In this document: piece by piece, positions 1 through 64,000 of the stretch | How positions within the stretch are numbered: the first letter of the stretch is position 1 | Layout of the letters: each line of letters begins with the position of its first letter | NCBI GenBank assembly: GCA_020629635.1 | Contig: JAHDCX010000004.1 | Location: 1 to 64,000, forward strand | Source of the DNA: Acidimicrobiales bacterium | Lineage (GTDB): Bacteria > Actinomycetota > Acidimicrobiia > Acidimicrobiales > SHLQ01 | Direction of reading: 5' to 3' | DNA length: 64,000 nucleotides | Program-made: the position numbers and the translations under genes | The notes under the pieces: generated by a model | Database searches by the model: none | What the model was told of the DNA's origin: nothing | What the model saw: only the letters and a program-made list of their open reading frames with translations

Positions 1-737
1 TCGAGCGCAAGTCCAGCCGTGACAGCCTCCGGGTCGACGTGCACACCGCACGCCCGGGCATCGTCATTGGCCGCAAGGGCGCCGAGGCCGACCGCCTCCG
101 CCAGGGCCTCGCCAAGATCACCGGCAACAACAAGGTCCAGCTCAACATCCAGGAGATCAAGACCCCCGAGCTCGACGCCGCCCTCATCGCACAGGGTGTC
201 GCCGACCAGCTCCAGGGCCGTGTCGCCTTCCGTCGGGCCATGAAGCGTGCCGTGCAGAACGCGCAGAAGGCTGGCGCCCTCGGCATCCGCGTCCAGAGCT
301 CGGGTCGCCTCGGCGGCTCCGAAATGGCTCGCCGCGAGTGGTACCGCGAAGGTCAGGTGCCGCTCCACACGCTGCGCGCCGAAATCGACTACGGCTTCCG
401 TGAGGCCCACACCGCCGCCGGCCGCATCGGCGTGAAGGTGTGGATCTACACCGGCGACCGCCTCCCCTACAAGAGCGAGGCTCAGACCAAGATCGAGCGC
501 GAGGCCGCCATGGCCGTCGGCGAGACCTCCGGTCAGAACCGCCCCCGCCAGGTCGTGTCCAGCTCGGCTGCCCCCAAGAAGCCCGACGCTGCCGCACCCA
601 CCGAGGAAGAGCTCAAGCCGCTCGTCCCCGAAGCAGATCCCGAGTTCGAGAAGCTCCTCGCCGCCGAGGAAGAGATCGACGCATCCACCCGCACCAAGGA
701 CGGCGTACAGAACTTCCGTCCCGGCGATGCGGACTGA
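1..737 (+). CDS. rpsC: 30S ribosomal protein S3, 5' end cut by window
   Basis: This is the C-terminal part of S3, a protein of the mRNA entry channel of the 30S subunit. The gene runs in from before the window; the first complete codon is at base 3. The KH RNA-binding loop is clear ([13 protein letters not shown]), followed by the S3 C-terminal domain ([19 protein letters not shown]) and an acidic tail typical of actinobacterial S3. It heads a continuous run of ribosomal genes, with rplP 27 bases downstream, as in the standard S10/spc order. Confidence 0.97.
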
Positions 738-764
738 GTGCGGACGAGAAGGTAGGTACCGGAA

Positions 765-1181
765 ATGCTGATGCCCCGCAAGGTCGCACATCGCAAACAT
801 CACCGAGGCCGCATGCGCGGCGCCGCCAAGGGCGGTACCGAGGTGACGTTCGGTGATTACGGCCTCCAGGCGCTCGAGCCCGGGTGGATCACCGCCCGCC
901 AGATCGAAGCCGCCCGTATCGCCATGACCCGTCACATCAAGCGTGGCGGCAAGGTGTGGATCAACGTCTTCCCCGACAAGCCCGTCACCGAGAAGCCCGC
1001 CGAGACCCGCATGGGTTCGGGCAAGGGCAACCCGGAGCGGTGGGTCGCCGTCGTGCGTCCTGGTCGAGTGCTCTTCGAGCTGTCGTTCCACGACGAAGAG
1101 GTGGCCCGCGCCGCCATCGAGCGTGCGATCCAGAAGCTCCCGATCAAGGCCAAGTTCGTCAAGCGCGAGGAGGGCTTTTAG
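765..1181 (+). CDS. rplP: 50S ribosomal protein L16
   Basis: L16 sits near the A site of the 50S subunit. The 138-residue protein has the usual length and the classic start [16 protein letters not shown], which fixes the ATG. Other family signatures are [12 protein letters not shown] and [10 protein letters not shown]. Its stop codon is immediately followed by the rpmC start, so the two are almost certainly translationally coupled. Confidence 0.98.
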
Positions 1182-1406
1182 ATGGCAAAGAAGAAGCTGA
1201 CCGAGATCTCCGACGCCGACCTTCTGGCCAAGCTCGACGAGATCACCGAAGAGCTGTTCAACCTGCGTTTCCAGAACGCGACGGGCCAGCTCACCAACGT
1301 CTCCCGCCTGGGCCAGGCCCGCAAGGAAAAGGCCCGCATGCTCACCGAGCTCCGCGCCCGGGAGATCGCTGCCGCCGAGGCGCTCGAGAACGAGGAGGTC
1401 GCCTGA
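1182..1406 (+). CDS. rpmC: 50S ribosomal protein L29
   Basis: This is a small 74-residue L29, a component of the peptide exit-tunnel rim. It has the family pattern of an N-terminal Leu-rich helix ([18 protein letters not shown]) and the second-helix signature near [10 protein letters not shown]. An Ala/Glu-rich tail of about ten residues follows. The ATG follows the rplP stop directly, and the TGA overlaps the rpsQ ATG (TGATG). Confidence 0.97.
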
Positions 1407-1684
1407 TGGCTGACGAAACCACAGAGACCGCAACCCGCGCCGAGCGCAAAGTCCGCGAGGGCATCGTGGTGTCGACGTCGATGGACAAGACCGCCGTGGT
1501 CGAAGCGATCGACCGTGTGCGCCATCGCCGCTACGCAAAGACCGTGCAGCGCTCCAACAAGCTGTTCGCACACGACGAGAACAACGACGCCAACGTTGGC
1601 GACCGCGTTCGCATCATGGAGACCAAGCCGCTCTCGAAGAAGAAGCGCTGGCGTCTCGTGGAAATCGTGGAGCGTGCCCGATGA
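1406..1684 (+). CDS. rpsQ: 30S ribosomal protein S17
   Basis: S17 is a 16S rRNA-binding early assembly protein of OB fold. This 92-residue copy carries the diagnostic [14 protein letters not shown] strand and the KYxK-like [10 protein letters not shown] segment. The ATG at 1406 overlaps the rpmC stop by one base; a longer upstream open frame is only read-through of another frame. The stop overlaps the rplN start (ATGA). Confidence 0.97.
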
Positions 1685-2049
1685 TCCAGCAGGAGAGCCG
1701 CCTGAAGGTGGCCGACAACTCGGGCGCCCGCGAGGTGCTCTGCATCAAGGTGCTCGGCGGTACCCGCCGGCGCTACGCCGGTATCGGCGACATCATCATC
1801 GCCACCGTCAAGGATGCGAATCCCGGCGCCGGCGTGAAGAAGGGCGACGTCGTCAAGTGCGTCGTCGTCCGCACGAAGAAGGAGAGCCGCCGTGCTGACG
1901 GCAGCTACATCCGATTCGACGAGAACGCTGCGGTGCTGATCAACGATCAGAGCCAGCCCCGCGGTACCCGCATCTTCGGCCCGGTGGGTCGTGAGCTTCG
2001 CGACAAGAAGTTCATGCGCATCGTGTCGCTGGCCCCGGAGGTCCTCTGA
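1681..2049 (+). CDS. rplN: 50S ribosomal protein L14
   Basis: L14 forms part of the 50S interface and contacts L19 and 16S rRNA. The 122-residue length is exact for the family. [22 protein letters not shown] and [10 protein letters not shown] are canonical L14 signatures. Its ATG overlaps the rpsQ stop by four bases (ATGA), which implies coupled translation. Confidence 0.98.
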
Positions 2050-2050
2050 C

Positions 2051-2365
2051 ATGAAGATCAAGAAGGGCGACAAGGTCCGCGTGCTCGCGGGCAAGGACAA
2101 GGGCAAGGAAGGCGAAGTCATGTTCGCCTTCCCCGACAAGGACACGGTCATCGTCGAAGGTGTCAACCTGGCCAAGAAGCACCAGCGCCCGCAGGGTGAG
2201 GGGCAGCCGGGCGGCATCATCGACAAGGACCTCCCGATGCACGTGAGCAACGTGGCCGTGTTGAGCCCCAAGGACGGCAAGCCGACCCGCATTGGCTACA
2301 AGGTGCTCGAAGACGGCACCAAGGTCCGGGTCTGCAAGCGCACAGGAGCAGAGCTCGATGGCTGA
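2051..2365 (+). CDS. rplX: 50S ribosomal protein L24
   Basis: L24 is an assembly initiator near the exit tunnel. It is 104 residues from ATG 2051. The N-terminal KOW motif ([20 protein letters not shown]) is intact and begins immediately at the start codon, which rules out the longer upstream reading. It lies one base after the rplN stop and overlaps rplE by eight bases. Confidence 0.98.
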
Positions 2366-2924
2366 TACCGCAACCATGCCCACGCTCAAGAAGCGGTACC
2401 TCGACGAGATCCAGCCGGCCCTCAAGGAGCAGCTCGGTCTCGACAACGTCATGCAGGTCCCGAAGCTCGAGAAGATCTCGGTCAACATGGGCGTCGGCGA
2501 AGCCAGCCTCAACAAGCGGGCCCTCGAAGGCGCGATGGAGGACATGGCGATCATCACCGGTCAGAAGCCGGCGGTGACCCGAGCCAAGAAGAGCCTCGCC
2601 AGCTTCAAGCTCCGTGAAGGCCAGACCATCGGGTGTCGCGTGACACTGCGCGGCGACCGCATGTACGAATTCCTCGACCGGGTGATCTCGCTCGCTACGC
2701 CTCGTATCCGTGACTTCCGCGGCCTTCCCTCGAAGAGCTTCGACGGCCACGGCAACTACACGTTCGGCGTGACCGAGCAGCTGATCTTCCCGGAGATCAA
2801 CTACGACAAGGTCGACACGGTCCGCGGCATGGACATCACCATCGTGACCACGGCCACCAACAACGAGCACGGCCGAGCCCTGCTCGATGCATTCTCGTTC
2901 CCGTTCCGGAAGGAAGGCCAGTAA
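2358..2924 (+). CDS. rplE: 50S ribosomal protein L5
   Basis: L5 binds 5S rRNA in the central protuberance. The 188-residue protein starts at ATG 2358, preceded by AGGAG at 2344-2348, and overlaps the end of rplX. L5 signatures include [24 protein letters not shown] and the tail FPFRKEGQ. The stop overlaps the S14 start (TAATG). Confidence 0.98.
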
Positions 2925-3109
2925 TGGCGAAGAAGGCGCTCGTAAACAAGCAGCAGAAGACCCCGAAGTACAAGGTCCGCGCCTACACCCGTTGCCGCAA
3001 GTGCGGCCGTCCGCGCTCGGTGTACAAGAAGTTCGGCCTTTGCCGCATCTGCCTCCGCGAGATGGGGCATGCCGGCGAGATCCCGGGCCTCAAGAAGGCC
3101 AGTTGGTAG
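2924..3109 (+). CDS. rpsZ: 30S ribosomal protein S14, zinc-binding type Z
   Basis: This is the short 61-residue form of S14, a head protein of the 30S subunit. Two CxxC pairs (CRKC and CRIC, residues 24-27 and 40-43) form the zinc site of the type Z paralogue, so this is the zinc-dependent version. Lys-rich ends and the [10 protein letters not shown] signature are as expected. It is coupled to rplE by TAATG. Confidence 0.97.
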
Positions 3110-3125
3110 GGGAGGAGAACACACC

Positions 3126-3530
3126 ATGACCATGACTGATCCCCTCGCCGACATGCTGACCCGCATCCGCAACGCCAACACGGCGATGCACGATGACGTG
3201 TCCATGCCGTCGTCCAAGCTCAAGGAAACGCTCGCTGATCTCCTCCAGAAGGAGGGCTACATCACGAGCTGGTCCGTCGATGAGAACACGGGCCGTCCCG
3301 GCAAGACGCTCAACATCGACATGAAGTACTCGCCGGACCGCAAGCGAGTGATCTCGGGCATCACCCGAGTGAGCAAGCCCGGTCTGCGGGTGTACCGCAA
3401 GTCCAACGAGGTTCCTCGTGTGCTGGGTGGGCTCGGCGTCGCCGTGCTCTCCACCAACCGGGGCCTCATGACCGACCGCGAAGCTCGCCGTCGCCGCATC
3501 GGCGGCGAGGTGCTCGCCTACGTCTGGTAG
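3126..3530 (+). CDS. rpsH: 30S ribosomal protein S8
   Basis: S8 organises the 16S central domain and is often a translational autoregulator of the spc operon. The ATG at 3126 has a strong GGGGAGGAG site about ten bases upstream; an ATG two codons later (3132) is a close alternative. [14 protein letters not shown] and the C-terminal GGEVLAYVW are family hallmarks. The predicted length is 134 residues. Confidence 0.97.
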
Positions 3531-3538
3531 GAGCAACC

Positions 3539-4078
3539 ATGTCTCGTATCGGCAACGCCCCCATCACGATCCCCGACGGTGTCGACCTCTCGGTCGACGG
3601 TCAGGACGTGACCGTCAAGGGCACCAAGGGCGAACTCTCGATGACCCTTCCGGGGGAGATCACGGGTTCGTTCGAGGACGGCCTCTTCACGGTGTCCCGC
3701 CCGGACGACTCGGGCCAGAGCAAGGCCATGCACGGCCTCGCTCGCACACTCGTGTCCAACATGGTCACCGGCGTCACGGAGGGCTTCACCAAGAAGCTCG
3801 AGATCGTCGGCGTCGGTTACCGTGCCCAGGCCAAGGGCAGCAACGCCCTCGAGCTGCAGCTCGGCTTCAGCCACCCGGTGCACATCACCGCACCTGACGG
3901 CATCGAGTTCGACGTTCCCCAGCAGACGGAAATCATCGTCAAGGGCATCGACAAGCAGCTCGTCGGCCAGGTCGCTGCGGACATCCGCAAGTGGCGCAAG
4001 CCCGAGCCCTACAAGGGCAAGGGCATCAAGTACGAAGGCGAGCGGATCATCCGCAAGGCAGGAAAGGCAGCCAAGTAA
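3539..4078 (+). CDS. rplF: 50S ribosomal protein L6
   Basis: L6 is located at the base of the L7/L12 stalk by the sarcin-ricin loop. The 179-residue protein begins [15 protein letters not shown] and contains [10 protein letters not shown] and the C-terminal [10 protein letters not shown] signature. A ribosome-binding site AGGAG overlaps the rpsH stop. The stop codon overlaps the rplR ATG (TAATG). Confidence 0.98.
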
Positions 4079-4440
4079 TGAAGAACGTCTCTGCCGAACG
4101 CCGTCGTCTCCGCACCCGTCGACACAACCGGGTCCGCAAGAGCGTGATCGGCACGCCCGAGCGCCCCCGCTTGGCGGTGTTCCGCTCGAACAAGCACATC
4201 GTCGCCCAGGTGATCGATGACTCGACCGGTACGACCGTCGCCCAGGCGTCGACCGTCGAGAAGGGCTTCAGCGGCAACGGAAGCAATGTCGAGGCCGCCG
4301 CCCAGGTGGGCACCTCGGTTGCCGAGCGAGCCAAGGCCGCCGGCGTCGAAACCGTGGTCTTCGACCGCGGCGGATTCCTCTATCACGGCCGCGTCGCCGC
4401 GTTGGCCGACGCAGCCCGCGACGCAGGACTGGAGTTCTGA
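4078..4440 (+). CDS. rplR: 50S ribosomal protein L18
   Basis: L18 carries 5S rRNA together with L5. From ATG 4078 it is 120 residues. [20 protein letters not shown] and the terminal [25 protein letters not shown] region (about 25 residues) match the family closely. Coupled starts (TAATG and TGATG) join it to rplF and rpsE. Confidence 0.98.
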
Positions 4441-5081
4441 TGGCGTACAACGACAACCGAAACAACAATCGGAACGACCGCAACAGCCGGAACGACCGCA
4501 ACAACGATCGTGAGAACGAGGGCGGTCTTCGTGACAGCCGCGTGATTCACATCAATCGTGTCGCCAAGGTCGTCAAGGGTGGCCGTCGCTTCAGCTTCAC
4601 CGCACTCGTGGTGATCGGCGACGGCAACGGCCAGGTCGGTCTCGGCTACGGCAAGGCCAAGGAGGTGCCCCTCGCCATCCAGAAGGGCACCGAAGAAGCC
4701 AAGCGCAACCTGTTCTCGGTCCCGCTCGCCGGCAGCACCATCGTGCACCCCGTGCTCGGTCAAATGGGCGCCGGCCAGGTGCTGCTCAAGCCTGCCGCTC
4801 CCGGTACCGGCGTGATCGCCGGTGGCGCCGCCCGCGCCATCCTCGAAGAGGCCGGCATCCAGGACGTGCTCTGCAAGTCGCTCGGCTCGCCCAACCACAT
4901 CAACGTGGCCCGGGCAACGATCGCTGGTCTCCAGGACCTCAAGCGGCCCGACGAGATCGCCCGCCTTCGTGGCATCGATCCCGAAGAGTTCGTTCCTGCT
5001 GGTCTGCTCCAGGCGTACAAGGAGTCCGAGCGTGACGCCGCTGATCCGGCGACGGCAGGCATCGTGACCGGAGGCGCATGA
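4440..5081 (+). CDS. rpsE: 30S ribosomal protein S5 with Asn/Arg-rich N-terminal tract
   Basis: S5 acts in mRNA unwinding and accuracy at the 30S entry site. Residues about 35-213 hold the double-stranded RNA-binding domain ([19 protein letters not shown]) and the S5 C-terminal fold (GYGKAKEVP). Residues 4-27 form an unusual low-complexity tract of repeated N-R-N-D units that precedes the conserved domain. The gene overlaps rplR by one base and rpmD by four. Confidence 0.97.
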
Positions 5082-5260
5082 TGGCCGACCTGAAGATCAC
5101 CCAGACCGGCTCGCTGATCGGCACCAAGCCCAAACAGCGCGGGACGATGCGGGCCCTCGGGCTCGGCAAGATCGGACGTTCGGTCACCAAGCCCGACTCC
5201 CCAGAGGTCCGCGGCATGCTCGCTCGTGTCCCGCATCTCGTGTCCGTCGAGGAGGCCTGA
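5078..5260 (+). CDS. rpmD: 50S ribosomal protein L30
   Basis: This is a 60-residue L30, recognisable by [20 protein letters not shown] and [11 protein letters not shown]. Two adjacent ATGs (5078 and 5081) are both possible; the first overlaps the rpsE stop as ATGA. It is coupled to rplO by TGATG at 5259-5262. Confidence 0.96.
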
Positions 5261-5763
5261 TGGCCATCAAGATCCATGATCTCAAGCCCGCAGAGGGTTC
5301 GACCAAGAACGCCAAGCGCAAGGGTCGCGGCATCGCTGGCAAGGGCGGCAAGACCGCAGGCCGCGGTACCAAGGGTCAGCATTCGCGTGGACGCGGCAAG
5401 GTTCGTGTCGGTTTCGAGGGTGGCCAGATGCCGCTCCAGAAGCGGGTCCCGAAGCTCCGCGGCTTCACCAACCCCTTCCGCGTCGAATATCAGGCGATCA
5501 ACCTCGACACGATCGAGGAGAGCGGCCTGAGCGAGGTCACCCCGGAGTCGCTGCTCTCGAAGGGCCTCGTTTCGAAGAACGCCCTCATCAAGGTCCTCGG
5601 CCGCGGCGAACTGAAGCGTTCGGTCACGGTCAAGGCTCACGCCTTTTCGGCGTCGGCCGAAGCGGCCATCACGGCCGCCGGTGGCACCACCGAGACCCTG
5701 CCCAAGCCGTGGGGCGACTCGCCTCGTCGTCCGGCGCAGGGCAACCAGCACACCAACCGATGA
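5260..5763 (+). CDS. rplO: 50S ribosomal protein L15
   Basis: L15 is a late-assembly 50S protein. The Gly/Lys/Arg-rich N-terminus (GRGIAGKGGKTAGRGTKGQ) and FEGGQMPLQKRVPKL are diagnostic. At 167 residues it is slightly longer than typical because of a hydrophilic tail of about 20 residues after the conserved C-terminal domain. It is the last ribosomal gene before secY, and the coupled overlaps stop here. Confidence 0.97.
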   Translation: MAIKIHDLKPAEGSTKNAKRKGRGIAGKGGKTAGRGTKGQHSRGRGKVRVGFEGGQMPLQKRVPKLRGFTNPFRVEYQAINLDTIEESGLSEVTPESLLSKGLVSKNALIKVLGRGELKRSVTVKAHAFSASAEAAITAAGGTTETLPKPWGDSPRRPAQGNQHTNR

Positions 5764-5770
5764 CGCGCGG

Positions 5771-5792
5771 CCCCGGCCCAGACGGGTCGGGG
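5771..5792 (+). repeat. Inverted repeat between rplO and secY
   Basis: CCCCGGCCC and GGGTCGGGG form a 9-bp stem with one G-U pair and a 4-base loop (AGAC). It is followed by TAGCGT (5793-5798), not by a T tract, so it is not a standard intrinsic terminator. It marks the first real intercistronic gap in the spc cluster. It may modulate read-through or mRNA processing ahead of secY; the role is inferred. Confidence 0.45.
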
Positions 5793-5826
5793 TAGCGTAG
5801 ATCGTCCCCCACCACAGGAGCACCCG

Positions 5827-7170
5827 GTGTTTTCACGGATCGCCAACATGTTCCGAGTTCCGGATCTTCGCAACAAGATCCTGTTCACGTTGTTCATGCT
5901 CGCGCTGTATCGGCTCGGCTCGTTCATTCCCGCACCGGGCATCGACACGCTCGCCGTGCAGGAGCTACGGGATCGCAGCGACCAGCAGGGCGGCATCCTC
6001 GCGTACGTCCAGCTGTTCTCCGGTGGTGGTCTGACCACCTTCGCGATCTTCGCCCTGGGCGTGCTGCCCTACATCACGGCGTCGATCATCATGCAGGTGC
6101 TCGGCGTGGTCGTGCCCCGCATCGAACAATGGCAACAGCAGGGTGCCGTGGGTCAGCGCAAGATCACCCAGTGGACGCGCTATCTCACCATTGCGATCGC
6201 CGTCATCCAGTCGACGTCGTTCTCGTTCCTGTTCAACCGGGCCGACGGCCTCGGCGGCGGCTTCGTCCTGCTGCCCAAGTTCAACATCGGCACCGTGTCG
6301 CTGGTCGTTCTCACCCTCACCGCCGGCACCGCACTGGTGATGTGGATGGGCGAGCTCATCACGCAACGCGGCATCGGCAACGGCATGTCGCTGATCATCT
6401 TTGCGTCGATCGTCAGCCAGTTCCCCGCACAGTTCTCGACGTTGTGGACCAACGAGGGCATCGCCGCCATCCTCGCCTTCGCCGTCATCTTGCTGATCGC
6501 CCTGGTCGGCATCGTGTTCGTCGAAAACGGCCAGCGCCGCATCCCCGTCAACTTCGCCAAACGAGTCGTCGGACGCAAGATGTACGGCGGTCAGAGCACC
6601 TACATCCCGCTCAAGGTCAACCAGTCCGGCGTCATCCCGATCATCTTCGCCAGCTCGGTGCTGTACCTGCCGAACCTCATCGCCGTCGCACTGCCCGACT
6701 CCGGCTGGGGCAACGCGATTCGCAACTTCGTCAACGACAATCTCGTCGAGCCTGACGCCGCGTTGTACATGATCGTCTTCGGGCTCATGATCGTCGGTTT
6801 CGCCTACTTCTACACGGCGATCACCTTCGATCCGGCCAAGCAGGCCGACACGATCCGCAAGCAGGGCGGCTTCATCCCGGGCATCCGCCCCGGACCGCAA
6901 ACCGAGCGCTATCTGCAGCGCATCCTGACTCGCATCACGCTGCCTGGCGCGCTCTTCATCGCTGCCGTCGCCCTCGTGCCGAATTTGCTCATGCGGGCGC
7001 TGGGGTTCAATCTGACGGCAGGCCACGGCGGGGGGCTCGCCGCTGCGGGCTTCGGTTTCATCGGCATCTCGATCCTCATCGCCGTCGGCGTGGCGCTCGA
7101 GACCATGAAGCAGATCGACTCGCAGCTGATGATGCGGAACTACGAGGGATTCCTCGCCAAGAAGAAGTAG
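5827..7170 (+). CDS. secY: Protein translocase subunit SecY
   Basis: SecY is the channel of the Sec translocon in the plasma membrane. The 447-residue protein has about ten hydrophobic segments and the family signatures ITASIIMQ and GGQSTYIPLKVNQSGVIPI. The C-terminal half contains PGIRPG and KQIDSQLMMRNYEGF. It starts at GTG 5827 with CAGGAG (5815-5820) upstream. It is followed 13 bases later by adk, the usual order. Confidence 0.97.
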   Translation: MFSRIANMFRVPDLRNKILFTLFMLALYRLGSFIPAPGIDTLAVQELRDRSDQQGGILAYVQLFSGGGLTTFAIFALGVLPYITASIIMQVLGVVVPRIEQWQQQGAVGQRKITQWTRYLTIAIAVIQSTSFSFLFNRADGLGGGFVLLPKFNIGTVSLVVLTLTAGTALVMWMGELITQRGIGNGMSLIIFASIVSQFPAQFSTLWTNEGIAAILAFAVILLIALVGIVFVENGQRRIPVNFAKRVVGRKMYGGQSTYIPLKVNQSGVIPIIFASSVLYLPNLIAVALPDSGWGNAIRNFVNDNLVEPDAALYMIVFGLMIVGFAYFYTAITFDPAKQADTIRKQGGFIPGIRPGPQTERYLQRILTRITLPGALFIAAVALVPNLLMRALGFNLTAGHGGGLAAAGFGFIGISILIAVGVALETMKQIDSQLMMRNYEGFLAKKK

Positions 7171-7183
7171 AGGGAGGGCTGGC

Positions 7184-7747
7184 ATGGCTCCTCGAATCGT
7201 CGTCCTCGGTCGCCAAGGCGCCGGCAAGGGAACCCAATGCGCGCGGCTGGTCGATGCGCACGGGATCATCCACGTGTCGACGGGAGACATGCTTCGAGCG
7301 GCGGTGGCCGCCGGCACCGAACTCGGCCAGCAAGCCGACGCCATCATGAAGGCCGGGGACCTGGTCCCCGATGACGTCATGATCGGCATCGTTGGCGAGC
7401 GCCTCGCAGAGGCCGACATCATGGAGAACGGCGTTCTCCTGGATGGGTTTCCCCGCACTCCGGCTCAAGCCGACGCCTTGGAGGCGATCCTCGCCGATCA
7501 GGGCAACGAGCTCGATGCAGCGATCAACATCGACGTTCCGCTCGACGAGGTCACGGCACGGATGATGGCTCGCGGCCGAGAGGACGACACGCCCGAGGGA
7601 ATCGCCCGACGCCTCGAGCTCTACGAAGAGCAGACGGCGCCGCTGATCGAATGGTTCAGCGCCCGCGACAAGCTGGTCATCGTCGATGGCATGGGTACCG
7701 AAGACGAGATCTTCGCTCGGGTCGAGGGTTCGCTCGGACTTTCCTGA
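7184..7747 (+). CDS. adk: Adenylate kinase
   Basis: The enzyme interconverts ATP + AMP and 2 ADP. At 187 residues it is the short-LID type common in actinobacteria. The P-loop reads GRQGAGKGT, with RQ in place of the common PP; STGDMLR and DGFPRT are the AMP-site motifs. A GGAGGG site precedes the ATG. In most actinobacteria map follows; here a minus-strand gene converges on adk instead. Confidence 0.97.
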   Translation: MAPRIVVLGRQGAGKGTQCARLVDAHGIIHVSTGDMLRAAVAAGTELGQQADAIMKAGDLVPDDVMIGIVGERLAEADIMENGVLLDGFPRTPAQADALEAILADQGNELDAAINIDVPLDEVTARMMARGREDDTPEGIARRLELYEEQTAPLIEWFSARDKLVIVDGMGTEDEIFARVEGSLGLS

Positions 7748-7776
7748 GCACGGCTTGGACGGCGCACATCGCCAGT

Positions 7777-8127
7777 TCAACCCCAGCCGAGCTCGTGGAG
7801 GCGGTCGTCGTCGATCCCGAAGTGATGCGCGATCTCGTGGACCACGGTCACTTTCACCTCGTGGCGGAGCTCGGCTTCGTCGCGGCAGTAGTCGAGGAGT
7901 GACAACCGGTAGATCGTGACCCGATCCGGCAGCTCGAGCCCCGAACCGTACGCCTCACGTTCGGTCAGCGGCGTGCCTTCATACAGGCCGAGGAGGTCTG
8001 GTTCTTCGGCGTTCTCGTCTTCGATCACGATGACGAGGTTGTCCATCAGTTGGGCGAACGGGTCGCCGATGGTGTCGAGCGCGTCGATGACGAGTCGCTC
8101 GAACTGCGCCTCGCTCATCGCCTCCAT
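7777..8127 (-). CDS. Zincin-like metallopeptidase family protein (Zincin_1)
   Basis: The 116-residue protein ends with HEIAH at residues 97-101 and a nearby Asp/His-rich HFGIDDDRLHEL tail, the signature of the minimal zincin family PF06262. No signal peptide or membrane segment is seen, so it is probably cytoplasmic; its substrate is unknown. A second in-frame ATG lies three codons in. It converges with adk and is divergent from the sulfotransferase, splitting the adk-infA junction. Confidence 0.85.
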   Translation of the reverse strand: MEAMSEAQFERLVIDALDTIGDPFAQLMDNLVIVIEDENAEEPDLLGLYEGTPLTEREAYGSGLELPDRVTIYRLSLLDYCRDEAELRHEVKVTVVHEIAHHFGIDDDRLHELGWG

Positions 8128-8249
8128 CAGCGCAGAACTGTACTCGGGGTGAACTTGCGTGCATTCTTCGTGAACGCCGCCCCAACACTTCGGGAAGTCA
8201 CTCGTGCCGATGACGCGGAAGCGGCCGAAGACGCGCTACCAATGGAGTC

Positions 8250-9083
8250 ATGACATCGCAGACGGACCAACGAATTGGGTCTGTGCTGAAGCGACAGCGA
8301 TTCAGAGCGGGTGAAGCGCGCCGCGCATGGCGCAGACAACGAGTCTCCTCGGCAGCACGTCGATCCGACGTGCTCCTCGGACGGGAGCCCGACTGGGTCG
8401 GGCTCGGGGTGCAGCGTGCCGGGACCACCCGGATGCACCGGCTCATCACGGCCCACCCCGACACCGAGATTGTTCGGGACCTGTCGGGTAAAGAGGTCAA
8501 GGAGATCCACTGGTTCGACGAGCCGCTTGCGGACGACCAGCCGGCGGAGGACCTTGCGTACCACGCTTGGTTCCAGGCCCCGACCGACAAGGTCGTCGGG
8601 GAGTGGACGCCGCGCTACCTGTACGACCTGTGGCCGATCGACCGGATCGCCTCCAGCTGCCCGTCCACCAAGTTTGTCGTGTTGCTCCGCGATCCGATGG
8701 ACCGGTTGCGGTCTGCGTTGAGCTTCTACGACCAGCGCGGTGTGACGGTTGATCGCGACACCGTTCGTGAGGCGATCTGGCGCGGCCTCTACGCACGCCA
8801 GCTCACCTATCTGTTCGAGCGGGTCGATCGGCACAAGGTCTTCATCGGCACCTACGAGCAGACCCGGCTCGACACGATCGGCGAGCTCCGGCGGCTGTAT
8901 GCGTTCTTGGACCTCGACCCGTCGTTCGAGCCGCCGAGCTCGCTGCTTGAGGTACGAATCAACGCCGCGACCCCGTTGGCGGTGCCCAACTCCGTCCTGA
9001 TGCCCGCATGGAGCCTGTACGAACAGGACCGTGCAGAGCTCGAGGCGCTGCTCCCCGACGCGGACTTCACCCACTGGAGCTGA
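8250..9083 (+). CDS. Sulfotransferase family protein
   Basis: This is a 277-residue protein of the PAPS-dependent sulfotransferase fold. The 5'-phosphosulfate loop is GVQRAGTT (residues 53-60), where the usual Lys is Arg. The 3'-phosphate motif is RDPMDRLRSALSFY (147-160), and GEWTPRYLYD is also typical. It has no signal peptide, so it is likely cytoplasmic. The acceptor is unknown; glycan or lipid head groups are common. It sits as an insertion between adk and infA. It has no clear Shine-Dalgarno site. Confidence 0.85.
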   Translation: MTSQTDQRIGSVLKRQRFRAGEARRAWRRQRVSSAARRSDVLLGREPDWVGLGVQRAGTTRMHRLITAHPDTEIVRDLSGKEVKEIHWFDEPLADDQPAEDLAYHAWFQAPTDKVVGEWTPRYLYDLWPIDRIASSCPSTKFVVLLRDPMDRLRSALSFYDQRGVTVDRDTVREAIWRGLYARQLTYLFERVDRHKVFIGTYEQTRLDTIGELRRLYAFLDLDPSFEPPSSLLEVRINAATPLAVPNSVLMPAWSLYEQDRAELEALLPDADFTHWS

Positions 9084-9092
9084 GCTGCCTCC

Positions 9093-9107
9093 TGGGGTCT
9101 GACCCCA
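9093..9107. repeat. Palindrome TGGGGTC-T-GACCCCA
   Basis: A perfect 7-bp inverted repeat around a single T lies ten bases after the sulfotransferase stop. As RNA it can form a 6-bp stem with a 3-base loop, but no U tract follows. The same GGGTCWGACCC core occurs twice inside truA (13013-13023 and 13241-13251), and a damaged copy follows the GH26 gene at 34931-34947. Confidence 0.6.
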
Positions 9108-9136
9108 CGGCGACCCAATGAGCATTGTGGCCGTGG

Positions 9137-9165
9137 TTGGTGGATTTCCCTGGGGCCGCTAGCGT
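9137..9165 (+). promoter_or_regulatory. Candidate infA promoter
   Basis: TTGGTG (9137-9142) and TAGCGT (9160-9165) are separated by 17 bases. They lie about 75 bases before the proposed infA start, which would give a 5' leader of roughly 68 bases. TAGNNT-type -10 boxes recur in front of other genes here. Assignment is by pattern only. Confidence 0.4.
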
Positions 9166-9239
9166 TTATCGCTGGCCATGAACTCTGCCGGCTCGTTCGG
9201 CGTGCTCGCGGTCGGATCCTGCGAACTGGAGGTCGTATC

Positions 9240-9464
9240 CTGGCGAAGCCCAACAAAGACGCAATCGTGATGGAAGGCAAGGTCGTCGAACCCCTTCCCA
9301 ACGCCATGTTTCGTGTCGAACTCGAGAATGGGCACAACGTGCTCGCACACATCTCCGGCAAGATGCGCATGCACTACATCCGGATTCTTCCGGGCGATCG
9401 CGTCCAGGTGGAGCTGACGCCGTACGACCTCGAGCGAGGACGTATTACCTACCGCTACAAGTGA
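9240..9464 (+). CDS. infA: Translation initiation factor IF-1, apparent CTG start
   Basis: IF-1 occupies the 30S A site during initiation. The core ([39 protein letters not shown]) is unmistakable. The earliest conventional start codons (GTG 9267, ATG 9270) would remove the conserved AKxxxAIxxEG N-terminus. Reading from CTG 9240 gives [13 protein letters not shown] and 74 residues, and places a perfect GGAGG (9228-9232) 7 bases upstream. No ribosome-binding site precedes 9267 or 9270. ATC 9237 is a less well spaced alternative. rpmJ follows after 169 bases. Confidence 0.93.
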
Positions 9465-9633
9465 TCTGAGCGGTCACCGTCCCGATCCTCCTCAGAGGGC
9501 ACCCGGGTCGACAACCACTCCGTTCGGGCCCCCGGGACCGAAGTCACCTCGGTCGTGCTTCCACTCCGGTGGGGCACCAAAACCACACCGCACGGCAAGG
9601 GTCGTGCACGTTCCAACCGAAAGGACGCCGACC

Positions 9634-9747
9634 GTGAAGGTCCGAGCAAGCGTCAAAAAGATGTGTGACAACTGCAGAGTCATCAAGCGGCATGGCCGCG
9701 TGATGGTGATCTGCAGCAATCCCCGACACAAGCAGAGGCAGGGCTGA
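9634..9747 (+). CDS. rpmJ: 50S ribosomal protein L36 (zinc-binding form)
   Basis: This is a 37-residue protein starting at GTG 9634 ([20 protein letters not shown]). Cys11, Cys14, Cys27 and His32 make the zinc site of the C+ form of L36. AAAGGA upstream is a plausible ribosome-binding site. The gene is one base from rpsM and starts the alpha operon. Its length and motif are exact for the family. Confidence 0.96.
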
Positions 9748-9748
9748 C

Positions 9749-10117
9749 ATGGCACGTATTTCTGGTGTCGACATCCCCCGCGACAAGCAGGCCCAGGTCT
9801 CGTTGACCTACATCTACGGGATCGGCCTCACCACGTCGCAGCAGATGTTGACCGAACTCGAGATCGACCCGACTCGTCGGGTCCGCGACCTGACCGACTC
9901 CGAAGTCGCCCAGATCCGCGCCTACATCGAGGCCAACCTCAAGGTCGAAGGTGACCTTCGCCGTGAGGTGAGCCAAGACATCAAGCGCAAGATGGAGATC
10001 GGCTCGTACCAGGGTCTCCGCCACCGTCGTGGCCTCCCCGTTCGTGGTCAGCGCACGCACACGAACGCACGGACCCGCAAGGGCCCCAAGAAGACCGTCG
10101 CCGGGAAGAAGAAGTAG
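9749..10117 (+). CDS. rpsM: 30S ribosomal protein S13
   Basis: S13 is a 30S head protein contacting tRNA and bridging to L5. The 122-residue protein begins [14 protein letters not shown] and has the helix-two-turn-helix IYGIG region. The basic C-terminus [21 protein letters not shown] matches the family (longest exact stretch [11 protein letters not shown]). It is followed six bases later by rpsK. Confidence 0.98.
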
Positions 10118-10123
10118 GCACCC

Positions 10124-10510
10124 ATGGCCACTCCTCAGCGCAAGAAGCGCAAGCAGTCGAAGAACGTCACGCACGGCGTGGCGCACATCAAGAGCTCGTT
10201 CAACAACACGATCATCACGATCACCGACCAGGACGGGAACACGTTGTCGTGGGCCTCGGCCGGCAATGTTGGATTCAAAGGCTCCCGCAAGTCCACCCCC
10301 TTCGCCGCACAGATGGCTGCCGAACAGGCCGCTCGTCGGGCGATGGAGCACGGTGTTCGTCGGGTCGACGTGGTCGTCCGTGGTCCCGGTTCGGGACGCG
10401 AGACCGCCATTCGGTCGATTCAGAACACGGGCATCGAAGTCACTGGCATCAAGGACGTCACGCCGATTCCGCACAATGGCTGCCGTCCCCCGAAGCGTCG
10501 GAGGGTCTGA
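10124..10510 (+). CDS. rpsK: 30S ribosomal protein S11
   Basis: S11 lies on the 30S platform at the E site. The 128-residue protein has [26 protein letters not shown] and the C-terminal [12 protein letters not shown]. It lies between rpsM and rpsD in the standard alpha-operon order, with only two bases before rpsD. Confidence 0.98.
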
Positions 10511-10512
10511 TC

Positions 10513-11130
10513 ATGGCGCGTTACACCGGACCAAAGGCCCGCGTCTCTCGACGTCTCGGCACCAACATCTGGGGCACGAAGGGCGAGACGATCGCTCTCG
10601 ACAAGCGTCCCTATCCGCCCGGCGATCACGGTCGTACCCGTCGCCGCGGCAACGTGAGCGAATACCTGCTTCAGCTCCAGGAGAAGCAGAAGGCTCGCTT
10701 CACCTACGGACTTTCGGAGAAGCAGTTCCGCAACCTCTATGACGAGGCCAACCGCCGCACCGGCGTGACCGGCGAGAACATGCTCCGGTACCTCGAGCTG
10801 CGCCTCGACAACGTCGTGTACCGCGCCGGCTGGGCGGCCACCCGCCCGCAGGCTCGTCAGTTCGTGAACCACGGTCATGTGCTCGTCAACGGCAAGCGTG
10901 TCGACATTCCGAGCTACCGCGTCCGCCAGGGCGACGTGATCACGGTCAAGGAGAAGAGCCGCAACGGCGTCACCTTGCAGTGGAACATGGACGTGCTCGA
11001 CCGGTCGAAGCCGGCGTGGCTCGACGAGGGCGAAGACAAGTTCGCCGCCGTCGTGCACCAGCTTCCGCTGCGTGAGCACATCGACGTTCCGGTCCGCGAG
11101 CAGCTCATCGTCGAGCTCTACTCGAAGTAA
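10513..11130 (+). CDS. rpsD: 30S ribosomal protein S4
   Basis: S4 starts 16S assembly and often represses the alpha operon. ATG 10513 gives 205 residues beginning MARYTGPKARVSRRLG; a longer open frame upstream is not coding because it overlaps rpsK. The S4 RNA-binding domain (RLDNVVYRAGWA, RQFVNHGHVLVNGKRVDIPS) is intact. No zinc-binding Cys cluster is present, so this is the C- form. Confidence 0.98.
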   Translation: MARYTGPKARVSRRLGTNIWGTKGETIALDKRPYPPGDHGRTRRRGNVSEYLLQLQEKQKARFTYGLSEKQFRNLYDEANRRTGVTGENMLRYLELRLDNVVYRAGWAATRPQARQFVNHGHVLVNGKRVDIPSYRVRQGDVITVKEKSRNGVTLQWNMDVLDRSKPAWLDEGEDKFAAVVHQLPLREHIDVPVREQLIVELYSK

Positions 11131-11146
11131 TCCATCCATCACAACG

Positions 11147-11169
11147 CCCCGGGCCGTACGGTGCCGGGG
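11147..11169 (+). repeat. Stem-loop in the rpsD-rpoA gap
   Basis: CCCCGG-g-CCG-TA-CGG-tg-CCGGGG can fold into an interrupted 9-bp stem. It ends about 18 bases before the rpoA ribosome-binding site (GAGGAG, 11187-11192). No T tract follows, so simple termination is unlikely. It could adjust the ratio of S4 to RNA polymerase alpha by processing or pausing; this is inference. Confidence 0.4.
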
Positions 11170-11197
11170 GTCGCTCTCGAAGTTCCGAGGAGAACAC

Positions 11198-12136
11198 ATG
11201 CTGACGATTCAGCGTCCGACGGTCGAAGCGATCGGAGAAGAAGAGAACAACACCCAGCGGTTCGGCATCGGCCCGCTGGAGCGCGGTCTGGGCCACACCA
11301 TGGGTGCGGCACTGCGACGCACGTTGCTCTCGTCGATTCCGGGCGCGGCGATCACCCAAGTGCGTTTCGACGACGCCCTCCACGAGTTCGACACCATTCC
11401 CGGTGTCGCTGAGGACGTCACCGACATCATCTTGAACCTCAAGGACATCGTCCTGACGGTTCACACCGAAGAGCCCATCACGTTGCGTCTCGACGTGCGT
11501 GGCCCGAAGGACGTCGTCGCTGGCGACATCCATCCCCACGCCGACGTCGAGATCCTCAACGGCGATCTGCCGTTGGCGACCCTCAACAGCAAGGGCCACC
11601 TCGCGATCGACATCACCGTCGATCAGGGTGTCGGCTACGTGAGCGCGGCTCGCAACAACACCTCTGACACGATCGGTGTGATCCCGGTCGACTCGATCTA
11701 CTCGCCGGTTCGGCGCGTCGCGTTCAACGTGACTCCGACGCGTGTCGACCAGCAGGCCGACCTCGATCAGGTCGAGCTCGAGGTCGTCACCGACGGTTCG
11801 ATCTCGCCCCGTGACGCCATGGCGTCGGCGGGTTCGACGTTGCGTGCCCTCGTGCAGCTCGTCGAGGAGATGAGCGACGAGCCGCAGGGTCTCGAGCTCA
11901 ACGAGATGAGCCCGGTCGTCACTGGTTCGCCCGATCTCGAGAAGCCCATCGAGGACCTCGACCTGTCGGAGCGTCCCCGCAACTGTCTCAAGCGCGCCCA
12001 GGTCAACACCGTTGGCGAGCTGTTGGAGAAGACCGAGGACGACCTCCTCGCGATCACGAACTTCGGCCAGAAGTCGCTCGATGAAGTCATCGAGAAGCTC
12101 GACGAGCGTGGCCTGAGCTTGCGCACGAGGGACTGA
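11198..12136 (+). CDS. rpoA: DNA-directed RNA polymerase subunit alpha
   Basis: Alpha dimerises to nucleate RNA polymerase and binds UP elements and activators. ATG 11198 with GAGGAG upstream gives 312 residues. The N-terminal domain shows [21 protein letters not shown] and [16 protein letters not shown]. The C-terminal domain is intact ([22 protein letters not shown], with [10 protein letters not shown]). It is followed two bases later by rplQ. Confidence 0.98.
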
Positions 12137-12138
12137 TC

Positions 12139-12492
12139 ATGGTTGCAACTCCACGAAAGGGGCCCCGCTTCGGCGGCAGCGCCTCGCATCAGAAGGCCAT
12201 GATGGCCAACCTCGTCGCGTCGCTCATCGCCGCGGAGGCGATCGAGACGACCGAAGCCAAGGCGAAGGCCATGCGCCCAATCGCCGAGAAGATGATCACC
12301 AAGGCCAAGAAGGGCGGGGTGCACAACCACCGCCAGGTCGTGAAGTTCCTTCGTGACCGCGAGATGGCCACGAAACTCTTCGACGAGATCGGTCCCCGCT
12401 ACGAGGACCGTCCGGGTGGCTACACCCGGATCATGAAGCTCGGACCGCGTCCGGGCGACAACGCGCCGATGGCGCGCATCGAACTCGTCTGA
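12139..12492 (+). CDS. rplQ: 50S ribosomal protein L17
   Basis: L17 lies by the exit tunnel. The protein has 117 residues, with [27 protein letters not shown] split over two helices and the C-terminal [20 protein letters not shown] region. It closes the alpha operon. truA begins 14 bases later, and an inverted repeat in the truA 5' end may separate the two transcriptionally. Confidence 0.98.
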
Positions 12493-12506
12493 GTCTTCAC
12501 GGCGAC

Positions 12507-13274
12507 ATGACGCCGACCAAACGTGTGAAAGCCACTGTCGCGTATGACGGCAGTGGCTTTCACGGTTTTGCCGTGAACCGTGACGTCCGGACGGTGGCTG
12601 GCGAAATTGAGGCTGCGTTGGCGACGATCTGTCAGGAGCCGGTCGTGATCACGTGTGCGGGGCGGACCGACAAGGGCGTGCACGGTCGTGGGCAGGTGAT
12701 CAGCTTCGACGTGCCGACCGATCGGGTAACCGATCCGGGACGCCTCGAACGGTCGATCAACCGGCTGTGCCGGCCACGGATCGTGCTGCGAGACACAACC
12801 TTCGTCGAGCACGACTTCGACGCCCGGTTCTCGGCAACGTGGCGCCGCTACGGCTATCGCGTGCTCAACCGTGACGATGCCGACCCGCTCCTGCACGGTC
12901 GGGTGTGGCACGTGCGCGAGCCCCTCGATGTCGCGGCCATGAACGCAGCAATGCACCACGTGCTCGGCGAGCACGACTTCACCTCGTTCGGGCGGGTCCC
13001 CAAGGTGGACGAGGGTCAGACCCCTCCGTCGATGGTGCGCGAGGTCCTTGAGGCCGAATGGTCGGTCGTCGACGAGCTCACGGTGTTCGAGGTGCGGGCG
13101 ACCTCGTTCGTGCACCAGATGGTGCGGTCTCTTGTGGGCACGTCGGTCGACGTCGGCCTCGGCCGAGTCGACCCGACCACGATCCCGGCGATCCTCGCCG
13201 CACGCAACCGCCATGCCGCCGGCCGAGTGGCGCCACCTGAGGGTCTGACCCTCTGGGACGTCGGTTACGACTGA
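12507..13274 (+). CDS. truA: tRNA pseudouridine(38-40) synthase TruA
   Basis: TruA isomerises uridines 38-40 in tRNA anticodon arms. The 255-residue protein has the start-proximal VAYDGSGFHGFA motif and the catalytic Asp55 in AGRTDKGVHG. VRATSFVHQMVRSLVG lies near the C-terminus. rplQ-truA adjacency is common. The 3' end overlaps the convergent yczE-like gene by ten bases. The coding sequence contains a 13-bp inverted repeat at codons 7-19 and two GGGTCWGACCC palindromes. Confidence 0.96.
   Translation: MTPTKRVKATVAYDGSGFHGFAVNRDVRTVAGEIEAALATICQEPVVITCAGRTDKGVHGRGQVISFDVPTDRVTDPGRLERSINRLCRPRIVLRDTTFVEHDFDARFSATWRRYGYRVLNRDDADPLLHGRVWHVREPLDVAAMNAAMHHVLGEHDFTSFGRVPKVDEGQTPPSMVREVLEAEWSVVDELTVFEVRATSFVHQMVRSLVGTSVDVGLGRVDPTTIPAILAARNRHAAGRVAPPEGLTLWDVGYD
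12525..12563 (+). repeat. Perfect 13-bp inverted repeat inside truA 5' end
   Basis: GTGAAAGCCACTG (12525-12537) and CAGTGGCTTTCAC (12551-12563) are exact reverse complements around a 13-base loop. The RNA is followed by GGUUUUG. The repeat lies 33 bases after the rplQ stop and within conserved truA codons. It could act as an attenuator at the end of the alpha operon, or control TruA translation. Confidence 0.75.
13013..13253. repeat. Two GGGTCWGACCC palindromes within truA
   Basis: GGGTCAGACCC occupies 13013-13023. GAGGGTC-T-GACCCTC occupies 13239-13253. Both share the core of the palindrome at 9093-9107. They lie inside coding sequence, so they may be fixed by codon choice rather than being a binding site or a mobile element. 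Confidence 0.45.
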
Positions 13275-13873
13275 GCTGCGTCGATCATCATCGGCGGCAA
13301 GAACACCTGGACGAGGGGGCCGATCAGGAAGGCGAAGGCGATCGTGCCGATGCCGAAGCTCCCTCCGAGGGCGATGCCCGCAAGAAGCACGGCGACCTCG
13401 ATGCCGGTTCGGACGACTCGGATCGAGGGGCCTCGGGCCGCGAGGCCGGTCATCAACCCATCGCGGGGGCCAGGGCCGAGCCCCGCGCCGATGTACATGC
13501 CCGTACCGATGCCGTTGAGCACGATGCCGCCGATGAGCAGGGCCCAACGAGTGACTGAGCCCTGGGCATTCTCGAAGAACGGGAAGGCGAGCTCGAACAC
13601 GACGCCGACGAGGATGGCATTGGCGATCGTGCCAATCCCTGGACGTTCCTTGATCGGGATCCAGAGGAGCAGGACGACGAGACTCGTCAGGATGATCACC
13701 AGACCGAGCGAGAGACCGATCGACAGGCTCACCCCCTGGTGAAAGACGTCCCAGGGAGCGAGTCCGAGATCGGCGCCGACGACCATCGCGAGACTGACAC
13801 CGAAGAGCGCCAGCCCGACGAGGAGCTGTGTCAGACGTCGGGCTTGTGGTGTCGGAAGGAGAACTGGGTTCAC
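13265..13873 (-). CDS. YczE/YitT-family membrane protein
   Basis: This 202-residue integral membrane protein has five to six hydrophobic segments. The motif LGLAPWDVFHQG (about residues 36-47) and GLGPGPRDGLMTG (131-143) are characteristic of the YczE/BCR family, whose molecular function is not established. The GTG start at 13873 overlaps the stop of the upstream hydrolase (GTGA), so the two form an operon. The 3' end overlaps truA by ten bases. Confidence 0.85.
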   Translation of the reverse strand: MNPVLLPTPQARRLTQLLVGLALFGVSLAMVVGADLGLAPWDVFHQGVSLSIGLSLGLVIILTSLVVLLLWIPIKERPGIGTIANAILVGVVFELAFPFFENAQGSVTRWALLIGGIVLNGIGTGMYIGAGLGPGPRDGLMTGLAARGPSIRVVRTGIEVAVLLAGIALGGSFGIGTIAFAFLIGPLVQVFLPPMMIDAAQS

Positions 13874-14574
13874 CCGTCCTCGGCCAGCCGGTCGGCGATC
13901 ACGGTCCACACGTCGGGGTCGATCCCCATCCCGACGTGCGTGCTCTCGACTTCGATGTTCTCGACGTGTGGGCTGAAGTCGTCCACGCACGCCTTCCAGT
14001 CGACGACGGCGTCGTTCTTGCTCCACATCGCCGTGATCGGGCGACGGATCGGGATCAGGTTCCGTTCGTCGACGGCGTCGGCGATCTCGTCGACCCGGTC
14101 CTTGCCGTAGGTCCGAGCGCCGACGGTGTAGCGAGGACCACCGATGATCGGAGTCCCATAGGTGATGACACGGGTGACGGCATCCGGCTCGTCCCGGGCA
14201 ACTTCCCGGGCGAACACACCCCCGAGGCTCCACCCGATGAGCGCGACCGGCCCTCCCGTCGCCTCCGCGTGACGAAGCACCTGTTCGGTCACCCTCGGCA
14301 ACATGAGCTCGACCTCGCCGCCATTCAGGCCGAGTCCCCAGCCGCGGCACCGATGCCCGAGCATCCGGAGCTTGGATCGGACGGGGAGCATGAATGCGTC
14401 GTTCGTGCCGTAGCCAGGAATCGTCATCACGTTCTGGTGACCGCGCGGCAGCCGGAGGAGGCTCGGTGACCGCCACACGAGCCGCGGCAGCTCCCGGACA
14501 GCGCCCGCCTCACGAAGCAGCCGATTGCCTGCAGGTGCGGCCAGTTTCGATCGGTCGATGGTCGGGGTGGTCAC
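13870..14574 (-). CDS. Alpha/beta hydrolase
   Basis: This is a 234-residue serine hydrolase of the alpha/beta fold. The nucleophile elbow is GWSLGG (Ser116); Asp188 (WSKNDAVVDW) and His213 (STHVGMG) complete the likely triad. The substrate is unknown. No signal peptide is seen. The GTG at 14574 is chosen because TAGCGT (14582-14587) ends exactly 7 bases upstream, the pattern of a leaderless transcript. A GTG three codons earlier is possible. It is coupled to the YczE-like gene. Confidence 0.82.
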   Translation of the reverse strand: MTTPTIDRSKLAAPAGNRLLREAGAVRELPRLVWRSPSLLRLPRGHQNVMTIPGYGTNDAFMLPVRSKLRMLGHRCRGWGLGLNGGEVELMLPRVTEQVLRHAEATGGPVALIGWSLGGVFAREVARDEPDAVTRVITYGTPIIGGPRYTVGARTYGKDRVDEIADAVDERNLIPIRRPITAMWSKNDAVVDWKACVDDFSPHVENIEVESTHVGMGIDPDVWTVIADRLAEDG

Positions 14575-14600
14575 CCTCGCCACGCTATCGGTGGTGGTGC

Positions 14601-15119
14601 TCAGCTGGCGTTGGCGAACTCGGGAGCGAACAGGTGGTACTCGGCGACGAGACGTCGTCTCGCCCGGGCGAGCAGCGACGTCGCCGACACGACCGAACAC
14701 TCGAGGTGCTCGGCCACCTCGCCGACGCTCATCCCGATGACGTATCGAAGGTAGAGCGCCGTTCGTTGACGGACCGGCATGGCGTCGAGTGCCTGGCCGA
14801 CCTCGCCGTGTATGAGGGGGAGATCGTCGGTCGGCCGCTCGAGGCTGAGCCGTGCCACAGCGTTCTCGTGCCGATACTCCGCCCGCCAGTGATCGGCCAA
14901 GCGCCGGCTCGCCACCGTGCATAGCCATCCCGACGTCAGTTGCTGTTGGGGCGAGCGTTCGAGCGCGTGGACGGCGTCTCGAAAGGTGTCGGCCGTGATG
15001 TCTTCGGCCAACGCCGTAGACCGCACTCGGGTCCGGATGTGGCGGTAGACGTCGTCGTGGTGTCGTTCGAACAATTGCTGTGCCTGACTGACCCGCACCG
15101 TGGCTGCACCTCTCGTCAT
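14601..15119 (-). CDS. RNA polymerase sigma factor, sigma-70/ECF-like
   Basis: This is a 172-residue two-domain sigma factor. Region 2 spans about residues 15-60 (LFERHHDDVYRHIRTRV, LAEDITADTFRDAV). Region 4 is at about 105-155 (MPVRQRTALYLRYVIGMSVGEVAEHL). No anti-sigma gene is adjacent. Twenty-six bases downstream on the same strand lies the hydrolase, so the three genes may form a unit. The signal it answers to cannot be read from sequence. Confidence 0.88.
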   Translation of the reverse strand: MTRGAATVRVSQAQQLFERHHDDVYRHIRTRVRSTALAEDITADTFRDAVHALERSPQQQLTSGWLCTVASRRLADHWRAEYRHENAVARLSLERPTDDLPLIHGEVGQALDAMPVRQRTALYLRYVIGMSVGEVAEHLECSVVSATSLLARARRRLVAEYHLFAPEFANAS

Positions 15120-15243
15120 CCGGCTCCAAGACCGACGCCCGGATCATTGACCAGCTCGCTTACGGGCCACTGACGGCCCCGACTGCGCTCGGGTCCCTGC
15201 ACGTCATTCCGGACACTGCGGTCAGGAAACTGTCAGTGGTGGG

Positions 15244-16935
15244 TCAGATGCTCGTGAAGCGTTCGATCCAGTCGTCCGCACGACCGAAGACGAGATCGAC
15301 CGGCCACAGACCGAGAACTTGTCCGGACCACGGGGTGAGGTGGCGCGCCACGATCTCGCCGAGTGATGGCACTTCGTTCAGCTGGGCGACACGACCAATC
15401 GCCAGTGGCAAGAGAATGCTCTGTCGATCCCGAGCCATCGACGCCAGCGATTCCGCCAGTCGCTCGGCTTCTTCGAGAACCGGACGTCCGGACCGGTGGT
15501 CCTGGAGGAGGCGAAGCCCTTCCGCCGCGGGCCTGCGGACGACAGACAAGGCGGCGTTGAAATCCACGTCCGACAGGGGCGCATCGACTGAAGGCCACTG
15601 CACCATGAACCGGACGGCGTTCGCTACCGACAAGAGGTACGGGTCACCGTTGAAGCTCCCGCGGATCCGGTCGCCCGAGGAGAACAGCCTCGAGCAGTCC
15701 TCGTCGAGTGCACGCTGGAGGCTGGCTTTCGCCATGGTGGCGAAGTCGTCGCCGCTGTGCGGCCAATGTGTGGAGACGGCGCCCCGATACTCGTCGAGCC
15801 GTTCTGCTGCGAGTTCCCATTGGCCATGACGAAGGCGGTTGACGAAGGCGAATCGCGCCGCTTCGACCTGCCCGTCCTTCGTTCCCGTCTGGGAGAGTTC
15901 ATCGACGATCGCCTCGGATCGGTCGTCGATCGGATGGGCGAGGCGGCGGATGAAGTCAACTCGAAGCGCACGGGTGAGCTCATCTGGACTCTCCGCTCGC
16001 TCGACTTCGTCTGCCGCCAGCGCCTCGCCATCAGGGAGGAGATTCATCGAGTTGGCGTCTGTCGCGCAGAGGCTTCGTTCGGCCGCATACGGAGAAGTGA
16101 TCCGAAGTTCGGCTGTGTGGAAGAGCTGGCCGCGCGCCCCGCCGTCCTCGGGGCTCTGCCAAACGACAGCCCGATAGAGGCGACGCTTGAGGTCGACGTC
16201 GACGATGGCGGTCGTTTCGTCCAAAAGGTCAAGCGCCGCGTCGGACTCGCCATCGGCCCACAGCCCGACGACTTGGCGAATGGACTCCCGCTCGGCTTCG
16301 CGTCCTCCAACCGAGGCGGGGAGTACCGCGGACGCCTGCTCGCGCACGGGTCCGATCGATCCCTTCGACAGCCATGACGAGATCGCTGGGTCATCCACCC
16401 GGTGGGAGCGCGATGCCTCGGCGACGAGTCGATGCAACTCCGTCTGACGCTGCGTGTGCGACCACAGGCTTTCGAGGCGCGCCACGTCGCTGTCGGCCTG
16501 AGGCTTCTGGAGCGCTCTCGCGGCGGCAACGGTCGCCTGGCGATTAAGGCGGTCGCGAAGCCGGGAATGATGTTCCCAAGAGGCGGTGGGTATGGGCTCG
16601 AGCCACCAGCTCGACCCGTCAGGGTCGGAGAGGTCGGTTTCGACGTTCGTCAATCGGTAGCCCGAGGAGAAGGATTCGAGCATCTGGCCCGGTTCGTCGC
16701 ACCCAACTTCACGCAGATCGCTTCTGAGCGCCGAAATGTGGCGCTGCACAGCGTTTGCGCCCGACGCTGGCGCTTCCGTCCAGAATCGATCGAGGAGTGA
16801 GCTGACCGACACGACTGCGCCTTCCGCCTCTGCGAGCGCAAGAAGGATGTCGATGCGCGTGCGTCCCCGGACGGGCACTTCCTGCCCGCCCAACTCCCAT
16901 GCGATCCCACCGAAAAGTCGGAGCCGAACGCTCAT
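15244..16935 (-). CDS. SARP/AfsR-like transcriptional regulator
   Basis: This is a 563-residue protein. Residues 1-100 form an OmpR-type winged helix of the SARP/AfsR kind (MSVRLRLFGGIAWELGG, DILLALAEAEGAVVSVSSLL, RHISALRSDLR, GYRL). The remaining 460 residues are helix-rich, without a recognisable P-loop ATPase. They resemble a degenerate bacterial activation/TPR module. It probably binds DNA through the N-terminal domain. ATG 16935 is the only start that keeps this domain intact. The MFS gene lies upstream on the same strand, with 47 bases between. Confidence 0.75.
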   Translation of the reverse strand: MSVRLRLFGGIAWELGGQEVPVRGRTRIDILLALAEAEGAVVSVSSLLDRFWTEAPASGANAVQRHISALRSDLREVGCDEPGQMLESFSSGYRLTNVETDLSDPDGSSWWLEPIPTASWEHHSRLRDRLNRQATVAAARALQKPQADSDVARLESLWSHTQRQTELHRLVAEASRSHRVDDPAISSWLSKGSIGPVREQASAVLPASVGGREAERESIRQVVGLWADGESDAALDLLDETTAIVDVDLKRRLYRAVVWQSPEDGGARGQLFHTAELRITSPYAAERSLCATDANSMNLLPDGEALAADEVERAESPDELTRALRVDFIRRLAHPIDDRSEAIVDELSQTGTKDGQVEAARFAFVNRLRHGQWELAAERLDEYRGAVSTHWPHSGDDFATMAKASLQRALDEDCSRLFSSGDRIRGSFNGDPYLLSVANAVRFMVQWPSVDAPLSDVDFNAALSVVRRPAAEGLRLLQDHRSGRPVLEEAERLAESLASMARDRQSILLPLAIGRVAQLNEVPSLGEIVARHLTPWSGQVLGLWPVDLVFGRADDWIERFTSI

Positions 16936-16982
16936 TCGTTTGATCGTAGGGATCTGGAGCCCTCGACTCACAAGCCGATGGA

Positions 16983-18173
16983 TCAGAGTCGGCGCGGAAG
17001 CAGACTCGCCGCGCCCGCTGTCGCCAGACAGAGTCCGGCGATGAGCAGGTAGTAGACCTCGAAGGCGACGTCGAGCGCGAGGACGACCGTGGCGAGGAGG
17101 GGCGACACCAGCGCTGACATCTCTCGCCAGGTCGAGAACACCGTGGCCATCGCCACCCGCTCTCGGGGCTTCACCATCCGGAGGAAGGGAATGTTGCCGA
17201 CCACGTCGATGAGTGCGCCACCGCTGGCGGCCAAACCCCAGAAGATCAGACCGAGTTGGCGAGGCGGTCCGAGCGCTGCCAGCCCGACGAGCGCGACCGC
17301 GATGACGACGAAGCCCGTCATGATCACCTGTCGTGAGCCGATCCGGTCGGCGAGGCGGCGGATGAGTGGGCTGAACAGCAACAGGCTGGCCACGCCGGAG
17401 AGGAGAAGCGCGGCCGCGGTCGCGTCGAGGCCGGCTTCGACGACATAGATCGGTCCGTAGACGAACAGCGCGACCCAGAAGGTCGCTCGAACGAACGAGA
17501 TCGCATACGCGATGCGCATCGACCGCCGTCCGAAGAAGCGACCGATGCTGGCGAGGGGACTCGGCGCCGGGGTCCGCGGCGCGGTGATGACCTCCGACCG
17601 GCCGAGTCGAAGCCACCAGTAGTACGCGAGCAGGACCAGCGACAGCGCGGCCGAGAGGAGGAAGGGTGCGTTGTCGCCGGTGCGCTGGGCGAGCTGCACG
17701 CCGACGAGTGGGCCGACGAGCCAGGCCAGCCCGTTGTAGAGCATCCGATTCGACTCGATCCTGGTCAGCTCGGCCTTGCCGATGTAGTCCATGACATAGA
17801 GCGTGAGAAGTACGGAGAAGGTGCTCGCCGCCGCGCTTCGCAAGCCGATCCCCACGACGAACGGCGTGGCCGATGAGGTCGTGAAGAGCAGGGCGGCGCC
17901 GAACAGGGCGAGGATTCCGGCGGTCATCACCCATCGGCGGGCGACGATGGCCTCGAAGCGTCCAACGTTCAACGTGATCGCCAGGGTCAGCACGGCGCCG
18001 ATGGTGAACCCCTGCGACACGGCTTCCTTGCCGCCCAGCCGATCGAGGGCGACCAGCGGCACCGTGGTCACGATCAGGCTTCTGGCCAGCCCCTCGAGTC
18101 CGCTGAGCCGGGTGAGTCCCACGCCGACCTCGCTCGGAAGGTAGAGCAGCGGTAGTGGGCGGTGGATCCGCAT
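16983..18173 (-). CDS. MFS transporter
   Basis: This 396-residue protein has about twelve hydrophobic helices. The inter-domain loop is basic (residues about 205-225, GRFFGRRSMR), and LIRRLADRIGSRQVIMTG is an MFS motif A-like segment. The substrate is not determinable. It probably shares a transcript with the downstream SARP-like regulator. Its start lies 38 bases from the end of the sensor kinase gene. Confidence 0.85.
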   Translation of the reverse strand: MRIHRPLPLLYLPSEVGVGLTRLSGLEGLARSLIVTTVPLVALDRLGGKEAVSQGFTIGAVLTLAITLNVGRFEAIVARRWVMTAGILALFGAALLFTTSSATPFVVGIGLRSAAASTFSVLLTLYVMDYIGKAELTRIESNRMLYNGLAWLVGPLVGVQLAQRTGDNAPFLLSAALSLVLLAYYWWLRLGRSEVITAPRTPAPSPLASIGRFFGRRSMRIAYAISFVRATFWVALFVYGPIYVVEAGLDATAAALLLSGVASLLLFSPLIRRLADRIGSRQVIMTGFVVIAVALVGLAALGPPRQLGLIFWGLAASGGALIDVVGNIPFLRMVKPRERVAMATVFSTWREMSALVSPLLATVVLALDVAFEVYYLLIAGLCLATAGAASLLPRRL

Positions 18174-18211
18174 CCGCGGAGCCTACGAGGGTCAGGGAGT
18201 CGGCGCCCGCG

Positions 18212-19429
18212 TCATCCGGCTGACGGAAGCCGCATGTGGACTGCCCCGCCTGGTCCGGCGTCGGCCCAGATCTGGCCCCGGTGAGCGTCGACGATTCCCT
18301 TCGCAACGGCGAGCCCCAATCCGGCGCCACCGTGTGCACGCTCACGGGCTTCGTCGTGGCGCCGGAATGGTTGAAAGGCTTCGGTGAGGAAGTCGGCGGG
18401 AAAGCCGGCGCCTTCGTCGAGGACGGACACGCAGGGGGGTTCGGCATCGACGACGATGCGGACGGTGGAGCCCTCCGGCGCATAACGAACCGCGTTGCCG
18501 ACCACATTGGTCAGGACCCGGTCGATCTGCGCAACGTCGGCAACCACGACCGGTCCGGTCTGCGGCCGATGGATCTGCACGTCCACCGACTTCGGCTCGG
18601 CGATCAGCCGGCATCGCTGAGCAACGCCGTCGACGACGGCGCCGAGGTCGGTCGGCTCAGAGGCGAGAGCCAGACGGCCGGCTTCGAGTTGGCCGATCGT
18701 GAACAAGTCGGCGATGAGGGTCTCGACGGCATCGATGTCCGATGCGATGGTTCGGAGGTACCGCTCCGGGTCGGGAGCCACGCCGTCGAGCAACGCCTCG
18801 GTCGCAAGACGCATCGACGTCAAGGGAGTCCTCGCGTCGTGGCTCAACGAGGCCATGGTGATCGAGCGCTCGCGTTCGGCATCGTCCCGGGCCTGGCGGG
18901 TGCTCGCGATCTCCTCGACCATCGCATCGAGCGCTGCGGCGAGTTCGCCGATCTCATCCATTCGGCGCAGGTCTGCTCGCGCCTCGAGATCCCCCGCGCC
19001 GACGCGGCGAGCCACATCGGTGATCGCAGCCAGGTCGTCGGTGAGCGGACGGGCGAGCGTGTTGACCACGGCGATTGCAACCACCGTCGCGAACGCCAAC
19101 AGGATCAGGAGGAACTGCAAGTCATGCTCGGACAAGAACATGGATTGGGAGCCGACGCTGACCGCGATCGCGACGAGCACCGGGCCGGTGATCGCGGCAA
19201 GGAGGATGCGGCGGGTGAACGAACGAGGCGAGAACAGTCTCAAGACGACGGCGATCGTGACCGCCACCGCTGCGAGCGCAGCGAGCAACGCGATGAGACG
19301 GGTGCGTTCGGTCGAGGTGGGCACCATGACGACCTCGGTCGTCACGACCGCGGCAAGACCCGCAAGCGTCGTGATCGCCGCGAGGCCGATGACGAGCGTC
19401 GGGATGCGGGTACGGCGCGAACTGCTCAT
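18212..19429 (-). CDS. Two-component sensor histidine kinase
   Basis: This is a 405-residue membrane kinase. Hydrophobic segments lie at about 11-36, 45-65, 76-95 and 105-124, then a HAMP domain (about 125-180). The H-box is SLSHDARTPL with His197. The ATP-binding domain has VGNAVRYAPEG (N box), DEGAGFP (G1) and GGAGLGLAVAKGI (G2). The ATG at 19429 is ten bases after the response-regulator stop; an upstream TTG would overlap that gene. The extracytoplasmic part is short, so the stimulus may be membrane-borne. Confidence 0.93.
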   Translation of the reverse strand: MSSSRRTRIPTLVIGLAAITTLAGLAAVVTTEVVMVPTSTERTRLIALLAALAAVAVTIAVVLRLFSPRSFTRRILLAAITGPVLVAIAVSVGSQSMFLSEHDLQFLLILLAFATVVAIAVVNTLARPLTDDLAAITDVARRVGAGDLEARADLRRMDEIGELAAALDAMVEEIASTRQARDDAERERSITMASLSHDARTPLTSMRLATEALLDGVAPDPERYLRTIASDIDAVETLIADLFTIGQLEAGRLALASEPTDLGAVVDGVAQRCRLIAEPKSVDVQIHRPQTGPVVVADVAQIDRVLTNVVGNAVRYAPEGSTVRIVVDAEPPCVSVLDEGAGFPADFLTEAFQPFRRHDEARERAHGGAGLGLAVAKGIVDAHRGQIWADAGPGGAVHMRLPSAG

Positions 19430-19439
19430 TCGACGAGAC

Positions 19440-20147
19440 TCACGGTTCGAACCGGTACCCGTGTCCAAAGACCGTGACGAAGTGCGCCGGATTGGACGGG
19501 TCGTCCTCGAGGCGCCCCCGGAGACGACGCACGTGCACCGTCACGGTCGACGGGTCCTGCCATTCGGTCGAGGACGCCCACACCTTCTGGAGCAGGTCCT
19601 CGCGTGAGAGGGCCTCGCCGGCGTGGGAGAGAAAGCAGGTGAGCAGCTCGAACTCCTTGCGAGGAAGTTCGACGTCGACGCCGCCCTTGGTGACCACCCG
19701 TCGGGCTGCGTCGACGGTGACGTCGCCGAAGGCGGTGACCAACGCTTCGGGCTCGACCACGCCGCTGCGACGCAGCACCGTCTTGACGCGCGCACTCACC
19801 TCGCGAGCGGAGAACGGTTTGACCACGTAGTCGTCTGCGCCGGCTTCGAGCCCACGAACGCGGTCCGCTTCTTCGCCGCGGGCGGTGAGGAGGATCACCG
19901 GAAGGCTCGAGGTCCTCCGGATGAAGGCGAGCACGTCGAGGCCGTTGCGCTTCGGCAACATGAGGTCGAGCAGCACCAGATCGGGCGGATCACCGGCGAT
20001 CAGGTCCACGGCGTCGTCGCCGTTGCCGGCCTCAGACACCTCGAACCCGTCGGCGATGAGGTACTGCGTCAGGACTTCTCGAACCATGGGCTCGTCATCG
20101 ACGACCAGGACGCGTCGGGCGGTTGCCGGGGAGGTGCTCACGTGCAT
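19440..20147 (-). CDS. OmpR-family response regulator
   Basis: This 235-residue regulator has a receiver domain with acidic DDE, phospho-acceptor Asp61 (LLDLMLP), Thr88 and Lys110 (VVKPFS). A C-terminal winged helix follows (PRKEFELLTCFLSH, TVTVHVRRLRGRL, VFGHGYRFEP). It forms an operon with the histidine kinase. The start is ATG 20147 or GTG 20141. It is transcribed divergently from rplM across a 189-base gap. Confidence 0.94.
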   Translation of the reverse strand: MHVSTSPATARRVLVVDDEPMVREVLTQYLIADGFEVSEAGNGDDAVDLIAGDPPDLVLLDLMLPKRNGLDVLAFIRRTSSLPVILLTARGEEADRVRGLEAGADDYVVKPFSAREVSARVKTVLRRSGVVEPEALVTAFGDVTVDAARRVVTKGGVDVELPRKEFELLTCFLSHAGEALSREDLLQKVWASSTEWQDPSTVTVHVRRLRGRLEDDPSNPAHFVTVFGHGYRFEP

Positions 20148-20336
20148 CGACGTTACGGATTGCGCAGATGGATGGCGAGTGGTCTCGAGGGTGTTCACCA
20201 TTCGGTAAGGCGTTGAGAAGGTCGGAGATTCCCTCACCGGCAGACTCGACATTTCGCGCGTGTGTCTCCTCGGCGTCGCGCGTAGACTCGTCCGCTGGAC
20301 TCGAACCGCACCCGGCGGTGCCGCACTGGAGCTGGC
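20148..20336. promoter_or_regulatory. Divergent intergenic region, response regulator / rplM
   Basis: This 189-base region must hold the promoters of the two-component operon and of rplM-rpsI. A TAGACT box at 20283-20288 is a reasonable rplM -10 element; the same hexamer lies before the GlmS-like gene (22618-22623). No convincing -35 was found. No ribosomal-protein leader structure or riboswitch was recognised. Confidence 0.4.
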
Positions 20337-20795
20337 ATGACCACCACAACCCCCAAAGCCTCGGAGATTCAGCGTGACTGGCACGTTGTCGACGCCGAGG
20401 GTCTCGTGCTCGGCCGTCTGGCCACCGAGGTCGCGAACATCCTGCGCGGCAAGCACAAGCCGTCGTACACCCCCAACCTCGACACCGGCGACCACGTCAT
20501 CATCGTGAACGCCGACAAGATCGTGCTCACGTCGGGCAAGGCCGATCGCAAGCTGATCCACCGCCACTCGGGGTATCCCGGCGGGCTCAAGACCACCACC
20601 TACGCCGACGCACTCGACAAGGACGCCGCCGAGACGGTTCGTCGGTCGATCCGCGGCATGGTCCCCAAGACCCGCCTCGGCCGCCAGCAGCTCACCAAGC
20701 TGAAGGTGTACGCCGGCCCAACGCACCCACATGGTGCGCAGAACCCCCAGCCCCTCGAGATCGCACACGCGAAGGACCGTTCGGCCGAGAGCTGA
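20337..20795 (+). CDS. rplM: 50S ribosomal protein L13
   Basis: L13 is an early 50S assembly protein. The 152-residue protein has [35 protein letters not shown] and [16 protein letters not shown] precedes the ATG. It is followed 20 bases later by rpsI, the universal pairing. Confidence 0.98.
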
Positions 20796-20815
20796 ACGCA
20801 GCACAGGAACGCATC

Positions 20816-21205
20816 ATGGCAACTCCCATTCAGGCAACCGGACGACGCAAGCGGGCTGTGGCTCGAGTTCGGCTCACCCCCGGCTCTGGCGTCATGACCG
20901 TGAACGGTCGTGAACTCGAGGACTACTTCCCGAGCGCCGTTCACCGTCAACAGCTCACCGAGCCGTTTCGGGTCACCGAGACCGAAGGTCAATACGACGT
21001 GTCGGTCACGATGCACGGCGGGGGCCCCACCGGCCAGGCCGGAGCCATGCGCCTTGGTATCGCTCGCGGACTCCTCGAGGTCGGCGACGAGCACCGTGAG
21101 GCGCTCAAGCGTGCTGGATTCCTGACGCGCGACTCGCGCAAGAAGGAATCGAAGAAGTACGGCCTCAAGAAGGCCCGCAAGGCTCCGCAGTACTCGAAGC
21201 GCTGA
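20816..21205 (+). CDS. rpsI: 30S ribosomal protein S9
   Basis: S9 has a C-terminal tail that reaches the P-site tRNA. The 129-residue protein shows [35 protein letters not shown] and the terminal [21 protein letters not shown] precedes the ATG. glmM follows 30 bases downstream, a frequent arrangement in actinobacteria. Confidence 0.98.
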
Positions 21206-21235
21206 TCCCCGCGCCTCGGGCGAACGTTCCGGTCG

Positions 21236-22561
21236 ATGTCGCTTCGTTTCGGAACCGATGGCGTCCGGGCACGTGCACCTGAAGACCTGACGCCGGACTA
21301 CGTTCGGCGGCTTGCGCACGCCGCTGCGTCAGAATTCGGCGCGCCGACGCTGCTCGTTGGTCGCGATCCACGCGAGTCGGGGCCGCTGCTCCTCGAGGCG
21401 CTCGTCGACGGATGCGCGGCTGCGTCAGTCGACGTGATCGATCTGGGCGTTGTGCCGACGCCGGCGGTTGCGTGGATGAGCCGCTCGCTCGGCGCTCCGG
21501 CCGCGATGATCTCGGCATCGCACAACCCGTGGTCGGACAACGGCATCAAGTTGTTCTCACCAGGCGGGCGCAAGCTCTCCGACGACCAACAGGACACGAT
21601 CCAACGGCGTCTCGACGCCGAGGACGGGTCGACAATCGCCTCCGGCCACCGGATGAACCCACGGACGGCATCGATCGCCCCGTATGTCGACGCGGTCGTC
21701 GCGACCGTGGGGGTCAACGCCTTGGCCGGATGCACCGTCGCGGTCGATACCGCGCACGGCGCCGCCTCCGGGACTGCGGCCGAGATCTTCGAACGGCTTG
21801 GTGCGACCGTGTACGCGATCGGCGACGCCCCAAACGGGCGCAACATCAATGATGGCGTCGGATCGACCCACCCTGAAGCGGTCTCCCAGCTGACGGTCGA
21901 GAACCGAGCCGACGTTGGCTTTGCGTTCGACGGCGACGCCGACCGCGTCATTGGGTGCGGGGGCGATGGCTCCGAGATCGACGGCGATCGGCTGATCGCC
22001 ATGAGCGCGCTCGATCGACGGGATCGTGCACAGCTCGTCGACGACACGGTCGTCATCACCGTCATGACCAACCTCGGCTTCCGGCGAGCGATGACGAGCG
22101 CAGGGATTCGGGTTCACGAGACCGGCGTCGGAGACCGTCACGTGCTCGAGGCGCTCGATGCGCACGGCTGGAGCCTCGGCGGCGAACAATCCGGGCACAT
22201 CATTCATCGGGATCTCGCAACGACCGGTGACGGTGTGCTGTCGGCCGTGCAGGTGCTCGACGCCTGTGTGCGACGGGGCGTTGCGCCAGGGGAGTGGGCG
22301 GCGTCGGTCATGACTCGGTTCCCCCAGGTGCTCGAGAACGTTCGCCTCGATCGGCGACCCGATGGACTGATCGAGGCGATCGCGACCGACATCGCCGACG
22401 TGGAGCGAGAACTCGGCGACGACGGACGGGTGTTGATCCGCCCATCCGGGACCGAGCCGCTCATCCGCGTCATGGTCGAGGCGAGCGAACAGACCATGGC
22501 GCAAAGGTCTGCGGATCGACTGGTTGCCGCGGTGGTCGCCGCTGCGGGCAATCTCGTCTGA
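21236..22561 (+). CDS. glmM: Phosphoglucosamine mutase
   Basis: GlmM converts glucosamine-6-phosphate to glucosamine-1-phosphate for UDP-GlcNAc and peptidoglycan. The 441-residue protein has the phosphoserine loop ISASHNP (Ser95), the metal loop FDGDADR and the sugar loop GGEQSGH. The C-terminal phosphate loop is RPSGTEPLIRVM. It lies directly before a GlmS-like gene, so two consecutive steps of the pathway may be encoded side by side. Confidence 0.96.
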   Translation: MSLRFGTDGVRARAPEDLTPDYVRRLAHAAASEFGAPTLLVGRDPRESGPLLLEALVDGCAAASVDVIDLGVVPTPAVAWMSRSLGAPAAMISASHNPWSDNGIKLFSPGGRKLSDDQQDTIQRRLDAEDGSTIASGHRMNPRTASIAPYVDAVVATVGVNALAGCTVAVDTAHGAASGTAAEIFERLGATVYAIGDAPNGRNINDGVGSTHPEAVSQLTVENRADVGFAFDGDADRVIGCGGDGSEIDGDRLIAMSALDRRDRAQLVDDTVVITVMTNLGFRRAMTSAGIRVHETGVGDRHVLEALDAHGWSLGGEQSGHIIHRDLATTGDGVLSAVQVLDACVRRGVAPGEWAASVMTRFPQVLENVRLDRRPDGLIEAIATDIADVERELGDDGRVLIRPSGTEPLIRVMVEASEQTMAQRSADRLVAAVVAAAGNLV

Positions 22562-22678
22562 GGTTTGCTGCGCCACTCTGGGGAGTGCCCCCGTACGGAA
22601 TGATGGCGCCCCCTTTTCTAGACTCGGTACGAGCGCCCACCAGATCCCCCTCCTAGGTGCGCGGAAAGCGAGACATCC

Positions 22679-25600
22679 GTGTGTGGAATCATCGCCGTCG
22701 TCCGGCGGCGCTCGAGCCGCCCGATCCCGACCCTCGCCGAGATCCGACCGCTCATCGAGAACCGCGCCGCTGACCTCCATGGACGCTCGCTCGACGAGGC
22801 AGAGCCGATCCTGAGGGTCCTGGCCACCGACCTCAGCACGGCCGATGGTCTCCTGCGTGGAACCTCCGGGCTCCAACTCCTCCTCGACGACCCGGCAGGG
22901 GCGGACTTCATCGACGAACAGTTGGCTGGCCTCGATGCGGCCCTCGACGGTCTTGAGGCCGAGCTCGATCAACGCGCAACCGTCGATGCCCTGGACCTCG
23001 AATCGGTCAACGCGCTGCTCATCGCGGTCCGAGATGCCGTGTGGAACATTCGTCGCGACCGTCTGCGCGCGGCAACCGTCGTCGCAGACCTCGGTGGCCG
23101 CGATCTCGCGCCGTCGGCAGTCGACGGCTACTTCTCGATCCACCAGGCCCTCAGCGCACTCGACCGGATGGAAGTCCGAGGGCGCGACTCGGCCGGGCTT
23201 CATGTTCTCGTGAGCGAGCATGGTCTCGACGTTGAGGATCCGGTCATTGCCGGCATGCTCGCTGGTCGCGAGCCGCAGAACGAACTGTTCACTGACTCGG
23301 CGGCGCGCATCGTGGATGGGCGGCTGAGCTTCGTGTACAAGGTGGCCGCCGAGATCGGGGAGCTCGGCGACAACATGGCATCGCTTCGCAACTCGATTCG
23401 TGCCGATGACCTGCTTCGCCGTGCTCTGCAGAACGACCGCTCCGAAGCGGTCGTGCTCGGACACACCCGCTGGGCAAGCGTCGGCATCATCTCGGAGCCC
23501 AACGCCCACCCGATCAACTCCGATCAGGACGCAGAGGGGGTCCAGCCGTACTGCACTGCGGTCCTGAACGGCGACGTCGACAACTACGGCGACCTCATCC
23601 GAGCCGAAGATCTCTGCATTCCGTCGGACATCACGACCGATGCGAAGGTGATCCCGACGCTCACGTCGAAGCACCTGGCCGACGGGCACGGGATCACCGA
23701 GGCGTTCCGTCGTACCGTGTCGGTCTTCGAGGGTTCGGTCGCGATCGGCCTTTCGAGCGTTGAGGCACCCTCCGATGTGTTGTTGGCGCTTCGGGGTTCT
23801 GGTCAGTCGATCTACGTCGGACTCGCCGAGGACTGCACGATTGTGGCGTCGGAGCCGTACGGACTCGTCGAAGAGACGGCCACGTATCTCCGGATGGACG
23901 GGGAGACGCCGGCCAATCCCGACAATCCCAATGCGAGCCGGGGTCAGATCATCCGCGTGCAGGGACGGTCCGCCGGATCGATCGAGGGTCTCGAGCGGGT
24001 CGCCTACGACGGAACCGTCCTCCCGGTCACGGATGCGGATTTCGCGACCGCCGAAGTCACCACGAGAGACATCGACCGTGGTGACTATCCGCACTACCTC
24101 CTGAAGGAGATCACCGAGTCGCCGCGTTCGTTCCGCAAAACCCTTCGCGGAAAGCTGGTCGACGAAGACGGGCATCTCCGCGTGGCGCTCCCCGAGTCGA
24201 CGATGCCGTCGGCGATCGCCGAGAAGCTTCGCGCGGGAGACATCCGCACCATCCACGTCATTGGTCAGGGCACGGCCGCCATCGCCGGACAAGCGGTCGC
24301 TGCCGCCATCGACGGCGAACTCGAAGGTGCCTGCAACGTCGACGCTCTTGCCGCGACCGAGCTGTCGGGCTTCGGCCTCCGAAAGGACATGTCGGACACC
24401 CTCATCGTTGCGATCTCCCAATCCGGAACCACCACCGACACGAACCGAACGGTCGACGTCGTGAAGCAACGAGGGGCGTCGGTGATCGCCATCGTCAATC
24501 GGCGGGGCTCGGATCTGACCGATCGAGCGAACGGTGTGTTGTACACCTCTGATGGACGCGACGTGGAGATGAGCGTTGCGTCGACCAAGGCCTTCTACAG
24601 CCAGATCGCCGCCGGCTTCCTGCTCTCGGTCGCCATTGCCGATCTCGTGTACGCCGACCGTCAAGAGCCCGATCACCGCCAAGGTCTTCTCCAGTCGTTG
24701 CGAGATCTGCCCGACGCCATGGCTGCCTGTCTCGAGCGCCGGACCGACGTCGCACGGGCGGCATCGTCACATGCGCCGTCGCGGCGCTACTGGGCCTGTG
24801 TTGGCAACGGACTCAACCTCATCGCCGCACGAGAACTCCGCATCAAGTTGAGCGAGCTCTGCTACAAGTCCATGGCTGCGGACTCGACCGAAGACAAAAA
24901 GCACATCGACCTCTCGTCGGAGCCGATGATCCTCGTCTGCGCGTCGGGCCTGGAGGGGTCGACGGCCGACGACGTCGGCAAGGAGGTGGCGATCTTCCGG
25001 GCGCACAAGTCGGCGCCGATCGTCATTGCCAACGAGGGCGAAACCCGATTCTCGGCGGCCCTCGATGTCATCTATGTGCCAGTCGTGGACACCCGGCTTG
25101 CGTTCGTGCTGTCGACGATGATCGGCCACCTCTTCGGGTACGAGGCCGCGCTCGCGATCGACGCCCAGGCCAGACCGTTGCGCGAGGCGCGTGCGGCCAT
25201 CGAAGGCCTCATCGATGAGACTCGTGGATCGCTCGGCGGCGAAGCCTTCCTCGAACGGTTGGTGCCCACCCTCGGCCCGATTGCTGCTGGCTTCGCCGAC
25301 GGTCTTCGCGTCGGTGCCTACAACGGACACCTCGAGGCGGGTACGGCGGTGCAGCTTGCCTCGCGGTTCCGCTACGCGCTCGGCATGATTCCGCTCGACA
25401 GCTATCAGCTCGAGTTCGGCAAGGTGGGAACGCCGAGTGTCGTCGTCGAAGATCTGACGACATCGCTCGGCGCGGCGATCGACGAGCTCACCCGTCCGAT
25501 CGACGCGATCAAGCACCAGGCCAAGACCGTGACCGTTGGCATCTCCCGGACCGATGAGACGCTGCTCGAGTTTCCGCTCGTCGCATCAGTGCTCGACGCT

Positions 25601-26125
25601 GGGACTCCACGCGACCGGCTCAGCTACGCGACGATCCGCACGCTCGCCAACCTCGATCCGGCGATCGCAGAAGTCACCGGGTGGACCCGCTACACGATCG
25701 CCGGTCTCGACTCCGACGATGATCAAGCAACGATCACCGTCGTCGACCGAGGCGGCATCTCCGCCACGATCCCCAGCCGGACCGACCGTACGCCGGTGCT
25801 ACGTGGCACCAAACGCCGGGTGGCCGAGGAGCGAGAGGTGCTCGTGGCGAAGGGCCGGAGCGACGGACGGCCGATCATGATGATCCCCGAAGTCAAGGAC
25901 AACGAAACGACGGGGATGACGCTGCTCCACGTCGAGCTGCACGATCGTCTCGACGCCGAAGTCATGCGCGGCGTTCTACAGGGATACCGAAATCGCTACT
26001 CGGCGCTGACTGGCGCCGTCACCGAAACTGAGGAGACGTTCCGGGTCGACCGGCTCGGCCAGGAGAACGTGGGCGAACTGCTGTGGGTGTCGATTCAGGA
26101 GCTCGCCGACCGCTGGCGCGGCTGA
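22679..26125 (+). CDS. Oversized GlmS-like amidotransferase/SIS-domain protein
   Basis: This 1148-residue protein resembles glucosamine-6-phosphate synthase (fructose-6-phosphate + glutamine), which is normally about 610 residues. GTG 22679 gives MCGI, placing the catalytic Cys at position 2. The Ntn glutaminase continues only at GRDSAG (168-173), HTRWAS (262-267) and NGDVDNYGDL (297-306), so a helical block of about 150 residues is inserted after strand 1. SIS domain 1 begins near 530 (GQGTAAIAG, SQSGTT, STKAF at 635-639) and SIS domain 2 near 700. AKTVTVG at about 948 mimics the normal GlmS C-terminus, and about 195 further residues follow. Its position after glmM supports a GlmS role. Confidence 0.8.
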   Translation: MCGIIAVVRRRSSRPIPTLAEIRPLIENRAADLHGRSLDEAEPILRVLATDLSTADGLLRGTSGLQLLLDDPAGADFIDEQLAGLDAALDGLEAELDQRATVDALDLESVNALLIAVRDAVWNIRRDRLRAATVVADLGGRDLAPSAVDGYFSIHQALSALDRMEVRGRDSAGLHVLVSEHGLDVEDPVIAGMLAGREPQNELFTDSAARIVDGRLSFVYKVAAEIGELGDNMASLRNSIRADDLLRRALQNDRSEAVVLGHTRWASVGIISEPNAHPINSDQDAEGVQPYCTAVLNGDVDNYGDLIRAEDLCIPSDITTDAKVIPTLTSKHLADGHGITEAFRRTVSVFEGSVAIGLSSVEAPSDVLLALRGSGQSIYVGLAEDCTIVASEPYGLVEETATYLRMDGETPANPDNPNASRGQIIRVQGRSAGSIEGLERVAYDGTVLPVTDADFATAEVTTRDIDRGDYPHYLLKEITESPRSFRKTLRGKLVDEDGHLRVALPESTMPSAIAEKLRAGDIRTIHVIGQGTAAIAGQAVAAAIDGELEGACNVDALAATELSGFGLRKDMSDTLIVAISQSGTTTDTNRTVDVVKQRGASVIAIVNRRGSDLTDRANGVLYTSDGRDVEMSVASTKAFYSQIAAGFLLSVAIADLVYADRQEPDHRQGLLQSLRDLPDAMAACLERRTDVARAASSHAPSRRYWACVGNGLNLIAARELRIKLSELCYKSMAADSTEDKKHIDLSSEPMILVCASGLEGSTADDVGKEVAIFRAHKSAPIVIANEGETRFSAALDVIYVPVVDTRLAFVLSTMIGHLFGYEAALAIDAQARPLREARAAIEGLIDETRGSLGGEAFLERLVPTLGPIAAGFADGLRVGAYNGHLEAGTAVQLASRFRYALGMIPLDSYQLEFGKVGTPSVVVEDLTTSLGAAIDELTRPIDAIKHQAKTVTVGISRTDETLLEFPLVASVLDAGTPRDRLSYATIRTLANLDPAIAEVTGWTRYTIAGLDSDDDQATITVVDRGGISATIPSRTDRTPVLRGTKRRVAEEREVLVAKGRSDGRPIMMIPEVKDNETTGMTLLHVELHDRLDAEVMRGVLQGYRNRYSALTGAVTETEETFRVDRLGQENVGELLWVSIQELADRWRG

Positions 26126-26153
26126 CCGGCGCCACGTGGGACATGATGCAGGG

Positions 26154-26663
26154 GTGTACGAGAACCCACCCATCGACGTTTCGTCGTTGCCCCCACTCGC
26201 AGACGACAACTTTGTCCCGCTCGACGCGGGCTACCTGCGAATCGGCCTGATCGGGTGGGCGATCTTCGCCTTCATCGTCGCCGTCGCCGGGGTCGCCCTC
26301 GCCACGCAGGTCGATCGACCGGAGATCCCGCTTGCCGCCATGGCGGTGTTGCTCGCCGTAGCCGGACTCGGTGCAGTACTCCGAGTGCTGGCCGTTCGAC
26401 ACACTGCGTACCAGTTGCGAGCCCATGACATTTCCTTTCGTCGAGGCGTCATCTCCCGCCGGGTCGACACGCTGCCGTTTGTCCGGGTTCAACACGCCCG
26501 AGTGACCCGCGGTGGCTTGGAGCGACTCTTCGGTCTGGCAACCGTGCACGTCAACTCCGCTGGTCCCGACCTCAGCATCCCGGGCCTCCGTGGTGAGGAT
26601 GCCGATCGCATCAAGGCGCTCGTGATCGAACGAGCTGGCGATCTCGACGAAGACGCGACGTGA
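26154..26663 (+). CDS. Bacterial PH-domain (bPH2) membrane protein, YdbS-like
   Basis: This is a protein of about 169 residues with two hydrophobic segments (about 28-52 and 57-75) and one bPH2 domain (AYQLRAHDISFRRGVISR, LPFVRVQHARVTRGGLERLFGLATV). GTG 26154 and GTG 26136 are both possible starts, and neither has a good ribosome-binding site. It overlaps the next gene by four bases (GTGA). Such YdbS/YdbT pairs are conserved in Gram-positive bacteria; their function is not settled. Confidence 0.82.
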   Translation: MYENPPIDVSSLPPLADDNFVPLDAGYLRIGLIGWAIFAFIVAVAGVALATQVDRPEIPLAAMAVLLAVAGLGAVLRVLAVRHTAYQLRAHDISFRRGVISRRVDTLPFVRVQHARVTRGGLERLFGLATVHVNSAGPDLSIPGLRGEDADRIKALVIERAGDLDEDAT

Positions 26664-28135
26664 CGGTCGATCCGAACGCCGATCGAGTCATCCTCGCCGA
26701 ACCCCAGCGTCAATCGCTCCTGGCTGCGGTCTTCCAGGGGCTTCGGGTGCTTCGCCAGATCGGCATCGCCCAAGTGATCGTCGGCATTGTGTTTCTGTCG
26801 AATGCACCGATCCCCGGTGGGGTATTCGTGCTCGTGCCCCTGATCGGACTGGTGATCCTCGGTGTGGGCGTCGCCCTGTGGTGGCGGTACACCTTCCAGG
26901 TCGACGGCGATGAGCTCGTCGTTCGGAAGGGCCTCGTGAGCGACGACCGATTGGCGGTCCCGCTCGATCGGGTGCAAAGCGTGTCGATCGAGCAACAGGT
27001 GCTCCACCGTCTGGTCGGTCTGGTCCAAGTGTCGGTGGACACTGCGGGTTCTGAGCAGGCCGAGTTCGTGATCGATGCGATCCCGCGCGGGACTGCCGAA
27101 GCGCTCCAACGACTCGCCGCATCGCACCGGTCGATGACGGCGGCCGCCCGTCACGATGTCGACGCGGGCGAGGCTCCGCCGGTGGTCGAAGAGGTCGATC
27201 GGGTGATCGTCGGTCACGACTGGAAGCGACTCCTCCTCATGTCGGTGACGCAGTGGCCGGTGGCGGGCCTCCTCGTCGTCGGTCCGCTTCTCGCATTCGG
27301 GAACGAGATCGTCGACCTGTTGCCGTTCGACATCCCGACGCCGAGCGTCGACCTCGAACCCGGCCTCTGGATGCTGTGGCTCATCCCCGTCGTCATCGGC
27401 TTGCTCGTCGTTGCCGGGATCCTGCTGAACCTCGTCCAACTGTTCCTGACCGAGTGGAACCTCACGGTCACGGCGTCGTCGTCGGGGTTCCGACGAACGG
27501 CAGGACTGTTGTCGCGGACCAGCCGGGCCAGTTCGGTGCCACGAGTTCAACGGCTCGTGCATCACACGAACCCCTTCGAGCGCCGCGCCGGGCTGAGCCG
27601 GTTCACGCTGCACACGATCGGAGCGGGCGACATTCAGGTCCCGGGTTGCCGCGCGCATGAGGCAGCCGAGCTGCGTCGATTGGCGTTCGGCGAGCCCTCG
27701 CCGCCGCTCGATCGTTCGATTGCTCGTGCGTCGATGGTCCCGGCCATTCGGCTTTCGGTGGTGATCGCGGTCATCGCCATGGCGGCGTTGTTCCGGCCGC
27801 TCGGCTGGTGGGTCCTGCTCGGCGTCGCGGTGCCGCTCTGGACGCTGTGGACGGAACGCCGTCGGGTCGAGCGCCAACGCTGGGGTTTCGACGACGACGG
27901 ATGGATCGTCCGTCGCGAGGTGTTCGCCACACGCACGGATCAGAGCCTGCACCGCAAGGTGAATCTCGTGAGGGTCCGCCAGTCTCGCTACGCGCGGCGT
28001 CGTGGATTGGCGACGGTGGTGTTGTCGACCGCGGAGGGTTCGGCGTCGATCGGACTCGTTCCGCTCGATGACGCCAAGGCCCTCCGTGACTTCGTGCTGG
28101 TCAGCCTCGAGCGCGATTCGCGCGCTTGGATGTGA
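26660..28135 (+). CDS. Triple bPH2-domain membrane protein, YdbT-like
   Basis: This 491-residue membrane protein has three bPH2 domains: about residues 75-140 (VVRKGLVSDDRLAVPLDRVQSV), 270-345 (RRTAGLLSRTSRASSVPRVQRL) and 400-485 (VRREVFATRTDQSLHRKVNLVRV). They are separated by pairs of transmembrane helices. It starts at a GTG overlapping the YdbS-like stop. The two proteins probably form a complex in the membrane. The 3' end overlaps the convergent CoA-binding gene by 35 bases. Confidence 0.85.
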   Translation: MTVDPNADRVILAEPQRQSLLAAVFQGLRVLRQIGIAQVIVGIVFLSNAPIPGGVFVLVPLIGLVILGVGVALWWRYTFQVDGDELVVRKGLVSDDRLAVPLDRVQSVSIEQQVLHRLVGLVQVSVDTAGSEQAEFVIDAIPRGTAEALQRLAASHRSMTAAARHDVDAGEAPPVVEEVDRVIVGHDWKRLLLMSVTQWPVAGLLVVGPLLAFGNEIVDLLPFDIPTPSVDLEPGLWMLWLIPVVIGLLVVAGILLNLVQLFLTEWNLTVTASSSGFRRTAGLLSRTSRASSVPRVQRLVHHTNPFERRAGLSRFTLHTIGAGDIQVPGCRAHEAAELRRLAFGEPSPPLDRSIARASMVPAIRLSVVIAVIAMAALFRPLGWWVLLGVAVPLWTLWTERRRVERQRWGFDDDGWIVRREVFATRTDQSLHRKVNLVRVRQSRYARRRGLATVVLSTAEGSASIGLVPLDDAKALRDFVLVSLERDSRAWM

Positions 28136-28625
28136 TGACGCCGGTGTCGAACCCGGCCAGATGAAGCCCACCGGCGAATCGGGCGTGCTCGATCTTCGTG
28201 CATCGGTTCATGACGACGCCGAGGCCGCCGGACTCGGCGATCCCCGCAGCCTCATCGCTCCACAGACCGAGCTGGACCCAGAACGTCGAGGCCCCGATGT
28301 CTACGGCCTCCTCCGCGATCGGGGGGAGGTCATCGTTCTTGCGGAAGACATCGACGATGTCGGGCGTTTCGGGGAGGTCGGTCAGCGACGGATACACCGG
28401 TTGGCCGAGGATCTCCCGCTCGCGGGGATTGACGAGCAGCACTCGATAGTCCGCCGAACTCGACAGAAGATACGTGGCCACGAAGTTGGAGGCGCGTGCG
28501 GGATTGTTGCTTGCGCCGACGATGGCGATCGTCCGGGCCTCGTCGAGCATGCGCCGTCGCTCGCTCGCCGTCGTCCCATCGTTCATCGTGGCCGAATCCC
28601 GCTGACCTGCTGGGTTGTCGGACAT
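28101..28625 (-). CDS. CoA-binding domain protein (YccU family)
   Basis: This 174-residue protein has a Rossmann-type CoA-binding fold. TIAIVGASNNPARAS lies near residues 32-46, followed by VLLVNPREREILG and the late VVMNRCTKIEH motif with its conserved Cys. ATG 28625 follows a strong AGGAGG site and overlaps the metY stop (TGATG), so it is translationally coupled to metY. The physiological role of the family is poorly known. Confidence 0.87.
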   Translation of the reverse strand: MSDNPAGQRDSATMNDGTTASERRRMLDEARTIAIVGASNNPARASNFVATYLLSSSADYRVLLVNPREREILGQPVYPSLTDLPETPDIVDVFRKNDDLPPIAEEAVDIGASTFWVQLGLWSDEAAGIAESGGLGVVMNRCTKIEHARFAGGLHLAGFDTGVITSKRANRARG

Positions 28626-29923
28626 CAGCGAACCTCCTGTGCGGCGGCGAGCGCCTGATCCAGATCCCAAATGATGTCCTCGACGTCTTCGAGCCCGACG
28701 GAGATTCGGACCATGTCATCGGAGACACCGCCTGCCGCCATCTGTTCTGCCGTGAGCTGCTGATGGGTCGTCGAGGCCGGATGGAGGATGAGCGTCTTTG
28801 CATCTCCGACATTGGCGAGATGACTGATCATCTCGAGGGCTTCGATGAAGGCGGATCCGGCGGTGCGGCCCCCATCGACGCCAAAGGTGAAGATCGCCCC
28901 GGGGCCCTGTGGCAGATATTTCTGTGCAGCCTCGTGGTGCGAGCTGTCCGCCAGTCCGGCGTACTTCACCCAACCAACACGGTCGTCCGCAGCAAGCCAT
29001 TCGGCGACGGCTTGGGCGTTGGCGACGTGCTCGGTCATCCGTTGGGGGAGGGTCTCGACGCCCTGGAGCAGAAGGAACGCGTTGAAGGGCGAGATGGAGG
29101 CGCCGACATCACGAAGCTGCTCCGATCGAACCTTGGTGCAGTAGGAGTACTCGCCGAAGTTGTCCCACCAGCGCAGACCGTTGTAGCTCGAGACCGGTTC
29201 GGTCATCACCGGGAAGCGTCCATTTCCCCAGTTGAAGTGTCCCGAATCGACGATGACCCCACCGATGGAGGTGCCATGTCCACCGAGGAACTTGGTGGCC
29301 GATTGCACGACGATGTCGGCTCCCCATTCGAGCGGTCGGCACAGGAAGGGCGTGGCGAACGTGTTGTCGACGATCAGCGGAACGCCAGCCGACCGAGTGA
29401 CTCCTGCCAGCGTCTCGAGGTCCGCGACTGCGCCCGACGGGTTGGCGATGATCTCGGTGAAGACCGCCTTCGTGTCGTCGTCGATCGCCGATTCGACCGC
29501 TCGGGGGTCGTTCGTGTCCACGAAGCGCGTGTCGATCCCGAATCGGCGGAGTGTCACGTCGAACTGCGTGACGGTCCCTCCGTACAGGGACGCATTGGCG
29601 ACGATGTTGTCGCCGGCGCCGGCGAGGGCGGTCACCGCAAGGAACTCTGCCGCCTGACCGCTCGACGTCGCGACTGCACCGATGCCGCCTTCGAGGCTCG
29701 CGATCCGCTCTTCGAACGCGGCGACGGTCGGATTGGAGATCCGGGAGTAGATGGTGCCGTACTTCTGGAGCGCGAAGAGATCGGCGGCGTCCTGGGTGTC
29801 TTCGAACACGAAGCTCGTCGACTGATAGATGGGCACTGCGCGTGCCCCGGTGTGGGGGTCGGGGCGTGAGCCGGCATGCAGTGCGCGGGTCCGGAACCCC
29901 CACGCTCGATCCTGTGCAGTCAT
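28625..29923 (-). CDS. metY: O-acetylhomoserine aminocarboxypropyltransferase / sulfhydrylase
   Basis: This is a PLP enzyme making homocysteine from O-acetyl-homoserine and sulfide. The 432-residue protein has RALHAGSRPDP, PIYQSTSFVFED and YSRISNPT. The PLP lysine is Lys211 in QSATKFLGGHG. The length and GHGTSIGG support the OAH sulfhydrylase class rather than cystathionine gamma-synthase. ATG 29923 is used; an upstream extension lacks homology. No SAM riboswitch is seen in the 65-base leader region. Confidence 0.93.
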   Translation of the reverse strand: MTAQDRAWGFRTRALHAGSRPDPHTGARAVPIYQSTSFVFEDTQDAADLFALQKYGTIYSRISNPTVAAFEERIASLEGGIGAVATSSGQAAEFLAVTALAGAGDNIVANASLYGGTVTQFDVTLRRFGIDTRFVDTNDPRAVESAIDDDTKAVFTEIIANPSGAVADLETLAGVTRSAGVPLIVDNTFATPFLCRPLEWGADIVVQSATKFLGGHGTSIGGVIVDSGHFNWGNGRFPVMTEPVSSYNGLRWWDNFGEYSYCTKVRSEQLRDVGASISPFNAFLLLQGVETLPQRMTEHVANAQAVAEWLAADDRVGWVKYAGLADSSHHEAAQKYLPQGPGAIFTFGVDGGRTAGSAFIEALEMISHLANVGDAKTLILHPASTTHQQLTAEQMAAGGVSDDMVRISVGLEDVEDIIWDLDQALAAAQEVR

Positions 29924-29988
29924 CGTTGCCGAAATTACACGTCGCCCGGCCGCAATTCCCGAGCCGTCCGCGCTCCTAGGATCGAAGG

Positions 29989-30354
29989 GTGATCGGAATC
30001 GGAACGGACCTCGTGGAGATCGAGCGGTTTCGGGCGACGCTCGAGCGCACACCGGGGATACGTGAGCGAACATTCACCGTCGACGAACGCGAGTGGGCGG
30101 ACGCGAAGAACGACCCGACCGAGCGGTACGCGGTCCGATGGGCGGCCAAAGAAGCGGTCATGAAGGCGATGGGCGTCGGGCTCGGCGCCGTGGCGATGAT
30201 CGACATCGAAGTTGTCCGGTCGGAGTCGGGAGCGCCGTCGGTGCGATTGCACGGCACCGCTGCCGAGCTCGCCGAGGAGCTCGGTGTCGCGGGGTGGCGG
30301 TTGACGCTCACCCACACCGAATCGATGGCCCAGGCCATTGCGGTGGCGCTCTGA
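29989..30354 (+). CDS. acpS: Holo-[acyl-carrier-protein] synthase
   Basis: AcpS transfers 4'-phosphopantetheine from CoA to ACP. The 121-residue protein has GIGTDLVEIERF with metal ligand Asp7 and RWAAKEAVMKAMG with Glu55. The start is GTG 29989. TAGGAT (29977-29982) ends six bases before it, suggesting a leaderless mRNA, although GAAGG immediately upstream could also pair with 16S rRNA. It lies next to the NAD(P)HX repair gene, a common pairing. Confidence 0.95.
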   Translation: MIGIGTDLVEIERFRATLERTPGIRERTFTVDEREWADAKNDPTERYAVRWAAKEAVMKAMGVGLGAVAMIDIEVVRSESGAPSVRLHGTAAELAEELGVAGWRLTLTHTESMAQAIAVAL

Positions 30355-30361
30355 GCGGCCA

Positions 30362-31717
30362 ATGATTCCGCTCGTCACGCCCGATCAGATGGCCGCCGTG
30401 GATCGAGCGGCGCTAAGAAGCGAACCGCTCGAACGGATTCTGGACCGGGTCGGCGCAGCGGTCGCCCGTTCTGCGGTCGACCTCATGCGCGGTACGTACG
30501 GTCGACGCGTGGTGGCCGTGGCGGGGACGGGGCTCAACGGGGACGACGCGAGACACGCAGTGATGGCGCTCCATCGACGTCGCGTCGTCGCCGACGTGAT
30601 CGAGGCCTCGCAGCTCGATACCTTCGACGCTCGCCGTCTGCTCGATCGAGCCGATCTGATCCTGGATGGTGCCGTCGGCACGGGAGTGGGACGTCCCTGG
30701 ACACCTCCGGCGGTTGCGGCGCCGGTGTTGGCGATCGACGTACCCTCCGGGCTCGACCCCATCACCGGCACGGCCCACGGCGAACCCTGGCCGGCGGCAC
30801 GCACGGTGACCCTTGCGGCCCCGAAGCCCGGGCTGTACTTCGGGTCCGGACCCGATCTTGCGGGCGAGATCCAGATCGCCGACATTGCACTCGACCTCGG
30901 ACCGGCAAAGAACAGCTGCCACCTCATGACCGAAGCCGACGTCCGGGATCGAATACCGACGCGCGCGAGAACCGCGCACAAATGGAACCATGCGGTGCTC
31001 GTGGTCGCCGGCTCTCCCGGGATGACCGGCGCTGCCGTGCTCTGCTGCTCGGCGGCGCTGCGGGGAGGGGCGGGCTACGTGCATCTCGACTCTCCGGCAA
31101 CGTCGGTGCCCGGTCTCCCCATTGAGGTGGTGAGCTCCCTCGCCGGACGTGGGTCAGCGCCGGAAACGTCACGATTCTCCGCAGCGGTCGTCGGACCCGG
31201 GCTCGGTCGTTCCACAGCAGCCGAAGAACTGGCACGGGCCGTGATCGAGGGCGTCGATCGTCCGCTTGTGGTCGACGGCGACGGTCTGTCTGCGCTCGTG
31301 GGGCACGAGCGGCTCGCCGGAGCTCGGACGTCGCCGACCGTGCTGACCCCTCACGATGGAGAGTTCGCTCGGCTGACGGACGGCGTCGGTCCCGGCCCGG
31401 ACCGGGTCCGCGCGGCGCTCGATCTCGCCGATCGGTACCACGCGACCGTGCTCCTCAAGGGGGCGACCACCGTTGTTGCCTCGCCCGACGGTCGGAGTCG
31501 AGTCGTGACCACGGGTCACGCAGATCTCGCGACCGCGGGAACGGGGGACGTGCTCGCGGGCGTACTCGCGGCCCTGCTCGCGATCGGTCTCGAACCGCTC
31601 GACGCGGCATCGGTGGCGGCGTGGGTACACGGCGAGGCAGGGCACAAGCGGGGACTTCTGGCGTCGGATCTTCCTGACCGAATTGCCGCGGTGCTCGCGG
31701 GTCAGCCTCTCGGATAG
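30362..31717 (+). CDS. nnr: Bifunctional NAD(P)HX epimerase/dehydratase
   Basis: It repairs damaged (hydrated) NAD(P)H. In this 451-residue fusion the N-terminal half is the YjeF epimerase domain (VTPDQMAAVDRAAL, IDVPSGLDPITG). The C-terminal half is the ADP-dependent dehydratase (GSPGMTGAAVLC, VLTPHDGEFARL, TAGTGDVLAGVLAALLA). The usual NxGGDG loop of the epimerase is altered to GLNGDDA, so that activity may be reduced. It follows acpS by seven bases and overlaps the convergent MFS gene by 16. Confidence 0.92.
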   Translation: MIPLVTPDQMAAVDRAALRSEPLERILDRVGAAVARSAVDLMRGTYGRRVVAVAGTGLNGDDARHAVMALHRRRVVADVIEASQLDTFDARRLLDRADLILDGAVGTGVGRPWTPPAVAAPVLAIDVPSGLDPITGTAHGEPWPAARTVTLAAPKPGLYFGSGPDLAGEIQIADIALDLGPAKNSCHLMTEADVRDRIPTRARTAHKWNHAVLVVAGSPGMTGAAVLCCSAALRGGAGYVHLDSPATSVPGLPIEVVSSLAGRGSAPETSRFSAAVVGPGLGRSTAAEELARAVIEGVDRPLVVDGDGLSALVGHERLAGARTSPTVLTPHDGEFARLTDGVGPGPDRVRAALDLADRYHATVLLKGATTVVASPDGRSRVVTTGHADLATAGTGDVLAGVLAALLAIGLEPLDAASVAAWVHGEAGHKRGLLASDLPDRIAAVLAGQPLG

Positions 31718-33036
31718 CGAACCGCCACAATCAGCCCTTCGGCGGCGTACAGCACGGCGCCGACGACCCACAGGGCGCGCATCCGGCTCGCCCAGTCGAT
31801 GTCGCCAGTCGCGCCTGCCGTGATGGCGAATCCCATCGCCACGCCGCATGCGACGGCGAGCTGAAAGACCGTCGTTCGCCCGGCGCCGGCCATGCCGAAT
31901 CGAGTCGGTGGGATGTCACGCATGGCGGCGGCCACCAACATGGCGAAGTTGCCCCCGGCGGCGAGTCCGATCAGCACCCCGGGTAGGAGGACCCCAAGCA
32001 CGAAGTTCGGTGTCTCGTCGGTGAACAACCAGTGGAGCATCGAGCCGGCGACGCCGGTGATCGAGCCGAACAGCAGAAGCGGGGTGACGCCGACTCGGTC
32101 GGCGAGGCGTCCGGAGAACGGCGAGAGCACCATGGCCACCAACGGGCTCGGTGCGATTGCGAGGCCGGTTCGGAGCACCGACCAGTCCCACACATCCTGG
32201 AGAAATGAGGGGAGCGTCACGAGCCAGGAGAAGAACGCCATCAAGAAGGCGACCTGTGCGACGTTCGCCCAGCGGTAGGTTGCGATGTCGAAGAGGCGGA
32301 GGTCGAAGAGCGGTGTCGGGTGCGTTCGACTGCGCTGGACGAAGGCGCCGATCAGTGCGACGCCGATCACGACAGGGACGATCAGCCCGGCCCCGACCCC
32401 GGCCGATTCGACCTGGACGATGCCGAACAAGATCGACCCGACGCCGATCGCGGCCAGTGGCACGCCGATTGTGTCGACCTTTGCTGGCACGTCGCCCGAA
32501 CTCTCGACGAGCCAGCGTCGCCCGAGGGCCGCCGCCACCACGGCGACGGGCACGTTGATCAGGAAAGTCGAGCGCCAACCGAGGAGGTCCACCAGAAAGC
32601 CGCCGAGTGACGGGCCGACTGCGGCAGCCAGAGCCCCCATCGCCCCCCACACGCCGATGGCCCCCTGTCGCCGCTCTGCGGGAAACGCCGTGAGCAACAG
32701 CGCCAACCCCGCCGGGTACTGGATGGCGCCGCCGATCGACTGCACGACGCGCGCACCGATCAGCACGGGAGCGCTCCACGCGAGGCCGGCCAGAACCGAC
32801 CCGGCGGCGAACAGCACGATCCCGATGAGGAAGACGCGCTTGCGTCCGCGACTGTCCGCCCACCATCCCGACAACAGCAGGAGACTCGCCACACCGATGT
32901 TGTAGGCGGTGATCACCCAGCTGAGCGTCGCTGGTGGCGTGTTGGGAAAGGCTGCTTCGATCTGGGGGAAGGCCAGGGCGATGATCGTGATCTCGAGCGA
33001 GACCATGAACACGACGATCGACGTGATGAACAGCAC
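31702..33036 (-). CDS. MFS transporter, drug-exporter type
   Basis: This is a 444-residue transporter with 12-14 hydrophobic segments, resembling the DHA2/EmrB group. Motif A is GWWADSRGRKRVFL, and ARVVQSIGGAIQYPAG is the motif C region of exporters. GTG 33036 places the first helix almost at the start; the next in-frame upstream stop allows only a CTG earlier. The substrate is unknown. It is divergent from the GH26 gene across 114 bases. Confidence 0.87.
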   Translation of the reverse strand: MLFITSIVVFMVSLEITIIALAFPQIEAAFPNTPPATLSWVITAYNIGVASLLLLSGWWADSRGRKRVFLIGIVLFAAGSVLAGLAWSAPVLIGARVVQSIGGAIQYPAGLALLLTAFPAERRQGAIGVWGAMGALAAAVGPSLGGFLVDLLGWRSTFLINVPVAVVAAALGRRWLVESSGDVPAKVDTIGVPLAAIGVGSILFGIVQVESAGVGAGLIVPVVIGVALIGAFVQRSRTHPTPLFDLRLFDIATYRWANVAQVAFLMAFFSWLVTLPSFLQDVWDWSVLRTGLAIAPSPLVAMVLSPFSGRLADRVGVTPLLLFGSITGVAGSMLHWLFTDETPNFVLGVLLPGVLIGLAAGGNFAMLVAAAMRDIPPTRFGMAGAGRTTVFQLAVACGVAMGFAITAGATGDIDWASRMRALWVVGAVLYAAEGLIVAVRYPRG

Positions 33037-33150
33037 GCGGCCCGGGGTGAAACGTTCGATCAGTCGACCTTATGGGGAGATCCCTGTCACACCGGTCCGG
33101 AGGGCTCATTTCGCTCCAGCTTCTGCAGGAGATGACCGTTCATCCTCGAT

Positions 33151-34929
33151 ATGTCACGCTTTCGTCGTGTCCCTTGGTGGGCACCAGCAGTTGCTCTGGC
33201 CGTGGCGGGAACCGCAGCGTACGCCTTCGGCGCCGGGAGCCCGTCCGCCGTCGATCTCTACACGGACGCCCTGACCGCGGAAGCGGGAAGCACGGCCGTG
33301 GTCGAGGAGGGGAGCGGACAACCGTCGAGCTCGTCCTCCACGAACCAACCCGGCTCGTCCGCTCCGGAGGGCGCCGACGTCTCGACGACGTCGGCCGACG
33401 AGAACACGACCACCCGACCAGGGCAGGCGTCCGACGGCGACGATGATTCGCCCGCCGAGGTCGCGTTCGTCGAAGACTCGACTGCGGCACCCACCACGGG
33501 AGGATCGCCCGCCACGAGCACGGTCACCTCGACGTCGGGCGCGTCGCCGACCAGCACGACACCCACCAGCCCGTCGACCAACCCGGCGGCATGGGGCCCA
33601 CCGAACCAGGGAACCGTGCCGCCATCGTCGACCACGTCGACATCGCCTGCCGCTTCGACGGCGACGGCCGAACCGACGCCGGTTGGCGGCTCGACTACCG
33701 ACCCCGCCGCTGACCCATCGACCTCACCACCCTCGACGCTCGTCGACGGGAGCTGGTGTGAGGTCGAGGTGCGCGCGACCGATGGCGTGATCCGATGGAA
33801 CGACAACGGCCGCACGGCCGTCCTCCGCCGCAACGACCGGTGGTTCCACACCCCCGACCCCGACGCCGTCGCGGTCCAGATCCCCGAAGCGGTCGATTCG
33901 TCTGATGACTACGTGCTGCGGCTGTGGGGCGGTGGCACCGATGATGTGCCGTGTTCGTTCGTGGCATCCGGATCGGCGACGCCGTCCGGTCCGGTCACGA
34001 CGACGACCGTCGCACCGACGACCACCACGACGACCGAGGCACCGACCACCACGACGACCGAACCGGTCCTCGCGTTCGTGGATCTGCCGGCGCCGATTCG
34101 AGTACCTGGCGGACCACCACAGATCGGTTTCACCGTCGATATGTGGGGAGACGAACGTACCGCGTACTGGGGCGAGCTCGAAGCGGCGCCCGGCGCAGGG
34201 CGCCTGATCGCCCACGAGTTCAAGTCGTTCACCAAGCCGCTCAAGATGGATGTCTACCGCTGGCACATGAACGAAGGTCGTGACCTTCTGCTCACGTGGA
34301 ACGGAACGTATGCCTCCGAGATCACGAGCGGAACCCACGACGAGTGGATCCGTGAGCACGCTCGTGCGCTGAAGACGCTTCCGGGCACCGTCATGTTGCG
34401 CTTCTGGCACGAGCCCGACGTCAACTACAAGCAGGAGTGGATCGAAGGCGATCCGCAGAACTACATCGACTCGTGGATGCACGTTCGTCGCCTCTTCGTC
34501 GAGGAGGGCGCGGTCGACAACATCGAATGGGTATGGTGCCCGACCGCATGGAACTGGAACCAGCGCGGCCCCTTCTACTACCCAGGAGACGCGGCCGTCG
34601 ATTGGATCTGCGCCGACGGCTACTCGGGCATGGATCTCGATGCTCCGCTCGGTCCGATCTGGGACGAGTTCACGGCCTTCCAGGCGTGGGCGAACCAACG
34701 TGGCAAGCCGATCATCATCGCCGAGTTCGGGGCGACGCCTCGAGAGCCGGGCGTGCGCGCGGATTGGATCGCCCAGATCCCGCAGTGGGTCGAATCGCAA
34801 CCGCTGATCCGAGGCGTCGTCTACTACGACTACTTCAAGAACGGTGAGCCCTGGGACTGGCGGCTCCGCACCGAACCAGACGCCTGGCAGGCGATGAAGG
34901 ATGTCGTCGGCCACCCAACCTTCGGCTGA
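33151..34929 (+). CDS. Secreted glycoside hydrolase, GH26-like
   Basis: This 592-residue extracytoplasmic protein has an uncleaved or cleaved N-terminal helix (residues 8-30). A Ser/Thr/Pro linker spans about 45-190. A small domain with two Cys (about 196-270) follows, then a Thr-rich linker to about 308. The C-terminal catalytic domain (about 320-592) has the GH26 acid/base in FWHEPD (Glu421) and a candidate nucleophile in IIIAEFGA (Glu525). The family acts on beta-mannans and related glycans; the exact substrate is unknown. It probably works at the cell surface. Confidence 0.83.
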   Translation: MSRFRRVPWWAPAVALAVAGTAAYAFGAGSPSAVDLYTDALTAEAGSTAVVEEGSGQPSSSSSTNQPGSSAPEGADVSTTSADENTTTRPGQASDGDDDSPAEVAFVEDSTAAPTTGGSPATSTVTSTSGASPTSTTPTSPSTNPAAWGPPNQGTVPPSSTTSTSPAASTATAEPTPVGGSTTDPAADPSTSPPSTLVDGSWCEVEVRATDGVIRWNDNGRTAVLRRNDRWFHTPDPDAVAVQIPEAVDSSDDYVLRLWGGGTDDVPCSFVASGSATPSGPVTTTTVAPTTTTTTEAPTTTTTEPVLAFVDLPAPIRVPGGPPQIGFTVDMWGDERTAYWGELEAAPGAGRLIAHEFKSFTKPLKMDVYRWHMNEGRDLLLTWNGTYASEITSGTHDEWIREHARALKTLPGTVMLRFWHEPDVNYKQEWIEGDPQNYIDSWMHVRRLFVEEGAVDNIEWVWCPTAWNWNQRGPFYYPGDAAVDWICADGYSGMDLDAPLGPIWDEFTAFQAWANQRGKPIIIAEFGATPREPGVRADWIAQIPQWVESQPLIRGVVYYDYFKNGEPWDWRLRTEPDAWQAMKDVVGHPTFG

Positions 34930-34983
34930 ATGGGGTCAGGTCTGACATAGCAAGAGGTCGCCCTCGCTCTCTAGGCTCCACGC

Positions 34984-35172
34984 ATGGCCAACCCCGACAC
35001 CGATCACCTCGACGCCCTCGAATCCGAGCTCGATGATGTCGAAGCGGCGATGAACCTTGTGCACGCCGGCGAGCTGGATCGTGCCGACGAGTTGATCTCG
35101 TCCCTCGAAGCGACGCCTCGGTCGGTTGCCGAACCCGACGCCGCTGTCGAGTCGGCGGGAGAAGAAGAGTGA
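34984..35172 (+). CDS. Small acidic protein, unknown function
   Basis: This is a 62-residue, strongly acidic protein with one helix-rich segment (DALESELDDVEAAMNLVHAG) and a Glu-rich end. It is supported by its overlap with the aldolase GTG start (GTGA) and by TAGGCT (34972-34977) exactly six bases before the ATG, a leaderless pattern. I do not recognise a family. It may be a small partner of the aldolase-like protein. Confidence 0.6.
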   Translation: MANPDTDHLDALESELDDVEAAMNLVHAGELDRADELISSLEATPRSVAEPDAAVESAGEEE

Positions 35173-35903
35173 CGATCGTGGTCCCGGCGTCGGGCTCGGT
35201 CGACGACGAACGGGTTGGACGCAAGCAGGCGCTCGTCGACGCGTTGAACATCTTCGGCAATCTCGGCTTCGCCGAAGGTGTGCCCGGCCACATCACCGTG
35301 CGAGACCCCGAGCACGCCGACCGGTTCTGGGTGAACCCATTCGGCATCTCGTTCAAACACGTCACCGTCGACCAGCTTCTGCAGGTCGATCACGACGGCA
35401 ACGTGCTCGTCGGGGACCTGCCGCTCAATCGGGCAGCGTTCGCCATCCACGGCGCGATTCATGCCGCTCGGCCCGACGTCACTGCGGCCTGCCACACCCA
35501 CGCGACCTACTCGAAGGCGTTCTCGTCGCTCGGCATTCCGCTCGAGATGATCACGCAGGACCACTGCCAGTTCTACAACGACGTGGCGCTCCACAGTGAT
35601 GACGGGGGTGCGATCGTGACCGACCCCGACGCGGGACGCCGTCTTGCCGCCTCGCTCGGCGACAACAAGGCGCTCATTCACCAGAACCACGGCGTGATCA
35701 CGGTCGGCGAATCGGTCGACTCGGCCGCATGGTGGTTCATCGCCCTCGAACGGGCCTGCCAGACCTCGCTGCTGGCCATGGCCGCCGGCACGCCAAAGGT
35801 CATCCCCGATGACTACGCCCAATTCTCCTACGACCAGTCGGGATATGACGCCGCTGGTCGTTTCCAGTTCGGCGCGATCCGCCAGGAGCACGGCAGAGCC
35901 TGA
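35169..35903 (+). CDS. Class II aldolase/adducin family protein
   Basis: This 244-residue protein has the class II aldolase fold. HTHATYSK supplies two metal-binding His and NHGVITVG the third. GNLGFAEGVPGHITVRD and NPFGISF are typical of the family. Substrates in this family range from sugar phosphates to other 2-oxo compounds, so the reaction cannot be named. The start is GTG 35169, coupled to the preceding small acidic protein. Confidence 0.88.
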   Translation: MTIVVPASGSVDDERVGRKQALVDALNIFGNLGFAEGVPGHITVRDPEHADRFWVNPFGISFKHVTVDQLLQVDHDGNVLVGDLPLNRAAFAIHGAIHAARPDVTAACHTHATYSKAFSSLGIPLEMITQDHCQFYNDVALHSDDGGAIVTDPDAGRRLAASLGDNKALIHQNHGVITVGESVDSAAWWFIALERACQTSLLAMAAGTPKVIPDDYAQFSYDQSGYDAAGRFQFGAIRQEHGRA

Positions 35904-35913
35904 CTGGACGCCT

Positions 35914-35933
35914 GGGTGATTCCACCCATTTGA
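35914..35933 (+). terminator. Weak hairpin after the aldolase gene
   Basis: TGGGTG-attc-CACCCA is a perfect 6-bp stem followed by TTTG, eleven bases after the stop. The short stem and T tract make it a weak intrinsic terminator at best. It separates the aldolase from the giant surface-protein gene. Confidence 0.4.
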
Positions 35934-35991
35934 AAATTGGGCCATCTCGGCCGATGGGACGTTGATCCGCCAACGAAGCCGAGGTCCCGTC

Positions 35992-38900
35992 GTGTATCGG
36001 TCACCGTCTGTCACCCGAACAATCGGAGTGTGTCTTGCCACCGCTCTAGTCGCCGTGAGCACGGGCTACTCGCCCGTCGCTGCGGCCCCAGAAACGGGGA
36101 TCGTGGAAGGCACGGTGTTCCACGATGTGAACCAGAACGGTGTGCAGGATGCCGGGGAGAGCGGCGAGGCCGGGATCGAGGTGCGTGGTTACGACGACCT
36201 CGGCAACTCGGTCGGTCCGGTCACGTCCGGCACAGACGGCCAGTACAGCCTGCCGCTGACTGGACTCGACGACGCGTCTGGGGGCACGTACCGGATCGAG
36301 TTCGTCATTCCGTCTTCGCACGATCATCTCGAGTCCGGGCCGGTACCGGCGGCGGCCACGAGCGGGACGATTCGAAGCGGCTCGTCAATACAGTTCTCGG
36401 CGCCGACAGGCACGGTTGCCGCGGGCGCTGCGGGAGTGGACTTCGGTGTCGCCATGCCGAGCAACTATTGCCAGGCGAACCCGGACCTCGTCACGAGCTG
36501 TTTCATCTTCGGCGATCAGAGCGCCGACATCGACGCATTGGTCTCGTTCGGCGCCACCAACTCGGGCGAGATCGGATCGGGCGGACACGTCTCTCCGACC
36601 AACCTGGCCAACGACACCGACATCGGCACCACGGTTGGACTCGCGTGGCATCGGTCGTCGGAGAGCATCTTCTCGGCAACCTTCGCCAAGCGAGCCACAG
36701 GCTGGGGTCCTGATGGTTCGGGAGCGATCTACACGACCGCCGCGGACGGCAGCGGGAGTTCGCTGCTTGTCGACCTCGGCGCAACCGCGGGTGGCACGGT
36801 CCTTCGCCCGGGCGACGTGGGGTACACAGACGATCCCGGGGTCTCCAACCAATGGCTGAAGGACGCCAACATGTTCGAACAGGTCGGTCAGGCCGGCCTG
36901 GGCGACCTCGAGATGTCGCCGGATGGCACCACCCTCTACGCCGTCGGTCTTGCGGACAGCTCGCTGTACGAGATCCCGATCTCCCCGGCCGGGGTTGCCG
37001 GCGCTCCTGTTGCCCGACTCATCCCCGATCCGGGATGTGTGGATGGCGTGTGGCGTCCGTTCGGTCTGGGTATCGATGGCGGCGATGTGCTCGTCGGCGG
37101 TGTGTGTGACGCGACCAGCGGTACGGCCGCCGACCTCGAAGCGCACGTGCGTGCCTGGGACGGGTCGACCTGGAGCACGCCGCTCTCGTTCCCGCTCGAC
37201 TACGACCGTCGTTGTGCCGGCTCGTCAAACAGCACGAGTGGCGCGGCCACCAGCAACATTGCACCGACGTGCCCGACCGCTCGTGACGCCGATTGGAACC
37301 CCTGGCTCTTCGACTGGACGACGATTCCACTGCCCGACGACTCCCTTGTGCATCCGCAGCCGATGCTGACCGACATCGAAGTGCTGCCCAACGGGAACTG
37401 GGTGCTCGGTCTTCGGGATCGCTTCGGGGACCAGGTCGGCAACTTCATCCGTGACCCAATCATCGGATCGAGCGACACGCAGCTCTACGAACCGCTGCCA
37501 GCCGGCGACATCCTGATGGCGTGCGCTGGCGCCGGCGGCGCGATGACGCTCGAATCGGCAGGGTCCTGTGGAGGGACAACGTCAGCAGCCACTTCCACGA
37601 ACCAGGGACCCGGTGGTGGCGAGTTCTTCTTCGGTGAGTACTTCCACACCGGTCACGACGAGACCAGCCTCGGCGGTCTCATCGCGATGCCCAACGGTGA
37701 CCTCGTGTCGACCGTCTTCGATACGTTCGACTACCACGAAGCCGGCGTCACGACCTTTGGTACGAGTGGAGCGACCGCGGGCGAAGACATCCGTCGCTAC
37801 CAGATCTACGGTCCGTCTCGCGGCGACGGAACCCTGCTCGGCAAAGCCAACGGTCTCGGCGACCTGTCGGCTCTCTGCGACGCCGCGCCGGTCCAGATCG
37901 GCAACCGGGTGTGGCTCGACGTCGACGGCGACGGTCTCCAGGATCCCGCCGAACCGGGCATTGCCGGCGTCGTCGTCACCCTCCTCGATTCGGGTGGTGG
38001 GACGGTCGGCACGACCACGACCGATGCCGACGGTGAGTACTACTTCGACATCGATCCGCACACCACCTACACGGTCACCTTCGACCCCTCCGGCGCATCC
38101 AACCTGCCCTCCGGGGTGAGCGCGTCCGCGCTCGAGCTGACGACCCGGAACGTCAACGCCGACGCCGACGACACAATCGACTCCGACGCCGTGGACCTCT
38201 CCGGCGTGGACACGATCACGGTCGGCGAACATCTCCCGGGCGAGAACGACCACACCTACGACGTGGGCTACACCCTTCCCGGCCTCCGGATCGGCAACCT
38301 CGTGTGGTTCGATCAGAACAATGACGGCCTCGTGAGCGACGGCGAACTGCCCTTCGAAGGCGTCGACGTCGAGATCTACGCCGACACGAACGCCAACAAC
38401 ACCTTCGACGTCGGTACGGACGACGCCGGGGCGGCGCTCGCAACGATCACCACCGATGCGGCTGGCAACTGGTGGTTCGAGCAGGCCGAAGACGGTGTCA
38501 CCTATTTCGCGGTGATCCCCGACGGCCAGACCGGCATCACCCTCGGCAGCGCGACCGTCGCTCTCGACGACTACATCAGTTCGACCGGCGCAGGCCAGGA
38601 TCTGACGAATAACAACACCGACAACAACGACGACGGCGCGCCCCAAACGGGATACGCCACCGTGTCGGGTCCGATCGACGTCACCGACAGCGGCGAGTCG
38701 ACCGGCGAGGAAGACGAGAACACCGGCGCAGGCGGCAGCGGTGGGGCAGAGACCTACGTCGAAGCGAACGGCGCAACCGACCTTGCCGATGACGCGTCGA
38801 ACCTGACGGTCGACCTTGGCTTCTATCAGCCGCTCCGAGTCGGCAACCTCGTCTGGCTCGACGAGGGGTCGGGCACGGGTTCCAACGACGACAACGGCGT

Positions 38901-41900
38901 CGCTGACTCTGGCGAAGTCGCAATCGACGGCGTCCTTGTCCAGCTGTACTCCGACGATGACGGGACCGCGGGCCCTTCTGCCGGAGACACGCTCGTCGAC
39001 TCGGTTTCGACTGACGGCACCGGCAACTATTGGTTCGACGGTCTCGTTCCCGGCAGCTACTGGGTCGGGATTCCCGCCGATCAGAGCACAGCCGGAGACC
39101 CGACCGCCCTCGACGGTCTGCTGTCGTCGACCGGAGTGGCAGCCGCCCCGACCGCAGCGGACAACACCGACGACGGCGACCCGGCGACCGGTTTCGATGC
39201 CCAGTCTTCGGTCTTCACCCTTGCGTACGGCTCGACCGCAACTGGCGAACAGGATTTCGGGTCGGGAGCCGACGCCGAGGCGTACATCAACGGCCTCGAC
39301 GACGATCATCTCGACACCCACTCCGAGCTCCACGTGGACTTCGGCTTCGTGACGGTGCCCGACTACCGGATCGGCAACCTCGTCTGGCTCGACCAGGACA
39401 ACGACGGCGTCGCCGAGGTTGGCGAGCCCGGCATCGCCGGCGTGCTGGTCGAACTCTGGGCCGATGACGACGGGACTGCTGGACCGTCGGCCGGCGACAC
39501 CTTCCTCGAATCGATCTCGACCGACTCGGTCGGACACTACGAGTTCGATGGTCTGCTCGCGGGTGACTACTTCGTGGTCATCCCCGACGACCAGTCGACC
39601 GCCTCGACGCCCACCGCGCTCAACGGGTTCTACTCGTCCACCAACGGCGAGGAAGCGGACCCCGATGCTGACGGCGACAACAACGACAACGGTGCGTCCA
39701 CCATCACCGGCGCTGGCCCAGACGGAATCACCTCGGGCACGCTCACCGTGGGTGAGGGGAGCGGAACCGCAGAGCCGACGACCGAGGTCGAACGCTCGGG
39801 TTCGTCGACCGACGACGATGCCGACACATTCCCTGACGACCGGTCGAACCTGACCGTGGACTTCGGCTTCTACACGTTGTCCGTCGGAAATCAGGTGTTC
39901 ATCGACTCGAACAACAACGGACAGCGAGACGTCGCCGAGCCCGAGGTCCCGGGGGTGGACCTTCAGCTCTTTGCAGCAGACCCATCCGGCAATCCGACCG
40001 GGCCGGTTCTGGCGACGGACACGACGAACGCGAATGGTCGTTACCTCTTCGACGGTCTTGACGAGGGCGACTATGTGGTCGTGATCCCCGCGACCGAATT
40101 CGATGACGCGAGCGATCCGCTGTTCACACTCCGAAGCTCGACGGGCAACACTGCACCCGATCCGCTCGATGCGACGGATGAGGACGACAACGGCCTCGAA
40201 CCGAACGACCCGGCAGTGTCGGGCGTGCGCTCGGCGATGGTGACGCTGACGGCCGATCAGGAGCCGACCAACGAAAGCGGTCCTGACAATGACGGCATCA
40301 CCCCGGACGGCAATGAGAATCTGACCGTCGACTTCGGATTCTGGGGTCTGACCCTCGGCAACCGAGTCTTCCTCGACACCACGACGGAGAACGGCGTGCA
40401 GGACGGCGGCGAGCCGGGAGTCGGCAGCGTCGTGGTCGACCTCTACACCGACACGAACGGCGACGGCCTTCCGGACGACACGAATACCGACGGCACGATC
40501 ACCAGCGCCGATCGCGTCGCGACGACGACGACCGACAGCACCGGCCACTACCTCTTCACCGGTCTCGTGCCCGGCGACTATGTCGTCGGCATTCCGACGA
40601 CGAACTTCGCCGGCGGACCCTTGGCCGGGTATGCCTCCACCGAAGGCAACGACACGAACACTGGCAACAGCGGGGATGACGCCCCCGATCCCGATGACAA
40701 CGCGGATCTCGACGACAACGGTGTCGCGGATGCGACCGGTGCGGTCTACTCGTCCGCGGTGACCCTGTCGCTCGTTGGGGAACCGACGAATGAGACCGAC
40801 GTGCCTTCGGCGGCCCACGACGGGCCGGTCGACGAGAACGCCAACGTCACGGTCGACTTCGGCTTCGTGATCCGTCCATCGCTGACGCTCGGAAATCGAG
40901 TCTGGTACGACGCAGACAACGATCGGCTCGACGAGGTCGGCGAACCCGGCATCGCCGACGTGACCGTCAATCTGTATCGCGATGCCAACGACGACGGCGT
41001 GCCCGACGACATTTCGGGCAACGGGTCGCCGGACATCATCCAAACCGACACGACCGATGCAACCGGTCACTACCTCTTCACTGGGCTCGACGAGGGCACC
41101 TACATCGTCGAGATTCCGGCAACGGAGCTCGCTGCTGGCGGTGACCTCGAGGGACTCTTCTCGTCGACAGATCTGCCCGCTGGAGCGCCCGACCCCGACA
41201 CGGGCGGCACCGACCTCGACGACAATGGCGCAGATCCCGGGACCGGTGATCCGGTCCGATCTGCCCCGGTCACGTTGTCCTTCTACGACGAGCCGACGGA
41301 CGAGTCCGACATCCCTGACGCAACACATGATGCGCCAGCCGACGACAATGCGAACGTCACCGTGGACTTTGGTTTCTATGCGTTGAGCTTGGGTAACCAG
41401 GTTTGGTACGACATCGACAACGATGGGGTGTTGGACGCTGGCGAGCCTGGCATTGCGGATGTGTGGGTCGAGCTGTGGCGTGATTCGGACGGCGATGGTC
41501 TTCCCGATGATGTCGATGGTGATGGTGGTGTGGATGCCGACGACATGTTGGACATGGACACCACCGATGCCGATGGGCTCTACCTGTTCACCGGGCTCGA
41601 GTCCGGGACGTATCTCGTTGCGATTCCTGCAGTCGAGTGGGCCGATGGTGGGCCACTCGAGGGCCTGTTCTCGTCGACGGGCGACTCGCCGGCCGATGAC
41701 GATGTCGATGACGCCGATGACGGCATCGACCCGGCCACGTTTGGTGACACCGTGTGGTCGTCGCCGGTCGTGTTGGGCGATGGTGAGCCGACTAGTGAGC
41801 CGGGTGAGGACAACGATCCCGATACTCCGGATCCCGCCGAGAACCTGACTGTGGACTTTGGTTTCTATGCGTTGAGCTTGGGTAACCAGGTTTGGTACGA

Positions 41901-44244
41901 CATCGACAACGATGGGGTGTTGGACGCTGGCGAGCCTGGCATTGCGGATGTGTGGGTCGAGCTGTGGCGTGATTCGGACGGCGATGGTCTTCCCGATGAT
42001 GTCGATGGTGATGGTGGTGTGGATGCCGACGACATGTTGGACATGGACACCACCGATGCCGATGGGCTCTACCTGTTCACGGGACTTCCGGAGGGCACCT
42101 ACCTCGTCGCGATCCCCGACGTCGAATGGGTCGACGGCGGTCCGCTCGACGGCTACCGGTCCTCGACGGGTGATTCGCCGGCTGATGACGATGTCGATGA
42201 CGTCGATGACGGCATCGACCCAGCCATCTTTGGTGACACCGTGTGGTCGTCGCCGGTCGTGTTGGGCGACGGCGAGCCGACCAGTGAGCCGGGTGAGGAC
42301 AACGATCCTGATACTCCGGATCCCGCCGAGAACCTGACCGTGGACTTCGGGTTCACCCGACTGAGCTTGGGCAACCAGGTGTGGTTCGACACGAACAACA
42401 ACGGCGAGATCGACAGCGGCGAGCCCGCGATCCCGAACGTGTGGGTCGAGCTGTGGCGTGATTCGGACGGCGATGGTCTTCCCGATGATGTCGATGGTGA
42501 TGGTGGTGTGGATGCCGACGACATGTTGGACATGGACACGACCGATGCCGATGGGCTCTATCTGTTCACTGGGCTCGAGGCTGGGTCGTATCTGGTGTCG
42601 ATTCCGGCGGTCGAGTGGGCCGATGGTGGCCCGCTCGAGGGCCTGTTCTCGTCGACGGGTGATTCGCCGGCTGATGACGATGTCGACGATGTCGATGACG
42701 GCATCGACCCAGCCACCTTTGGCGACACGGTGTGGTCATCGACCGTCACGCTGGCGCACACAACCGAACCGACGGCCGAGCCGGGCCTCGACAACGACCT
42801 GATCACTGAGGACGCCAACGAGAACCTCACCGTCGACTTTGGCTTCTATGCCCTACGTCTCGGGAACACGGTCTTCACCGATTACGACGACAGCGGCATC
42901 CAGGATCCGAACGAGCCCGGCATCGAGAACGTGTGGGTGGAACTGTGGCGTGATTCGGACGGCGATGGTCTTCCCGATGATGTCGATGGTGATGGTGATG
43001 TGGATGCCGACGACATGTTGGACATGGACACCACCGATGCCGACGGTCGCTACCTCTTCGAGGGCCTGCCCGAAGGCACGTACCTCGTGGCCATTCCGAG
43101 CGTCGAGTGGGATGACGGCGGTCCGCTGGATGGATGGCGGTCGTCGACCGGCGACTCCGTCGCCGACGACGACATCGACATCACCGACGACGGCATCGAC
43201 CCGGCGACCGTTGGCGACACCGTATGGTCGAGCCCCGTCGAGCTCGTGGCCGCCCTCGAGCCGTCGGGAGAGCCCGAGGACGATCCGGCGACCGACGTGT
43301 CGAACAACCTGACCGTTGACTTCGGTTTTGTCCCGCCCGCCGGACTGGGCGACTACGTGTGGTTCGACACCGACATGGACGGCATTCAGGATCCCGACGA
43401 GGATCCAGTTCCGGGCGTCGACGTCTACTTGTTCACCGACGCCGACGGCGACGGACAACCCGACGACACCAACGGCGATGGGGTGATCGACGGCGACGAT
43501 GCCATCGACACGATGACGACCGACGCGGCTGGGTGGTACTCGTTCCTCGAGCTCGACCCGGGGACCTACATCGTGTGGTTCGATCCCGACTCCTTGCCAG
43601 ACCGGACGGTGTTCACCGACCAGGCTCAAGGCGACGACGGTGGGATCGACTCCAATCCTGATCCGACGACCGGTTTCGCGCCGCCCGTGACGATCGGGAT
43701 CGGCGAGTTCGACCCCACGATCGATGCAGGCATCCACGATCCGGTGGTCGACCTGACGATCGACAAGACACTCGACACGACGGCGTCGAGCTCACGGACG
43801 GCGATCTGGCTCATCACCGTGACCAACGCCGGGCCCGATCCCGAACGCGGCGACATCACCGTCGTCGACGACCTGCCGGTCGGTCTCGATCACACGAGCG
43901 CTTCCGGAGATGGTTGGACCTGTTCCGAGGCGAACAACGACGTGACGTGCGTGTACTCCCGCGGTCTGGCCGTTGGCGAGACGACTCCCGTGCTGACAGT
44001 GAACACCGCCGTCGGAACGAGCGTGTCCGGAGCAATCACGAACGGTGCGAGCGTGCTCGCCGCCAACCTCGAGATCCGGACCGACAACAACGACGGACAG
44101 GCGACCTTCACGCCGGTCGTGACCACCAGCGATCCGATCGCCTTCACCGGGCGCAACTCGGCGACGTTGGCTCGGATCGCTGCGCTGATGATCATCCTCG
44201 GTCTGATGATGCACGTCGTGTTCGACCGCCGCCGCCTCCAGTGA
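35992..44244 (+). CDS. Giant SdrD B-domain repeat surface protein with sortase-type signal
   Basis: GTG 35992 (GAGG at 35981-35984) gives 2750 residues; TTG 35962 is a weaker start. A signal peptide ends near AAAPE (residue about 34). Thirteen SdrD B-like (Cna-B-like) domains begin near 36, 634, 765, 948, 1125, 1296, 1453, 1631, 1798, 1961, 2124, 2288 and 2450, mostly with xGNxVWxDxDNDGxxDxGEPG. A non-repeat region fills about 130-630. A DUF11-like domain follows at about 2585. It ends IAFTG (2716-2720), a hydrophobic helix and DRRRLQ, a sorting signal for a class E-like sortase. It is very Asp-rich, so calcium binding is likely. It is probably a cell-wall stalk or adhesin. Confidence 0.85.
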   Translation: MYRSPSVTRTIGVCLATALVAVSTGYSPVAAAPETGIVEGTVFHDVNQNGVQDAGESGEAGIEVRGYDDLGNSVGPVTSGTDGQYSLPLTGLDDASGGTYRIEFVIPSSHDHLESGPVPAAATSGTIRSGSSIQFSAPTGTVAAGAAGVDFGVAMPSNYCQANPDLVTSCFIFGDQSADIDALVSFGATNSGEIGSGGHVSPTNLANDTDIGTTVGLAWHRSSESIFSATFAKRATGWGPDGSGAIYTTAADGSGSSLLVDLGATAGGTVLRPGDVGYTDDPGVSNQWLKDANMFEQVGQAGLGDLEMSPDGTTLYAVGLADSSLYEIPISPAGVAGAPVARLIPDPGCVDGVWRPFGLGIDGGDVLVGGVCDATSGTAADLEAHVRAWDGSTWSTPLSFPLDYDRRCAGSSNSTSGAATSNIAPTCPTARDADWNPWLFDWTTIPLPDDSLVHPQPMLTDIEVLPNGNWVLGLRDRFGDQVGNFIRDPIIGSSDTQLYEPLPAGDILMACAGAGGAMTLESAGSCGGTTSAATSTNQGPGGGEFFFGEYFHTGHDETSLGGLIAMPNGDLVSTVFDTFDYHEAGVTTFGTSGATAGEDIRRYQIYGPSRGDGTLLGKANGLGDLSALCDAAPVQIGNRVWLDVDGDGLQDPAEPGIAGVVVTLLDSGGGTVGTTTTDADGEYYFDIDPHTTYTVTFDPSGASNLPSGVSASALELTTRNVNADADDTIDSDAVDLSGVDTITVGEHLPGENDHTYDVGYTLPGLRIGNLVWFDQNNDGLVSDGELPFEGVDVEIYADTNANNTFDVGTDDAGAALATITTDAAGNWWFEQAEDGVTYFAVIPDGQTGITLGSATVALDDYISSTGAGQDLTNNNTDNNDDGAPQTGYATVSGPIDVTDSGESTGEEDENTGAGGSGGAETYVEANGATDLADDASNLTVDLGFYQPLRVGNLVWLDEGSGTGSNDDNGVADSGEVAIDGVLVQLYSDDDGTAGPSAGDTLVDSVSTDGTGNYWFDGLVPGSYWVGIPADQSTAGDPTALDGLLSSTGVAAAPTAADNTDDGDPATGFDAQSSVFTLAYGSTATGEQDFGSGADAEAYINGLDDDHLDTHSELHVDFGFVTVPDYRIGNLVWLDQDNDGVAEVGEPGIAGVLVELWADDDGTAGPSAGDTFLESISTDSVGHYEFDGLLAGDYFVVIPDDQSTASTPTALNGFYSSTNGEEADPDADGDNNDNGASTITGAGPDGITSGTLTVGEGSGTAEPTTEVERSGSSTDDDADTFPDDRSNLTVDFGFYTLSVGNQVFIDSNNNGQRDVAEPEVPGVDLQLFAADPSGNPTGPVLATDTTNANGRYLFDGLDEGDYVVVIPATEFDDASDPLFTLRSSTGNTAPDPLDATDEDDNGLEPNDPAVSGVRSAMVTLTADQEPTNESGPDNDGITPDGNENLTVDFGFWGLTLGNRVFLDTTTENGVQDGGEPGVGSVVVDLYTDTNGDGLPDDTNTDGTITSADRVATTTTDSTGHYLFTGLVPGDYVVGIPTTNFAGGPLAGYASTEGNDTNTGNSGDDAPDPDDNADLDDNGVADATGAVYSSAVTLSLVGEPTNETDVPSAAHDGPVDENANVTVDFGFVIRPSLTLGNRVWYDADNDRLDEVGEPGIADVTVNLYRDANDDGVPDDISGNGSPDIIQTDTTDATGHYLFTGLDEGTYIVEIPATELAAGGDLEGLFSSTDLPAGAPDPDTGGTDLDDNGADPGTGDPVRSAPVTLSFYDEPTDESDIPDATHDAPADDNANVTVDFGFYALSLGNQVWYDIDNDGVLDAGEPGIADVWVELWRDSDGDGLPDDVDGDGGVDADDMLDMDTTDADGLYLFTGLESGTYLVAIPAVEWADGGPLEGLFSSTGDSPADDDVDDADDGIDPATFGDTVWSSPVVLGDGEPTSEPGEDNDPDTPDPAENLTVDFGFYALSLGNQVWYDIDNDGVLDAGEPGIADVWVELWRDSDGDGLPDDVDGDGGVDADDMLDMDTTDADGLYLFTGLPEGTYLVAIPDVEWVDGGPLDGYRSSTGDSPADDDVDDVDDGIDPAIFGDTVWSSPVVLGDGEPTSEPGEDNDPDTPDPAENLTVDFGFTRLSLGNQVWFDTNNNGEIDSGEPAIPNVWVELWRDSDGDGLPDDVDGDGGVDADDMLDMDTTDADGLYLFTGLEAGSYLVSIPAVEWADGGPLEGLFSSTGDSPADDDVDDVDDGIDPATFGDTVWSSTVTLAHTTEPTAEPGLDNDLITEDANENLTVDFGFYALRLGNTVFTDYDDSGIQDPNEPGIENVWVELWRDSDGDGLPDDVDGDGDVDADDMLDMDTTDADGRYLFEGLPEGTYLVAIPSVEWDDGGPLDGWRSSTGDSVADDDIDITDDGIDPATVGDTVWSSPVELVAALEPSGEPEDDPATDVSNNLTVDFGFVPPAGLGDYVWFDTDMDGIQDPDEDPVPGVDVYLFTDADGDGQPDDTNGDGVIDGDDAIDTMTTDAAGWYSFLELDPGTYIVWFDPDSLPDRTVFTDQAQGDDGGIDSNPDPTTGFAPPVTIGIGEFDPTIDAGIHDPVVDLTIDKTLDTTASSSRTAIWLITVTNAGPDPERGDITVVDDLPVGLDHTSASGDGWTCSEANNDVTCVYSRGLAVGETTPVLTVNTAVGTSVSGAITNGASVLAANLEIRTDNNDGQATFTPVVTTSDPIAFTGRNSATLARIAALMIILGLMMHVVFDRRRLQ
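41362..42080 (+). repeat. Identical 230-bp direct repeats, 489-bp period
   Basis: Bases 41362-41591 and 41851-42080 are identical over 230 bp, including third codon positions. The period is 489 bp (163 codons). The core starting CTGTGGCGTGATTCGGACG recurs at 41473, 41962, 42451 and 42943, at spacings of 489, 489 and 492 bp. This indicates recent duplication or gene conversion of whole B domains inside the surface-protein gene. Confidence 0.93.
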
Positions 44245-47200
44245 GTGACGGGGCGGTACCGTCACCTGGCTGTGGCCGCCCCGATCACCTATCCGCCTGA
44301 TCTTCCGATCTCGCAGCGGCGAGACGAGCTTCTCGCGGCCATCCGCGACCACCAGGTCGTGGTGGTCGCGGGGGAGACGGGTTCGGGCAAGAGCACGCAG
44401 CTCCCCAAGATGTGTCTCGAACTTGGCCTCGGCGAGCGGGGCTGGATCGGCCACACCCAGCCGCGCCGGATCGCGGCTCGATCGATCGCCGAGCGGGTCG
44501 CCGAAGAGCTGAACGACGAGGTCGGCGGGGTGGTCGGCTACAAGGTGCGCTTCACCGACAAAGTGTCGAAACGCACGGCGATCAAGACGATGACCGACGG
44601 CATCCTCCTCGCCGAGATGCAGCACGATCGCACGCTGCGCAACTACTCGACGATCATCGTCGACGAGGCCCACGAGCGGAGCCTCAATATCGATTTTCTG
44701 CTCGGCACGCTCAAGACGTTGCTCCCCAAGCGTCCGGACCTGAAGGTGATCATCACGTCGGCGACGATCGACACGGCCCGATTCTCCGAGCACTTCGACG
44801 ACGCGCCCATCATCGAAGTCTCCGGGCGGCTCTATCCGGTCGACACCCGGTACCGGGAGCCGGTCGATCTCGAGACGGGCGAGGCGATCCCGCAGACCGA
44901 GGCGATTGTCGACGCAGTCCGGGAGCTCGAGCTCGAGGGGCCGGGCGATGTGCTCGTCTTCTGTGCGGGGGAGCGCGACATCCGCGAGGCCGCGGATGCA
45001 CTGACCGATGCCCGCCTGCGGGACACCGAGATCCTGCCGCTCTACGGACGACTGTCGGCCGCCGAGCAGCATCGCGTGTTCGATCGGCGAGGTGGCGGCC
45101 GGCGTGTGGTGGTGGCGACCAATGTCGCCGAGACGTCGTTGACCGTGCCGGGGATTCGCTACGTGGTCGACACCGGCACCGCTCGAATCTCCCGGTACAG
45201 CCATCGCACGAAGGTGCAGCGGTTGCCGGTCGAGGCCGTGTCGCAGGCATCGGCCAACCAGCGGGCGGGGCGCTGCGGGCGTCTGGGGCCGGGCATCTGC
45301 ATCCGGCTGTACAGCGAAGAGGACTTCGAGGCGAGGGACGAGTTCACCGAACCGGAGATCACCCGCACCAACCTTGCGTCGGTGATCCTCCAGATGGCGA
45401 CGCTTCGGCTCGGCAACATCGAACGGTTCCCGTTCGTCGATCCGCCCGAGCTGCGCAACGTACGCGACGGCATTGCGCTGCTCGAAGAGCTCGACGCAAT
45501 CGACCCCGATCACGAGGGCACGAAGAAGTGGGTGACGCCGATCGGTCGCGACCTGTCGAGGCTGCCGATCGACCCGCGGCTCGGCCGCATGGTGATCGAC
45601 GCGGCTGAGAGCGGCTGCCTCCGCGAGGTCATCATCATCACCGCCGCGATGTCGGTGCAGGATCCGCGCGAGCGGCCGTCGGAGAAGCGCGAAGAAGCGG
45701 GTCAGATGCACGCCCGGTTCCGGGTTCCCGGGTCGGACTTTCTCGCCTGGGTGCAGTTGTGGGAACACCTCGAATCCGAGCGGGAGAAGCTCTCCAACAG
45801 TGCGTTCCGCCGGATGTGTCGACGCGAGTTCCTCAACTTCAACCGCATCCGGGAGTGGCAGGACATCGTCCGCCAGGTCACCCGGGCCGTCCAGGACATG
45901 GGCGACACCATCAACACCCAGCCCGCCGACCACGACGTCATTCACCAATCGCTGCTGACCGGATTGCTCTCCCAGGTCGGGCTGAAGGACGCCAACAGCA
46001 ACGAGTTCGCTGGGGGACGCAACGCCCGGTTCATGCTCGGCCGTTCGTCGTCGCTCGCCAAGAAGCCGCCCACCTGGGTGATGGCGGGCGAGCTGGTCGA
46101 GACCAACCGCCTGTGGGCGCACTCAGCGGCGCGGATCCAACCGGAGTGGGCCGAACGTGCGGGTGAGCACCTGGTCCGCCGCAGCTACACCGAACCGGAG
46201 TGGGACCGCGAGAAAGGTTCGGCGATGTCGATCGAGCGGGTGACCTTGTATGGCGTGCCCCTCGTCGCCGGTCGCCGCGTGCACTACCGGCGTGTCGACC
46301 CCGAGACCGCCCGGGAGATGTTCATCCACCACGCGCTCATCGAAGGGGAGTGGGAGACGCACCACGCCTTCTTCTCCCAGAACGAGGAAGTGCTCGACGA
46401 AGTCCGGCGAATGGGTGCACGTCACCGCCAGGACCTTTTCGTCGAGTACGACGTGCTGTTCCGGTTCTACGACGAGCGGGTCAGCGAGACGGTCACGAGC
46501 GGCGCGGATTTCGACAAGTGGTGGAATCGTCGGCGCAAGAAGTCGCCTCGCCTGCTCGACCTGCGTCTCGACGAGATCTTCGATGCCGATGCGGTCGGGC
46601 TCGATGAGGCGGCCTTTCCGGAGTCGTTCGAGCACGGTGACGTCTCGATCGGCGTCGACTACGAATTCGATGCGGGATCCGAACAGGACGGCGTGATCTT
46701 CTCCGTGCCGATCGCCCTCGTCGGCCACGTGGATCCGGCCGCGTTCGAATGGAATGTGCCCGGTCTTCGGGAGGAGCTCGTGACCGCACTGATCCGCACG
46801 ATGCCGAAGTCGTTGCGGAAGCCGTTCGTGCCGGTGCCGGACACGGTCGAGGCGGTCATGCCACGGCTGACCTCGGAGGAGAACGCCGGACTCGGGATCG
46901 TCGATGCGCTTCGACGCGAACTGAGCCGGCTGTCGGGTGATTCTCTGCCTGTCGACGCGATCGAGCTCTCTCGTGTGCCCGCACACCTTCAACCGACGTG
47001 GCGTGTGGTCGACGACGACGGCGAGATCTTGGCCGCCGGGCGCGATCTCGACGAGATCCGCCAGCGGCTCGACCAGGAAGTCAGCGACGTGCTCGACACG
47101 GGCGAGCACGAGCTCGTGGCGACCGGGCAAACCGGCTGGACCTTCGGAACGCTGCCGGAGTCGCTCGAGACTCACGCCGCGGGCCAGGCCGTGACGGCAT

Positions 47201-47970
47201 GGCCGGCCCTCGTCGACGAAGGCGAGACGGTCGGGGTACGTCTGCTGGCCGATGAAGGCGAAGCGTGGCAGTCGATGTGGCTCGGGACGCGCCGGTTGCT
47301 CCGACTGAACGTCGGCGGGGCGGCGAGGCGGTTCGCCAACATGTTCGACAACCGGGTGCTGTTGGCGCTTTCGACGAGCCCGCATGCCACCCGCTTCGCC
47401 TGGGTGGATGACGCATCGGACTGTGCGTTCAACGAGCTGCTCGACCGGCACGGGGGCCCACCGCGAGACGAGGCGGGATGGAACCGGTTGGTCGACGCGG
47501 TGCGAGCCGACCTGGCCGAGGTCGTCGATTCGGTTGGGGCGCACGCCGTGGCGATCCTCATCGAGGCGGCTGCGTTGCGGGCGGATCTCGAGGGTGGACC
47601 GCCGGCCGTGCGTCCGGCGCGGGCCGACATGGCGGCCCAGCTCGACCGGCTCACCTACGCCGGATCGCTGTCGGGAGTCGGGGCTGCGCGACTGCGCGAC
47701 GTGCACCGCTATCTGCGGGCGATGCGAGTGCGGCTCGACAAGCTGCCCGACCGCATCCGCGGCGACACCGACCTGATGGCCAGATGCCGATCGCTCGAAG
47801 ACCAATTCGACGAACTCGCCCAACGCTTCCCCGGCGACCCGAAGATCGAAGAGCTCAACTGGCTGCTCGAAGAGTTCAGGGTCGCGTCCTTCGCCCAACA
47901 GATCGGCGTCGACACCAGCGGCGGCAAGGTCTCCGAATCCCGCATCCGCAAACTGATGCGAAACTGGTGA
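44245..47970 (+). CDS. hrpA: ATP-dependent RNA helicase HrpA
   Basis: This 1241-residue DEAH-box helicase is of the usual HrpA length. It has the P-loop GETGSGKS (43-50), DEAH (140-143), SATID, NVAETSLT and QRAGRCGR. The helicase-associated domain follows, with the HrpA-specific C-terminal DUF3418-type region after about residue 600. In other bacteria HrpA acts on mRNA and stalled ribosomes. GTG 44245 directly follows the surface-protein stop; GTG 44272 is an alternative. Confidence 0.95.
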   Translation: MTGRYRHLAVAAPITYPPDLPISQRRDELLAAIRDHQVVVVAGETGSGKSTQLPKMCLELGLGERGWIGHTQPRRIAARSIAERVAEELNDEVGGVVGYKVRFTDKVSKRTAIKTMTDGILLAEMQHDRTLRNYSTIIVDEAHERSLNIDFLLGTLKTLLPKRPDLKVIITSATIDTARFSEHFDDAPIIEVSGRLYPVDTRYREPVDLETGEAIPQTEAIVDAVRELELEGPGDVLVFCAGERDIREAADALTDARLRDTEILPLYGRLSAAEQHRVFDRRGGGRRVVVATNVAETSLTVPGIRYVVDTGTARISRYSHRTKVQRLPVEAVSQASANQRAGRCGRLGPGICIRLYSEEDFEARDEFTEPEITRTNLASVILQMATLRLGNIERFPFVDPPELRNVRDGIALLEELDAIDPDHEGTKKWVTPIGRDLSRLPIDPRLGRMVIDAAESGCLREVIIITAAMSVQDPRERPSEKREEAGQMHARFRVPGSDFLAWVQLWEHLESEREKLSNSAFRRMCRREFLNFNRIREWQDIVRQVTRAVQDMGDTINTQPADHDVIHQSLLTGLLSQVGLKDANSNEFAGGRNARFMLGRSSSLAKKPPTWVMAGELVETNRLWAHSAARIQPEWAERAGEHLVRRSYTEPEWDREKGSAMSIERVTLYGVPLVAGRRVHYRRVDPETAREMFIHHALIEGEWETHHAFFSQNEEVLDEVRRMGARHRQDLFVEYDVLFRFYDERVSETVTSGADFDKWWNRRRKKSPRLLDLRLDEIFDADAVGLDEAAFPESFEHGDVSIGVDYEFDAGSEQDGVIFSVPIALVGHVDPAAFEWNVPGLREELVTALIRTMPKSLRKPFVPVPDTVEAVMPRLTSEENAGLGIVDALRRELSRLSGDSLPVDAIELSRVPAHLQPTWRVVDDDGEILAAGRDLDEIRQRLDQEVSDVLDTGEHELVATGQTGWTFGTLPESLETHAAGQAVTAWPALVDEGETVGVRLLADEGEAWQSMWLGTRRLLRLNVGGAARRFANMFDNRVLLALSTSPHATRFAWVDDASDCAFNELLDRHGGPPRDEAGWNRLVDAVRADLAEVVDSVGAHAVAILIEAAALRADLEGGPPAVRPARADMAAQLDRLTYAGSLSGVGAARLRDVHRYLRAMRVRLDKLPDRIRGDTDLMARCRSLEDQFDELAQRFPGDPKIEELNWLLEEFRVASFAQQIGVDTSGGKVSESRIRKLMRNW

Positions 47971-47971
47971 C

Positions 47972-48280
47972 ATGACGTCCGCGGTCGAGGTCATCGTTCG
48001 AGCCGAGCTGGAGGGCGGGCCGCTGTGGACGGTCGGGGGGGAGACGATCGATCCCCGGTCGTTACCGCTGTCTGATCGAGTGTTGGTTGCGCTCGATGAT
48101 TGGATCAGCTTCTTCGACGATGTCGGTGGCGAGATCGGGGATCGGGATGTGCTCGACGAGTTCGTCGGACAGGGGTTCAAGATCAGCCACGCCATCCGGC
48201 GTGAACTCAAAGGCTCGACCGTGTGGTTTCACCGCCCCGATCTCGACGAGCAGGTCGAGATCGTCCACCGTCAGGATTGA
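47972..48280 (+). CDS. Conserved-looking hypothetical protein, 102 aa
   Basis: I do not recognise the family. The 102-residue acidic protein has no signal or membrane segment and is rich in Asp and Val. The ATG follows the hrpA stop after one base, so it is likely cotranscribed. The 3' end overlaps the convergent membrane-protein gene by ten bases. Confidence 0.6.
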   Translation: MTSAVEVIVRAELEGGPLWTVGGETIDPRSLPLSDRVLVALDDWISFFDDVGGEIGDRDVLDEFVGQGFKISHAIRRELKGSTVWFHRPDLDEQVEIVHRQD

Positions 48281-48774
48281 GACCTGCCAGGACCCGACCA
48301 GTCGTGCCGATTCGAGATCTGTCGTGCGGCGACGATCAGATAGCTGAGGATGGCGCCGAGGTGAATTGAGAGTCCGAACAGCCACAGCCGGGGAGACTCG
48401 TCGCCGAAGTGCTCCTGAGTGCCATCCGGGTGTTCGTAGACACGCAGGTTGTCCTCCATGCCGAGGTACGTGAGTTCGAATCCACGAAAGACTGTTCCGT
48501 AGACGACCAACGTGCCGATGGCCATCGCCGCGCCGCTGAAGAGAAACCCTGGCCGATCGAACACGCCGAACACTCCGAGGTTGCAGAAGACGACGAGGCC
48601 GATTGCCACGAGCGTTCCCTGCCGGGTGACGACATCGTCATCCCCTCCCACCATCAACGCCATGACGAATCCGGCAACGGCGATCCCGCACCAGGCTGCG
48701 ACCAACGCCAGAAAGCGCCCACCGAGGCGAAGGGCCAGCGTCGGCTGTAGGAGTTGGTCGACAGCACTCGTCAC
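48271..48774 (-). CDS. Four-helix membrane protein, unknown function
   Basis: From GTG 48774 this is a 167-residue protein with four hydrophobic segments (about 20-42, 53-70, 76-97 and the C-terminal 140-158). A hydrophilic loop GMEDNLRVYEHPDGTQEHFGD lies between helices 3 and 4. No family is recognised. Starts at 48855 (ATG) or 48858 (GTG) would lengthen it by 27-28 residues but would overlap the start of the divergent lipoprotein gene, so the downstream GTG is preferred with caution. Confidence 0.6.
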   Translation of the reverse strand: MTSAVDQLLQPTLALRLGGRFLALVAAWCGIAVAGFVMALMVGGDDDVVTRQGTLVAIGLVVFCNLGVFGVFDRPGFLFSGAAMAIGTLVVYGTVFRGFELTYLGMEDNLRVYEHPDGTQEHFGDESPRLWLFGLSIHLGAILSYLIVAARQISNRHDWSGPGRSQS

Positions 48775-48846
48775 GAGTTTCGACGGTACCGACCCCGTGT
48801 CAACGATGCCAGGGAACGGCTCGGCGACTCGGAGGGTTGATGATTC

Positions 48847-49566
48847 ATGGCTCATCACCGATTGACTCGACGCAGCTTCTTGTCCGACCTTGGTGGCGGG
48901 GTCACCGCCGTGGCGATCTTCGGTCTTGCGGCGTGTACTTCAGACACGGCGGCGACGAGCTCACAAGCAGGTGGCTCGGACCTGACCTGGCAGCGGGTGA
49001 ACCTCGGATTCGTTTCGGCGTACGTTCTCGCCCGGGGCTCCGAGATCGCGATCGTCGACACGGGCACGTCAGGCAGCGAGGCGGAGATCCTCAACGCGGT
49101 CGACGCACTCGGCGGCACGTGGAGCGATGTCGACCATGTGATCGCGACCCACGCACACGGCGATCATGTCGGGTCGATCGTTGCGGTGATGACCGCCGCG
49201 TCCCGGGCCGAAGGGTGGGCGGGTGCCGCGGACATCGCCAACATCTCGGCGCCACGTGACATCGAGCCGGTGAGCGATGGCGACGAGGTGTTCGGCCTCC
49301 AGGTCATCACCACGCCGGGCCATACGACTGGGTCGATCTCGGTGTTCGACCCTGCCGCTGGTTTGTTGATCGCCGGCGACGCGCTCAACGCGCCTGGCGG
49401 AGTCATTGAAGGTCCCAACCCGAACTTCACCCAGAACATGGACCTCGCCAACGCGTCGGTGCAAAAGCTCGCCGAGCTCAACATCGAGACGCTCCTTGTC
49501 GGCCACGGCGAACCCGTACTCACGGGCGCCGGCGCGGCCCTTCGTGCCTTCGCCGAGACGATCTGA
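48847..49566 (+). CDS. Metallo-beta-lactamase-fold hydrolase, Tat/lipoprotein exported
   Basis: This is a 239-residue MBL-fold protein. The N-terminus has a twin-arginine motif (TRRSFL) and a lipobox-like LAAC near residue 29, so it is probably exported folded and lipid-anchored. The metal site is HAHGDH, followed by TPGHTTGS, GDAL and LVGHGEP. Glyoxalase II-like or lactonase-like activities are possible. GGAGGG precedes the ATG. Confidence 0.87.
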   Translation: MAHHRLTRRSFLSDLGGGVTAVAIFGLAACTSDTAATSSQAGGSDLTWQRVNLGFVSAYVLARGSEIAIVDTGTSGSEAEILNAVDALGGTWSDVDHVIATHAHGDHVGSIVAVMTAASRAEGWAGAADIANISAPRDIEPVSDGDEVFGLQVITTPGHTTGSISVFDPAAGLLIAGDALNAPGGVIEGPNPNFTQNMDLANASVQKLAELNIETLLVGHGEPVLTGAGAALRAFAETI

Positions 49567-49610
49567 TTCGTTCTCATCGCCCAACAGCGCGTGTTCGCTA
49601 CGTTCGAGGC

Positions 49611-50150
49611 ATGCAGAAGCCTGAGCAACAGTTGGTCGACGTGACGACGTGGACCCTCGAGATGCGTTCGGCGAGCGAAAACAGACGGGGTCGTGAGCCC
49701 GACGTCGAGGTCCTACTCCTCGAGGCGAAACGCCCCGCCCCCGAGCTGTCCGCCTTCTTCTACCGACTCATCGGCGCGTCGTGGCACTGGACCGGAAAGC
49801 TCGCGTGGACCGACGACGAGTGGCGGGCGTGGGTCGACCGGCCCGAACATCATCTCCTCAGCTGTTGGGTCGACGGCGTCCCCGCGGGGTACGTCGAGTT
49901 CGAACAGCAGTCCGACGGTTCGGTCGAGATCGCCTACTTCGGGTTGGTGTCCGAATTTCATGGCGTGGGACTGGGTGGCTGGCTCTTGAGCCAGGCCATC
50001 GACTTCGCCTGGGGTCTCGCAGGGACGAAGCGAGTGTGGCTCCACACGTGTTCGCTCGACGGGCCCGCGGCGCTCGCAAATTATCAGGCTCGCGGTTTCG
50101 AGATCGTCGAGGTCGAGACCGACAGCCGCAGCATTGCGACCGCAACCTGA
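49611..50150 (+). CDS. GNAT-family N-acetyltransferase
   Basis: This 179-residue protein carries acetyl-CoA motif A (SEFHGVGLGGWLLSQAIDFA) and motif B (ALANYQARGFEIVE). VDGVPAGYVEFEQ is the preceding strand pair. The substrate is unknown. TACGTT (49599-49604) ends six bases before the ATG, suggesting a leaderless transcript; CGAGGC could alternatively act as a weak ribosome site. It converges with the ggt gene. Confidence 0.88.
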   Translation: MQKPEQQLVDVTTWTLEMRSASENRRGREPDVEVLLLEAKRPAPELSAFFYRLIGASWHWTGKLAWTDDEWRAWVDRPEHHLLSCWVDGVPAGYVEFEQQSDGSVEIAYFGLVSEFHGVGLGGWLLSQAIDFAWGLAGTKRVWLHTCSLDGPAALANYQARGFEIVEVETDSRSIATAT

Positions 50151-50156
50151 GCGGAG

Positions 50157-51725
50157 TCAGTAGCCCGCAGCGAGGGAGGCGGCCTCTCGGGGGTCGCTGC
50201 GGCCGAAGAGTATGCCGTCTTCTCGAACCTCGATGCAGTGGGCGTGGCCGAAGTGGTTGCCGTTGGGGTTGACCGCGACCTGATGACCCTTGGCTTCGAG
50301 GCCGGCGCGCCAGGCCGCTTCCATCCACGGCTCGATCACGACCTCGACCTCACCCTTGGACGCCCAGACAGAGAACATCTGCTCGGCGTCCTTCGACCCC
50401 AGCACAAACCGGCCACCGGTGATCGCTTCGCCGGGCGTCTGGCCGTGGTGGAGAAGCCGCGTGACGAGCTGCTGCACGACGTGGGGTTGGGCGTCGCCTC
50501 CCATCGTCCCAAGGGTGTAGCGAAGAGTGCCGTCAGGCCGCGTGATCATGGCCGGCGAGAGCGTGTGTGGTGGTCGGCGGCCAGGAAGCCACTCGGCCGG
50601 ATGCCCGGCGTCGAGGGAGAATCCGATGCCGCGATTGTGGAGGAAGATGCCCGTGTCGCCCGCGATCAGCCAGCTGCCGAACCCTCGGGCATTCGACTGG
50701 ATCAGCGAGACGCCCATGCCGTCACGGTCGACGGCGACCAGGTGCATCGTCCCGCCGCCGCTCCAGCTGTCGCCCCACTCGATCGCACGGTCGGGGTCGA
50801 TCCGTGCGGCTCGCTCGGCGAGTCGGTCCGCAGCGATGAGGGCCTCGCCGTCGGCCCCGTCGTGGAGAACCGCCACCCGGTCGAAGGCCGCCGCCCTCGC
50901 GGACTCGACCATCAGGTGTGCCCATTGCGGATCGCGGATGTCGTCGGGCAGGTCGAGCTGTTCGGCGATCGCCGACCCGGCGAGCGCAAGATAGCCCTGC
51001 GAGTTTGGAGGGACAGTCCAGAGGTCGTGATCCCAGACGTTCGTGACCAGGGGGCTCACCCATGTCGCCGACGATGCTTCGAGGTCGGTCTCGGTGATCA
51101 CGCCGGCGCATGTGGCGAGGAGTGCCTCGCCGAACTCACCTCCGTAGTAGCCGTCTCGGCCCGATTCGACGATGGCCCGGAGGCTGCGGGCGATGCCGGG
51201 CCGGGTCACACGGCTTCCGGTCTCGACGTCGACGAAGTCGTGGTTGGAGAGGAAGGCAACGTCCTTCGACGACCTGGCGAGCCCGGCGGTGGCGGGAAAG
51301 CCCTGTTCGGCGTAGAGGATTGCCGGGCCGAGGACCTGTCGCAGGTCGAGCCGTCCGTACCGTTCATGCAGGGTGAGCCAGCCATCCACACAACCCGGCA
51401 TCGACACGGCCGAGGGGTGGCCGCGGTGCGGAACCTCGGTGTGACCATCCGCGCGGAGTGATTCGGGATCGGCACCCGAACCGGCACGACCGGAGGAGTT
51501 GAGCATCGCTGGCGGGCCAGATCCGTCGTGCACGATGGCAAAGAGGTCGCCGCCCATGCCGCACATGTGTTGGGTGGTCACGGCCAGGACGGCGTTGGCG
51601 GCGATCGCTGCGTCGACGGCCGAGCCACCAGCCTGCATCGTCGCGACGCCGGCGTTCGTGGCCAGCTGATCGACGGTCGAGATCATTCCGTTCGGGGCGG
51701 ACACGGTGTGGGCAGCAGCGCTCAT
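50157..51725 (-). CDS. ggt: Gamma-glutamyltransferase family protein
   Basis: This is a 522-residue Ntn hydrolase that self-cleaves into two subunits. The N-terminal part has the ATNAGVATMQAGGSAVDAAIA segment (longest exact run AGGSAVDAAIAANAVLAV) and HMCGMGGD. The expected nucleophile is Thr326 in GGGTMHLVAVD, where the usual TTH is TMH. MGGDAQPHVVQQ is the acceptor-side motif. There is no signal peptide, unlike secreted GGT. It might instead be a related acylase. Confidence 0.87.
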   Translation of the reverse strand: MSAAAHTVSAPNGMISTVDQLATNAGVATMQAGGSAVDAAIAANAVLAVTTQHMCGMGGDLFAIVHDGSGPPAMLNSSGRAGSGADPESLRADGHTEVPHRGHPSAVSMPGCVDGWLTLHERYGRLDLRQVLGPAILYAEQGFPATAGLARSSKDVAFLSNHDFVDVETGSRVTRPGIARSLRAIVESGRDGYYGGEFGEALLATCAGVITETDLEASSATWVSPLVTNVWDHDLWTVPPNSQGYLALAGSAIAEQLDLPDDIRDPQWAHLMVESARAAAFDRVAVLHDGADGEALIAADRLAERAARIDPDRAIEWGDSWSGGGTMHLVAVDRDGMGVSLIQSNARGFGSWLIAGDTGIFLHNRGIGFSLDAGHPAEWLPGRRPPHTLSPAMITRPDGTLRYTLGTMGGDAQPHVVQQLVTRLLHHGQTPGEAITGGRFVLGSKDAEQMFSVWASKGEVEVVIEPWMEAAWRAGLEAKGHQVAVNPNGNHFGHAHCIEVREDGILFGRSDPREAASLAAGY

Positions 51726-51788
51726 GGCACGAACCTAATCGGGTGCGTTCGTGTCCGCGTTCGTCTCCAACTTTCTCGCTGTTTCGTG

Positions 51789-51817
51789 TTGTGAAATCAA
51801 CCCCCAACAACTACAAT
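51789..51817 (+). promoter_or_regulatory. Promoter of the DUF222-HNH gene
   Basis: TTGTGA (51789-51794) and TACAAT (51812-51817) are separated by 17 bases. The -10 box ends seven bases before the ATG, so transcription should begin at or next to the A of the start codon and give a leaderless mRNA. This is the best sigma-70-type promoter in the window. Confidence 0.7.
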
Positions 51818-51824
51818 CGAACAC

Positions 51825-53057
51825 ATGTTCGAGGCCGGGAACAGTGCGATGAGTGGAACGCTCGCCACCGCCGTCACCAACGCCCACACCGCGTTCGACG
51901 ACGTCCACGACCTCGCACTCTCCGGTCTTGATCCGGCCGCGCTCGAAGCGTTTGCGGTGGCCGCGTTGGAACTCGCCGAACGCGCCACCGCGTTGAAAGC
52001 CAAAGTCGCCGCGCACGCCGATCGCACCCAAGTCGCCCGCCGCCGATCCGGTCGCGCGATCGGGATCGGTACACATCTCGCCGCGTTGACCGGATGCCCG
52101 ACCGTGAACGTCAACGGCCCCAAGAACCTGGGTCGCTGGCTCGACGATTTCCCGACGCTCGCCGACGCCTGGTCACGGGGCCGGATCACCGAAGCGCACC
52201 TGCGTGAACTGCGGAAAGCCCACAACGGGCGCATCCACTTGGACATGGTCCGCTCCCAGGACCTGTTCGTGGAGCATGCGAACACCCTGGACTTCACCGG
52301 GTTCCAATCCGCGTTGGCGTACTGGTTGTTGCATGTCGACCCCGACGGCGACCCGCCCACAGAACGCAACCGGTCCTACGGCGTCAAGTTCTCACGGTTG
52401 CCGAACGGGGACGTGAAACTCGCCGGGGTGTTCGACCCGATCGTCGGCGAAGCCCTCCAAACCGCGGTCGAACACGAACTCAAAAAGGTGATCGAACGCG
52501 ACAAGCAAGACAACGACGGTGACATCGAAGGTCGACGCAGTTTTCGTCAGAACACGTTGGTCGCACTCGCGAATCTCGTCACGCGCGGCTTCGAACGCGA
52601 CAGCGGCGGGTTCCCGGTTCCATTGGTCAACATCGTCATGTCCGAAACCGTCGCCGAAGACCTTCTCAATCGGGCGTTCGACGGGGACCACGATCCGTTC
52701 ACCCTGCCGTTGGACGCTGAAGATGTGGATGGGCGGTGTGAAACGATCCGCGGAACGCCAATCCACCCCCAACACGCGTTGGCACCACTCCTCATCGGCC
52801 GGCTTCGAAGACAGATCTTCACCGCCAAAGACCAAACCTTCTCCAAAGACACGCGGCTCTTCAACTGGGACATGCGAAACGCCCTACTCGTCCTCTCACG
52901 CGGACGATGCACCAGCTTCGGATGCGACACACCATTCATGTGGCTCGTCGCCGACCACGTCCACCCCTCCTCGCTTGGCGGACTCACCGAGCTCGACAAC
53001 GGCGAGATCCGTTGCGGCATCGAAAACTCAGGCAAAGGCAACACCCCCGGCCTCTGA
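51825..53057 (+). CDS. DUF222 and HNH endonuclease domain protein
   Basis: This 410-residue protein belongs to the actinobacterial 13E12/DUF222 repeat family, often multi-copy and possibly mobile. The DUF222 domain covers about residues 20-330. The C-terminal HNH region has Cys362/Cys367, DHVHP (His378), DN (Asn392) and Cys397. The last His of the HNH triad is replaced, ending ENSGKGN, so it is an HNN-like variant. The role is unknown. No terminal repeats or target duplication were seen. Confidence 0.9.
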   Translation: MFEAGNSAMSGTLATAVTNAHTAFDDVHDLALSGLDPAALEAFAVAALELAERATALKAKVAAHADRTQVARRRSGRAIGIGTHLAALTGCPTVNVNGPKNLGRWLDDFPTLADAWSRGRITEAHLRELRKAHNGRIHLDMVRSQDLFVEHANTLDFTGFQSALAYWLLHVDPDGDPPTERNRSYGVKFSRLPNGDVKLAGVFDPIVGEALQTAVEHELKKVIERDKQDNDGDIEGRRSFRQNTLVALANLVTRGFERDSGGFPVPLVNIVMSETVAEDLLNRAFDGDHDPFTLPLDAEDVDGRCETIRGTPIHPQHALAPLLIGRLRRQIFTAKDQTFSKDTRLFNWDMRNALLVLSRGRCTSFGCDTPFMWLVADHVHPSSLGGLTELDNGEIRCGIENSGKGNTPGL

Positions 53058-53070
53058 ACCAACCCCGAGC

Positions 53071-53577
53071 TCAACCCTTCGTGGCAGAACGGAACATCGG
53101 CGAGCGCTCGAGGAAGTCTTCGACCGTCAATGGCGAACCGGTAACGCCGTCGAAGTCGCAGCGCACGCCGAATCCGCACGACGACACATCGTCGATCCAG
53201 GCATCTCGGATCAGTGCTCGCGGACGAAATCCGGCATGTGCATAGAACCCGAGCAAGGGATCCTTCGGCGACCAGTCGGCCATCTCGTCTCCGGGGAAGC
53301 ACGTCAGCGCCGCGGCGATGGTCTCGACATCTCCGTCGCGCCGAGCAAGCACCGACGGGTCGGTCGCAGTCCGAAACGACATGAGCATCCCAACCAGCCG
53401 GTCGTTCTCGAGACCGACGCAGTTCCAGTCGCCGAACTCCGGGGAGAGGCGCTCGGCAAACTTCGTCTCGAGCTGGCGGCGAAGCCCGAGCGAGTCCGAA
53501 TAGACATCGGGGTATGCCGCCAACTCCAGCTCGACCATTGCGGCGAGGTCACCCGGTTCGGCCGTACGAGTGATCAC
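53071..53577 (-). CDS. GNAT-like protein lacking a clear acetyl-CoA loop
   Basis: This 168-residue protein starts like a GNAT (VITRTAEPGDLAAMVELELAAYP) and has a late FYAHAGFRPR motif. The usual RxxGxG/A pyrophosphate loop between them is not apparent (PGDEMADWSPKDPLLG instead). It may be a diverged or decayed acetyltransferase. GTG 53577 overlaps the upstream YgjP-like stop (GTGA), so it is cotranscribed with that gene. Confidence 0.65.
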   Translation of the reverse strand: MITRTAEPGDLAAMVELELAAYPDVYSDSLGLRRQLETKFAERLSPEFGDWNCVGLENDRLVGMLMSFRTATDPSVLARRDGDVETIAAALTCFPGDEMADWSPKDPLLGFYAHAGFRPRALIRDAWIDDVSSCGFGVRCDFDGVTGSPLTVEDFLERSPMFRSATKG

Positions 53578-54083
53578 GTCGCCAGGCCAGACAGCTCGCC
53601 GGCGTGCCCGAGCGACACCGCCATCAAGAAACCCTCGGCGCGCTCGGCCTTGGGGTAGCGGGCGACGAGACGGTGGAACGCGGGTGTGTGGCCCGGTTCG
53701 ACCAGATGCGCCAGTTCGTGGACGATCACGTAATCGAGCACCCAGTCCGGATACTCGCCGAGACGGTCCGAGATACGAATCATCCCCGTGGCCGGGGTAC
53801 AGGACCCCCAACGGTGGTTCTGTCGCGCCGACCATTCGATCGAGGTCGGCGCCGGCAGGTCGTAGGTGGAGGCAAGTCGCTTGGCCCGGACGGCGAGGTC
53901 GATCTGCGTGGCAGACCGGCGCCGCAACAGCTTGCGACGGAGCTCACCGATGTGGCGCTGCAACTCGTCATCACTGATTCGTTCCGGCGCCCGGACCTCG
54001 AGCTCGCCATCGACGATCCGCGCTTCAACCGTCTTCTTGCGACGGGCCGACCGGATGACCCGAACCGGCAGCTCCGCGGACAT
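53574..54083 (-). CDS. YgjP-like metallopeptidase domain protein
   Basis: This 169-residue cytoplasmic zincin has HELAH (122-126) with a downstream His in EPGHTPAFHRL. It is the WLM/SprT-related YgjP family. RWGSCTPATGMIRIS just before the zinc site is family-typical. It is encoded six bases after the phosphatase gene and coupled to the GNAT-like gene. Confidence 0.87.
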   Translation of the reverse strand: MSAELPVRVIRSARRKKTVEARIVDGELEVRAPERISDDELQRHIGELRRKLLRRRSATQIDLAVRAKRLASTYDLPAPTSIEWSARQNHRWGSCTPATGMIRISDRLGEYPDWVLDYVIVHELAHLVEPGHTPAFHRLVARYPKAERAEGFLMAVSLGHAGELSGLAT

Positions 54084-54089
54084 CGAGAC

Positions 54090-54695
54090 TCAGAGAATGT
54101 CCGACGACTGTGCCGACACCAGATCGTCGTCGATCAGCTGCACCCGATCGAGTGCCCGGATCTCTCCGTCGGGCGAAACGTCGACCCAGAGACCGCCGAC
54201 GTTGTCGATGCGGCCACGCCGGACACCCGAGCGGTCCTCGAGGAGGTACATGATGCCGCCATGGACGAAGGCGACCGCTTCGCCGTGAGGGTCGGCAACA
54301 TGGGCCGCAACCTCCCGGAGGCCCCGTTCGACCCGGACCCAGAGCTCGTCGTCGCTTTCGTATCCCGGAGGTCGTTTGTCGGCCTGGAGGTAGCCGGGCC
54401 AGTCCCGCTCGATGTCGTCGCGCGTGAGCCCGCTCCACTCACCGGCGCTGCGCTCGATCAGATCGGGCATCGGGATGATCGGCCCAATCCCGAGATGATT
54501 GGTCACGATGAACGCTGTCTCCGCCGCACGCTGCAGCGTGGAAGAGGCAATCACGTCGAATCCCCCGATGCGTTCGGCGGCGGCACGGGCCTGGGCGCGG
54601 CCCAGCTCCGAGAGCGGGATGTCGGCCTGGCCCTGCCACCGGCCCTCGGCGTTCCATTCGGATTGGCCGTGGCGGACGAGAAGAATGCGTGGCAT
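54090..54695 (-). CDS. Histidine phosphatase family protein
   Basis: This 201-residue protein is of the phosphoglycerate-mutase-like phosphatase superfamily. LLVRHGQSEWN has the catalytic His9 (RHG). SSTLQRAAETA and VAFVHGGIM supply the second Arg and His. The substrate is unknown. ATG 54695 is preferred over an upstream TTG. It is divergent from the MoaD-like gene, whose start lies only 24 bases away. Confidence 0.9.
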   Translation of the reverse strand: MPRILLVRHGQSEWNAEGRWQGQADIPLSELGRAQARAAAERIGGFDVIASSTLQRAAETAFIVTNHLGIGPIIPMPDLIERSAGEWSGLTRDDIERDWPGYLQADKRPPGYESDDELWVRVERGLREVAAHVADPHGEAVAFVHGGIMYLLEDRSGVRRGRIDNVGGLWVDVSPDGEIRALDRVQLIDDDLVSAQSSDIL

Positions 54696-54718
54696 GGCGC
54701 TCAACGTACACTCCCCGC

Positions 54719-54955
54719 ATGGCCACCCTTCGCCTCTTCGCCACCATTCGAGTCGCAGCCGGCACGGGCAAGGACACCTTCGACGAATCGACGGTTGGTG
54801 ACGTGCTCGACGCCGCCGTCCAACGCTACGGCGACGGGTTCGCCGAGCTTCTTCCGATCTGTCGCGTCTGGCTCAACGGTGCCGCCACCGATCGTGACGC
54901 CGCGGTGACCGAGGCCGACGAGGTGGCACTTCTCCCGCCGGTCTCGGGCGGCTGA
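54719..54955 (+). CDS. MoaD/ThiS-family sulfur carrier protein
   Basis: This 78-residue ubiquitin-fold protein begins MATLRLFATIRVAAG and ends in the Gly-Gly tail (LLPPVSGG) that is adenylated and thiocarboxylated. Molybdopterin synthesis is the likeliest use, but no other moa genes are nearby. TACACT (54707-54712) ends six bases before the ATG, suggesting a leaderless mRNA. Confidence 0.88.
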   Translation: MATLRLFATIRVAAGTGKDTFDESTVGDVLDAAVQRYGDGFAELLPICRVWLNGAATDRDAAVTEADEVALLPPVSGG

Positions 54956-55027
54956 AACCCCTCAGCAAATCGCGGGTCGCTGCCGATTGGTAGGTTTGCG
55001 AAACGACCCTCTGGAGGCCGCGCACCA

Positions 55028-55576
55028 ATGACCCCCGAACTCGACGTCGTCCTCGATCCGACGTTCACCACACAGCTCGCCGACCGCGACATGGGTGAGC
55101 TGCGGGCCATGCGCACTCGCTGCCAAACCCTCGAGAACAGCCTGTCGTTCATGCGACGGCTGATCCAAGGGCGCCTCGACATCGTCGGCGGCGAAATGGA
55201 ACGCCGCCGCGATGGCGGAGAATCCGGTGACACGTCCGAACTGATCGGTCGCCTCCCCGACATCCTCGCCGAAGGATCGCGATCCGGTGAAGGCCTCGCC
55301 GCCGTCCGCCCGCCCCAGCCCATGGAGCCCGACCACGAGGTGATGGCGCAACTCCAGCAACGACTCGACGCGGTTGCCTCTTCGGACACGCTCGGCGGCG
55401 TCGCAGACATGGACTCGGGAGCCCTCTCGGCCATCGTTCGAGACCTCACCACGCTCGAGGACGAGGTCTCTCATGCCCGGCGCGGCATCCATGCGGTGAT
55501 CGATCGGCTCCAGACCGAAGTCACCCGCCGCTATGCCTCCGGCGAGGCCACCGTCGACGGTCTCCTGCAGTCGTAG
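55028..55576 (+). CDS. RsiG-like c-di-GMP-binding protein
   Basis: The 182-residue helical protein contains E36-x3-S40-x2-R43-x3-Q47-x3-D51, an exact match to the c-di-GMP-binding motif known from RsiG, the anti-sigma factor of WhiG in Streptomyces. A second copy is E144-x3-S148-x2-R151-x3-H155-x3-D159, with His replacing Gln. The two helices would form the antiparallel pair that binds a c-di-GMP dimer. TGGAGG (55012-55017) precedes the ATG, and TAGGTT (54991-54996) may be the -10. Identification rests on motif and architecture. Confidence 0.78.
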   Translation: MTPELDVVLDPTFTTQLADRDMGELRAMRTRCQTLENSLSFMRRLIQGRLDIVGGEMERRRDGGESGDTSELIGRLPDILAEGSRSGEGLAAVRPPQPMEPDHEVMAQLQQRLDAVASSDTLGGVADMDSGALSAIVRDLTTLEDEVSHARRGIHAVIDRLQTEVTRRYASGEATVDGLLQS

Positions 55577-55598
55577 CCCGCCTACACTCGCAAGCCAC

Positions 55599-55671
55599 GC
55601 CGCCTTAGCTCAGTTGGTAGAGCAACGCTCTTGTAAAGCGTAGGTCATCGGTTCGACCCCGATAGGCGGCT
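55599..55671 (+). tRNA. tRNA-Thr (anticodon TGT)
   Basis: A full cloverleaf is present: acceptor GCCGCCT/AGGCGGC, D arm GCTC-AGTTGGTA-GAGC, anticodon arm ACGCT-CTTGTAA-AGCGT and T arm ATCGG-TTCGACC-CCGAT. The discriminator is T. Anticodon TGT reads ACA/ACG threonine codons. CCA is not encoded. Confidence 0.97.
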
Positions 55672-55735
55672 CTCTTTCGCCGGTGGCCTCCGGGGGTGCT
55701 TGAATCGGTCCCGCGCGCCGACAACACTGGCGCGG

Positions 55736-55993
55736 ATGGCTTTGACGGAGCGCGACCGCGCAATCATCGAGTTCGAGCGCACGTGGTGGGCCGAAGACTC
55801 GTCGAAAGAGACGATCATTCGGGAGCGTTTCGAGCTCTCGACGACGCGCTACTACCAGCTCCTTGGTGAGCTCATCGACTCCGATGAGGCCTATGAGTAC
55901 GACCCGCTCGTGATCCGCCGACTTCGTCGTCTGCGTGATCGCCGCCGCCGGGCCCGCTTCGAGCGGCAAGTCGAACAGCCCCCAGCACGGTGA
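55736..55993 (+). CDS. DUF3263 family protein
   Basis: This 85-residue actinobacterial protein has LTERDRAIIEFERTWW, SKETIIRERFELSTTRYYQLL and a very basic end (RRLRRLRDRRRRARFER). The central segment looks like a helix-turn-helix, so DNA binding is plausible. It overlaps the LytR_C gene by four bases (GTGA). In actinobacteria DUF3263 and LytR_C genes are frequently paired. Confidence 0.9.
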   Translation: MALTERDRAIIEFERTWWAEDSSKETIIRERFELSTTRYYQLLGELIDSDEAYEYDPLVIRRLRRLRDRRRRARFERQVEQPPAR

Positions 55994-56691
55994 CCGGCGA
56001 GCGCTACCACGCCTCCGACGACGGCTCGCTGGTCCGATCGACCAGCGGCGCCGCAGCACGCGGAGCCATGCTCATCGCCGTCGCGATCATCATCGGACTC
56101 GTGCTGTTGATGTTCGCCCTCGACGACCCGGCGACCGTCGTTGAGGCATCGCCCGGCACCGAAGACGTCACCACCGATGACGGCGACGCGACGGCCGACG
56201 CCGGAGACGACGCAGCAGCCACCGACGACACCGCAGACGCCGGCGACGACACCGGAAGCACAGGTCAGGAAGCGGTCGACCCTGCCGAGGTCGATACGTC
56301 AGCCGACGACCCTGCAGTGATCGAGACCGACGACGCAGCGGCCGCACCGGCCGACGGCGAGGCCCGCCAACCGGCCGAGGTCAACGTGCTCGTCGCCAAC
56401 GGCACCGGCGAAGGCGGCGTTGCGGGATCCGTCAGCGACAAACTGAAGCGTCGCGGTTACCTCGCCAACGCAGCCAACGCCCCGAGTACCGCCAACGCCG
56501 TGATCTTCTATCGCGAGGGCTATGCCGCGGATGCTCGAGAGGTCGCAACGATCCTCGGCGCCGTCGCCACGGTGATCCAACCGGCGCCCGCCAACATTGC
56601 GGTCAACCAGAACGCGATCGACGATGGCCGTCTCGCCGAGGCGAATGTTGTCGTGATCATCGGCGCCGACGGTCTCATTCCGACCGCCTGA
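55990..56691 (+). CDS. LytR C-terminal domain membrane protein
   Basis: This is a 233-residue protein. A transmembrane helix (about 27-43) anchors it. An Asp/Ala/Thr-rich linker spans about 50-125, and the exported LytR_C domain covers about 127-233 (VNVLVANGTGEGGVAGSVSDKL, VVVIIGADG). It lacks the LCP catalytic domain, so a cell-wall binding or scaffold role is likely. It starts at GTG 55990, coupled to the DUF3263 gene. Confidence 0.9.
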   Translation: MTGERYHASDDGSLVRSTSGAAARGAMLIAVAIIIGLVLLMFALDDPATVVEASPGTEDVTTDDGDATADAGDDAAATDDTADAGDDTGSTGQEAVDPAEVDTSADDPAVIETDDAAAAPADGEARQPAEVNVLVANGTGEGGVAGSVSDKLKRRGYLANAANAPSTANAVIFYREGYAADAREVATILGAVATVIQPAPANIAVNQNAIDDGRLAEANVVVIIGADGLIPTA

Positions 56692-56702
56692 TCGGTCCGG
56701 CC

Positions 56703-57500
56703 ATGGGACTCGCCGAAGTCCTCGAGCTCGCTGCTCGCGAACCCGCGTCCGTGGGCGTGTTCTCCGACTTCGACGGCACGTTGTCGTTCCTTGCGCCCGA
56801 CCCCGAAACCGTCGAGCCCGCACCGGGGGCAGTTGACGCGCTCCTCGAGCTCGAAGCGGCGATCGGACGGGTGGCCGTGGTGTCTGGACGTCCAATCGAC
56901 TTTCTCGAGCGTCACGTGCCCGAGGCCATCGACTGTTCGGGGTTGTACGGACTCGAATGGCGAGTGTCAGGGATCCGCGGCGAGCACGATGACGCCGATG
57001 GGTGGCGGGCGACCATCGCCGAGCTGATCGCGTCGGCGCGCGGCGAGTTCGGCGAGGATGCGGTCGAAGACAAGGGCATCTCGATGACCCTGCACTACCG
57101 GCGCGCCGAGGCGGCGTCGGGTACCGCCGAAGCGATGGAATCCTGGGCCGCAGCGGCGGCGGCCATCACCGGCTTGCATGCCCGGCCGGCGAAGAAGTCG
57201 ATCGAATTGCATCCACCGATCGAGCAGCACAAAGGCGACGCCGTGGCTTCGATGGCCCGTTCAGTATCTGCACTCGTCTACCTCGGCGACGACGTCGGCG
57301 ATCTACCCGCATGGCGTGAGCTCACCGAAGGTGTCGCCGAGGGCAGGTACGTGGCGTGCGCAACGGTGCTGGTTCGAGGAACCGAGACGCCGTCCGCGCT
57401 GTTTGACGAAGCGACCGACGTTGTCGATGGTCCGATCGAGGCAATCGCGTTGCTGAATCAGCTCATTGCGACCGCTCAGGGGGCGGCAGCGTCGAGCTGA
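56703..57500 (+). CDS. otsB: Trehalose-6-phosphate phosphatase-like HAD protein
   Basis: This 265-residue HAD phosphatase has the nucleophile motif SDFDGTL (Asp22, Asp24), VVSGRP, the OtsB-specific LYGLEWR and KGDAVASM. GDDVGDLPAW is motif IV. The expected reaction is trehalose-6-phosphate to trehalose. It converges with, and overlaps by 25 bases, a GT20-like gene that would make the substrate if active. Confidence 0.9.
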   Translation: MGLAEVLELAAREPASVGVFSDFDGTLSFLAPDPETVEPAPGAVDALLELEAAIGRVAVVSGRPIDFLERHVPEAIDCSGLYGLEWRVSGIRGEHDDADGWRATIAELIASARGEFGEDAVEDKGISMTLHYRRAEAASGTAEAMESWAAAAAAITGLHARPAKKSIELHPPIEQHKGDAVASMARSVSALVYLGDDVGDLPAWRELTEGVAEGRYVACATVLVRGTETPSALFDEATDVVDGPIEAIALLNQLIATAQGAAASS

Positions 57501-58711
57501 TCGTCGAGCCAATGCCGGACGGTGCGGCTCGCAACGATGTCTCGCCAGTCCGCCGAACGGGTGAGCCGATCCGTGACCTCGAGATCGATCGCCGTCTCGA
57601 GCGCATGCGCCGTGGCGGTCAGATCGAACGGATGCGACGCGATCGCGACACCGCCGAGGTCGTCGTGATCCGCGGCGGTCGGACTCATCACCACGATCCC
57701 GTCCCGTTCATTGAGGAGCGCCCCGTTGGACACGCGATGGTTGCTGGCGGTCGACGCTGGGTTGACGAGCACGATGTCGGCGCGCCGGAGCAGTGCCTGC
57801 CCGTGTTCCTGGTCATCGAGTCGAAGATGGATTGGGACCCACGCGTCTCGTCCCCACCGGAGATTCACCGACTCCGCTGCCGATTGGGCGTCCGCGAGGA
57901 GACGTTCGTGTTCGGCGTTGGTGGTCGAGGACGCTTCGATGCCGAGAACGATCTGGTCGATCAGGTCCGGCCGGGCCGCGAGCAGCTCATCGACAGCCCA
58001 GATCGAACGGGCGATGTTCGCTCCCGCAGTGAGCTCGTCGACGACCGCGATGAGGGTTCGTTCGTCGATCTCGGCCCGAAGGAGCAGTGCCGCCGCCTCG
58101 CTGTCGGCGTCTTCGGCAAGATCTGCCGGAATCGTGCCGAGCGGCGAGACGAAGGTGTGCTGAGCGCGTACGCCAAGAAATCGACGACAGGACTCGTCGA
58201 AGGTGTCCCGCCACCGCGGCGAGCCGAAACCACATCGCTTGGCGCCAAGCATCGCAAGGAGGATCTCGTCTCGTGGGAGGTCGGGCAGCGCTGCCAGTGC
58301 ATCGGGGGCCGGGAACGGATCGAGCGTCGTGACCACGATCGGAAGGTCGGCTCGCAGATCGCGCAGGCGCGGGGCGACGAGCACCAGCGAGGAGTCGGCC
58401 AGAAGCACGGGAGTATCGGCGGGAGCGAATGCCGCGAGCTGATCGGCGAGGTCCTGGCACCATTGTCGATGTCTCGACCAGCCGGCGTGCCATTCCGTGT
58501 CAAACGAGAACGCTTCGCCGAGGAGAAGGTCACGTTCGAGCGAGCGAGCAACCTCGGCCGAGGCCTCGATGGGGGCATCGACGATCTCCTCGGGCGTCAC
58601 CAGTCGAATGCTGCGCTCGGCGGCGAGCGCCTCGACGGCCTCGCGGACCGACGCAGTCGCCTGGCCGGTACACGCGACCACAAGCAGCTCGAGGTCGTTC
58701 GGGTCAGTCAC
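57476..58711 (-). CDS. Degenerate GT20 (trehalose-6-phosphate synthase-like) protein
   Basis: This 411-residue protein aligns by pattern with OtsA. DPFPAPDALAALP corresponds to the HTPFPSxExxRxLP loop, and MLGAKRCGFGSPRWRDTF to LLGADLxGFQTxxY. VSPLGTIP and ADIVLVNPAS are the later landmarks. The usual VDRLDYSKG (Arg/Lys) reads VDELTAGAN, and the DGMNLVAKE acid is missing (TASNHRVSN). Activity is therefore doubtful, or a different donor is used. GTG 58711 overlaps the desaturase stop by eight bases. Confidence 0.68.
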   Translation of the reverse strand: MTDPNDLELLVVACTGQATASVREAVEALAAERSIRLVTPEEIVDAPIEASAEVARSLERDLLLGEAFSFDTEWHAGWSRHRQWCQDLADQLAAFAPADTPVLLADSSLVLVAPRLRDLRADLPIVVTTLDPFPAPDALAALPDLPRDEILLAMLGAKRCGFGSPRWRDTFDESCRRFLGVRAQHTFVSPLGTIPADLAEDADSEAAALLLRAEIDERTLIAVVDELTAGANIARSIWAVDELLAARPDLIDQIVLGIEASSTTNAEHERLLADAQSAAESVNLRWGRDAWVPIHLRLDDQEHGQALLRRADIVLVNPASTASNHRVSNGALLNERDGIVVMSPTAADHDDLGGVAIASHPFDLTATAHALETAIDLEVTDRLTRSADWRDIVASRTVRHWLDDQLDAAAP

Positions 58712-59687
58712 GGAGCAAGGATCGCCACAGGGCGAGATAGCTCGGCCAGACCGAGGCGCCCTCGAGGTAGCCGGCATCGGCGAGCGCCCGGTGCAGGCGA
58801 GGCAGATTCCGGAACGGGACGCCGGAGTCGACGTGATGTGCGAGGTGGTACCCGACTCCGTACGGAACGAACAGCACTTGGGCGATCCACGACTGCTCCA
58901 CGTGGTGTGTGGTGTCGCGCCGGTCCGACGACCGGGTCATGCCGCCGTGCTCGGCGATCGAGCGGAGTCGATTCTGCACCTGATACCACGTGAGGTACGG
59001 GAGCAGCCACAGCACCGGGTACCAGCCGACAGCACCGAGCGACGCGAAGATCGCCAGCACGATCAGCTGTCCGGCGAAGAATCGCAGCGAGAGCCGGAGA
59101 TACTGGGGCTTGCGGAGTCCGGTGAATCGCGGCTTGAGAATGCGGTACGCCGAGACGCCGGTGGCGTCGCGACGGAGCTTTCGCTGCAGCGACGCCTTCA
59201 CGATCGGGTAGAAGGCGTACAGCAGGAAGTCGGGCTCGTTGGGGCCGAACTCGTCACGATGATGGTTGGCGTGGCCGCGCCGGTAGTGGTGGGTTCCGGT
59301 ACCGAACGGCAACCAGCCGAGCACGTTGATGCCGACGACATCGTTGATGAACCGGTTCGAGAAGAGCAGCCGGTGCGACGCCTCGTGATGGAGGATGTAC
59401 ATCCGGTTCTGCAGGATCCCCATCGCGACGAATCCGGGGAGGGCGAGCCATGCGCTCACCCGAGTCACGGCAAGGAGCACCAGCACGGGTGCGGCGAGTA
59501 CCCAGATTGACGTAGCGGCATTGCGGAGATCGGGGATCTGTCGCAGCTGCGCACGGAACTCCGGTCGGGGCCGCCCGTCGGGGCGAAGCAGATCGCTCCC
59601 AGCGAAGGTCCGGTCCCCGGTCGGCACCATGCCCCCGGTCATCGACGCGACGAGCTCGTCGTGCGTCTGCGTCTCGGTCGCAGCCAT
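58704..59687 (-). CDS. Membrane fatty-acid desaturase
   Basis: This 327-residue di-iron desaturase has three His boxes: HHEASH (100-105), HYRRGHANHH (134-143) and HLAHH near the C-terminus. Pairs of hydrophobic helices lie at about 58-95, 115-130 and 205-235. It probably introduces double bonds in membrane lipids, or hydroxylates a lipid. ATG 59687 is chosen; upstream read-through lacks homology. It overlaps the GT20-like gene by eight bases. Confidence 0.88.
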   Translation of the reverse strand: MAATETQTHDELVASMTGGMVPTGDRTFAGSDLLRPDGRPRPEFRAQLRQIPDLRNAATSIWVLAAPVLVLLAVTRVSAWLALPGFVAMGILQNRMYILHHEASHRLLFSNRFINDVVGINVLGWLPFGTGTHHYRRGHANHHRDEFGPNEPDFLLYAFYPIVKASLQRKLRRDATGVSAYRILKPRFTGLRKPQYLRLSLRFFAGQLIVLAIFASLGAVGWYPVLWLLPYLTWYQVQNRLRSIAEHGGMTRSSDRRDTTHHVEQSWIAQVLFVPYGVGYHLAHHVDSGVPFRNLPRLHRALADAGYLEGASVWPSYLALWRSLLRD

Positions 59688-59727
59688 GGTTCGAGCGTAC
59701 CGCGGCTCCATAGGCAAGGATTGGGCC

Positions 59728-62396
<2,669 letters not shown>

Positions 62397-62411
62397 GTCG
62401 CCGCTCACGTC

Positions 62412-63314
62412 GTGGTCGTGGTCAGCGCGTTCTACAAGTTCGTCGCGCTGCCCGACCACGTCGAGCTTCGAGATCGCCTGCTGGACGAGTGTCGCAAACT
62501 GGACATGCGAGGCTCGATCCTGCTCGCTCCCGAGGGGATCAACGGGACGATTGCCGGTACCCGGGACTCGACCGACGCCATCTTTGCGTGGCTCCGCAAC
62601 GACCCGCGGCTGCAGGATTTGACCACCAAAGAGTCGTTCAGCGACGCGCCCCCGTTCCGACGGATGAAGGTGCGCCTCAAGAAGGAGATCGTCACCTTCG
62701 GGGTGCACGTGGATCCAACGCAACGCGTCGGGACCTATGTCGAACCACAGGATTGGAACGCCGTCATCAGCGACCCCGACGTGCTCGTGATCGACACTCG
62801 CAATCGCGAGGAGGTCGAGATCGGCTCGTTCGAACGAGCGGTCGACCCAGAGACGGCGTCGTTCAGCGAGTTCGCCGACTTCGTGTCGACGGTCGATCCG
62901 GCCGAGCACCCGCGCATCGCAATGTTCTGCACGGGGGGCATTCGATGCGAAAAGGCGTCGTCCTACATGCTCGAGCAGGGCTTCGATGAGGTGATGCACC
63001 TGAAGGGCGGCATCTTGCAGTACCTCGAAGACGTCGACCCGGCCGAGTCGCTCTGGCGGGGCGAGTGCTTCGTGTTCGACGAGCGTGTCGCCGTGGACCA
63101 CAACCTCGAGCAGGGTGACTACACGCTCTGCCGCGGCTGTCGCAGCGCGCTGTCTCCGCAGGCGCGCGAAGCCTCCGGCTATGAGGAAGGCGTCAGCTGC
63201 GGCGACTGCGTCGACGAACTCACGCCTGAGCGCGCCGAAGGACTGCGAATGCGCCACCGCCAGATGCAGCTGGCCGAGGCCCGCGGCACGACGCACCTCG
63301 CTCCGGATGCCTGA
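62412..63314 (+). CDS. trhO: Rhodanese-domain tRNA uridine(34) hydroxylase
   Basis: TrhO (YceA) makes 5-hydroxyuridine at tRNA position 34. The 300-residue protein has the N-terminal RNA-binding region (GSILLAPEGINGTIAG), the rhodanese loop CTGGIRCEK (Cys173 active, Cys179) and a C-terminal Cys cluster (CRGC, CGDC) likely to bind zinc. It starts at GTG 62412. It lies 15 bases after groL and overlaps the following DUF1853 gene by eight bases. Confidence 0.93.
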   Translation: MVVVSAFYKFVALPDHVELRDRLLDECRKLDMRGSILLAPEGINGTIAGTRDSTDAIFAWLRNDPRLQDLTTKESFSDAPPFRRMKVRLKKEIVTFGVHVDPTQRVGTYVEPQDWNAVISDPDVLVIDTRNREEVEIGSFERAVDPETASFSEFADFVSTVDPAEHPRIAMFCTGGIRCEKASSYMLEQGFDEVMHLKGGILQYLEDVDPAESLWRGECFVFDERVAVDHNLEQGDYTLCRGCRSALSPQAREASGYEEGVSCGDCVDELTPERAEGLRMRHRQMQLAEARGTTHLAPDA

Positions 63315-64000
63315 CCACCACCCACAGGTCGTTGCCGACCTCCACTCGCAGGTCCGCGATGACCTGTGCTGGACGGTCAACTCGCCGTCGCTCGTGGACG
63401 GCCCGAACGTCGCCCCGCCGTCCTCGATCGAGCCGAGCGCAATCGATCCCGAGCACCTTGCACGATTTCTCGACGGGCAACGCCAGAGCCAGCGGGTCGG
63501 CGTCTACTTCGAGCAGCTGGTCCTCTACTGGCTCCAACACGTCCGCGGGGTCGAGGTTCTCGAATCAGGACTGCAGCTTCGAGACGGCAACCGCACCATC
63601 GGTGAGATCGACTTTCTCTATCGAGACGAGATGGACGAGATCGTCCACGCCGAAACTTCGGTCAAGTTCTTCCTCCACGCACCAGGCGCGGAGCCGAGCG
63701 AATACCCCGGACCCAACGCCCGAGACAACCTCGAACGCAAGGTCGCCAAGCTGTTCGATCGGCAACTCGAAACAAGCCGAGGCCGCATCCCGGACGTGAC
63801 CAGCCGAATCGGCCTCATGAAAGGCGTGATCTTCTATCCGCTGTCCGCCAACGGCGCGATCACCGAACCCCAGCAACGTCCCGAGCGGCTCTCGGCCAAC
63901 CACCTCCGCGGTGGCTGGGTGCGCATGAGTGAGCTCACCAAGGCGAACTGGCCGAACGGCGAGACGTGGCGGTTCGCGGTCGTCGACAAGCCCCACTGGC
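63307..64000 (+). CDS. DUF1853 family protein, 3' end cut by window
   Basis: ATG 63307 opens a frame that runs to the window end (231 codons). The protein begins MPDHHPQVVADLHSQVRDDL and contains RVGVYFEQLVLYWLQH, IGEIDFLYRD and HAETSVKFFL. The D...E-x-K arrangement of the last two matches the PD-(D/E)xK nuclease fold assigned to DUF1853. It is coupled to trhO by an 8-base overlap. Its function is unknown. Confidence 0.85.
   Translation, partial: MPDHHPQVVADLHSQVRDDLCWTVNSPSLVDGPNVAPPSSIEPSAIDPEHLARFLDGQRQSQRVGVYFEQLVLYWLQHVRGVEVLESGLQLRDGNRTIGEIDFLYRDEMDEIVHAETSVKFFLHAPGAEPSEYPGPNARDNLERKVAKLFDRQLETSRGRIPDVTSRIGLMKGVIFYPLSANGAITEPQQRPERLSANHLRGGWVRMSELTKANWPNGETWRFAVVDKPHW

Follow-up and report, generated by a model that had tools for sequence, protein, structure and literature searches.

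A hairpin located within the first codons of truA, just past the alpha operon's final ribosomal-protein gene, is under selection in a genus of Acidimicrobiales, and we consider it a putative alpha-operon terminator or attenuator that is dual-coded with the TruA motif YDGSGFHGF, a reading to which we give a probability of roughly 0.55. The window, by which we mean the whole 64,000-nt stretch of DNA analyzed, has the ORF order ...-rpsM-rpsK-rpsD-rpoA-rplQ-truA, in which the gene names (rpsM to truA) are presumptive and follow from the standard order and the proteins. The coordinates of the features are given in Table 1. The last 10 bp of truA (13265-13274) are shared with the end of a convergent minus-strand ORF (13265-14476).

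Table 1. Genes and hairpin elements at the rplQ-truA junction of the window.
Feature	Position	Strand	Source or remark
rplQ, last alpha-operon ribosomal-protein gene	12139..12492	+	ORF list; tblastn query
truA, 255 aa, ATG start (possible later start GTG 12525)	12507..13274	+	ORF list
Hairpin 5' arm GTGAAAGCCACTG	12525..12537	+	
Nominal 13-nt loop TCGCGTATGACGG	12538..12550	+	
Hairpin 3' arm CAGTGGCTTTCAC, coding for part of the conserved motif YDGSGFHGF	12551..12563	+	
GGTTTTGC with U run 12566-12569	12564..12571	+	kept in 9/9 genus genes

The hairpin (12525-12563) covers truA codons 7-19 and has, as the preliminary description claimed, 13 perfect pairs and a nominal 13-nt loop; the GGUUUUG said to follow it is also present (GGTTTTGCC behind the 3' arm, with TTTT at 12566-12569). 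Three inner pairs, U12538-G12550 (wobble), C12539-G12549 and G12540-C12548, which are invariant in the seven rows of the genus alignment, extend the stem to 16 pairs and leave an effective loop of 7 nt (CGTATGA, 12541-12547). For the 39-nt hairpin, the folding energy is -27.7 kcal/mol (z -7.6); in a 141-nt context, z was -3.44 with one of 200 shuffles as good, and the U run paired with a stretch downstream. Three properties of intrinsic terminators are found together here: a stable stem-loop (no shuffle out of 200 folded as well as the 39-nt hairpin), a U run directly behind the stem (GGUUUUGC, four U in 8 nt), and closeness to the upstream stop codon, since the stem follows the rplQ stop (12492) after a spacer of 32 nt. 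The hairpin occurs once in the 4.45-Mb genome, and this single site appears on both strands because it is a palindrome. For comparison, the U-run criterion quoted in PMC8269248 is at least three U in 8 nt, and for Streptomyces terminators PMC12207403 describes stems that are long and stable, 3-4 U within 10 nt, and ends lying at medians of 66-76 nt past the coding sequence. In the window, the 10 nt after the stem contain four U and the stem base is 71 nt behind rplQ, a layout resembling that of those terminators.

The genus sample comprised 11 genomes including the own genome, nine of which had a truA match (truA relatives were present in 75 of 78 genomes). The hairpin was found in all nine genus truA genes, with that of L008 starting inside the 5' arm at the contig start, so that the lack of conserved pairing in relatives, named in the preliminary description as a refuting result, was not observed. 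These genes share 56-98% pairwise protein identity, and across the 13 codons Ala9-Phe21, which contain hairpin and U run, the same codon was used in 401 of 445 same-residue comparisons (0.90) versus 2745/5476 (0.50) in the rest of truA, where the best 13-codon stretch reached 0.785; within the clade L003-L008, the values were 187/195 in the hairpin codons versus 1372/2604 elsewhere. Both Phe codons, one in the 3' arm and one in the U run, are TTT in 9/9 genes, compared with 11/90 Phe codons (12%) elsewhere. Codons retained in the hairpin include ones that are rare in the remaining gene (ACT, AGT, TTT), the codons GCC, GTC, GGC, TTT, GGT and TTT are invariant, and third positions in the loop are variable (GCG/GCT/GCA, TAT/TAC). 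Moreover, the U run GGTTTTGC is conserved as strongly as the stem. No such effect was seen at these codons in the sister genus g4 (25/60 identical versus 500/1032 in the rest of the gene). The L008 contig begins at GCCACTG in the hairpin and the L004 contig a few bases ahead of the 5' arm; assemblies may break at this point because of about 44 nt that are shared between species, or because of the palindrome itself.

Perfect stems of at least 13 pairs with a loop of 3-20 nt numbered two in the 64 kb (the hairpin and one at 60732) and zero in each of six order-1 Markov simulations of the window. When the truA codons were re-drawn, 13 pairs were reached in 0 of 20,000 trials with the gene's own usage and in 1 of 20,000 with uniform synonymous choice. 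Chance and codon bias were therefore rejected as the origin of the hairpin, and we regard that explanation as exceedingly improbable in view of the codon conservation in 9/9 genus genes, the fold shuffles, the codon re-draws and the comparison with g4; the original suspicion that such a stem is unlikely by chance was borne out by these results and by the simulations.

Pairing was scored in seven distinct complete genus rows, leaving out L004, whose letters equal those of L003, and L008, which is cut by the contig start, and 110 of 112 cells (98.2%) were standard pairs. In L009, a U-A pair has become C-G by a synonymous change in one arm and a Ser-to-Gly replacement in the other. At the base of the stem, the pair is A-U, G-C or G-U, and pairing is lost in two rows; the remaining departures are three sense-strand G-U cells, and one U-G pair is invariant. 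Since these pairs would read A-C on the antisense strand, the pairing pattern favours an RNA of the sense strand. Within the genus, covariation was modest (25 of 500 shuffles reached the score) because 12 of the 16 pairs never vary. The same departures bear on the idea of a CIRCE-like DNA operator for a repressor, for which the perfect palindrome in the window might speak: the G-T departures and the invariant T-G position break the symmetry of the DNA and keep the sense-strand RNA pairing, and each genus genome holds one zero-mismatch site, always in truA. Neither strict symmetry nor sites at several promoters were thus found, and we consider an operator very improbable. The window's only other perfect stem of this size, a 13-bp inverted repeat at 60732-60764 (GGATTGGCACTCG-N7-CGAGTGCCAATCC), lies directly ahead of the groEL ORF (ATG 60780) and, judging from the consensus, looks like a CIRCE/HrcA operator.

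A mobile palindrome was not supported, as the scan of 19 family genomes yielded nine zero-mismatch sites, one per genus genome with truA; eight further sites had three mismatches each, and a reversed control pattern gave three sites. A related pattern had no exact match in viral contigs. No Rfam family scored above its gathering threshold at the hairpin, the only such match in the window being a tRNA elsewhere, and the sub-threshold matches at the hairpin were weak (best mir-210, E 0.026). The 16-pair stem with its 7-nt loop could also be taken for an imitation of a tRNA anticodon stem-loop, by which TruA would bind its own message and exert autogenous control. TruA, however, targets positions 38-40, and the matching positions of the loop and closing pairs carry no U (A or C, then C, G); position 33 is U in L007 and L008 only, and most loops outside the genus measure 3-5 nt. 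Substrate mimicry was not supported by the target positions, and a TruA-binding site of this kind appears improbable.

The search was extended to the class, in which rplQ was matched in 192 of 198 genomes by tblastn and 60 of the 192 were fetched, mostly one per genus. In a rank test, we determined the share of same-locus 110-nt stretches with an equal or better uninterrupted stem, both behind rplQ and at the truA start (-40 to +70 nt from the position matching the ATG of the window), and called a stem strong when it ranked in the top 5% of its own locus. Dropped before counting were L022 (which shares its genome with L118), L039 and L040 (both almost identical to L038), L164 (implausible gap of -458), loci without an rplQ or truA match on one strand and, for the non-genus tests, the nine genus loci; L138, which resembles L038, was retained. 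A strong stem was present behind rplQ in 46 of 116 non-genus loci, and by the same test none was found there in the other 70; in a smaller set, the proportion was 24/63 versus 0-10% behind ten other genes. Among the 28 loci with truA more than 150 nt away, 13 had a stem behind rplQ and 2 at truA (McNemar p 0.007), and stems at the truA start were found in 23/69 near versus 2/28 far loci (Fisher p 0.009), both p values being too small because related loci are not independent. With a gap of 100-150 nt (19 loci), 8 stems lay behind rplQ and 2 at truA, and with a gap of 100 nt or less (69 loci) the numbers were 25 and 23, with 22 loci in common; these 23 stems are placed at the truA start by the position matching the ATG of the window, and not all of them need lie inside the gene. 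All four loci of g4 have a stem starting 28-35 nt behind the rplQ stop, followed by NN-TTTTG in two, CGCCGTTTTTG in one and CTCGGTTA in one, to be compared with 32 nt and GG-TTTTG in the window. Stems are thus associated with the end of rplQ, and the distribution suggests that the stem mainly belongs to the rplQ end and falls inside truA where truA abuts rplQ. By the rank test, no top-5% stem was found behind truA in the nine genus loci.

A clean rule by which the stem position tracks the rplQ stop was not obtained, since the regression of stem position on the rplQ-truA gap gave a mixed slope of -0.33 (0 for truA-tied, -1 for rplQ-tied), and the standard deviation was 14.9 when positions were taken from truA and 19.3 when they were taken from rplQ. 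Conversely, stems behind rplQ in loci with distant truA weaken, and do not remove, the reading of a hairpin tied solely to truA. Outside the genus, at least three U in the next 8 nt were present behind 7 of 25 stems near truA versus 14 of 22 other stems. The many families with U-run-free stems behind rplQ would fit a processing or protection hairpin, in which the alpha-operon message, after cleavage or Rho-dependent termination farther downstream, is trimmed as far as a stem guarding its 3' end, and according to PMC8269248 some Streptomyces ends that combine a strong stem with few U may be trimmed Rho-dependent ends; the U run kept in all nine genus genes argues against this explanation, which we judge rather unlikely.

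A further alternative is an element of truA translation or stability, that is, a stem near the start that lowers initiation or protects the 5' end and does not terminate transcription. In its favour, codon-preserving shuffles of the truA start gave z < -3 for 14 of 65 non-genus genes, compared with 20 of 420 internal sets (no value was obtained for four of the nine genus loci, in which the shuffled stretch started ahead of the reading frame), and stems at one and the same truA offset occur in eight other families, with the truA frame open through the stem and arms that differ yet stay paired. Two-sided changes were seen in 6 of 12 pairs and the covariation score was reached by 0 of 500 shuffles in these eight families, which is illustrative since the rows were picked for having a stem. 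Hairpins retained where truA has moved off rplQ point the same way. In four congeners (L102, L104, L105, L106), the rplQ-truA gap is 68-123 nt and the hairpin is intact, lying 86-141 nt behind rplQ (gap plus 18); an additional top-5% stem is located 5 nt behind rplQ in L102 and L105, a weaker one follows rplQ in L106, and none was found there in L104 by the rank test. L118, from another family, retained the truA stem at a gap of 218. Against a truA element stand the equally conserved U run GGTTTTGC, which such an element would not need, and the rarity of truA stems (2/28) where truA lies far from rplQ in non-genus loci; we therefore hold it to be possible, with a clearly minor share of the probability.

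The sequence upstream of the truA ATG in the four separated congeners is TAGGATCT or TAGAATCT, flagged as -10-like in all of them, and in L102, L105 and L106 the same letters were also flagged as Shine-Dalgarno-like AGGA. In these three, a conserved stretch ending in TAGGATCT lies directly ahead of the ATG, and it may serve a leaderless truA message as its -10 element or act as a Shine-Dalgarno-like site (AGGA). Because the hairpin persists in the separated congeners, the position test gave a mixed result and stems at the truA start outside the genus are mostly without a U run, there is evidence against a pure operon-end role, and an added function of the hairpin in truA expression is plausible. 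Of the two functions first proposed, the switch on TruA translation thus gained weight from the four congeners and lost some from the 2/28 stems, and the attenuator gained from the strong stems that accompany the rplQ stop in families beyond the genus and from the terminator-like layout.

As a terminator or attenuator, the stem would fold once RNA polymerase has left rplQ, and part of the polymerases would be released at the U run, so that many messages would end past the ribosomal-protein genes and fewer would extend into truA. If a ribosome began to translate truA promptly, it would occlude the 5' arm and allow the polymerase to pass, making the element an attenuator and no absolute stop; a leaky or regulated terminator would fit, as the cell still has to produce TruA. 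For a ribosome halted at the rplQ stop, the stem would presumably be out of reach, given the usual footprint sizes. A more speculative extension, which we put forward as doubtful, is that the hairpin acts as a ribosome-gated brake written in conserved-motif codons: in the congeners, a message starting at or near the ATG, where a truA promoter is possible, would open with its own terminator stem and be extended only if caught at once by a ribosome.

As far as the accessible parts of PMC12207403 and PMC8269248 describe them, intrinsic (Rho-independent) terminators of GC-rich Actinomycetota share with the truA hairpin a long stable stem, few U and a position about 70 nt past the coding sequence; in contrast to them, the truA stem and U run, known here from sequence, lie wholly within the conserved coding start of the next gene. 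The predicted early termination in or near the start of a reading frame is similar to E. coli attenuators and ORF-internal 3' ends in the accessible portion of PMC7815308, whereas the truA hairpin is placed where a ribosomal-protein operon meets an enzyme gene. Ribosomal-protein leaders, among which an L17 (rplQ) leader is listed for Actino- and Proteobacteria in the part of PMC7247131 available, are likewise RNA structures tied to ribosomal-protein operons, but leaders stand ahead of the genes under their control, and the truA stem comes after rplQ. No published hairpin or terminator inside truA behind rplQ was found in a literature search covering few subscription journals and otherwise accessible text, which is weak evidence of novelty.

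One stretch of DNA thus appears to stand under two codes, that of a TruA motif and that of an RNA hairpin with a U run, which suggests a route by which a compact operon could dose its ribosomal proteins and the following enzyme gene differently. The natural variants, with truA abutting, truA moved away or the hairpin absent, are suited to the study of U-poor terminators in GC-rich bacteria. In addition, the doubly coded stretch is a warning that synonymous sites at the start of a gene behind an operon end need not be neutral.

What the first reader, a model, noticed from the sequence alone, without database searches (positions are those of the whole stretch)
55028..55576. RsiG-like protein with one perfect and one altered c-di-GMP motif
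The exact E-x3-S-x2-R-x3-Q-x3-D pattern at 36-51 and an E-x3-S-x2-R-x3-H-x3-D copy at 144-159 match the RsiG architecture. RsiG controls the flagellar/sporulation sigma WhiG in Streptomyces. Finding it in a genome with no sporulation genes in view suggests a broader c-di-GMP-sigma switch. The Gln-to-His change may alter ligand stoichiometry.
Basis: partly seen in the sequence, partly recalled or inferred. Interest (0 to 1): 0.65.

Follow-up and report, generated by a model that had tools for sequence, protein, structure and literature searches.

The report
RsiG anti-sigma factor in an Acidimicrobiales
This gene encodes an ordinary member of the known RsiG family, a protein that uses the signal molecule c-di-GMP to hold back the sigma factor WhiG, and the same genome carries that WhiG partner; the 'altered' histidine is the usual residue in its relatives.

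Summary
Window 55028-55576 (+) encodes a 182-aa protein with motif 1 E36-S40-R43-Q47-D51 and motif 2 E144-S148-R151-H155-D159. It is a clear RsiG: Pfam RsiG PF22802 at 1e-25 with two stretches, and a full-length match to solved S. venezuelae RsiG at 3.6e-12. The host is an Acidimicrobiales relative. Its genome has one RsiG and one bona fide WhiG beside xerC and rpsB, above NCBI's WhiG cut-off. It also has 28 GGDEF domains, no flagellin, and five Tad-pilus ATPase loci. RsiG and WhiG are present or absent together across the class (175 both, 100 neither, 21 discordant). The Gln-to-His change is not a peculiarity: Q/H is the commonest pairing among 71 sequences, and a His-bearing RsiG binds c-di-GMP (PMC8325347). 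Twin-motif RsiG in Acidimicrobiales and a non-sporulation role of the switch are already published. One modest new lead: the genome's only near-consensus WhiG-type promoter lies just upstream of a GGDEF-EAL gene, suggesting feedback on c-di-GMP. Verdict: a new member of a known kind.

The parts
55028..55576 (+). rsiG: twin-motif RsiG anti-sigma factor, 182 aa
   Evidence: Pfam RsiG 1e-25; PDB 6pfj_T 3.6e-12 over residues 17-180; Foldseek top four hits all RsiG
55133..55180 (+). c-di-GMP motif 1 (residues 36-51), E-x3-S-x2-R-x3-Q-x3-D, on predicted helix 11-62
   Evidence: translation, model secondary structure, survey in which S and R are invariant in 70 of 70 class homologues
55457..55504 (+). 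c-di-GMP motif 2 (residues 144-159), E-x3-S-x2-R-x3-H-x3-D, on predicted helix 130-170
   Evidence: translation, model; position 155 is H 46, F 12, Y 6, Q 6 in 70 class homologues

Best explanation
This is the RsiG orthologue of an Acidimicrobiales bacterium. When c-di-GMP is high, its two motif helices form an antiparallel coiled coil that binds a c-di-GMP dimer. The armed protein then clamps WhiG (C31:186416-187195 of the same genome) and stops it from directing transcription; when c-di-GMP falls, WhiG is released. Because this genome has no flagellin and no type IVa pilus ATPase was found, the regulon is probably neither flagellar nor Rubrobacter-like. It probably includes at least one GGDEF-EAL c-di-GMP turnover gene (feedback) and possibly a Tad pilus operon. 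Shown here: family membership, both motifs, presence of WhiG, co-occurrence. Inferred: ligand binding, sequestration, regulon.
For: Pfam RsiG and PDB RsiG matches. WhiG matches S. venezuelae WhiG at 320 bits and passes NCBI's WhiG equivalog cut-off, 370 against 343, in the xerC-whiG-M23-rpsB-tsf order. The WhiG contacts K57 and R62 are kept as K37 and R42. RsiG and WhiG occur together or are both absent in 275 of 296 class genomes. There are 28 GGDEF matches. The only site with one mismatch or fewer to TAAA-N15-GCCGATAA lies about 33 nt before a GGDEF-EAL start codon. 7 of 29 such sites (two mismatches or fewer) lie just upstream of genes against 0 of 30 reversed-pattern control sites.
Against: The third WhiG contact, G61, is Ser41 here, though Ser also occurs there in 5 of the other 29 class WhiGs inspected. 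The single-sequence structure model is weak (pLDDT 62, TM about 0.3 to RsiG). The consensus promoter is not enriched in number: 29 target against 58 control sites in this genome, and no enrichment is apparent in the class. Nothing biochemical could be tested.
Confidence: 0.88

Rival explanations
1. It is an RsiG-fold protein whose partner is the second FliA/WhiG-family sigma of the genome (C35:13213-13878), not WhiG.
For: A second sigma passes the FliA_WhiG subfamily cut-off, 202 against 189.6 bits.
Against: That sigma has K-x3-L-Q where WhiG has K57-x3-G61-R62, so two of three c-di-GMP contacts are lost, and it fails the WhiG equivalog cut-off, 191 against 343. The WhiG orthologue co-occurs with RsiG across the class.
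Confidence: 0.05
2. Motif 2 with His (or Phe/Tyr in relatives) has lost ligand contact, giving a half-site protein that binds one c-di-GMP or works independently of c-di-GMP.
For: Position 155 tolerates H, F, Y and Q in the class, so Gln itself is not required there.
Against: E, S, R and D of motif 2 are conserved (69, 70, 70 and 60 of 70). His-bearing C. woesei RsiG binds c-di-GMP and gains about 15-fold affinity with WhiG (PMC8325347). His, Phe and Tyr can all stack on guanine (inference).
Confidence: 0.05
3. It is a coiled-coil protein that only resembles RsiG by chance.
For: Coiled coils give weak spurious matches; several weaker coiled-coil families appear.
Against: A curated RsiG match far over cut-off with both halves, a full-length match to solved RsiG, and RsiG-specific motifs invariant at S and R in 70 homologues.
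Confidence: 0.01

Closest known systems
Streptomyces venezuelae RsiG (deposited as AmfC), PDB 6pfj/6pfv
   Same: Twin-motif monomer-type RsiG, two E-x3-S-x2-R-x3-Q/H-x3-D motifs on two long helices, WhiG encoded in the same genome
   Different: His in motif 2 instead of Gln; the host group is not known for Streptomyces-type sporulation, so the regulon must differ
Acidimicrobiales twin-motif RsiGs (3 of 4 species in PMC8325347)
   Same: Same order-level group and same architecture; effectively the same thing
   Different: None established; those sequences were not individually compared here
Rubrobacter radiotolerans RsiG, PDB 7lq2/7lq3/7lq4
   Same: c-di-GMP-armed anti-sigma in a non-sporulating actinobacterium; reported promoters also precede DGC/PDE genes
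   Different: Single-motif homodimer; controls type IV pili, whose ATPases were not found here
Conexibacter woesei RsiG
   Same: His at the Gln position
   Different: Single-motif homodimer

Membership tests
RsiG (Pfam PF22802) | Sequence profile above curated cut-off | tested here: met
   89.6 bits against 27, two stretches
RsiG (Pfam PF22802) | Two E-x3-S-x2-R-x3-[Q/H]-x3-D motifs (twin-motif type) | tested here: met
   Q47 in motif 1 and H155 in motif 2; [Q/H] is the motif as the authors write it
RsiG (Pfam PF22802) | Motifs on two long helices forming an antiparallel coiled coil | tested here: inconclusive
   Helices 11-62 and 130-170 predicted; top four PDB hits are RsiG, but mean pLDDT 62 and TM about 0.3
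RsiG (Pfam PF22802) | Cognate WhiG in the genome | tested here: met
   NF004935 WhiG equivalog 370 against 343 bits; xerC-whiG-rpsB order
RsiG (Pfam PF22802) | WhiG keeps the c-di-GMP contacts K57, G61, R62 | tested here: inconclusive
   K37 and R42 kept, G61 is Ser41; Ser is seen in 6 of 30 class WhiGs counting this one
RsiG (Pfam PF22802) | Binds c-di-GMP | not testable with these tools
   needs fluorescence polarisation or calorimetry
RsiG (Pfam PF22802) | Inhibits WhiG only when armed by c-di-GMP | not testable with these tools
   needs co-purification and in vitro transcription

The most novel reading that the evidence does not exclude
In a non-flagellate Acidimicrobiales lineage the RsiG-WhiG switch controls its own ligand pool (a GGDEF-EAL gene with the genome's best WhiG-type promoter) and a Tad pilus operon, which would be a third biological output for this switch.
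Probability: 0.25. Interest if true: 0.5.

Novelty: new member of a known kind. Interest (0 to 1): 0.25.

Why it matters
It places the complete RsiG-WhiG pair in a group where, as far as I could find, nobody has studied its output, and shows class-wide co-retention of the two proteins. It also corrects the reading of the His as an anomaly. The main open question it touches is what WhiG controls in actinobacteria that neither swim nor sporulate; the GGDEF-EAL promoter is a concrete site to test.

Tried and rejected
NCBIfam gave no model for RsiG itself. A genome-contig scan with the RsiG protein returned no confirmed relatives (the patterns came from one sequence); the second scan used WhiG to place the organism. 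The class-wide promoter count showed no apparent enrichment over the reversed control, so no regulon is claimed from counts. No site with two mismatches or fewer to the promoter pattern lies in the window, and the 12 sites with three are within chance. A Gln-to-His effect on stoichiometry was considered and set aside. My first motif survey read one strand only and was redone on both strands.

Full report
Observation. The ORF at 55028-55576 (+) encodes 182 aa. Residues 36-51 (ENSLSFMRRLIQGRLD) fit E-x3-S-x2-R-x3-Q-x3-D exactly and residues 144-159 (EDEVSHARRGIHAVID) fit with His for Gln. Pfam gives RsiG PF22802 at 1e-25, 89.6 bits against a cut-off of 27, in two stretches. phmmer against the PDB gives S. 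venezuelae RsiG (6pfj_T, deposited as AmfC) at 3.6e-12 over residues 17-180, then the single-motif Rubrobacter RsiGs. A single-sequence AlphaFold model is only moderate (mean pLDDT 61.9) but shows two long helices, 11-62 and 130-170, carrying the motifs; the four best Foldseek hits in the PDB are RsiG chains, with TM only about 0.3. The identification is therefore secure on sequence; the fold comparison only agrees with it.

The organism. No name is given for the window's genome. Its WhiG is 90% and 89% identical to those of two uncultured Acidimicrobiales MAGs, and the next best named records are mostly Acidimicrobiales or Acidimicrobiia. I take it to be Acidimicrobiales (inference).

The partner. 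The genome holds one RsiG. It has two proteins above the FliA_WhiG cut-off. The first, C31:186416-187195, matches S. venezuelae WhiG at 320 bits and passes NCBI's WhiG equivalog cut-off, 370 against 343. It sits in the order xerC, whiG, M23 peptidase, rpsB, tsf (gene names other than whiG were read from the translations). The second, C35:13213-13878, fails that WhiG cut-off (191 against 343) and has Leu-Gln in place of the G61-R62 contacts, so it is an unlikely RsiG partner. In WhiG the published c-di-GMP contacts K57, G61 and R62 (PMC8325347) correspond to K37, S41 and R42. The Gly-to-Ser change also appears in 5 of the other 29 class WhiGs inspected, and all five of those genomes also have RsiG.

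Co-occurrence. In 296 genomes of the class, counting WhiG as present at E of 1e-60 or better, RsiG and WhiG are both present in 175, both absent in 100, RsiG alone in 7 and WhiG alone in 14 (tallied, Fisher p about 6e-54). That p-value is not corrected for relatedness. The pattern nevertheless recurs inside several families: in f4, f5, f7, f14, f80 and f82 some genera have both and others neither. Five of the seven RsiG-only genomes are under 94% complete. This is what an obligate partnership predicts.

The His. In 70 class homologues aligned to the window protein, S and R are invariant in both motifs. Position 47 is Q 48, H 22; position 155 is H 46, F 12, Y 6, Q 6; the pair Q/H is the commonest, 37 of 71 with the query counted (the set was taken from the better matches, so it is not random, and one of the 70 is the window genome's own copy). 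The published survey of 130 twin-motif RsiGs, mostly from other families, names motif 1 as the only place where His often replaces Gln. In this class His is common in motif 2 as well, and aromatic residues also occur there. The paper reports that RsiG of C. woesei, with His, binds c-di-GMP at 25 uM and at 1.7 uM with WhiG, against 12 and 0.9 uM for Gln-bearing R. radiotolerans, and that His can make the same stacking contact. An altered stoichiometry is therefore unlikely.

What it may control. The genome has no flagellin match. Its five T2SSE ATPases all match TadA or VirB11-type models best and score far below the PilB and PilT cut-offs, so neither a flagellar nor a Rubrobacter-like type IVa pilus output is expected. 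It has 28 GGDEF matches. A scan for TAAA-N15-GCCGATAA found exactly one site with at most one mismatch, TAAA-N15-GCCGATAC at C26:35666-35692. It overlaps a transporter stop codon and ends about 33 nt before the likely GTG start of a gene with GGDEF and EAL domains. In R. radiotolerans five of twelve mapped WhiG-type promoters precede DGC/PDE genes, so the location was foreseeable rather than picked from many. Of 29 sites with at most two mismatches, 7 lie just upstream of a gene, against 0 of 30 sites of the reversed control pattern (by hand, one-sided Fisher about 0.005; the control sample is the first 30 of 58 by listing, and genes were called with a simple script). One of the 7 is the start of a Tad operon (cpaB; TCAA-N15-GCCGATCA). 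Against this, site numbers are not enriched (29 against 58 control), and no enrichment is apparent across the class. The regulon is a lead, not a result.

Verdict. This is a well-supported RsiG-WhiG pair. Twin-motif RsiG in Acidimicrobiales and non-sporulation functions of the switch are published (PMC8325347). The finding is a new member of a known kind.

Noticed in passing
C26:35666-35692 of the window's genome (L059:1501-1527; gene L218:5726-7550): The only near-consensus FliA/WhiG-type promoter in the genome (one mismatch) precedes a GGDEF-EAL gene by about 33 nt.
   Followed up: partly
C31:341279-341305 (L051:5280-5306): A two-mismatch WhiG-type site about 47 nt before the likely GTG start of cpaB, first gene of a Tad pilus operon directly after rpsA.
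   Followed up: partly
C35:13213-13878 (L010:1315-2277, minus): A second, divergent FliA/WhiG-family sigma factor lacking two of three RsiG/c-di-GMP contact residues; role unknown.
   Followed up: partly
window 54689-54955 (+): A ThiS/MoaD-like small protein directly upstream of rsiG; ThiS homologues also lie close to rsiG in 12 of 29 other class loci, often with a histidine phosphatase, so the neighbourhood is partly conserved.
   Followed up: partly
window 55599-55672 (+): tRNA-Thr (TGT) immediately downstream of rsiG.
   Followed up: no
genome G492 (same order), promoter counts: 17 sites within one mismatch of TAAA-N15-GCCGATAA against 3 for the reversed control, unlike most class genomes; it may carry a real FliA/WhiG regulon.
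   Followed up: no
class homologues, position equivalent to window protein residue 155 (window 55490-55492): Phe (12) and Tyr (6) replace Gln/His in motif 2 of some RsiGs, suggesting that any stacking side chain is allowed there.
   Followed up: partly
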